Positions 1 through 26,371 of a stretch of 26,371 nucleotides of DNA are shown piece after piece. The position numbers were made by a program, and so were the translations under genes. How positions within the stretch are numbered: position 1 is the first letter of the stretch; each line of letters begins with the position of its first letter. The notes under the pieces were generated by a model. The model made no database searches, was not told where the DNA came from, and saw nothing but the letters and a program-made list of their open reading frames with translations. The stretch comes from a virus: the IMG/VR virus record IMGVR_UViG_3300042467_001331, positions 1 to 26,371 of that record; one strand, 5' to 3'.

Positions 1-535
1 GCCCGATCGACTGGCGGGCGTACTCCACCGGCGACAGGCCGACGTCGGAACCCGGCAGCATCAGCCCCTTGAGATGGAGCATCTCGGCATCGACACGCTG
101 GCCGTTCACCATGTAGGCCAGGCGGCCACGATCACGGGTCACCCGCACCTTTGACGGGTCGAGCGGGATCAGCTCGACAATGGCGCCGACCTCATTGCGC
201 AGGACGACGACGTAGGCGTTGCCGTGCAGCAGCAGCGACGACAACACCTGCGACACCCATGCGGTGAAGTCGAGGTTCGTCGTCGGCTGCTGCAACCACT
301 TCGGCTTGGCGACCTCGATCTTGGCGTCGTCGCCGGTGCGGCGATACACGTCGAGCGGCAGCGTGGCGATGGAATCGGAGATGAGGCGCACCGACCCGTA
401 GACGGTGAGCAACTGCATCGACGTCTGCTCGGTGACCGACACGCCGCCGACGACCTGGGTCATCTCGCCGGGCCAGAGTCCCCAGGTGGTCGCCTGGGCG
501 CGCTGCTCGGGGCGACGGAAGATCGACGACAACAT
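1..535 (-). CDS. Phage portal protein (HK97-type), N-terminal part, cut by the left edge
   Basis: The portal forms the dodecameric ring at the capsid vertex through which DNA is packaged and to which the tail attaches. About 178 residues are visible. They begin MLSSIFRRPEQ and contain the family hallmarks SVRLISDSIATLPLDVY (roughly residues 45-61), LLLHGNAYVVVLRN (about 100-113) and LIPLDPSKVRV, typical of the HK97-like phage_portal family. The ATG overlaps the stop of the upstream 43-aa gene (TGATG), so the start is well fixed. It follows the large terminase and a small membrane protein, the usual packaging order. The C-terminal half and any following protease and capsid genes lie outside the window. 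Function is inferred from motif similarity and context; confidence is high. Confidence 0.93.
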   Translation of the reverse strand, partial: MLSSIFRRPEQRAQATTWGLWPGEMTQVVGGVSVTEQTSMQLLTVYGSVRLISDSIATLPLDVYRRTGDDAKIEVAKPKWLQQPTTNLDFTAWVSQVLSSLLLHGNAYVVVLRNEVGAIVELIPLDPSKVRVTRDRGRLAYMVNGQRVDAEMLHLKGLMLPGSDVGLSPVEYARQSIG

Positions 536-666
536 CAGCGCTCACCCGCCAGACCGAAGTAGGTGAGCAGGATTCCAGCGCCGACGAGGGCACCGGGCAG
601 GCCAGCGCCGATGAAGGCACCGACGACGACCATGACCAGGCCGACGAGTTGCATGGCAGTGAACAT
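535..666 (-). CDS. Small hydrophobic protein (43 aa) between terminase and portal
   Basis: A 43-residue, almost wholly hydrophobic protein starting MFTAMQLVGLVMVVVGAF and ending YFGLAGER. It probably forms two short membrane segments separated by a Gly/Pro-rich turn (AGLPGALVGAG). A strong Shine-Dalgarno (GAGGAGG) lies 6-7 nt before the ATG, immediately after the terminase stop, and its own stop overlaps the portal start (TGATG). Small membrane proteins at this position are common in actinobacteriophages but I know of no established function. The ribosome site and the tight junctions make it a convincing gene; any role, for example docking the prohead at the membrane, would be speculation. 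Confidence 0.8.
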   Translation of the reverse strand: MFTAMQLVGLVMVVVGAFIGAGLPGALVGAGILLTYFGLAGER

Positions 667-682
667 GCGCGACCTCCTCGGG

Positions 683-2113
683 CTAGTAGTCGTCGAGCGA
701 CACGAACGCCGACGCCGAATGCGTCAGCTTTGGGGGTGCGGCGGTGCGGCTGGCCCACAGTGCCAAGGTGGCGGCGACGAGCGGGGTGATGTCGACGTGT
801 GAGCCGGTGCGGGACCACATCCACACGTCGCCCGTGGTGCGCTTCTGTGCCCCTGTGAGCGCCGCCAACAGCGAGGGCTGGCCGAGGTGGCGCAGCGACT
901 CGTTGCGCACGGCGTCGACCAGGGCGCCGCAGGCTTGGGCGTGGCTGCGCTGCGATACCTCGGCGACGCTGACGCCTGCGGATTGCAGGTCACCGAGTAA
1001 GCCACCCGCCGGTGAGGACGGGTCAAGGGTAATCGACGTCGACCACTTTGACGCCAGTTCGGCGGCACGATCGACCACCCAGCCAGTGCCGGGGCGGCGG
1101 TCAATGATCTCGACGTGGTCGACGTCGTCGGCACGCTTGCCGGCGGCGGCGAACGATGCCCACTCGCGATCTGGCGATACGTCCAACGCGATCGACAGAG
1201 GGCCGACGATGTTGCTGTCGGCGTCGGTGAGGCGTTGCCACTGGTCAAGGGGGATCGCTCCCCCGCCGGCCTGCGTCTCAACAATGCCGAGACGCTCCCG
1301 TAGGAACTCCTGCGGTGAGTGCATGAGGGCAGCTCGCTCGTCACGAACGAAGTCCTCGGATATGCGGATGCCGAGCGCTGGGTTCGCTTGGTACCAGGCG
1401 TCGACATCGTCAGCGCTCGCATCGTCGGGCGCCGACCACTCAGCGAAGAACAACCGGCCGGGTGCCTCGGACTGGGCGCGCTTGCGGATTGAGTGCAGCA
1501 CAACCGAGTCGACATGAGGCGCCGATGAGGCGTACCAGATCTGCGGGTTACTTTCACCCCGCATCGACCGGGCGGCGAGAGTTGGGACCATCGCACCGAT
1601 GGACGTCGGTGCCAGGTCGTATGCCTCGTCGAAGATGATCCGGTCACCGGAGAAGCCACGGCCGCCGCCACGGCTGCGAGCCATGAACTTGACCCGGCAT
1701 CCGTTCTTCAGGATGATCGACTCTTTGCCGTTGGCCGTGTAGACCTTGGCGACCTCGTCGGCGAACTCGGAGTTCTCGATCAGCGACCGAAGCCGGGTGA
1801 ACGTCTCCTGCGCCGTGGCGAACAAGTGCGCCGAATAGATGACCGTCTGCTCTCGCCACACAAACAGGGCGGCGAGGATCAGCGCCTCGATGAGGGCAGA
1901 TTTCCCACATTGTCTCGGCACGATGAGCGCCGCCTCGAAGGCGGCCCATCGGTCGTCGTCGAGCTCGCCGAGCGAGTTGCGAACGACCCACTCTTGCCAC
2001 GGGTCAAGCGGCATCCCTGCCACTCGAGCCATGACGATGACGTCTTCGGCTGCGTCGTTGCGGGTGAACGCTGGGACGTGAGACAGGCGCGGCGTCTGAG
2101 CGCCGACCCTCAT
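683..2113 (-). CDS. terL: Terminase large subunit (packaging ATPase/nuclease)
   Basis: 476-aa motor that cuts concatemeric phage DNA and pumps it into the prohead. The ATPase half has a Walker A motif VPRQCGKS (about residues 65-72) and Walker B RIIFDEAYDL (158-167, with the D-E pair). The nuclease half shows an RNase H-like fold with an acidic residue in SIALDVSPDREWASF (about D311) and a late acid in DITPLVAATLALW (about D441). The start is the ATG at 2113, which overlaps the stop of the upstream HNH gene as ATGA. The reading frame stays open further upstream, but that extension is low-complexity Arg-rich sequence lying over the HNH gene and is rejected. Terminase function is secure; I cannot tell cos from headful packaging. 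Confidence 0.95.
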   Translation of the reverse strand: MRVGAQTPRLSHVPAFTRNDAAEDVIVMARVAGMPLDPWQEWVVRNSLGELDDDRWAAFEAALIVPRQCGKSALIEALILAALFVWREQTVIYSAHLFATAQETFTRLRSLIENSEFADEVAKVYTANGKESIILKNGCRVKFMARSRGGGRGFSGDRIIFDEAYDLAPTSIGAMVPTLAARSMRGESNPQIWYASSAPHVDSVVLHSIRKRAQSEAPGRLFFAEWSAPDDASADDVDAWYQANPALGIRISEDFVRDERAALMHSPQEFLRERLGIVETQAGGGAIPLDQWQRLTDADSNIVGPLSIALDVSPDREWASFAAAGKRADDVDHVEIIDRRPGTGWVVDRAAELASKWSTSITLDPSSPAGGLLGDLQSAGVSVAEVSQRSHAQACGALVDAVRNESLRHLGQPSLLAALTGAQKRTTGDVWMWSRTGSHVDITPLVAATLALWASRTAAPPKLTHSASAFVSLDDY

Positions 2114-2595
2114 GCGGCGGCGATGCCGGTGGCGAACGGCTCGTGATAGAGCAACTTGGCACGCTGGTACTCGGCGAGCGCCTCGGCCTCGGTTGCGAAG
2201 TAGCCGAGGCTGATCGACTTCTGATCGACCATGATGCGAGCCCTCCACGGCCTGGTTGCCTGTCGCTTCTCAAACGTCACGCCACGGATGCGGCGGTTCT
2301 GGGCGTTCTGCGAGTTGGTCACCACCCGCAGGTTCTCGATGCGGTGGTCGTGCTTGTTGCCGTTGATGTGGTCGACCTGGCCGATGGGCCACTCGTCGTG
2401 GTGGTACAGCCAGACGAGGCGGTGGACGTAGCGGGCGACGCCGTCGACATGGACCTGCAGTCGGCCCTGGCGGCCTGCCCTTGATCCGAGCGGGCCGTTT
2501 GTGCGGCCGTATCCGGGGCGCCAGTACAGCGCACCGTCCCGGTACTCGGTGAGGAGGCGCAAGCGCGCGCCGGTCAGCGTATGATCTGTCTTCAT
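2110..2595 (-). CDS. HNH homing-type endonuclease with AP2-like DNA-binding tail
   Basis: 161 aa. The centre carries an HNH_3-type signature: YVHRLVWLYHH, QVDHINGNKHDHRIENLRVV and NSQNAQNRR, with the catalytic His in the VDHINGNK segment. The C-terminal RGVTFEKRQATRPWRARI... LGYFATEAEALAEYQRA resembles the AP2/integrase-like DNA-binding domain often fused to HNH nucleases. The ATG at 2595 was chosen because a Shine-Dalgarno-like GGAAGGGG sits just before it; an in-frame GTG at 2610 would place that site inside the gene. It sits between small and large terminase candidates and overlaps terL by ATGA. It may be a free-standing homing endonuclease or may help packaging; the AP2 fusion favours the former. 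Confidence 0.88.
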   Translation of the reverse strand: MKTDHTLTGARLRLLTEYRDGALYWRPGYGRTNGPLGSRAGRQGRLQVHVDGVARYVHRLVWLYHHDEWPIGQVDHINGNKHDHRIENLRVVTNSQNAQNRRIRGVTFEKRQATRPWRARIMVDQKSISLGYFATEAEALAEYQRAKLLYHEPFATGIAAA

Positions 2596-2622
2596 CGGAA
2601 CCCCTTCCACGGGTTGCGGTCA

Positions 2623-2651
2623 GACCCCCGGCCCGTCACGGCGCGGGGGTC
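2623..2651 (-). terminator. GC-rich hairpin between the small terminase candidate and the HNH gene
   Basis: Arms GACCCCCG and CGGGGGTC (8 bp) continue into GCC/GGC with one unpaired G and a 6-nt loop. It lies about 16 nt after the upstream stop and 27 nt before the HNH ATG. There is no U-tract, so it could be a U-less terminator, an RNA-processing site or a translation-control hairpin. A nearly identical structure lies at 8215-8246. Confidence 0.55.
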
Positions 2652-2666
2652 ACTTTGTTGTTGGAC

Positions 2667-2885
2667 TCAAGCGCTGCGGCGCTGGTCTCGCTTGGCACGG
2701 AGCTGGTCGGTGGTCGACATGACCACCTCGCCCGGCAGTGCGGCGATGTCGTTGAGGACGGCCTGCAGTCGGCCGGCGATCTGGGCCGACACGCTGGGCT
2801 CGGCCACGGCAAGGTGATCGGCGAGGACGTCCCTCAGGGCGATGAGCGCTTTGCGGTGGTCGCCCGACTTGATGTCTTCGATCAT
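2667..2885 (-). CDS. Probable terminase small subunit / small helical DNA-recognition protein
   Basis: 72 aa, starting MIEDIKSGDHRKALIALRD and continuing VLADHLAVAEPSVSAQIAGRL. Short helical proteins with the ALxALRDxLA...SAQxAGxLxxVLxDIxxLP pattern occupy the small-terminase position in many actinobacteriophages, where they recognise the packaging site. The reading frame is open far upstream, but that portion is Arg/Pro-rich shadow of the HNH gene; the ATG at 2885 is the first start with plausible protein sequence. It sits between two HNH genes and upstream of terL. The assignment rests on position and pattern rather than a diagnostic motif. The 112 nt between its start and the HNH gene at 2998 is non-coding and would be a natural place for a cos or pac site, though I see no proof. 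Confidence 0.62.
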   Translation of the reverse strand: MIEDIKSGDHRKALIALRDVLADHLAVAEPSVSAQIAGRLQAVLNDIAALPGEVVMSTTDQLRAKRDQRRSA

Positions 2886-2997
2886 CGGGTCGCCCCCAGC
2901 GGGTAGCCCCCCGTCACTTCGGGGAGGGTTGCGAAGAGGCCGAGGTCTTCTCGGGGTTGGACGAGCACTAAAAGACCCTCTGACCTGCGGCGATGCG

Positions 2998-3279
2998 TCA
3001 CCACTCACGCGAGCGAGGCTCGGTGGCCTGCGCCTGCATCGTGCGGCCCGCCTTGAAGTTGCAGGTCGAGGCCTCCGGTGCCAGCGGTGACGTCGGATCA
3101 CCGTCTCGCAGATGGCCCGCCGTCCATGCCGCAGGCTTGCCGTTCTTGTGTGGCTCATGCTCGGCCAGCGTCTTACCGCAGCGCCAGCACCGAGTTGAAA
3201 GGTTGGCCTGCGCTGCTTGCCTGACATGACGAGCTCGGACGTGGTAGCTACCCCGGTAGTGGACGGGCTTGCCAGCCAT
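2998..3279 (-). CDS. HNH endonuclease of the packaging module
   Basis: 93 aa starting MAGKPVHYRGSYHVRARHV. It has a zinc-ribbon-like RCWRCGKTLAEHEPHK (about residues 29-44), the HNH core WTAGHLRDGDPTSPLAPEAS and a final TCNFKAG, matching the short HNH proteins encoded beside phage terminases. In HK97-like phages such nucleases are needed with the terminase for cos cleavage, which is the likely role here. The ATG at 3279 follows a GGGGGTGG purine stretch that can serve as the ribosome site. An upstream in-frame start (3324) would add Cys/Arg-rich sequence and is less likely. It is the first gene after a likely promoter and leads into the small terminase candidate. Confidence 0.85.
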   Translation of the reverse strand: MAGKPVHYRGSYHVRARHVRQAAQANLSTRCWRCGKTLAEHEPHKNGKPAAWTAGHLRDGDPTSPLAPEASTCNFKAGRTMQAQATEPRSREW

Positions 3280-3344
3280 GCGCCACCCCCGACAACGGCA
3301 ACGCCCGCCGGTGCTGCTGCACACGACGGGCGACTTACACCGAG

Positions 3345-3372
3345 ACTACAGGTTTCTGGTTTCATTGTCCAA
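3345..3372 (-). promoter_or_regulatory. Candidate promoter for the HNH-terminase-portal operon
   Basis: Read on the minus strand: TTGGAC (3372-3367), 16-nt spacer, TGTAGT (3350-3345), in a locally AT-richer stretch upstream of the HNH start at 3279. It fits a sigma70-like promoter moderately well. The leader after it contains a CGCCCG/CGGGCG inverted repeat around 3302-3332. Confidence 0.35.
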
Positions 3373-3384
3373 CATCGACGCAGG

Positions 3385-3657
3385 TCAGCGGCCAGGTTTC
3401 ATCGGAGCGTCGCCACGGACTTCCATCCAGTAGGCGACAATGGATTCGTCGTCATGCAACCCAGGGCCACTGTCGATGATGTAGCGACACAGCGCGTCGC
3501 CAGCGTCCCGAAGTCTGATGACCTCGTCCGCCTTCTCGACGTAAAGCCCTTGCAGCCGCTCGACCTGAACGACCACACGGTCAATTCTGGCCGCCTGCGC
3601 TTCGGTCAGCGCAGTGAGGCGGGCCGCGTCGTGACGCAGTTTGTCGAGCAGGTTCAT
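3385..3657 (-). CDS. Small coiled-coil protein of unknown function
   Basis: 90 aa starting MNLLDKLRHDAARLTALTE. Residues about 1-52 are strongly heptad-like (AARIDRVVVQVERLQGLYVEKADEVIRLRD), followed by a compact C-terminal part ending GDAPMKPGR. The ATG overlaps the stop of the upstream 167-aa gene as ATGA, indicating translational coupling. It is the last gene before the packaging promoter. I do not recognise a family. Such small helical proteins are frequent at the end of early operons and may oligomerise or act as adaptors, but nothing here proves it. Confidence 0.7.
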   Translation of the reverse strand: MNLLDKLRHDAARLTALTEAQAARIDRVVVQVERLQGLYVEKADEVIRLRDAGDALCRYIIDSGPGLHDDESIVAYWMEVRGDAPMKPGR

Positions 3658-4157
3658 CGCGCCGCCACCGTGTCCCGCTCCGCCAGCCCCTCACCGATGC
3701 GCCAGCGCCGCTCACGCTGGTAGCACGCCGAGCACAGCCCAGCCTTCGCCGGGATCTCCTCGCAGGTCGGGTCGCCCCACTCCATGCCGCCGTCACGGCC
3801 GGGCAGCGAATCGCGACACCGTGACACAGCGATCGGCGCACGCAGGCCGATGGCCCGGTCGATCATGTGCGCCAAGGCGCCGATCATCTCAATGACCGCT
3901 TGGGCGTCCTCGCGCAACGTGTCAAGCTCGGTCGAGAAGTGCACCCGGCTGGCGGCGACCCGCTCGACGGCGGTGAGCGCCTCGACGTCGCTGCCGGCGC
4001 CACGGGTGATACCGGCGCCGCTAGTGTGGTCGGGCATACCGTCAAGCACGAGCAGCTCGCGGGCGAGGTGGCCGAGCGCCGACGGGTACGACGACGCCAG
4101 GCGGTCGAGCAGGGTGGCGGCTGCAGCGAGTTGGACGTCGATACGGGTGCGGGTCAT
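3654..4157 (-). CDS. Helical protein with a C-terminal Cys-containing (putative zinc) segment
   Basis: 167 aa from the ATG at 4157 (MTRTRIDVQLAAAATLLDR). The first two thirds are helical. The C-terminal third has spaced cysteines in SRCRDS, DPTCEE and GLCSACYQRERRWR, a pattern seen in phage proteins thought to bind zinc and possibly nucleic acid. An AAAGG ribosome-like site lies about 8 nt before this ATG; the longer frame from 4205 would begin inside a direct repeat and is less likely. It is separated from the primase/helicase gene by about 50 nt and coupled to the downstream coiled-coil gene. Function unknown. Confidence 0.72.
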   Translation of the reverse strand: MTRTRIDVQLAAAATLLDRLASSYPSALGHLARELLVLDGMPDHTSGAGITRGAGSDVEALTAVERVAASRVHFSTELDTLREDAQAVIEMIGALAHMIDRAIGLRAPIAVSRCRDSLPGRDGGMEWGDPTCEEIPAKAGLCSACYQRERRWRIGEGLAERDTVAAR

Positions 4158-4167
4158 GGGTTGGCCT

Positions 4168-4216
4168 TTCATCGTCAGAGGTGGGGACAGCGGTAAGCGG
4201 TTCATCGTCAGAAGTG
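4168..4216. repeat. Short direct repeat spanning the primase/helicase stop and next leader
   Basis: TTCATCGTCAGA followed by a purine and GTG occurs at 4168-4183 and again at 4201-4216, 33 bp apart with one mismatch. The second copy includes the stop codon of the primase/helicase gene. On the minus strand each copy contains ACGATGAA, giving two rival ATG codons. It looks like a local duplication at a gene border. Confidence 0.6.
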
Positions 4217-6964
4217 ATCCATCGATGGGACGGGCGAGGCGGCTGCGCGGGGCTGCGGGGCTGTTTCGCCTCGCTGGCCGACCGTTTCGCGACCGAGGTC
4301 GTCCGCGCGGGGCTGCGGGGCTTGCGGGGCTGTTTCGCCACGCTGGCCGACAATTTCTGGCGCAGCGCTCACGCCACCCTGTGGATAACTTTTTTCGCGT
4401 GGGGTAGGGGGTTCAAGCCCCGCAAGCCCCGCGTCTTTCGCGTCATCCCTGCTCACAGCGTCGCCCTCGCGCGGGGCTTCAGCAAGCCCCGCGCTCTGCA
4501 TGGCGACCGAACGCTTCGTCACCGAGTAGATGACGACTCGTCGCCGGTCGCGAGGCATCTCGACAAGGTGCATCCCGCTCGCCCCGTAGTGCCGTCCGGT
4601 GCGCTTGCGGAGCGCCTGGCCGAGCCGCTGAGTGAACGATCCCTTGCCCCACTCCCCCGCGAGTTCGTCGGGAAGCGACTCGAGGATGCGGTCCCCGGTG
4701 TACGGGTCGCGCATCTTGGCCACCAGGTCGCCGACGCTGAGCGACTCCTCGCCGACCTGATCGAACCAGGCGCCGAGGAACGCTTCCCATGCCCCCGCTT
4801 CACGGTCGGCCGATGCGTGGAAGTCGGCAAGGTTGCCGAGGAAGTCCTTCACCCCGGCGTGATCGAGGATGCCGCCGACGGTGCGCACCCAGCGCGAGTA
4901 GTCGCCCATCGCTGGTGCGTTGGTCGCCATCGGCCGACCAGCCACCCACCATGACCGGATGATGGTGCACAGCGCATGCAGCAGTTCGCCACGGTTGTCG
5001 CTCACCCAGCCACCGAGGTCGGCGTGCTTGAAGCCGGTACGCAGCCACGGCGACGCCTGGCGGGCGTCGAGCCGGATGCGGTAGCAGCGTCGTGCGAGGT
5101 CGCCGCCGACGTCGATGTTGTTGCCCGTGCAGGCCCAGGTCGCCCGGTTCGGCACGGTCACCATCTCGGATCGGCCGAGCACTCGGCCCTGCCATGAGTC
5201 CGCGGTGAGCACCGCGGCGAGCGTGGGGCTCTTGATGACGCCCTCGACGTTGTCGAAGATCAGCATCGTCGATCCCGCCATGAGTGCAGCCGTGACCTTC
5301 TTCTCCAGCTCTTCGTCGCCGGTCGGCCACGCCATCAGCGCAGCGGCCCGGCCGATGGTGATGATCGCCGCCACCTTGACCAGCAGCCCCTTGCCGGTGC
5401 CCGGCTCTGGTGCGTCGACGAGCGCCATCGGCACCTGGCCGACGATGGCTCGCACCAGCGGCGTCAGGAACAGCGCCCAAGCATTGGCCCGGTCGGCGGT
5501 CGAGTCCCACGGGAAGTCGCACAGCGTCTCGTCGATCAGCGCCACTGCCGCGGCGAGTTCCGCGGCCGTCGGTTCGTCGCTCACGCCCGGGTACGGCTTG
5601 CCTCGGTGCCAGTGGAACAGCCGGGTCGAGCCGTCGTAGCCGTGGCCGATCTGGAACGTGCCGTCGGGGCGTAGCACCGGCAGTTCGACGACACCGGCAA
5701 GGGCAGGCATGTCCCACGCGCCCGAGGCAACGATGGACGCCGCCACATCGCCCGGCGGTGACGTGCTCGAATGGTCGCCGTCCTTGTTGACCCGGTACCA
5801 GTTGGCGGCGTGGGCGAGTTGCAGCCTGACGTGCTCGGGGCGCAACGCTTCGATGAGCGGCCGGTCATCTTCGTCTTGGCGCAGCCGGCACAACTGCCCG
5901 GCGCGAACGAACACGGCCGGCGGGTCGTTGGCTTCCTGCAGGGCGAGCATCGCTTCGGCGACGACCTCGTCGTGCTGGCGGCCGTTGTGCACGATCCCGC
6001 GCCGCGGGCGTCGGCCCTCGACTTCGGCCCTGGGGTCGGTGAACGGGTCGCCGAGGTCGATGCGCTGCTTCTCGCCGTGCTCCTTGGCGGCCTGGTAGAA
6101 GTCGCCGCCGTGCTCCATCGCCACATGAAAGCCCCACAGGGTGACCATCTCGGTGGCGGTGAACGGTGCCCAGTTCGACGAGAACACCTTGAGGCATTCG
6201 GTGCCGCCGTAGTACAGGCTCGCCGATGCGCCGTCCTTCGGGCTCTTGCCCGGCCGGGTCCATAGCTCGTAGTAGCCGCCACCGCTGTCGGTGTGCTGCG
6301 AGTGCAGCGTCGCCCCGTACCTGGTGAGTTCGTCGGCCCAGGTGGTGTTCTGCGCCCAGATGTCGCCGGGCTTCATCTCGCCGTCGATGCGGGCGATCCG
6401 CTCGCGCCGGGCTTCGTTGTTGCCGACCGGGGCCTGCAGCAGGTCGATCAGCCACTGCGGTGCGTCGGCGACGGCCTGGCCCGACATCGGGTCGTGCTCG
6501 ATGTCCCACTGGTAGGCCTGGCCGGTGGTGGGGTGGATCGTCGGGGCGGCCAAGACCTGGCCGTTGATGCCACGCACGTCGATGCCGACGCCGAGCACGC
6601 CGCTCGCCGAGTTGTGGATCTCGCCCGTCTCCGGCCAGCGAAGGTAGATGTGGCGACCGTTGCCACCCGTGATCGCTTCGACGGTGTCGGGCAGTCGGCC
6701 GTACCGGGCCTCGAGCGCCACCAGCGAATCGTCGCCACCGTCGCGCGGGTCGATGTCGATGACGAACAGGCCCGAGGCTGGCCCGGTGGCGATACCGACG
6801 CCGTGGGTCGGGTTGGCGGCGTAGTAGCGCCGAATCCGCTCGGGGTCGGTGGTGGCCTTCGTCTCCCATTCGGCGATGCCCTTGGGGTACTTGTAGCCGG
6901 TGGGGATCGGCACGACTCGCCAACCGTTGGCGGCGTACCAGAGTGCGTGATCGAGTGTGGTCAT
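4208..6964 (-). CDS. Bifunctional primase-polymerase / superfamily 3-like helicase
   Basis: 918 aa replication protein. The N-terminal 180 residues form a Prim-Pol (archaeo-eukaryotic primase) domain: NGWRVVPIPTGYKYP, GVGIATGPASGLFVIDIDP (catalytic D70 and D72), GGNGRHIYLRWP (H105) and GIDVRGINGQVLAAP. A linker region follows. The helicase/AAA+ half has Walker A APEPGTGKG (about 518-526), Walker B TMLIFDNV (566-573), a sensor-like TWACTGNN (609-616) and RRCYRIRL (arginine finger region). It therefore likely primes and unwinds phage DNA. The ATG at 6964 overlaps the upstream CoiA-like gene's stop as ATGA. The last 80 or so residues are low-complexity with a repeated GQRGETAPQ, and the DNA under them holds origin-like repeats. 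Confidence 0.92.
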   Translation of the reverse strand: MTTLDHALWYAANGWRVVPIPTGYKYPKGIAEWETKATTDPERIRRYYAANPTHGVGIATGPASGLFVIDIDPRDGGDDSLVALEARYGRLPDTVEAITGGNGRHIYLRWPETGEIHNSASGVLGVGIDVRGINGQVLAAPTIHPTTGQAYQWDIEHDPMSGQAVADAPQWLIDLLQAPVGNNEARRERIARIDGEMKPGDIWAQNTTWADELTRYGATLHSQHTDSGGGYYELWTRPGKSPKDGASASLYYGGTECLKVFSSNWAPFTATEMVTLWGFHVAMEHGGDFYQAAKEHGEKQRIDLGDPFTDPRAEVEGRRPRRGIVHNGRQHDEVVAEAMLALQEANDPPAVFVRAGQLCRLRQDEDDRPLIEALRPEHVRLQLAHAANWYRVNKDGDHSSTSPPGDVAASIVASGAWDMPALAGVVELPVLRPDGTFQIGHGYDGSTRLFHWHRGKPYPGVSDEPTAAELAAAVALIDETLCDFPWDSTADRANAWALFLTPLVRAIVGQVPMALVDAPEPGTGKGLLVKVAAIITIGRAAALMAWPTGDEELEKKVTAALMAGSTMLIFDNVEGVIKSPTLAAVLTADSWQGRVLGRSEMVTVPNRATWACTGNNIDVGGDLARRCYRIRLDARQASPWLRTGFKHADLGGWVSDNRGELLHALCTIIRSWWVAGRPMATNAPAMGDYSRWVRTVGGILDHAGVKDFLGNLADFHASADREAGAWEAFLGAWFDQVGEESLSVGDLVAKMRDPYTGDRILESLPDELAGEWGKGSFTQRLGQALRKRTGRHYGASGMHLVEMPRDRRRVVIYSVTKRSVAMQSAGLAEAPREGDAVSRDDAKDAGLAGLEPPTPREKSYPQGGVSAAPEIVGQRGETAPQAPQPRADDLGRETVGQRGETAPQPRAAASPVPSMDHF
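4247..4494. other. Putative replication origin: nine GCGGGGCT iterons with a DnaA box
   Basis: The 8-mer GCGGGGCT occurs at 4247, 4255, 4307, 4315, 4324 and 4471 (each the first base), and its complement AGCCCCGC starts at 4416, 4425 and 4485. Copies 4471 and 4485 form a perfect 11-bp inverted repeat (4469-4479/4484-4494) with a 4-nt loop. Between the groups lies TGTGGATAA at 4380-4388, a perfect match to the DnaA box TTATCCACA on the minus strand, followed by a run of six T. The block sits inside the 3' end of the primase/helicase gene. Iterons, a DnaA box and an AT tract next to a replication initiator are the classic parts of an origin; function here is inferred. Confidence 0.55.
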
Positions 6965-8136
6965 GCTGCATTCGCCTTGTTCTGTCGGTGCGAGGTGTGC
7001 ACCGTTCCGTTCATCAGTGCGCACGGGACGCAGTCGGACTTGCAGCCACCGCGGTCGCCCCAGCGGGTCGACGTGCAGTCGCCGCAAGAGCAGCGCATTC
7101 CCTGCAGCTTCGACCAGTCGGTGAAGTCGGCCGCCGGAAGCGGCGTGATCGTTGCGACCAGATCGACCCTGGCCAGCCTCTCTATCTCCAGGCGGCGATG
7201 CTGTGCGGCTTCGAGCCTTGCCCGGACCTCCATCTTGAGGCGGCTGGCCTGTTCTTCCTCAAGCCTTGCTGCCTGCATCTCCATCTCAAGGCGCTGAGCC
7301 TGTTCGACCTCAAGCCTTGCGTCACGCAGACGCTCCTCGTGCCGACCCTGGTGCAGTTCCTTGGTGGCCCACTCCACCGCCGGCCGATGGCACGTCTGAT
7401 GCAAACTCATCCACGTTTCGACGTCCATCAGTTGCGCAGCGAACCGCTTGGCCTGGTGACGTTCACCGACGGTCTGCATCAGCGGCGGGGCGCCGAACAC
7501 GGCACCGGCACTGACCACCTTCACGAACTCGAGCAGGTCGGAGGCGACGCGCGTGCGCCAGCCCGAGTAGGCCGTCGGCCGTTCGGTGCAGTCCCGCTTC
7601 ATCGCGTCGAGACGCCACACGCCGTCGGTGCCGCAGTCCAGGTAGATCGGTCGCTGGTGCGCCAGCAGGGCGCGCCGGGGCATCGCCCAGCGGAACACGT
7701 GCGGCGCGCTCGGGTTCGTGATGTTGAACCACTCGTGCGCGTACCTGGCGTCGTAGATCCAGCACATGTCGCCGTAGGTCGCTTCGCGTGACGTGATCGC
7801 CTCCTCGGACATCACCTTCGTCTGCGCCTCGACGACCCGGCCGTCGGCCAGGACGACGTCGGCGCGATGCAAGCGGCCGTTGGCGGCGATGTAGCCGGGC
7901 ACCTCGGGCTGGGCGCCGAAGTGTTCGAACAGCATCTTCACTTCCTTGTGCCAGTCGCCTTCGCTGTTCTCGGTGTCGGCGACGGGGCAGTCGCTGCCTG
8001 GCTCGTGCGCCCAGTGCGAAACGACCTGGCCGTTGCCGGGCTTCGCGATCATCAGGCAGCCCTTGTAGCAGCGGCCCCTCATCCCGAGTTCCGTTGCGGC
8101 GACGAGCTCGCCCTCGACGAGTGCGTAGTGGGCCAT
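6961..8136 (-). CDS. CoiA-like competence/nuclease-family protein with coiled coil and Cys-rich tail
   Basis: 391 aa. The N-terminal half matches the CoiA-like pattern: a Cys-containing finger (MRGRCYKGCLMIAKPG), HWAH (residues 41-44), GDWHKEVKMLF (about 60-70) and a PD-(D/E)XK-like core RADVVLADGRVVEAQ with D93, E103 and Q105, then WIYDARYAHE. Residues about 270-330 are a long charged coiled coil (RLEMEMQAARLEEEQ...). The C-terminus has a six-Cys cluster (RCSCGDC, GGCKSDCVPC), probably zinc-binding. CoiA-family proteins act in recombination of incoming DNA and are presumed nucleases. In this phage, next to the primase/helicase, a role in replication-linked recombination or branched DNA processing is plausible. 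Junctions are TGATG upstream and ATGA downstream. Confidence 0.8.
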   Translation of the reverse strand: MAHYALVEGELVAATELGMRGRCYKGCLMIAKPGNGQVVSHWAHEPGSDCPVADTENSEGDWHKEVKMLFEHFGAQPEVPGYIAANGRLHRADVVLADGRVVEAQTKVMSEEAITSREATYGDMCWIYDARYAHEWFNITNPSAPHVFRWAMPRRALLAHQRPIYLDCGTDGVWRLDAMKRDCTERPTAYSGWRTRVASDLLEFVKVVSAGAVFGAPPLMQTVGERHQAKRFAAQLMDVETWMSLHQTCHRPAVEWATKELHQGRHEERLRDARLEVEQAQRLEMEMQAARLEEEQASRLKMEVRARLEAAQHRRLEIERLARVDLVATITPLPAADFTDWSKLQGMRCSCGDCTSTRWGDRGGCKSDCVPCALMNGTVHTSHRQNKANAA

Positions 8137-8186
8137 CAGCGGGCCACCGCTTCGTCGTCGACGACAGCGTCAGGTACAGTGCTCAT
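8136..8186 (-). CDS. 16-residue leader peptide candidate upstream of the CoiA-like gene
   Basis: An ATG with a GGAAGG ribosome site 9 nt before it opens a 16-codon frame (MSTVPDAVVDDEAVAR) whose stop overlaps the CoiA-like ATG as TGATG. The CoiA-like gene has no other obvious ribosome site, so this mini-ORF may serve as a loading platform for coupled translation. It is too short to argue from protein sequence; the ribosome site and the junction are the evidence. Confidence 0.5.
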   Translation of the reverse strand: MSTVPDAVVDDEAVAR

Positions 8187-8329
8187 TGGTTACGTCCTTC
8201 CATGACGTGATCCGGGCCCCCGACCGTCGCAAGCGGTGCGGGGGCCATCTGGTTTTCGGGTAACGCACTGGTGACCCTAAGGGCGGCGTCGGCAAAACCG
8301 GACAGGGATCTGCGGAGCGGCTCACTCAC
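8183..8329 (-). CDS. Possible 48-aa protein bridging the WhiB gene and the leader peptide
   Basis: A frame starting at GTG 8329, which overlaps the WhiB stop as GTGA, runs 48 residues (MSEPLRRSLSGFADAALRV...HVMEGRNQ) and ends overlapping the next ATG as ATGA. The two perfect stop/start overlaps fit the operon's style. However, the 3' half is formed by the GC-rich hairpin at 8215-8246, and the protein is not recognisable. It could be a coupling device rather than a functional protein. A start at another GTG four bases downstream is out of frame. Confidence 0.4.
   Translation of the reverse strand: MSEPLRRSLSGFADAALRVTSALPENQMAPAPLATVGGPDHVMEGRNQ
8215..8246 (-). terminator. GC-rich hairpin, twin of the one at 2623
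   Basis: Arms GGCCCCCG and CGGGGGCC (8 bp) extended by ACCG/CGGT with one unpaired G and a 7-nt loop. Same architecture, same bulge side and same distance (about 28 nt) from the following ATG as the hairpin at 2623-2651. No U-tract. Could be an RNA-processing or attenuation element. Confidence 0.5.
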
Positions 8330-8712
8330 GCCGCACCCCTTCCCTCGTTCTTCCGTCGCGCCCGGTAGTCGCGTCGCGCCTCGTTCACTGCTGTCTTGCA
8401 CGGCTGGCACGCCTCCTCGCCGTTGCGGTGGTGCCGCCAGTACCCGGCGGCGGTCCCGCAGGCGTCGCCGCCGTGGCGGTACTTGCGCCGCTGCCCCGGT
8501 GTCATGCCGCCGACGACCATGACCGGCGACGGGTCGTCCGGTTGGCGCAGCACCCACGCCCGGCACCGGTCGAGGTGCTGGCAGTCGGCGCAGATGGCGA
8601 GCCCGGCCCGTTCCTGCCTGGCGCGCTTGTGTTGCGGCCGCCACGGGTCGATGCACATCTCGTCGCCACGGTCGGTGCAGGCGAGCTGCGCACGCAGTTC
8701 GGCCCAGTTCAT
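8326..8712 (-). CDS. WhiB-family regulator with extra C-terminal Cys/His domain (copy 1)
   Basis: 128 aa. WhiB proteins are actinobacterial Fe-S transcription regulators that act with the principal sigma factor. The four cluster cysteines are visible: C12 (LACTD), C41 and C44 (ICADC) and C50 (DRCRAW). The usual GxWGG turn is altered to VVGGMTPGQRRKYR (about 66-79). After it comes a second unit, HGGDACGTAAGYWRHHRNGEEACQPC (about 80-105), with paired Cys and His typical of a small zinc knuckle. The start is ATG 8712, overlapping the next WhiB gene's stop (ATGA). The loss of the canonical turn suggests altered sigma-factor or DNA contacts. Confidence 0.83.
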   Translation of the reverse strand: MNWAELRAQLACTDRGDEMCIDPWRPQHKRARQERAGLAICADCQHLDRCRAWVLRQPDDPSPVMVVGGMTPGQRRKYRHGGDACGTAAGYWRHHRNGEEACQPCKTAVNEARRDYRARRKNEGRGAA

Positions 8713-9134
8713 GCCGCCCGCTCCCGCTTGGCCGCCTTGCCGACCTTCACATGGAAGGCGTGCGCCTCACGGCACGACTGGCACGGCCGCTCGCCGCGAC
8801 GGCGATGCGCCTGGGCCCCAGCATTGCTGCCGTGGTTGATCGGCTTGAGCGTCGTGCCCGGCTTCGGCCCCTTGCGGCCACCCGCCCGCCGGCGCCTCTC
8901 CTGCCGCATCTGCCGACCGGACAGACCGCCCCAGATGCCCTCGGTCTCGCCGACCTCGATGGCGAACTCCAGGCACTGCTCGGCCACCGGACAGGTGGCG
9001 CACACCGCCTGGGCGTTGCGAGCGGTGAACGAGTCGCCCCGCTCAGGGAAGAACAGGTCCGGGTCGAGCCCACGGCAGGCAGCGAGGGTGCGCCAGTCAG
9101 CGGGAACAGTCCCGATTTGGTGCTGTTCACTCAC
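8709..9134 (-). CDS. WhiB-family regulator with extra C-terminal Cys/His domain (copy 2)
   Basis: 141 aa, the more canonical of the pair. Cysteines C20, C45, C48 and C54 sit in AACRGLDPDLFFP and VCATCPVAEQCLEFA, followed by the signature GIWGGLSGRQMRQERRRR (about 66-83). An added tail, NHGSNAGAQAHRRRGERPCQSC (about 100-121), matches the extra domain of the neighbouring WhiB gene. The start is GTG 9134, overlapping the upstream stop as GTGA. Phage WhiB proteins can repress host whiB genes or redirect host sigma factor and affect superinfection; that is family knowledge (for example TM4 WhiB), not shown here. Confidence 0.93.
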   Translation of the reverse strand: MSEQHQIGTVPADWRTLAACRGLDPDLFFPERGDSFTARNAQAVCATCPVAEQCLEFAIEVGETEGIWGGLSGRQMRQERRRRAGGRKGPKPGTTLKPINHGSNAGAQAHRRRGERPCQSCREAHAFHVKVGKAAKRERAA

Positions 9135-9349
9135 GGCTGGGCTCCCACATGTGTAGCGCTGGCGCTACCGTTGGTGCGGGCGGCGGCGTGGGCGACGATG
9201 GCGTCGCACAGCGCCTCGGCCAGTTCGTGGATGCGCAACTCAACTTCGTCGTAATTCCGATAGAGCCACGCGCTACCACCATCGGTGTATGGGTGGGAAC
9301 GCTCGTGCAGCACCTCGTCGATGATCGGGTACAGCTCATCCTTCGTCAC
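9131..9349 (-). CDS. Small hypothetical protein (72 aa)
   Basis: Starts at GTG 9349 (MTKDELYPIIDEVLHERSH) and contains DGGSAWLYRNYDEVELRIHELAEALCDAIVAH, an acidic, probably all-helical protein with several conserved-looking aromatics. Both ends are GTGA overlaps with neighbours. I do not recognise a family. It lies between two small genes and the WhiB pair, so it belongs to the early operon. Confidence 0.7.
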   Translation of the reverse strand: MTKDELYPIIDEVLHERSHPYTDGGSAWLYRNYDEVELRIHELAEALCDAIVAHAAARTNGSASATHVGAQP

Positions 9350-9558
9350 TCCCCTACCTCCTTGTTCTTCTCGTTTCTCAGGTGCTCGGCCAGCACGCCG
9401 TCGAGCACGGTCATGCCGCCGAGGTCGGCGGCGTCGTCGACCTGGCGTCGCCGCCTGATCGGTCCCTGGGTGAGCGGCCGACCCTTGGCGGCGACGAGTT
9501 CGTCGTGTTCGTCCTTGGTGATGCCGGTCGCCGGGATCGGTGTCGGATCGGGGGTCAC
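9346..9558 (-). CDS. Small hypothetical protein (70 aa)
   Basis: Starts at GTG 9558 (MTPDPTPIPATGITKDEHD), overlapping the upstream stop as GTGA. Pro-rich N-terminus, then a basic patch IRRRRQVDDAADLGG and a helical C-terminus ending EHLRNEKNKEVGE. No recognised family. The upstream in-frame extension (to 9600) overlaps the preceding gene and is rejected. Confidence 0.65.
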   Translation of the reverse strand: MTPDPTPIPATGITKDEHDELVAAKGRPLTQGPIRRRRQVDDAADLGGMTVLDGVLAEHLRNEKNKEVGE

Positions 9559-9722
9559 TTCAGCCCCTCCGCTCGCCGTTTGGCGTCTAGCTCGGCCCAT
9601 AACTCGTTCCGCTGTGCAATCAACTGCTGCACCTGCGCATCCCGCAGGGCGAGGTCGCGGCGCATCTGCTCGATGCCGTCGACGAGTTCGGCGGCGAGGC
9701 GTTGTACGTCCTTGCGCTTCAC
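9555..9722 (-). CDS. Small coiled-coil protein (55 aa)
   Basis: Starts at GTG 9722 (MKRKDVQRLAAELVDGIEQ) and is one continuous predicted amphipathic helix (MRRDLALRDAQVQQLIAQRNELWAELDAKRRAEG). GTGA overlaps at both ends. The gene directly follows the RuvC-like gene. Function unknown; likely a dimerising adaptor. Confidence 0.65.
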   Translation of the reverse strand: MKRKDVQRLAAELVDGIEQMRRDLALRDAQVQQLIAQRNELWAELDAKRRAEGLK

Positions 9723-10180
9723 CCCAGCCCCCTCATCCACCAGTGAGCGAGCAGCGCAGCGTCGGCCCGCCCGTCGTCCTTGACACGGTCGAACAGGTCG
9801 TCGAGCGGCCACAGCCGTTGCGCCGCCAGGCGGTGCGCACCCTTGTCACTGCCGACGCCGAGGTCTTTCGTCCACCGTTGCGGCGTGACGTAGGTGACGG
9901 GCCGGTCGAGCCCGACCAGCACGCCTTCGATGACGCCGCAGCCACGGCCGAACGAGAACGCCGATGTGGCGCCGGAACCCTGCACGCCCTGCACGTCCTC
10001 GACGACGACCATGACGGCCGGGCCGATGTCGACGAGCAGGTCACGCAGATGCCGGGCCGAGATGCGCTTCTTGCCGCGCACCTCGATCGTCGGCATGTCC
10101 CAGACGAGCACCTCGCCGGCGGCGTTGACGACAGCGATGGCGCCGGCGACGCCGGGGTCGATGCCGATGGTGAGGGTCAC
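9719..10180 (-). CDS. RuvC-like Holliday junction resolvase
   Basis: 153 aa starting MTLTIGIDPGVAGAIAVV, the RNase H-fold signature with first catalytic acid D8. VMVVVEDVQGVQGSG supplies E61, and KDDGRADAALLAHW the late acids (D140 and neighbours), the RuvC arrangement. The central FSFGRGCGVIEGVL and TPQRWTKDLGVG match phage and RuvC-like resolvases. It should cut branched DNA arising in phage replication and recombination before packaging. The start is GTG 10180, overlapping the upstream stop as GTGA; the long upstream frame is Arg-rich shadow. Length is slightly below bacterial RuvC. Confidence 0.9.
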   Translation of the reverse strand: MTLTIGIDPGVAGAIAVVNAAGEVLVWDMPTIEVRGKKRISARHLRDLLVDIGPAVMVVVEDVQGVQGSGATSAFSFGRGCGVIEGVLVGLDRPVTYVTPQRWTKDLGVGSDKGAHRLAAQRLWPLDDLFDRVKDDGRADAALLAHWWMRGLG

Positions 10181-10365
10181 TGCGCCCACTCCACGCCTTC
10201 GAGGCTGTCGGGCACGCCGACCAAGCCGTGCTCGGCGAGCAGGTCGTTGATCCGGTTGGCGGTCGCACGGTCGGGGCAGGCGATCACACCGGTCGGGCCG
10301 ACGACCACCCATGCACCGACGTGATGCACGGAGTGGGCGAAGGCCACCGGGTAGTCGCCGGTCAC
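10177..10365 (-). CDS. Small hypothetical protein (62 aa)
   Basis: Starts at GTG 10365 (MTGDYPVAFAHSVHHVGAW) and continues VVVGPTGVIACPDRATANRINDLLAEHGL. The pattern of a small beta unit followed by a helix resembles short phage proteins of unknown role. GTGA overlaps at both ends place it firmly in the operon between the HTH-like gene and the RuvC-like gene. I can assign no function. Confidence 0.68.
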   Translation of the reverse strand: MTGDYPVAFAHSVHHVGAWVVVGPTGVIACPDRATANRINDLLAEHGLVGVPDSLEGVEWAQ

Positions 10366-10841
10366 AGTGCTGCCGCCGCTGCGTCTCGGGCGGCCTGGTG
10401 GTTGACGGCGGGCCGGTCGGCGTCGATGAGGCCCTGTTCGCGGCAACGCTTCACCATCCACTGAGCCGTGGTGGCGTGCACATCAAACACGCAGGCCAGC
10501 CACGGAGCTCGCCGGTCGCCAGCGAGGTCAGCATTGCCGATCTCATGGGCGACGATGTGCCAGTCCCAGCGGCCTTCCGGCGTGCGGCCGTAGGGCGGTT
10601 CGGGGTCGTCCTCGGGAGCGTCGTTGCTCGACACGAACGACGTCGGCAGCACGACAGCCTCGGGCACGTCGATGCGCAGCACCGTCCGCTCCTCCTCGGC
10701 GATGACGTCCATCAGTAGCGAGTCGGCGTCCAAGCCGAACGCCTCGATGGCGGCACGGACGAACGACATGCGGTGCTCGATCTCGCTCGCCTCGGCCTCG
10801 AGCAGGCGCAGCGCCTGGCCGAGGTGTTCGACGGCGGTCAC
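10362..10841 (-). CDS. Hypothetical protein with a C-terminal helix-turn-helix-like segment
   Basis: 159 aa starting at GTG 10841 (MTAVEHLGQALRLLEAEAS). N-terminal helices are followed by a variable acidic middle (SSNDAPEDDPEPPYGRTPEGRWDWHIVAHEIG). The C-terminal part, WLACVFDVHATTAQWMVKRCREQGLI, has the length and spacing of a helix-turn-helix recognition unit. It may be a phage DNA-binding regulator. Start chosen by the GTGA overlap with the upstream repeat protein. No family recognised with certainty. Confidence 0.72.
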   Translation of the reverse strand: MTAVEHLGQALRLLEAEASEIEHRMSFVRAAIEAFGLDADSLLMDVIAEEERTVLRIDVPEAVVLPTSFVSSNDAPEDDPEPPYGRTPEGRWDWHIVAHEIGNADLAGDRRAPWLACVFDVHATTAQWMVKRCREQGLIDADRPAVNHQAARDAAAAAL

Positions 10842-11536
10842 TGGGCCACCTGCAGCATCTGCTCGATCGCCTTGGTGATGATCACCGGCTCCGGTGTCGT
10901 CGGCGTGAACCCTGCCCATTCGCACCACACATCGACGGCCCGGTGGGCGAGCTGCAAGCGCTCGGCGGCGTAGGCGGCGTCGGCGGCGGCATAGGCGGCG
11001 GCGGCATAGGCGGCGGCGTAGGCGGCGGCGTAGGCGTTGGCGGCGTAGGCGGCGGCGGCGGCGGCATAGGCGGCGGCGTCGGCGTCGGCGGCGGCATAGG
11101 CGGCGGCGGCGATTCTGCACTGCTTGGCGGTCACCGTCCCATCGCACCAACCTTCTGCCGCTTCGATCGCTGCCAACGCCTCAGGCGCTGACGTCAGATG
11201 CAGCACCTGCCGGGCCTGATCGGCGGCAACCCGCACCCACACCCGCTGACGCTCCAACTCGGTCAGCGGATGGGTGCCGGTGCCGACGATGCGGTGCGCC
11301 AGGTCGAGCACCTTCACCGAGCATGTCGGGCACAACAGGTCGCCGTCACGGTGCGTGCAGATCGAGTCGTTCACCCGCTGCACGATCCGTGCCAACACCC
11401 GGTCAGCGCACGCCGGCAGGTCGGTGATCGTGCTGTCGCCGGACTCCCACGACACAACGTTCATGGCGCAGCCCTTGCCGCTGCCCGCCTGATGCGAGCC
11501 GACGGCGAGCCGGAGGGGATGGTCGACGGCGCTCAC
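10838..11536 (-). CDS. Conserved actinophage-type protein with Ala/Tyr/Asp repeats
   Basis: 232 aa. The N-terminal half (SHQAGSGKGCAMNVVSWESG, ITDLPACADRVLARIVQRVND, CTHRDGDLLCPTCSVKVLDLAHRIVG) is a pattern I associate with conserved phage proteins of unknown function; it carries CxxC-like cysteines. The C-terminal half contains about 50 residues made of AAAYAAADA-like repeats, then a helical end (LAHRAVDVWCEWAGFTP). GTG 11536 is taken as start because it overlaps the upstream stop as GTGA and retains the conserved N-terminal stretch; an internal ATG at 11464 would cut it. Similar Ala/Tyr repeats occur in Imm-5-like proteins, but an immunity role is not shown. Confidence 0.78.
   Translation of the reverse strand: MSAVDHPLRLAVGSHQAGSGKGCAMNVVSWESGDSTITDLPACADRVLARIVQRVNDSICTHRDGDLLCPTCSVKVLDLAHRIVGTGTHPLTELERQRVWVRVAADQARQVLHLTSAPEALAAIEAAEGWCDGTVTAKQCRIAAAAYAAADADAAAYAAAAAAYAANAYAAAYAAAYAAAAYAAADAAYAAERLQLAHRAVDVWCEWAGFTPTTPEPVIITKAIEQMLQVAQ
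10963..11110. repeat. GGC/GGCGTA microsatellite-like tract inside a coding gene
   Basis: About 150 bp built almost only of GGC, GTA/ATA and GTC units on the plus strand, encoding the Ala/Tyr/Asp repeats of the overlapping minus-strand protein. Units of 6, 9, 12 and 15 bases alternate irregularly, always in multiples of three, so slippage would change repeat number without a frameshift. Confidence 0.85.
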
Positions 11537-12141
11537 CACGGCTCCTCTGCGGGTGCGGCAGCGACGGTCGCCTTCGGGGCGTCGAGCGTGATAGCCGTGG
11601 CCTCGAGGTACGCCTTCTCGGCGGCAGCGATCGACGCAGCGTCGCTGCCCTCGACCAACTTCAGCGGGCCGTAGAAGCCGAGGGTGACGCCCTTCATGCG
11701 CAGCGCCACGACGTCGGCCTGGTCGGTGATCTGGCCACCGCGCAAGCCACCCTCGCTGTCGTATGCCTGCGCGTACTCGACGCTCAGGCGCAGTTCGTCG
11801 CCGACACGGATCGAGCCGTTGCGGTGGGTCTTGCGGGCCTCGATCCAGGCACCGAACCCGGCGCCCTTGAGGATGACGCGCACCGGCGTGCCAACGGCGG
11901 GCACCCACTGGTCGTCGCCTTTGCCGCACGGTGCGGTCGTGCCCTCCATTGCCAGGCCGTGCACGACGAGCTCCTGGCGGGCCTTGCCGGTCTTGGGGTT
12001 GATGACGTCGGCGCCGTCCTTCTTGATCGGGCGCTGCTCGAAGCGGACGATGGCGAGGCGGGTGCGCTCGCCGATCGCCGTGCGCTTCATTACCGGTGTC
12101 GTCGGGGCGTTGTTCCGGTCTTCGGGGATGTCGATGGGCAT
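11533..12141 (-). CDS. Hypothetical protein, candidate single-strand DNA-binding-like
   Basis: 202 aa starting MPIDIPEDRNNAPTTPVM, with a good ribosome site (AGGGAGA) upstream of the ATG. The middle looks beta-rich (TRLAIVRFEQRPIKKDG, QELVVHGLAMEG, GTPVRVILKGAGFGAWIEARK, GDELRLSVEYAQAYDS), compatible with an OB-like fold. The C-terminus ends in a short Ala-rich linker and acidic-aromatic tip APAEEPW, reminiscent of SSB tails. It lies beside a Cas4/RecB-like nuclease, where phages often place SSB or annealing proteins. The SSB idea is inference; there is no decisive motif. The gene has its own leader and possibly its own promoter. Confidence 0.72.
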   Translation of the reverse strand: MPIDIPEDRNNAPTTPVMKRTAIGERTRLAIVRFEQRPIKKDGADVINPKTGKARQELVVHGLAMEGTTAPCGKGDDQWVPAVGTPVRVILKGAGFGAWIEARKTHRNGSIRVGDELRLSVEYAQAYDSEGGLRGGQITDQADVVALRMKGVTLGFYGPLKLVEGSDAASIAAAEKAYLEATAITLDAPKATVAAAPAEEPW

Positions 12142-12165
12142 TGTGGGTATCTCCCTGTCATGTTT

Positions 12166-12194
12166 GTGATGTTTGGTTGTTGGATTTCGCTCAA
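12166..12194 (-). promoter_or_regulatory. Weak promoter candidate before the SSB-like gene
   Basis: Minus strand TTGAGC (12194-12189), 17-nt spacer, CATCAC (12171-12166), then a short leader with AGGGAGA before the ATG at 12141. This is one of few real gaps in the early operon, which supports a promoter, but the hexamers are poor. Confidence 0.3.
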
Positions 12195-12212
12195 CTGGCA
12201 GCGATGTGGTTG

Positions 12213-13748
12213 TCAGGCCCAGGTGCCGCCGAGTCGCTCGGCGGCCTGGTCTGCGGTGAGCGGCCGGTCAACCAGCCGCATCACTCCGTTGTCGTCGAAG
12301 GCGAGGTCCATCCCGCCCTTGACGAAGGCTGCGCAGGCGCCGAGGAAGGTCAGCGCTTCCGTCCACCCGAGCGCAGCAATCGCCGCACCGGGCGGGGTCG
12401 ACGCCTGCAGTGGTTCGTCGCTGTCGAGCGCGAACGCCGCAGCGGCGCGTACCAGGTCGTCGTCCATGCAGTCGTTCTGCGCCAGGCCGATCAGCCCCCG
12501 CACGATGCAAGTGCTGCGGGTCGTCTTGCGTTCGGCGAGGTGGAACGACGCCACGGCGCGCGACTGGTCGGCGAGCGCAGCGATCCATGCCCGCTGCACG
12601 TCGTCGAGCGCAGCGTGCAACTCACGCATCTGCACCATGCGGCCCTCGCTCGCAGGCTCACCCTCGTCGGGCACCACCCGGGCACGCACCTCGGCGACGT
12701 TCACGGTGCGCAGCGGCGCCGGTTCGGCGGGGATGTCGCTGAACGGTGCCGAGGTGATTGTTTCGGCCTGCTCGACGATCTGCTGAATCCGGTCGAGCTG
12801 CTCGTCGGTGTGGCCGCCTTCGGACAACTTCGGGCAGCCAGCGGGCCACGCCTCGCGGACCCGCTGCGCCACATCGGGCGACAGTGCGGCGACGGTGCGC
12901 AACCGGTCGACGAGGTTGGCGGCACGATCCGGCAGGGCGGCGTATGGCGTCGTAAATGTTGGGTTGCTCCAACTATCGACCCGCAGGTCGGAGCGTGAGC
13001 GCCACGCCCACGTCGGCTGGATGACCCGCTCAAAGCACTGCCGCCCGGCGGCGATGTCGATGCCGATGATCGACGCCTCGCCTTCCATCGGCAGGTGCGC
13101 AACCAGCGCCACCGACTGGCTGACGGCGTGCATCGGCACGAACTCGGCGACCTCGAAGTCGGCGTCGCCGGTCGGGCCATCGGCACACAACGGCGCCGAT
13201 GCGTACAGCCACAGTTGCACGGCGTGCGACTGCAGGAAGTCGGCGGCGCTCTTGCCGGTCTTGGTGTCGAGGATGAAGCACTCGCCGGTCGCCCGGTGCC
13301 GCACCACCCGGTCGAACCTGCCGGCGACCATCAGGTCGGGGTGCACGATGACCTGCTCGCTGGCGATGATCTCTAGGTCGTGCGAGTCGAGCAGCGTGCG
13401 CCACGTCTCACGGATCGCAACGACCTCGGGCGTCTCCAACACGAACACGCCGCCGTCGAGCAGGTCGGTGATCTTGTGTACGGCGGTGCCGTAGTCCCGG
13501 CCCGACGACGCACCGGCGGCGGTCATCGCCTCTTCGCAGATGGCGTCGAGCGCCTTCTTGTCGTCAGCGTTGGCGGCGACAGCGGTCAGCAGGTGAGGTT
13601 GCAGAGCGAGCCCGATGGCGGTCTGACGGCGACGCCAGAAGTCGAGCGCCGACGAGTCGTCGGGCACCTTGGCGATGGCCGACGGCGACTTGCACCGCTT
13701 GCCGTTCAGCCAGTAGCCGTGGGCCTTGGCGCTGTACTTGAGCTTCAC
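12213..13748 (-). CDS. PD-(D/E)XK nuclease of the Cas4/RecB type
   Basis: 511 aa. The nuclease core is visible: YGTAVHKITDLL (H91), VAGRFDRVVRH (D146), FILDTKTGK (D161 and K163) and HAVQLWLYA (Q178 to Y182), the RecB/Cas4 motif set without the four Fe-S cysteines of true Cas4 or AddB. The remaining 300 residues are helical and unassigned (ADQSRAVASFHLAERK, NDCMDDDLVRAAAAFAL). Likely a 5'-3' or strand-resecting exonuclease for phage recombination. GTG 13748 overlaps the upstream stop as GTGA. The neighbouring SSB-like candidate supports a recombination role; CRISPR adaptation is unlikely since no array or cas genes are seen. Confidence 0.87.
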   Translation of the reverse strand: MKLKYSAKAHGYWLNGKRCKSPSAIAKVPDDSSALDFWRRRQTAIGLALQPHLLTAVAANADDKKALDAICEEAMTAAGASSGRDYGTAVHKITDLLDGGVFVLETPEVVAIRETWRTLLDSHDLEIIASEQVIVHPDLMVAGRFDRVVRHRATGECFILDTKTGKSAADFLQSHAVQLWLYASAPLCADGPTGDADFEVAEFVPMHAVSQSVALVAHLPMEGEASIIGIDIAAGRQCFERVIQPTWAWRSRSDLRVDSWSNPTFTTPYAALPDRAANLVDRLRTVAALSPDVAQRVREAWPAGCPKLSEGGHTDEQLDRIQQIVEQAETITSAPFSDIPAEPAPLRTVNVAEVRARVVPDEGEPASEGRMVQMRELHAALDDVQRAWIAALADQSRAVASFHLAERKTTRSTCIVRGLIGLAQNDCMDDDLVRAAAAFALDSDEPLQASTPPGAAIAALGWTEALTFLGACAAFVKGGMDLAFDDNGVMRLVDRPLTADQAAERLGGTWA

Positions 13749-14443
13749 GACGCCACCTCTGACGCGCAGTCCCACCCGCAGGCGGCGTATCCGGCCAGGT
13801 CGGTCCACGAGTCCTGCTTCTGGGGCGACCAGCGGATGCGGCTCACCTTCAGCAGCGCCATGAGCGCTGCCACGTCGTGCGGCGCAACCTCGATGCCGAG
13901 GTACGCGCCCCACATCGCAGCGGTGCGCTTGAAGTCGGCCCGCGGGTCGCCGTACTGCACGTTTCGGTCGCCGTTGACGAGCGCCTCAGCGCCCAGCAAC
14001 ACCTCGGCGCGAGCGTTCGCGTACTGCGGCTGCGACGGCTGTGGCACCGATGACCACCTGCCATCGAGGGCCAGGCGGCGCAGGCCGCCGCCGACGGGAT
14101 CGAGCGGGGTGCCGACAACCTCGAACGCGTCGAGGCCCAGCCATGCGGCAATCTTCGACTCGTTCGTCGCGCCGGTAGACCGCTCCCAGCCGGGCAGCAT
14201 GATGATGGCGTCGACTCGGAGCAATGCTCCGATGTCGTTGCGTGCAAACCGCTGACGCTGCTGATCGGTCAGTGGCTCGTTCCCAGACATGCCGATCTCG
14301 TCAAAGCCGTCCTCGCGATCCATCTCGGCAGGCGAGATGACGTACCAGCCGTCTGCCCGCAAGTGGTGGGCGACCCGGTCGAACATCGGGAAGTTGAACT
14401 GGGCGATGCCGGTCATCGGCCCGGCGATGTAACAGCGCTTCAC
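13745..14443 (-). CDS. Fusion of DUF4406-like (deoxyribosyltransferase-fold) and DUF6378-like domains
   Basis: 232 aa. The N-terminal 110 residues start MKRCYIAGPMTGIAQFNFP, the YIAGPMxG motif of DUF4406, related in fold to nucleoside 2-deoxyribosyltransferases, with LLRVDAIIMLPGWERSTGATNE as the second block. The C-terminal 90 residues (AEVLLGAEALVNGDRNVQYG, VAALMALLKVSRI, WTDLAGYAACG) match the DUF6378 pattern of helical phage proteins. The two are usually separate neighbouring genes in phages. A role in nucleotide or DNA-base metabolism is plausible but unproved. Start GTG 14443, by GTGA overlap. Confidence 0.82.
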   Translation of the reverse strand: MKRCYIAGPMTGIAQFNFPMFDRVAHHLRADGWYVISPAEMDREDGFDEIGMSGNEPLTDQQRQRFARNDIGALLRVDAIIMLPGWERSTGATNESKIAAWLGLDAFEVVGTPLDPVGGGLRRLALDGRWSSVPQPSQPQYANARAEVLLGAEALVNGDRNVQYGDPRADFKRTAAMWGAYLGIEVAPHDVAALMALLKVSRIRWSPQKQDSWTDLAGYAACGWDCASEVAS

Positions 14444-14625
14444 CGCCCGCACCCGCCACGCCGCTCGCTGATGACGATGTTCCACATCCGGTCGAGGTCG
14501 GCGGCACGCTCGTCGAGCTGGTCGGACCAGTCCTGCAGCGCCTGGCGCTGCTGGCCGAGCCGCCACAGGGTGAGGGCAAGGCCGAGCTGCACGCCGGCAG
14601 CGAAAGCCAGCAGGTGCCAGATCAC
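14440..14625 (-). CDS. Small membrane-anchored coiled-coil protein (61 aa)
   Basis: MIWHLLAFAAGVQLGLALTL gives one N-terminal membrane helix, followed by a charged helix (GQQRQALQDWSDQLDERAADLDRMWN). ATGA overlap with the upstream gene and GTGA with the downstream one. The shape, one anchor and a coil, resembles Rz-like or phage accessory membrane proteins, but this location is in the early operon. Function unknown. Confidence 0.7.
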   Translation of the reverse strand: MIWHLLAFAAGVQLGLALTLWRLGQQRQALQDWSDQLDERAADLDRMWNIVISERRGGCGR

Positions 14626-14888
14626 GCCACACCTCCGTCAGGGTCGATCACGCCAGGGCGCTGCAACCGGGACGGACTCCCGGGAACGCCCTGGCGGCCT
14701 GCACCGGCTGGGGATGTGCCGGTGCGGCGAAGGTGGTGGTCGAGACGGTGGCCGGCGTCACGGACGAACTGCACGTCGGAAGCGGCGAGCGCAGCCAGGA
14801 TCAGCCGCACATCGAGCGGCGACAGTTCATCGACCGCCCAGTCGTACGGTCGGCGGCGACGGGGGCGGAGGTTGACAACGTGGCTCAC
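14622..14888 (-). CDS. Small hypothetical protein (88 aa)
   Basis: Start chosen at GTG 14888 (MSHVVNLRPRRRRPYDWAV), which overlaps the transglycosylase stop as GTGA. Residues about 20-55 look folded (DELSPLDVRLILAALAASD, VQFVRDAGHRLDHHL); the remaining C-terminus is Gly/Pro/Arg-rich and coincides with a long nested inverted repeat in the DNA. No family recognised. The low-complexity tail may be a by-product of the DNA element. Confidence 0.65.
   Translation of the reverse strand: MSHVVNLRPRRRRPYDWAVDELSPLDVRLILAALAASDVQFVRDAGHRLDHHLRRTGTSPAGAGRQGVPGSPSRLQRPGVIDPDGGVA
14651..14696. repeat. Nested inverted repeat
   Basis: Perfect 10-bp arms CGCCAGGGCG (14651-14660) and CGCCCTGGCG (14687-14696) enclose a second perfect 6-bp stem CCGGGA/TCCCGG (14667-14672/14678-14683) with a CGGAC loop. 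It lies in the 3' end of the 88-aa gene, upstream of the next gene on the minus strand. Could be a terminator-like or protein-binding element. Confidence 0.6.
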
Positions 14889-15283
14889 GATGCACACCAC
14901 CGGGCGCGCTTCGTCGTCCACGGCTGCCAGCCGCAGCCCATCTGCTGCTCGGCCCGGTCGAACAGTTGCCGGGCGACGGCCAGGTTCGTCGCCGGATCGA
15001 ACAGGCGGTCGAAGTCTCCGTCGACCAGCGGGCGCACCCACGAGCGATGGGCACGCATGTTCAGTTGCATCAGCCCGTAACTGTCATCCCGGCCCCGGCC
15101 GTTGTGCGCCGTGGGCGTGCAGCGGGATTCGCGCCAGATGATGGCGTCGAGCCGTGGCCAGTCGGCCTCCGACCAGCCGGCGTCGAGCGCCGTCTGACGG
15201 AACTCGGGGCAGCGGTCGGCGGTGGTGCTGGTCGGCGCCGAGCAGTGGCCGAGCAGCAAGGTGAGAGCGGCCAGGGCCTTCAT
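14885..15283 (-). CDS. Lytic transglycosylase-like (SLT/lysozyme-fold) exported protein
   Basis: 132 aa. A short hydrophobic N-terminus (MKALAALTLLLGHCSAPTS) is a signal sequence, possibly a degenerate lipobox ending at C14. The SLT core has the catalytic glutamate in IIWRESRC (E52), then DDSYGLMQLNM (about 66-76) and DPATNLAVARQLF (97-109), the order seen in SLT transglycosylases. It would cleave peptidoglycan glycan strands. It sits in the early operon, apart from the amidase endolysin, so it may act in DNA entry, cell-envelope remodelling or superinfection control rather than lysis. Start ATG 15283 by ATGA overlap with the 31-aa gene. Confidence 0.85.
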   Translation of the reverse strand: MKALAALTLLLGHCSAPTSTTADRCPEFRQTALDAGWSEADWPRLDAIIWRESRCTPTAHNGRGRDDSYGLMQLNMRAHRSWVRPLVDGDFDRLFDPATNLAVARQLFDRAEQQMGCGWQPWTTKRARWCAS

Positions 15284-15375
15284 CGGTCGCACCAGCGCAG
15301 CCACACGTAGGCGGCGGCGGCCCACACGGCGAGGCAGGCGACAGCGGCCAGCCGGTCGGACCAAGCGGCGATCAC
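15280..15375 (-). CDS. 31-aa membrane peptide upstream of the transglycosylase
   Basis: Opens at GTG 15375 (GTGA overlap with the upstream gene) and closes with an ATGA overlap on the transglycosylase start. The product MIAAWSDRLAAVACLAVWAA then AAYVWLRWCDR is a single membrane span. Two coupled junctions and the clean membrane helix argue for a real gene. It may assist export of, or anchor, the transglycosylase; this is inference. Confidence 0.6.
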   Translation of the reverse strand: MIAAWSDRLAAVACLAVWAAAAYVWLRWCDR

Positions 15376-15587
15376 TGCGCCACCCCGAGAATCACTCGCA
15401 CGTCGCGCACCCGCACCTCGCCGAGCACGTCGGACAGTTGGTCGAGCAGCTGCGACAGTTCGTCGGTGGTGGCGAAGAGCGCCAGGCTGTCACCGATGGC
15501 GACGTGGTGCTGGCCGTTGACCGTGCGATGTCCGACGAGGCGGACCCGCACCGGCAGCTCGGTAGCGGTGGAGTTGACGTACCTCAC
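15372..15587 (-). CDS. Small hypothetical protein (71 aa)
   Basis: MRYVNSTATELPVRVRLVGH, a beta-rich N-terminus, followed by GQHHVAIGDSLALFATTDE and a helical LSQLLDQLSDVLGEVRVRD. GTG start at 15587 overlapping the excisionase-like stop as GTGA. No recognised family. Second gene of the early operon after the divergent promoter. Confidence 0.68.
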   Translation of the reverse strand: MRYVNSTATELPVRVRLVGHRTVNGQHHVAIGDSLALFATTDELSQLLDQLSDVLGEVRVRDVRVILGVAQ

Positions 15588-15865
15588 GACGCCACCGCCC
15601 GCAGGGTCGTGCCCTGAGCGGCGAACCGCTCGAGCTCGCGAACGGCGATCGCCAACTTGGCGTCGGTCGACAGGTGCGGCACGGTGGCCAGCAGCCCGGC
15701 CCGCACGAACTCGCGCACCCGTTGCTCGGACGTGTTCAGCCGCTTGGCTGCCTCTGCGGCGCCGACCACGATGGCGGTGTCGGCCTGGACGATGACGGTC
15801 AGAGCGTCAGCCCCTCCGGTGTGTGTGTTCCCCACGGAGCGAGACTCAACACCAGATTTGGCCAT
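15584..15865 (-). CDS. Excisionase/MerR-like helix-turn-helix protein
   Basis: 93 aa. After about 25 poorly defined residues, VVGAAEAAKRLNTSEQRVRE then FVRAGLLATVPHLSTDAK has the layout of a winged HTH excisionase (helix, turn, recognition helix, wing), ending VRELERFAAQGTTLRAVAS. As first gene of the early leftward operon, divergent from the repressor and near int, it is well placed to act as Xis and/or Cro-like regulator. The ATG at 15865 is the most likely start; shorter starts within the first 30 codons cannot be excluded. The protein overlaps or lies next to the palindrome AAGACGTCTT just upstream of its start. Confidence 0.72.
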   Translation of the reverse strand: MAKSGVESRSVGNTHTGGADALTVIVQADTAIVVGAAEAAKRLNTSEQRVREFVRAGLLATVPHLSTDAKLAIAVRELERFAAQGTTLRAVAS

Positions 15866-15919
15866 TCGTCAAGACGTCTTGGGCCGTTCGGCCTTATTTG
15901 GTGTCGATGGACTAGGACC

Positions 15920-15947
15920 ATTGGCCCCTTTGCACTAGATGGCCAAT
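15920..15947. promoter_or_regulatory. Operator candidate: inverted repeat ATTGGCC-N14-GGCCAAT
   Basis: Perfect 7-bp arms at 15920-15926 and 15941-15947. It covers the core of both divergent promoters. A third TTGGCC copy is at 15858-15863, a palindromic AAGACGTCTT at 15871-15880, and GGCCGTTCGGCC at 15882-15893. Likely target of the XRE repressor or the excisionase-like protein. Confidence 0.5.
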
Positions 15948-15958
15948 CGGCGCATACT
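15930..15958 (+). promoter_or_regulatory. Repressor promoter, leaderless
   Basis: TTGCAC (15930-15935), exactly 17-nt spacer, CATACT (15953-15958). The expected start of transcription, 7 nt after the -10, is the G of the GTG start at 15965, so the mRNA would have no leader. There is no ribosome site before the GTG, which agrees. Confidence 0.65.
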
Positions 15959-15963
15959 GGCAA
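15934..15963 (-). promoter_or_regulatory. Promoter candidate for the early leftward operon
   Basis: Minus strand TTGCCA (15963-15958), 18-nt spacer, TCTAGT (15939-15934). It lies on top of the opposing repressor promoter, so RNA polymerase could occupy only one at a time. The leader to the ATG at 15865 would be about 60 nt. Confidence 0.4.
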
Positions 15964-15964
15964 C

Positions 15965-16315
15965 GTGAATGCGGAAACAGGTGAGATCGTGCGGAATGAG
16001 AGACTTCGGCGTGGTTGGTCGATGCGGCGAGCGGCCGAGGCTGCTGGGGTGTCGCATACGTGGTGGGATCTCGTCGAGCGCGGCGCTCAGCGTCGCCACG
16101 ACAAGGCGCGCGAGGCCGTCGCCCAGGCGTTCGGCTGGCCGCTCGACTGGCCGGAGAACCCACCGGCCCCGCCGGTCGTCAGCCAGCGTGACGATGCGGT
16201 GCTGGCGGCGTTCGAGCGTCTGGCGTCGACGATGCTGGCGACGATGGCTGCGATGCAGACACAGATCGACGAGCTGCAGCAAGCAGTCGATCGGCTCGCT
16301 CCTGCAAAGCGGTGA
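15965..16315 (+). CDS. XRE-family repressor (lysogeny regulator)
   Basis: 116 aa. Residues 7-58 (EIVRNERLRRGWSMRRAAEA, then AGVSHTWWDLVERGAQ and KAREAVAQAFGWP) form a Cro/CI-type helix-turn-helix, with the recognition helix around SHTWWDLVERG. A Pro-rich hinge (WPENPPAPPVVS) leads to a C-terminal coiled coil (LAAFERLASTMLATMAAMQT, QIDELQQAVDRL) for dimerisation; no LexA-like autocleavage domain is present. GTG 15965 is chosen because the promoter positions transcription to begin there and no ribosome site exists. It is divergent from the excisionase-like early operon, so it is the likely immunity repressor. Tail-to-tail with the integrase gene. Confidence 0.87.
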   Translation: MNAETGEIVRNERLRRGWSMRRAAEAAGVSHTWWDLVERGAQRRHDKAREAVAQAFGWPLDWPENPPAPPVVSQRDDAVLAAFERLASTMLATMAAMQTQIDELQQAVDRLAPAKR

Positions 16316-16479
16316 GGACAGTCAGGATTTCGCTCTCGTCAGGCATGGCCAGACCATAGAGCGAGGGTGCGCGCAAGTGCCCCCCACGGACAGGCTCGGG
16401 CGCATCGTCGGTCATGCCTTAGCGTCGCGCACAACATGACCACCATGTCAGACCACGCCGCGCGTGTTGCGCGCGACAC
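16316..16479. other. Convergent intergenic region between repressor and integrase
   Basis: Receives transcripts from both sides. Contains a small inverted repeat CGCGC/GCGCG (16459-16473) that could act as a terminator. A minus-strand open frame (16179-16415) overlaps it but lacks a ribosome site and has a low-complexity end, so I do not call it. Confidence 0.35.
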
Positions 16480-17562
16480 TCAGCCGATCACGTCGGCGAT
16501 CACGTCGGCAGCGGCAGCATCGGCGCCGCTGACGACATGCGCGTAGGTGCGCAGCGTCGTCGTGGTCGATGCGTGGCCGAGACGGCCGGCGACGGTCACC
16601 GGCGACACGCCACGCTCGAGCAGCTGCGACGCCATCGCGTGCCGCAGATCGTGCAGCCGCACACCCTCCACCCCGGCCCGGGCGCAGAGCCGCTGGAACC
16701 GTTGCGTCGTGCCGTCGGGTCGCCACGGCACGGACGAATCCGGCGAGTTGCTGAGGACGAACGGATCACGGGCGAGCCTCGCGCCGCACGCCAGGGCGCG
16801 CTCGCGCTGGCCGTTGCGCCACTGGCGCAGCAGCGCCACCGTGACGGCATCGAGGCGCACCACCCGCACCCGGTTCGTCTTGGTGCTCTTGGTGCTGCGA
16901 TCCTCGTTCAGCGACCGGCCGACGGTCATCGTTGCGGCATCGAGGTCGATGTCCGACCAGCGAAGTGCTAACACCTCGCCACGCCGGGCACCGGTGGTGA
17001 CGGCCAGACGGAGCCAGGCGTGCGTCTGCAGGTTCTTCGCTGCTTCGGCGAGGATCTGCTGCACCTGCGCCGCCGACGGCGGCTTCACCTTGCGGTCAGG
17101 CAGCGACGGCAGACGTGCGCCGCGGGCCGGGTGCGCACCGATCCATCCCCACCGCACGGCCTGCGTCAGCGCTGACGACAGCGCCGTGTGCAACTTGTGC
17201 ACCTGGTGCACCGGTGCACCGGCCCGCTCGGCGTCGACGTAGCCCCGGTCGAAGTCGGCGAGCGTCAGCCTGTCGACCCGCTTGCGGCCGAGCGAGGCAG
17301 GTAGGTGGGCGAGGGCGACACGGTAGGTGGCCACGCTCGACGCCTCGAGGCGCGCCGACGCCAACCAGTGTTCGACGAGTTCGGCGAGCGTCGCATCGGA
17401 TGAGCCGGTGCGGCCACCGGTGCCGACGACCATCTGCGCCAACGCCTGCTCGGCCTGCTTCGCCGAGCCTCGCACCGTCTTGGAACGGCCGGCGGCTCGC
17501 AACTCCCACACCCCCGGCCTGATCTCCCGCTTCGACCCGGACCCGTATGCACGCTTCGTCAT
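16480..17562 (-). CDS. int: Tyrosine integrase
   Basis: 360 aa site-specific recombinase. An N-terminal arm-type domain (MTKRAYGSGSKREIRPGVWE), a core-binding domain (LAELVEHWLASARLEASSVA) and the catalytic domain are in order. Catalytic residues: R193 in TTGARRGEVLALRW, a Lys around 225-228, H304 and R307 in RLHDLRHAMAS, H330 in GRLGHAS and Y340 in LRTYAHV. All six positions are present, so it should be active. The start is ATG 17562, placed 7 nt after a strong -10, so leaderless; a start 12 codons upstream lies inside the promoter. It reads away from attP immediately upstream. Integrates at the 3' end of a tRNA-Val gene by inference. Confidence 0.95.
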   Translation of the reverse strand: MTKRAYGSGSKREIRPGVWELRAAGRSKTVRGSAKQAEQALAQMVVGTGGRTGSSDATLAELVEHWLASARLEASSVATYRVALAHLPASLGRKRVDRLTLADFDRGYVDAERAGAPVHQVHKLHTALSSALTQAVRWGWIGAHPARGARLPSLPDRKVKPPSAAQVQQILAEAAKNLQTHAWLRLAVTTGARRGEVLALRWSDIDLDAATMTVGRSLNEDRSTKSTKTNRVRVVRLDAVTVALLRQWRNGQRERALACGARLARDPFVLSNSPDSSVPWRPDGTTQRFQRLCARAGVEGVRLHDLRHAMASQLLERGVSPVTVAGRLGHASTTTTLRTYAHVVSGADAAAADVIADVIG

Positions 17563-17569
17563 GGCGCAG

Positions 17570-17598
17570 ATTGTGGGGGATTGTGGGATGGCGGTCAA
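17570..17598 (-). promoter_or_regulatory. Integrase promoter, leaderless
   Basis: Minus strand TTGACC (17598-17593), exactly 17-nt spacer, CACAAT (17575-17570). The ATG at 17562 begins 7 nt past the -10. No ribosome site is present. It overlaps one of the arm-like repeats of attP, implying autoregulation by integrase binding. Confidence 0.65.
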
Positions 17599-17617
17599 GT
17601 TCCGAAGGTCCCGACCC

Positions 17618-17722
17618 GCTCGCTACCCCGTCTGACCTGGGGCTTTACGGTGGGCGTAGCCGGACTCGAACCGGAGACCTCCACCGTGTCAAGCTCGCTA
17701 CAGGTGCCCTGACCTGGGCTTT
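17618..17722. repeat. Inner direct repeats flanking the attP core
   Basis: GCTCGCTAC, a 5- or 7-nt spacer, then CTGACCTGGG(G)CTTT, at 17618-17646 and 17693-17722. The pair brackets exactly the 46 bp holding the tRNA fragment, and the period is about 75-77 bp. Candidate integrase/accessory-protein sites or a trace of a past recombination event. Confidence 0.65.
17649..17692 (-). other. attP: attP core: 3' half of tRNA-Val(GAC)
   Basis: Read on the minus strand it goes from the anticodon loop TTGACAC, through the 3' anticodon strand GGTGG, the variable loop, a T-arm with TTCGAGT and the acceptor strand TACGCCC, discriminator A and CC. The 5' half of the tRNA is missing: the sequence before the anticodon loop (TAGCGAGC) does not pair with GGTGG. 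So it is not a functional tRNA gene but the segment that restores the host tRNA-Val after integration. It lies just upstream of int, as expected for attP. One pair in the T-stem (T-C) does not match. Confidence 0.72.
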
Positions 17723-17841
17723 CTCGTTCCGTCTCGCCGCATTTCGCCAGGTGGCGTTGCGGTGTCCCTGGTGGATTGTGGGGCGAACGTGGGATGGCCT
17801 GGTGTCGGTAGGGGCATTGACACGGACGCCACACTGGGCAC

Positions 17842-18321
17842 ATGCGTATCACCCCCATCATCGCCATCGTCCTTCTCGCCGGCTGCTCGTCGACGACCGA
17901 GACAGCCCCGACAACGGTTGCCACCACCACGCCACCGCCGACCACGGTGGCGCCCACCACACCGGCCGCGCCGTCGACCACGGCGGCCGTGACGATGAGC
18001 CGCGACACCTACATCGCTGTCGACAACTGCATCGATTCGCTCAGCCTGCTCACCAACCTCGACCGCCAGGACGGCAGACCGATCAGCATCGACGAGGAGA
18101 AGGCGGCGTGCGACGCGGCCATCGACCAGTTGGAGGCCGACAGGCTCGGCGACACTCCCCTGGCTGAGGCGCTGATGTTCAGGGGGTTGGATGCGTCGCT
18201 GCTCGCTCTCAAGATCCTGCAGGGCACGGCGACCGAAGCGGACACCAAGGAGTTCGACGGGCAGTACCTGGAAACGTCGACGAAGTTGCGCGAGTTGCTC
18301 GACGAACTGTACGCCGCCTGA
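17842..18321 (+). CDS. Secreted lipoprotein, lysogenic-conversion type cargo
   Basis: 159 aa. MRITPIIAIVLLAGCSS is a classic lipoprotein signal peptide with lipobox LLAGC (lipidated Cys15). A Thr/Pro-rich linker (about residues 17-50, repeated TTVA/PTT) should span the wall. The C-terminal domain is helical and acidic with two Cys (DNCIDSLSLL and KAACDAAIDQ), ending TKLRELLDELYAA. It is encoded on the plus strand, between attP and the tail/lysis operon's end, alone and followed by a terminator hairpin, the typical setting of a gene expressed from the prophage. It could alter the host surface, for example superinfection exclusion; inference only. Confidence 0.82.
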   Translation: MRITPIIAIVLLAGCSSTTETAPTTVATTTPPPTTVAPTTPAAPSTTAAVTMSRDTYIAVDNCIDSLSLLTNLDRQDGRPISIDEEKAACDAAIDQLEADRLGDTPLAEALMFRGLDASLLALKILQGTATEADTKEFDGQYLETSTKLRELLDELYAA

Positions 18322-18322
18322 A

Positions 18323-18360
18323 AACGCCAACAGCCCCCCGCCTTGCGGCGAGGGGCGTGG
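18323..18360 (-). terminator. Intrinsic terminator for the leftward lysis/accessory operon
   Basis: Stem GCCCC...GGGGC with inner CGCC/GGCG and a TTGC loop (18333-18355), with outer GCC/GGC pairing. On the minus strand it is followed by GGCGTTTTC, giving a short U-run. Lies between the convergent lipoprotein gene and the minus-strand gene ending at 18393; may act in both directions. Confidence 0.6.
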
Positions 18361-18392
18361 CGTCGCACTGCTCAGGGGGCGCAGCGAACGAA

Positions 18393-18572
18393 TCAGTCAG
18401 GTGGCAGCAGGTCGTGCACGGCCATCAGGTCACGACGGCGCTGCTCGAGGTGTCGGCGCTGGGCATCGGCACGGACCAGCAGCCGCTCGAGCGACAACAG
18501 GTCGATGCTCTTTAGGCCGTGGCCGCGGGCGTCAGCAACGAGGCGGGCCAACTCGGCGGTGATGTCGATCAC
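18393..18572 (-). CDS. Small helical protein (59 aa)
   Basis: Starts at GTG 18572 (MIDITAELARLVADARGHG), overlapping the upstream stop as GTGA, and continues LKSIDLLSLERLLVRADAQR with a basic second half (RHLEQRRRDLMAVHDLLPPD). Helical, possibly coiled coil. Last gene of the lysis/accessory operon before the terminator. No family recognised. Confidence 0.68.
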   Translation of the reverse strand: MIDITAELARLVADARGHGLKSIDLLSLERLLVRADAQRRHLEQRRRDLMAVHDLLPPD

Positions 18573-18802
18573 AGTTCCGTCACCTCCATCACCATGCCGT
18601 CGGGGATGTGGATGATGTGGTCGAGCGCACCGTCGTCGCCGATCGACTGGGCGAGCGAGACGTGGCCCGGCTTCGGCTCGATGCGCCACCCGACGCTGGT
18701 GACGCGATAGGGCTCGGCGTCGATGTCGGCGGGCAGCACCCAGCCGCCCGCACGGTCAGCGTGAGCGTCGTGCCAGACGACGGCGATGGCGGTGCCGGTC
18801 AC
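18569..18802 (-). CDS. Conserved small phage protein (77 aa)
   Basis: MTGTAIAVVWHDAHADRAGG begins a pattern (VVWxDAH, DIDAEPYRVTSVGW, KPGHVSLAQS, DHIIHIPDGMV) that I associate with a conserved short phage protein of unknown function. Beta-rich. GTG 18802 overlaps the phosphoesterase stop as GTGA. The longer upstream frame is a shadow. Function not known; the context next to a phosphoesterase suggests accessory function. Confidence 0.75.
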   Translation of the reverse strand: MTGTAIAVVWHDAHADRAGGWVLPADIDAEPYRVTSVGWRIEPKPGHVSLAQSIGDDGALDHIIHIPDGMVMEVTEL

Positions 18803-19869
18803 CAGCCCTCCTTCGCACGGTCCTGGGCGTAGATCGGCGCCATCCACGTGCGGCCACGCTCCGGCGTCATCAGCCACAGCGCCTGCGCCGGTTCCTGAAA
18901 GCCGAAGTTCGACACCGCTGCGTACTCGTCGTAGCCGACGAGTGAGCCGTTGATGATGAAGTTCGGTCCCCACGTCAACTGGTGCCAGTGCCCCATGACG
19001 AGCAGGTCGTACGGCTGCTGCACGGCGGCGTAGCGGGCACGCTTGCGGGCGTCGAGCCGCATGATCGGCGGCCAGATACCACCGATGCCAGAGCCGCCGG
19101 TCACCTGGTCGCCGTGCGTCACGCAGACCGTGTGGCCGTAGGACTGCACCAGCGCATCGGCCGACTCGACGATGTCGAACGTCACCCGCGCATCCTTGCG
19201 GAACTCTCGGGCGAGCAGGTGGCCGGTGAACCAGTCCCAGTTCGTCCGGGCCCGGAACTTGGCCATCGGCTTGCGAGTCGTGCGGCCGTGGTTGCCGACG
19301 ACGACAGGGACGTGCACCTTGCCGAACTCGTCGGCCAGCAGCGACAGCGCAGCGGCGAGTTGGTCGCTCCAGTGCAGCACCGAACCCATGATGGTGTCGG
19401 CGTTGGTGTGCTTCAGTTCTTCGTGGATGTCACCGGCGTACAGGTCGCCGGCCAACGGCACGACGATGCCGTCGTAGGCGACGCCCGTCCAGTAGTCCCG
19501 GCAGACCTTCACCGCGTGCTCGACCGTGGTGCGCAACCGCATCTCGGCGATGGCGCGGTCGTACTTGTTCACACCACCGATCTGCGCCGGGTCGACGACC
19601 TCGTCGAAGTGCAGGTCGCTCAGCAGCAGCCACGGCGTGCCGCTATGGGCGCTGGCCTTGCGAGGCGAGCGCATCCACTTCGGCGGCTCGGCCGGGCGCG
19701 CCTTGTCGAGCCGGAGCATCGCTGACAGTTCCTGCTCGGCCCGGCGGCGCGCCTCGTTGGCGACCTCGAGCTGGTGCATGGCGTCGGCGTGCTTGCGCTT
19801 GAGGTCGTCGACCTGCTGGCGGTCGACCGTGCTCGCCGCCAGCACGGCGTCGATGTCAGGCGTGGCCAC
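18799..19869 (-). CDS. Calcineurin-like metallophosphoesterase
   Basis: About 356 aa. After an N-terminal coiled coil (DDLKRKHADAMHQLEVANEA, RRRAEQELSAML) comes the metallophosphoesterase core with all five metal-ligand blocks: WLLLSDLHFDE, PLAGDLYAGD, VVVGNHGR, VCVTHGDQ and LLVMGHWHQLTWG. It should hydrolyse a phosphoester; the substrate could be nucleic acid (SbcD-like nucleases share the fold) or a small molecule. The start is uncertain: GTG 19869 and GTG 19881 both overlap the upstream gene; I use the former. It lies in the accessory operon after lysis genes. Coiled-coil plus phosphoesterase resembles phage DNA-repair exonucleases, but no partner SbcC-like ATPase is seen. Confidence 0.85.
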   Translation of the reverse strand: MATPDIDAVLAASTVDRQQVDDLKRKHADAMHQLEVANEARRRAEQELSAMLRLDKARPAEPPKWMRSPRKASAHSGTPWLLLSDLHFDEVVDPAQIGGVNKYDRAIAEMRLRTTVEHAVKVCRDYWTGVAYDGIVVPLAGDLYAGDIHEELKHTNADTIMGSVLHWSDQLAAALSLLADEFGKVHVPVVVGNHGRTTRKPMAKFRARTNWDWFTGHLLAREFRKDARVTFDIVESADALVQSYGHTVCVTHGDQVTGGSGIGGIWPPIMRLDARKRARYAAVQQPYDLLVMGHWHQLTWGPNFIINGSLVGYDEYAAVSNFGFQEPAQALWLMTPERGRTWMAPIYAQDRAKEGW

Positions 19870-20128
19870 GACTACCCACACACTCGCGCCGACGGTGCCG
19901 CTCGATCGAGCCTCGCGCCAGGGTCACGTCGATCCGGTCGAACGCCCCGATCAGCGACGACGCCGAGAACCGTTCGGTGTCGGCGAGGGCCGCCTCGAAC
20001 TTGTCGCGCCAGTCGTCAGGCATGGCGGCGAGCGCCGTGCAGACGTTGCACTTGCCGCCGACCCGCTTGCGTTGCGAGTCGGCGAGGATGGCGTCGATGT
20101 CGACGCCGGTGGACTTGGCCTTGCTCAC
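19856..20128 (-). CDS. Small Cys-containing protein with HTH-like C-terminus (90 aa)
   Basis: Starts at GTG 20128 (MSKAKSTGVDIDAILADSQR) after a strong ribosome site (AGGGAGG). A CxxC pair lies in VGGKCNVCTALAAMP. The C-terminal SASSLIGAFDRIDVTLARGS and IERHRRRECVGSRG resembles the helix-turn-helix and RHRRxEC end seen in phage DNA-recognition proteins. The DNA-binding suggestion is inference. The gene opens a new transcription unit or processed segment, as a hairpin separates it from the lysis cassette. Confidence 0.72.
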   Translation of the reverse strand: MSKAKSTGVDIDAILADSQRKRVGGKCNVCTALAAMPDDWRDKFEAALADTERFSASSLIGAFDRIDVTLARGSIERHRRRECVGSRGHA

Positions 20129-20153
20129 TGTTGCCTCCCTGGTGGCATTCGTC

Positions 20154-20171
20154 GCCCGGCGCACACCGGGC
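20154..20171 (-). terminator. Hairpin between lysis cassette and accessory operon
   Basis: Perfect 6-bp stem GCCCGG/CCGGGC with a 6-nt loop, 8 nt after the last lysis-gene stop and 25 nt before the next GTG. No U-tract. Placement resembles the hairpins at 2623 and 8215. Confidence 0.45.
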
Positions 20172-20178
20172 AGCGGCT

Positions 20179-20340
20179 TCACTGCTTCGGCTTGTTGGGC
20201 GCGACGTAGACGCCGAGCGCACCGACGGCGGCGGCGGCGATCGCCAGGCCGTCGGCGAGGGTGATGACGCCATCGCTGGCGAGGGTCACGGCGACGCCGA
20301 GCGCCGCGGCTGCGGCGGCGTAGAACTTGGCAGCGGTCAT
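20179..20340 (-). CDS. Holin-like small membrane protein (53 aa)
   Basis: MTAAKFYAAAAAALGVAVTL and LADGLAIAAAAVGALGVYVA are two membrane helices with a short Asp-containing turn (ASDGVIT), then a basic-polar tail PNKPKQ. Length and topology fit small class II holin-like proteins of actinophages found next to the endolysin. ATGA overlap with the preceding coiled-coil membrane gene. It would permeabilise the membrane so the amidase can act; holin status is inferred from topology and position. Confidence 0.75.
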   Translation of the reverse strand: MTAAKFYAAAAAALGVAVTLASDGVITLADGLAIAAAAVGALGVYVAPNKPKQ

Positions 20341-20621
20341 GCTGGTTTCCTCCGTTGGCGCTTCGGCGGTTCGACGGGCTCGACGGCTTCGACGAGCCGC
20401 AGCCGTTGCGAGTGATCCCTGAGATCGGCCTTCACCTCTCTGAGGTCGGCCTTGATCTCGATCTGATCGGCACGCATGTCGCCGACGACAGCGGCGATGG
20501 TGTCCACCGTCGCGGCCGTCTTGGCGTGGTCGTTGCGGTTGTCCTTGTGCACCCGTGCCTGCAGCCAGATCGTGGCCAGGCCGAACACACCGCCGATGAC
20601 GGCGACGATGATGGTGGTCAT
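20337..20621 (-). CDS. Membrane-anchored coiled-coil lysis protein, holin candidate (94 aa)
   Basis: One N-terminal membrane helix (MTTIIVAVIGGVFGLATIWL) followed by a long charged coil (MRADQIEIKADLREVKADLR...) and a basic Pro-containing tail. This single-span plus coiled-coil layout matches the DUF2746-like putative holins of mycobacteriophages. ATGA overlaps with the amidase and with the small two-helix gene complete a three-gene lysis cassette. Either this or the next gene may be the true holin and the other a regulator. Confidence 0.78.
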   Translation of the reverse strand: MTTIIVAVIGGVFGLATIWLQARVHKDNRNDHAKTAATVDTIAAVVGDMRADQIEIKADLREVKADLRDHSQRLRLVEAVEPVEPPKRQRRKPA

Positions 20622-21097
20622 GCCACCAACTCCGACCAGCGCTCTTTGATCCGGCCGGGGCAGGCGGTGGCGGCCACCTGGCCGTGCTGCACGATCTTCG
20701 CTGTCGGCGTGATCGCCTGCGTCCACTTGAGCACGTCGATGAGCCACCGGAACGAGGCGACCTGCGCATCGGTGCACGGGTCGGTCTCGCCGTTCAGAAA
20801 CAGGATGCCGTACGCCTGATCGTTGTACTTCGCTGCGTGCGCCGCCCGGTGGCGGCCGGCGAACTCGGCGATACGCCCATCCATGTGAATGACGTAATTG
20901 TACTCGTTGGCCTTCCAGCGGTGAATCGATGCGATCGTCTTGGTCAGGTCAGCGTTCGCGTACGACCGCTTGACGCCGGTGTAGTGGGCGATGACCATGC
21001 CCAGCCGTGGCCGCAGCAGCGGCCGTGGCGTGATCCGGTCGATGTTGGTGACGCGGCCGGGCAGGCCGACGTCGAAACGGGACAGGATGGCGGTCAT
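20618..21097 (-). CDS. Endolysin: N-acetylmuramoyl-L-alanine amidase (amidase_2/PGRP)
   Basis: 159 aa. Zinc ligands of the amidase_2 family are visible: H38 in VIAHYTGV, H138 in IVQHGQV and C146 in AATACPG, with EYNYVIHMDGRIAEF (about 65-79) and AAHAAKYND between. It cleaves the bond between muramic acid and the stem peptide. No wall-binding domain follows, so it is a minimal catalytic domain. ATG 21097 overlaps the upstream stop (ATGA); the longer frame is Arg-rich shadow. It precedes two membrane proteins, which gives the lysis cassette. No signal peptide, so export needs a holin. Confidence 0.92.
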   Translation of the reverse strand: MTAILSRFDVGLPGRVTNIDRITPRPLLRPRLGMVIAHYTGVKRSYANADLTKTIASIHRWKANEYNYVIHMDGRIAEFAGRHRAAHAAKYNDQAYGILFLNGETDPCTDAQVASFRWLIDVLKWTQAITPTAKIVQHGQVAATACPGRIKERWSELVA

Positions 21098-21348
21098 TGC
21101 TTCACCGCCTGCAGTGCGGCCGCAACGGCGTCGGCGATCTGTTCCTCGAGCGTCTTCGGCGGCGGCGGCGGCGGAGGCGGATCGACAGCGACGAGCGCCG
21201 TGCCGGTCCACTCCGGCACCTTGCCGTCGGGCACCTCGCACTCATGCCAGGTGTAGCCCTTGGCGGCGAGGTCGTCGGCGTCGATGACGGTGCCGGTCGA
21301 CACCAGGGTGCCGGTGTCGTCGAGAACTGCGAACCATGTGGTGCTCAT
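21094..21348 (-). CDS. Small tail-associated or lysis-adjacent protein with polyproline (84 aa)
   Basis: MSTTWFAVLDDTGTLVSTGT begins a small beta domain (KGYTWHECEVPDGKVPEWTG), then eight consecutive prolines and a C-terminal helix (TLEEQIADAVAAALQAVKQ). Such proteins lie between minor tail genes and the endolysin in actinophages and are often tail-fibre-like or chaperone pieces; function unknown. ATGA overlaps both sides. Confidence 0.75.
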   Translation of the reverse strand: MSTTWFAVLDDTGTLVSTGTVIDADDLAAKGYTWHECEVPDGKVPEWTGTALVAVDPPPPPPPPKTLEEQIADAVAAALQAVKQ

Positions 21349-22274
21349 GTCAGTGTCTCCCTCCAGATGACGGCAACATTGCCGCCGATTGACGCGGCAT
21401 CACATCGGAAAGCCAGGCGGGTTGATGCACCCCACAGAATCGGCGACCGCAACTGGTTCACGTAGTTGTCGGTGATGCCGATCATGTATCCAGTCGTAGC
21501 GACCTCGCTGCCCGACCCGCCGAAACCGAGCTGCACGCCGAGGTATGTCGATGCCGAGAAAGCGCTCCCTTGAAGGCCGACGATGTAGCAGCCGCCAGCG
21601 ATGGGCGGCGTCGCTGCGATCTGCACCCACGACGTGCCGCTCGGTGTAGCCGACGCCGTGACGCCCGCTTGAACCAGCGAGGGCACGCTCGACGTCGGCG
21701 TGTAATGAACGGCGACGGAGGTGTTTGCCGCACCCGATGTCGTTCGGTATGCGATGCGGGTGCCGCTCGCCACCCCGATGCCGTACGGGACAGGGACGTA
21801 CTGGTTGATCGTTGTGTTCGGCGTGCGCGACGTCCAGCGCACCACCTCGCTGCCCGACCCGCCGGTGCCGATGTCGATAGTCGTGGCGACGCCTGCGCTT
21901 GGCGCAGCGACCTCGAACCCGTGAATGATCGCATCAGTTCCGAGCGAAGCCGATACCTGCAGCCAGACGTTTGAGGTCGTGGTCACGTTGTACTGCTGCA
22001 CGCTCGCCTGTTGCGTCTGATCTCCGAGCGTCCACACGTTCGCATACGGCGACCCGTTCTGAACCAGAGTCCACGCCGCTCCATCCCAGTAGCGGGGCGC
22101 ACCGAGGTCGGGTGAAGCCGTCACCGCCGACTGCATCCCGACCGACGGTGACGGGATCGCAGCATCTCGGGCCGTCGTGGTGGCGAACACCATCACCGAC
22201 TGATCGGCAAGGCTGGCGTTCACGTCGGCGGCGGTGACCTTCTCAAACGCTGCCCACTGTTTGCGTCCCATCAT
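21345..22274 (-). CDS. Tail tip or fibre protein with duplicated beta domain
   Basis: 309 aa. The first 80 residues (ADQSVMVFATTTARD, PSVGMQSAVTASPDLGAPRY) resemble the end of the preceding minor tail protein. Two beta-rich repeats follow: VWLQVSASLGTDAIIHGFEV to RIAYRTT and SWVQIAATPPIAGGCYIVGL to RLAFRCD, each with GGSGSEV and a YVxP/VNQL turn. Trimeric receptor-binding modules often look like this. A GGGGG ribosome-like site precedes two ATGs (22274 and 22271). Likely the distal tail or receptor-binding protein; the receptor is unknown. Confidence 0.78.
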   Translation of the reverse strand: MMGRKQWAAFEKVTAADVNASLADQSVMVFATTTARDAAIPSPSVGMQSAVTASPDLGAPRYWDGAAWTLVQNGSPYANVWTLGDQTQQASVQQYNVTTTSNVWLQVSASLGTDAIIHGFEVAAPSAGVATTIDIGTGGSGSEVVRWTSRTPNTTINQYVPVPYGIGVASGTRIAYRTTSGAANTSVAVHYTPTSSVPSLVQAGVTASATPSGTSWVQIAATPPIAGGCYIVGLQGSAFSASTYLGVQLGFGGSGSEVATTGYMIGITDNYVNQLRSPILWGASTRLAFRCDAASIGGNVAVIWRETLT

Positions 22275-22287
22275 CGACCCCCTGTGG

Positions 22288-23784
22288 TCATGCTTTGATC
22301 CATGACGAACCGTTCCAGTAGCGACGCTCGAACGGCGTCACAATCTGCACCTGCATTCCGACCGTCGGCGACGTGATCACCGACTGCGCAACAGCCAGCG
22401 ACGGGAACACCATCACCATCTGATCGGCCAGGCGGTTCCACTCGGTACGGGTCGGCACCTGACCGGCCGTTGTCGTCCAACGACCGCCCGACCACGTCCC
22501 AGCGCCCTCAGCCAGCGCCCAACTGTCGAGCTGGCCGAGCACCACGTCGTCGAGCGTGAAGTAGCGGTAGCGGCTCCCCGACTGCAGCGACAGCGTGCAC
22601 CGCCACACACGATCGGCGGTCACCTCGTGGGAGATGCCACGAACCCAGCACGACTGGGCGATGGTGCCGCCACCCATCGGGTTGATGATGACCGTGACCT
22701 TCGATGCGATCTCCAGCGCCAGCAGCGCAGCGACCATCGACGTGTCGCCGCGAGGTAGCAGCGTCACCGTGTCGACCCGCAACTCAGGGTCGGCGCCGAT
22801 GTACAGCGCCAGTTGCGCCCACGCATCGGCGGACGCCTGCGTCGAGAACGGCAGGTCGGTCGCCGTCAGCGTGCTGTACAGCCCGCCGGTGTACTTGCCA
22901 GCCGAACCGGTGTCGCTCAGCGTCGTGATCGTCGGCGACCCGGCCAGGGCATAGATCACCCGGTTCAGCAACTGCTCATCGTCGTAGACCATCGCCACGT
23001 CGGCGTAGGCGACACCGGTGCCGTCGTCGGCGAACGTCATCGACGACGCACCATTCAGCGCCTCGGCAAACGTGCGGAACGCCACGACGCCATCAGCACG
23101 CACCCAGCAGTCGCCGACCTCGGCGTCGACAACCGTGCCGACCTGATCCCACACCGACCCCTCCAGCGTCGTCGCCGCCAAGGCCACGCCACCGCCGGAG
23201 ATGTCACGGTCGCCGACCAGCCAACCGGCGGCGTCGAGGATGCGGGTGATGCGCGCCGACGCCGTCTCACCGGCACCGACAGCGGCGACCGCGGCCAGGT
23301 CCATCTGCGACAGCACCGACACCGCATCGGCGGCCGTGACGGTAACGACCGGGTCCATGCCGTACGAGCGCCACTGCAGCTCGATGTCGACCACTCGGCC
23401 GGTGAACACCGGCACCATTGTCGACCCGTTCGACACCGTCAGCCTGAGCGGCACGCCGGTGTAGAAGTCGGTGTTAGCGGTCGGGTCCCACTGGCGCGCA
23501 CGGTTGAGCAGTTCGACCGTCACGGTGCCCGCCTCGGTGCGGCGAGTAACGCCGCTCACCGACCGGGAACCACGACTCGTCGACACGCCACGCACATCGG
23601 CGGTGGCGTCGACCCAGCGGCGCAGGAACAACTCGACCCGCCACTCGCCGAGGGCGAGCACCGGCAGCGATGCCTCCGGCGGCTGGCCGACGATCGCCGA
23701 GCGGGCCACGTCGGCGGCAAGCGTCGCCGGTGCGGTCAGCACGCCCTGTCCGGTGGACAGCTTCGGCGCCATCACGGCGCGCAT
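22288..23784 (-). CDS. Minor tail protein
   Basis: 498 aa starting MRAVMAPKLSTGQGVLTAPA. Contains WRVELFLRRWVDATADVRGV, GTVTVELLNRARQWDPTA and ...TGRVVDIELQW, a pattern found in minor tail or baseplate hub proteins of actinophages. The C-terminal 60 residues (RTEWNRLADQMVMVFPSLAV, SPTVGMQVQIVTPFERRYW) are shared with the next gene's N-terminus. A strong GGGAGG ribosome site precedes the ATG. It follows the tape measure and a small tail protein. Confidence 0.85.
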   Translation of the reverse strand: MRAVMAPKLSTGQGVLTAPATLAADVARSAIVGQPPEASLPVLALGEWRVELFLRRWVDATADVRGVSTSRGSRSVSGVTRRTEAGTVTVELLNRARQWDPTANTDFYTGVPLRLTVSNGSTMVPVFTGRVVDIELQWRSYGMDPVVTVTAADAVSVLSQMDLAAVAAVGAGETASARITRILDAAGWLVGDRDISGGGVALAATTLEGSVWDQVGTVVDAEVGDCWVRADGVVAFRTFAEALNGASSMTFADDGTGVAYADVAMVYDDEQLLNRVIYALAGSPTITTLSDTGSAGKYTGGLYSTLTATDLPFSTQASADAWAQLALYIGADPELRVDTVTLLPRGDTSMVAALLALEIASKVTVIINPMGGGTIAQSCWVRGISHEVTADRVWRCTLSLQSGSRYRYFTLDDVVLGQLDSWALAEGAGTWSGGRWTTTAGQVPTRTEWNRLADQMVMVFPSLAVAQSVITSPTVGMQVQIVTPFERRYWNGSSWIKA

Positions 23785-23787
23785 CGG

Positions 23788-24228
23788 CTATTCCTCCCAG
23801 ACGGCGTAGACGTTCAGTGCGCTACCGGCACCGGCGCCGAAGTTCCACAGCACCAGACCGCCGACGCCGGCGGGGCCGACAGCGAACATCGGATCGAACG
23901 TCCAGATCACACCCGCCCCGATGGTGGCGGGCAGAGCGATGCGGCGCAGCGAGTTGGCGATCGTCACCGTCGGCGCCGTCGACCAGGCGGTGTCGACGTT
24001 GGCGATCGACGTGGGGTCGCCGGTGTCGTACGGCTGGCCGATGATCGACGTGGTCGGCACAAACGTGTTCGTCGCACGGATGAGCGCTACGCTTGTTGCG
24101 GTTGCAGCGTTGGTGAACACGCCCAACTCGAGCAGCCGCACACGCGACGATGCGCCCGCACGGATCGTGGCGAACGCTGCCGAAGCAGCCGCCGCCGGTG
24201 TCGTCACACTCACTTGGTACTTAGCCAT
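23788..24228 (-). CDS. Small beta-rich tail protein (146 aa)
   Basis: Starts at ATG 24228 (MAKYQVSVTTPAAAASAAFA) after an AGGGAGGGG ribosome site. A jelly-roll-like beta pattern (ASSRVRLLELGVFTNAATAT, GVIWTFDPMFAVGPAGVGGL) suggests a tail or decoration protein. It lies between tape measure and minor tail gene. Upstream in-frame extension is low-complexity and omitted. Confidence 0.78.
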   Translation of the reverse strand: MAKYQVSVTTPAAAASAAFATIRAGASSRVRLLELGVFTNAATATSVALIRATNTFVPTTSIIGQPYDTGDPTSIANVDTAWSTAPTVTIANSLRRIALPATIGAGVIWTFDPMFAVGPAGVGGLVLWNFGAGAGSALNVYAVWEE

Positions 24229-24244
24229 GTCGGCCCCTCCCTGT

Positions 24245-25882
24245 TCACGAGCGCCACGACTTCCCGTTGCGCTTCTCGTACTGCTGGATCGCTGCCACGA
24301 CGTCATGGCCGTTGCTGCCCGGCGGCATGTTGATGGTGACGTTCACGCCGCCGCCGACACCGATCCGGTTGTTCGGGATGACGGTGCCGCTCCGGCCGGG
24401 CACCACGATCTCCGGGCCACGCTCGCCGACGATGTACGGCGTACCGGCTGTGACCGGGCCGCCGGCGGCGCGCTCTTGCATGCGCCCTTCCATCTCGTTA
24501 CGCAGACCGCCGCCGACGAGCTGGCCGCCGATCGACACGACACGGTTGCGGGCCAACTGGTTCAGGCGGCTCTCGATGGCGGCGATGTTCCCGGCGTCGA
24601 GCGTGGCGATCATCTGCGCCTTCGTCTCGGGCGGCACGTTCTCTAGCGCCATCACCATCTCGGCGATGTCTCGGGTGTAGTCGCGAGTCTCCTGGGCGCT
24701 GCGGCCCGTCTCGGAATGGTAGACGTACATCTTCTCGAAGAAGCCGTCCCATGCGTCCTGCTGGTCAAGGCTGCCGAGGAACGTCTTGTAGGCGTCGTCG
24801 AGGTCACGGGTGGCCTCTTCGGCTCGACGCGCCTCGTCGGTGAAGTCCTGCGCCGAACGATCGACCTGCCCGATCGACGTGGCTACAGCGTCAGCGGACG
24901 GCACCAACCGCTCGGCATACATGGCCGCCATCTCGTCGGCGGCCTCGGTGCCGTACTTCATCGAAGTGATGGTGGCTTCCATCGCCGCGGGGGCTTCATC
25001 GCCAAATACCTTGTTCCACTTGGTCTTGAAGAGGTCGATGAAGTCGCCGTACCCGGAAGTCAGGCTGACGCTGGCTTCACCATCTTCTACAAGCGTCGTG
25101 TTCAGAACCCCGAACGCATCGGCCGCGACCCCGGCGGCGTCAGCAAGGTTGCCGAGCACCGGCACGACAGCCTCACCGACGGCAAGCGCGACGGCGTCGA
25201 GCCGGTCGCGCACCTCGTCCATCCGGTCGCGGAACTCGCGAGCCTTCGCCAGTTCGTCTTCGTCGATCACCTGGGCGTCGGCGACGCCAGCGAGCGACGC
25301 CTTCAACTCGGCGGACCCCTGGCCGATCAGCTCGGCCATGCCCTGCCAGCCCTTGCCGAGCAACTGCGACGCAACACGCGCCCGCTCGGCCGGGTCTTCG
25401 ATGGCGTTGAGCCGGTCGACGACGTTCAGGAACGTGCCGTTCACGTCGGTGGCGCCGGTGCCCGTCTTGGCGATCTCGACGCCCAAGTCGGTGAACAACT
25501 GCGGCGAAGCGCCGAGCGTCTTGTTCATCTTGCCGAGCGCCGATTCGACGGTCCCGGCCTCGATGCCGATGTCGCCCGCCACTTCGATGAGGCGGCTGGC
25601 CTCATCGACGGCCAGGCCGGTGGCGTCGCTGAACTGACCAGCGGCGAGCGCCGTGTCTTGGAACGCCTTGACCGACTTCACGCCGAAGGCGACAAGGGAG
25701 GTGCCCGCCACGACGGCGAACTCTGCGGCGTTCTTCTTGACGGCGCCGATCGCGCCTTCCCATCCGACCTTGAACTTGCCGCTCAGGGTGTCGGCCTCGC
25801 GCATCGACTTCGTCAGCTTCTTGACCGAGTCCTGCGCGCCATCCGTGACGATGTCGATGAGGACGGAGACCTTGTTAGCCAC
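24245..25882 (-). CDS. Tape measure protein (short)
   Basis: 545 aa, GTG start at 25882 with GAGGGAG ribosome site. N-terminal beta/helix start (MANKVSVLIDIVTDGAQDSV), long helical body, a membrane-like segment (AEFAVVAGTSLVAFGV) and a conserved C-terminus (AAGGPVTAGTPYIVGERGPE, GVNVTINMPPGSNGHDVVAA). The family sets tail length and helps DNA cross the envelope. At about 1.5 angstrom per residue this predicts a tail of roughly 80 nm, short for a siphovirus. No lysozyme domain. Confidence 0.9.
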   Translation of the reverse strand: MANKVSVLIDIVTDGAQDSVKKLTKSMREADTLSGKFKVGWEGAIGAVKKNAAEFAVVAGTSLVAFGVKSVKAFQDTALAAGQFSDATGLAVDEASRLIEVAGDIGIEAGTVESALGKMNKTLGASPQLFTDLGVEIAKTGTGATDVNGTFLNVVDRLNAIEDPAERARVASQLLGKGWQGMAELIGQGSAELKASLAGVADAQVIDEDELAKAREFRDRMDEVRDRLDAVALAVGEAVVPVLGNLADAAGVAADAFGVLNTTLVEDGEASVSLTSGYGDFIDLFKTKWNKVFGDEAPAAMEATITSMKYGTEAADEMAAMYAERLVPSADAVATSIGQVDRSAQDFTDEARRAEEATRDLDDAYKTFLGSLDQQDAWDGFFEKMYVYHSETGRSAQETRDYTRDIAEMVMALENVPPETKAQMIATLDAGNIAAIESRLNQLARNRVVSIGGQLVGGGLRNEMEGRMQERAAGGPVTAGTPYIVGERGPEIVVPGRSGTVIPNNRIGVGGGVNVTINMPPGSNGHDVVAAIQQYEKRNGKSWRS

Positions 25883-25892
25883 GGGTACTCCC

Positions 25893-26371
25893 TCAGTCGA
25901 AGTGCTTGCGGAGCGCCTTCTTGACGGCGTCGTCGATCAGCTTTGGAGCGGCCTTCTCGACTCGGTCGACGACCCGGTCAGCTGTCCCCTTGCCGTCGGT
26001 GTAGCCGTTCCAGCGCTTGGCCTTGCGCTCGCGCACCTTCCGCAACTTGCCGGTCTTAGTGCGCGCCGTGAGGCCGGTGGCAGTGTTGATGCCAGGGCCA
26101 GAGAAGCCGCTGGCGTTGCCCCTATTGCGCCCATCATTCGCCACCGTCCAGGCGCCAGCCGACCCCTTCGAGGCGGGACGGAACGAGATCTGGCCGGGCG
26201 TTGCGAGGTCGTCATAGCGAGTGGTGAGCGGGTTCCGGGGCCACCCGCTGAACTTGTTGTCGCCACCGAGGTCGGCGGCGGCTTCCTCGTTCGCGATCTT
26301 CTTGGCTTCGCGCCCGACCTCGCCAGCGATCTTCCGCAGCTTCTCGCCGTTGAGCTCCTTGGCGGCACCGG
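25893..26371 (-). CDS. HK97 gp10-like tail protein, cut by the right edge
   Basis: About 159 residues are visible in one frame that runs through the right edge: AAKELNGEKLRKIAGEVGRE, then AADLGGDNKFSGWPRNPLTT and KRWNGYTDGKGTADRVVDRV near the end. The GGDNKFSGWPR and RWNGYTxGKGT blocks are ones I associate with actinophage proteins next to the tape measure. A shorter frame starting at GTG 26144 would lose this conserved part. Likely a tail completion or head-tail connector-type protein; the start is outside the window. Confidence 0.72.
   Translation of the reverse strand, partial: GAAKELNGEKLRKIAGEVGREAKKIANEEAAADLGGDNKFSGWPRNPLTTRYDDLATPGQISFRPASKGSAGAWTVANDGRNRGNASGFSGPGINTATGLTARTKTGKLRKVRERKAKRWNGYTDGKGTADRVVDRVEKAAPKLIDDAVKKALRKHFD

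Follow-up and report, generated by a model that had tools for sequence, protein, structure and literature searches.

What do two overlapping WhiB-like (Wbl) genes, each ending in the same additional C-terminal module, do for the phage that carries them? We addressed this question in a soil actinobacterial virus, an IMG/VR record of 26,371 bases that was analyzed as a whole and that we call the window. On its minus strand we found genes for a terminase large subunit, an HNH nuclease, exonucleases, an integrase, an endolysin and tail proteins, and judging by this gene content the virus is a tailed, probably temperate phage. The two WhiB-like genes sit amid the replication genes, as follows:

4208-7087, minus strand: Prim-Pol replication protein
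8326..8712, minus strand: copy 2, a divergent WhiB-like protein that shares the module of copy 1 (128 aa, ATG start)
8709..8712, minus strand: 4-base ATGA overlap between the stop of copy 1 and the start of copy 2, also found in L012, L017 and L208
8709..9134, minus strand: copy 1, a WhiB-like protein with a C-terminal module (141 aa, GTG start; orthologues L020-L031)
9719-10312, minus strand: RuvC-like resolvase

We take the host to be an actinobacterium, since the literature describes WhiB proteins as confined to Actinobacteria (PMC6282962) and to the phages of these bacteria. A search of 84,980 bacterial and archaeal genomes gave no relatives of copy 2 at the sensitivity used and hence no direct pointer to a host, and there were no near-identical phages among the phage records. 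Elsewhere on the minus strand, positions 6961-8136 encode a protein of 391 aa that is Cys-rich at its C-terminus and matched no family, and positions 10838-11929 encode a protein with a low-complexity Ala/Tyr/Asp repeat (AAYAAADAD...), the same part being covered by a match to phrog_3416.

A preliminary description of this DNA had reported adjacent WhiB genes sharing an in-frame C-terminal module, with GIWGG in copy 1 and MVVGGMTPGQRR in copy 2. We recovered both open reading frames at that place on the minus strand, with the two motifs as described; the residue ranges given there for the module are swapped between the two genes if the upstream one is meant by copy 1. Copy 2 is present in 18 related viral contigs, and wherever the contig was long enough and was checked, copy 1 is next to copy 2 or close by (the contig of L015 starts inside copy 2). 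The tandem is kept in relatives down to about 55% identity (L019 and L208), and L208, the most distant of them, retains the ATGA overlap and the adjoining Prim-Pol and RuvC genes. When 33 WhiB-module sequences were aligned, the only invariant columns were three cluster cysteines (CxxC/C), one glycine of the turn and the G, H, C and C of the module, the first cluster cysteine being almost so.

The two Wbl domains differ at the positions that contact the host sigma factor in known WhiB proteins:

8889..9095, minus strand: copy 1 Wbl domain, with Cys 20/45/48/54 and with W14, F28, F29 and GIWGG (W68) all kept
8482..8685, minus strand: copy 2 Wbl domain, with Cys 12/41/44/50 kept and MVVGGM replacing G[IV]WGG

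Copy 1 matched the Pfam Whib model (PF02467) with an E-value of 9.6e-22 and 77.8 bits, against a cut-off of 23.6. Its four cluster cysteines (C20, C45, C48 and C54) are invariant or nearly so across the alignment, its turn reads GIWGG at residues 66-70, and its AF2 model superimposes on 6ono_A with a Z score of 12.2 and an rmsd of 1.2 over 69 residues. The complexes of WhiB1, WhiB3 and WhiB7 with region 4 of sigma-A rely on aromatic residues; in WhiB3, F31A, F32A or W76A alone abolishes this binding, and the WhiB1 counterparts are F17, F18 and W60 (PMC10245118). Copy 1 retains every one of these residues, as F28, F29 and W68.

Regarding copy 2, the match to the same Pfam model lies just above the cut-off (E-value of 5.9e-5, 24.0 bits). 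Its C12, C41, C44 and C50 are invariant in the orthologues, and from the ligands present an Fe-S cluster is predicted in both copies. The turn reads MVVGGM in all orthologues, with only the GG retained; the protein has no Phe at all and carries V at the position of the W, and the FF pair and the W are missing in 12 of the 12 aligned copy 2 sequences. The surrounding DDPxPxMVVGGM segment is nearly invariant in orthologues down to 53% identity, and judging from this fixation in distant orthologues copy 2 is changed, not decayed, at the sigma-docking residues. A Foldseek search with its model gave WhiB3 and WhiB1 as best matches, with E-values of 0.01-0.1 and a TM score on the target of around 0.75. 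Copy 2 is a divergent Wbl homologue, best termed Wbl-related.

Both proteins continue into the module, whose consensus is (C/H)GT-x2-GY-x2-H-x3-GE-x2-C-x2-C followed by a helix-forming tail:

8772..8834, minus strand: copy 1 module core, residues 101-121 (HGSNAGAQAHRRRGERPCQSC), with H101, H110, C118 and C121
8398..8460, minus strand: copy 2 module core, residues 85-105 (CGTAAGYWRHHRNGEEACQPC), with C85, H94, C102 and C105

The module of copy 1 is an odd allele, with GSNAGAQ in place of the GTxxGY of its relatives and with the four metal ligands intact. The (C/H), H, C and C ligands are conserved over 27 diverse modules. AlphaFold models (mean pLDDT of 85 for copy 1 and 81 for copy 2) combine a WhiB fold with a separate module made of a short helix, the CxxC and a long helix, predicted to extend to residue 140 in copy 1 and, as a basic helix, to residue 125 in copy 2; structural matches to the WhiB halves include WhiB1 and WhiB3 in their complexes with sigma-A region 4. 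The module is probably a metal binder of roughly 40 residues and four ligands, the metal being most plausibly zinc. Frame noise or a lack of conservation would have undone the initial proposal, and neither was found: shuffling copy 2 200,000 times never produced the motif, and a module profile matched the record in exactly the two known places (E-values of 2e-17 and 2e-15). Chance as the origin of the module is rejected by the shuffles, the profile matches and the conservation in relatives.

None of the Pfam and NCBIfam models covers the module, a search by sequence gave no solved relative in the PDB, and we found nothing on it in the open literature; it is an undescribed phage element without a Pfam name. 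The fold comparison of the models listed almost only the WhiB half, so the module may still have a known fold. A strict DNA pattern for it found at least 119 stretches in viral contigs and only 38 in the genomes of 84,980 species, where the organisms titled were actinobacterial, bar one bin titled only ‘bacterium’. In the phylum of one pattern hit, the module profile matched 3 of 198 genomes, including the genome of that hit. The module is a mobile element that occurs almost exclusively in phages and prophages of actinobacteria.

Its identified partners act on DNA. Among 72 non-redundant module-bearing viral ORFs, the Pfam partners were Whib (22) and Endonuclease_7 (4), as well as HTH and HNH. 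The module also stands at the N-terminus of small-terminase-like proteins (L105, L115, L120, L259 and L264), a protein so annotated in phage EmiRose, and occurs in tandem arrays of two to five copies. From the ligands, the basic helix and these DNA-acting partners we infer that the module binds metal and DNA.

Several further arrangements were seen among the carriers. The N-terminal position on small-terminase-like proteins hints at a role in recognition of the packaging site. L112 and L095 are small proteins made almost solely of four or five tandem modules, and L060, L149, L151 and L202 are phage WhiBs that carry a pair of modules, with changed ligand spacing in the first, and that have GIRGG in place of GIWGG. 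In L130, L159, L230, L237, L246, L254 and L260, which are long WhiB-like or module-bearing proteins from phages and Streptomyces genomes, an HNH-like stretch (H.xWTG...CG...CVLPxHL) directly precedes the terminal module. Loss of the turn W is also common among other module-bearing phage WhiBs. An overall association of module carriage with loss of the W (P = 3e-5) was discarded, being confounded by how the sequences were found; the pattern-scan sample alone gave 13 kept and 17 lost with the module versus 7 and 4 without it, which is not convincing.

Comparison of the window with its close relatives revealed that the tails vary separately from the WhiB halves:

8709..8888, minus strand: copy 1 exchangeable tail, with local identity of 51-64% over much of its length in L008, L017 and L016 and flanks of about 90% or more
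8326..8484, minus strand: copy 2 exchangeable tail, with 61-65% identity in L017 and L018 versus 93-96% in the WhiB half

Between the window and near relatives, dS was 0.05-0.2 in the WhiB halves and 0.6-1.0 in the tails of several (exchanged) pairs, and the contrast in mismatches between WhiB half and tail gave Fisher P values from 5e-6 to 2e-16. Relaxed constraint was rejected as the sole cause of the variable tails, given that synonymous divergence also jumps. Related viruses swap the module as a unit. In copy 1 the highly similar DNA bounds the divergent stretch on both sides; the exchange is less clean in copy 2, because the DNA downstream of its stop is unrelated in all relatives, and it may be part of a larger replacement. 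Three tail types were distinguished for copy 1 (A, B and C) and three for copy 2 (a, a' and b). Since A/a, B/a, A/b and B/b were each observed, recombination of one module does not depend on that of the other. Besides, at its end, copy 1 of L017 has a patch of 37 bases, 35 of them identical to the end of copy 2 in other relatives, which suggests exchange between the two genes too.

The preliminary description had proposed that a fused gene was duplicated and then diverged. The genes are indeed fused; as for their duplication, the WhiB-domain tree puts copy 2 in a strong clade (100/97) with other phage WhiBs and not with copy 1, and an AU test did not reject copies 1 and 2 as a single clade (P = 0.70). 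Since modules move independently of the WhiB halves, sharing one is no evidence for gene duplication, and on these phylogenetic data a duplication origin is neither supported nor rejected.

The best explanation for the locus, to which as a whole we grant slightly less than an even chance, is that copies 1 and 2 are translationally coupled phage transcription factors, copy 1 a sigma-docking activator and copy 2 a DNA-binding non-recruiter, both retargeted by exchange of their modules. The Wbl domain, with its predicted Fe-S cluster, would decide whether the protein docks on the principal sigma factor of the host, while the small C-terminal module, probably a zinc binder, would read DNA. Copy 1 would most likely be tethered to sigma, with its module holding the DNA upstream of the -35 element in a manner analogous to the AT-hook of WhiB7, or to the separate WhiA in the case of WhiB. 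Copy 2 is likely non-recruiting because it lacks the sigma-docking aromatics and has the Fe-S ligands and the module; it would most likely bind DNA, or else copy 1, but bring in no polymerase, and so temper or oppose copy 1. One copy had been suggested early on to be a decoy or co-repressor; the altered sigma-binding turn is there in copy 2, and such a role would fit. Still, its loss of the W need not mean an antagonist, because that loss is common in other module-bearing phage WhiBs. Phage recombination that replaces the module and keeps the Wbl half would provide a new DNA target with docking unchanged.

An extension of this proposal, which we regard as doubtful, would make the module a portable DNA-specificity cassette of actinophages, set behind a docking Wbl domain in copy 1 and a non-docking one in copy 2, and also aiming nucleases and terminases. 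If so, the phage lineage would rewire an activator and an anti-activator independently. Among the regulators of actinobacteriophages, WhiB proteins are the most common, and WhiBTM4 is named as the only phage WhiB studied during infection (PMC8612146). The locus offers a natural pair whose sequence separates sigma docking from DNA reading, and its natural module alleles make the question of the DNA target directly testable by swapping.

Alternatively, copy 2 could be a Wbl protein retuned to another partner, such as an alternative sigma factor or some other protein, which it would dock through the DDPxPxMVVGGM segment, so that both copies activate different classes of promoters. The near invariance of that segment indicates constraint and speaks for this idea, which we nevertheless consider unlikely, as the complexes of WhiB1, WhiB3 and WhiB7 with sigma-A4 need aromatics that copy 2 lacks and the scanned genes of the window yielded no phage sigma factor. 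Improbable too is that both copies act like WhiBTM4, competing with a host Wbl of the WhiB2 class, blocking its promoter and disturbing septation and superinfection, with the module as an accessory tether. WhiBTM4 represses whiB2 and excludes superinfection (PMC6282962, PMC8612146), and phage WhiBs inhibit mycobacterial growth (PMC13148394); but WhiBTM4 is described as WhiB2-like, and a pair of genes that is conserved while its modules are exchanged points to targets differing from phage to phage rather than to one conserved host promoter. Least probable is a docking tag that recruits nucleases, small terminase and regulators to a single shared partner, a protein or RNA of phage or host: the module does occur on functionally unrelated proteins and in arrays of up to five copies, but every partner identified works on DNA, the length and basic charge of the helix fit nucleic acid binding, and fast exchange of alleles is less expected with one fixed partner.

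Returning to the activator and non-recruiter pair, its design can be set beside known systems. WhiB7 has a Wbl core docked on sigma and an AT-hook as a C-terminal DNA-binding appendage; the window proteins share the core and the appendage, putatively DNA-binding here, which is a four-ligand module of roughly 40 residues and not an AT-hook. With Wbl proteins of the WhiB1/WhiB3 type (PF02467; PDB 6ONO, 8CWT) they share the four-Cys motif and the fold, and copy 1 also the aromatic contacts with sigma-A region 4, but they have the extra C-terminal module, and copy 2 lacks the FF and the W of G[VI]WGG. WhiA-WhiB on Streptomyces RNA polymerase (PDB 8DY7, 8DY9) likewise combines a Wbl core, structurally matched by copy 1, with a DNA reader; in the window the putative reader is a different domain and belongs to the same protein as the Wbl domain. 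The WhiB-like families phrog_12112 and phrog_22267, which have a tail, both hold the module (27 of 27 module sequences tested match both), although they are named for WhiB only, with the module undescribed, and the module also exists without WhiB. Proteins annotated as WhiB-like in two cultured phages, Streptomyces phage mu1/6 and Arthrobacter phage ArV2, match the module as well. Mycobacteriophage LeBron has adjacent Wbl genes, gp77 without the W (W to R) and gp78 canonical (FF, GIWGG), but these carry no C-terminal module and do not overlap. Overexpressed gp77 is not toxic while gp78 is highly toxic (PMC13148394), a contrast that may parallel copies 2 and 1, although the phenotype could have other causes. 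Finally, the proposed cassette swapping at this locus can be likened to restriction systems, which swap their target-recognition domains.
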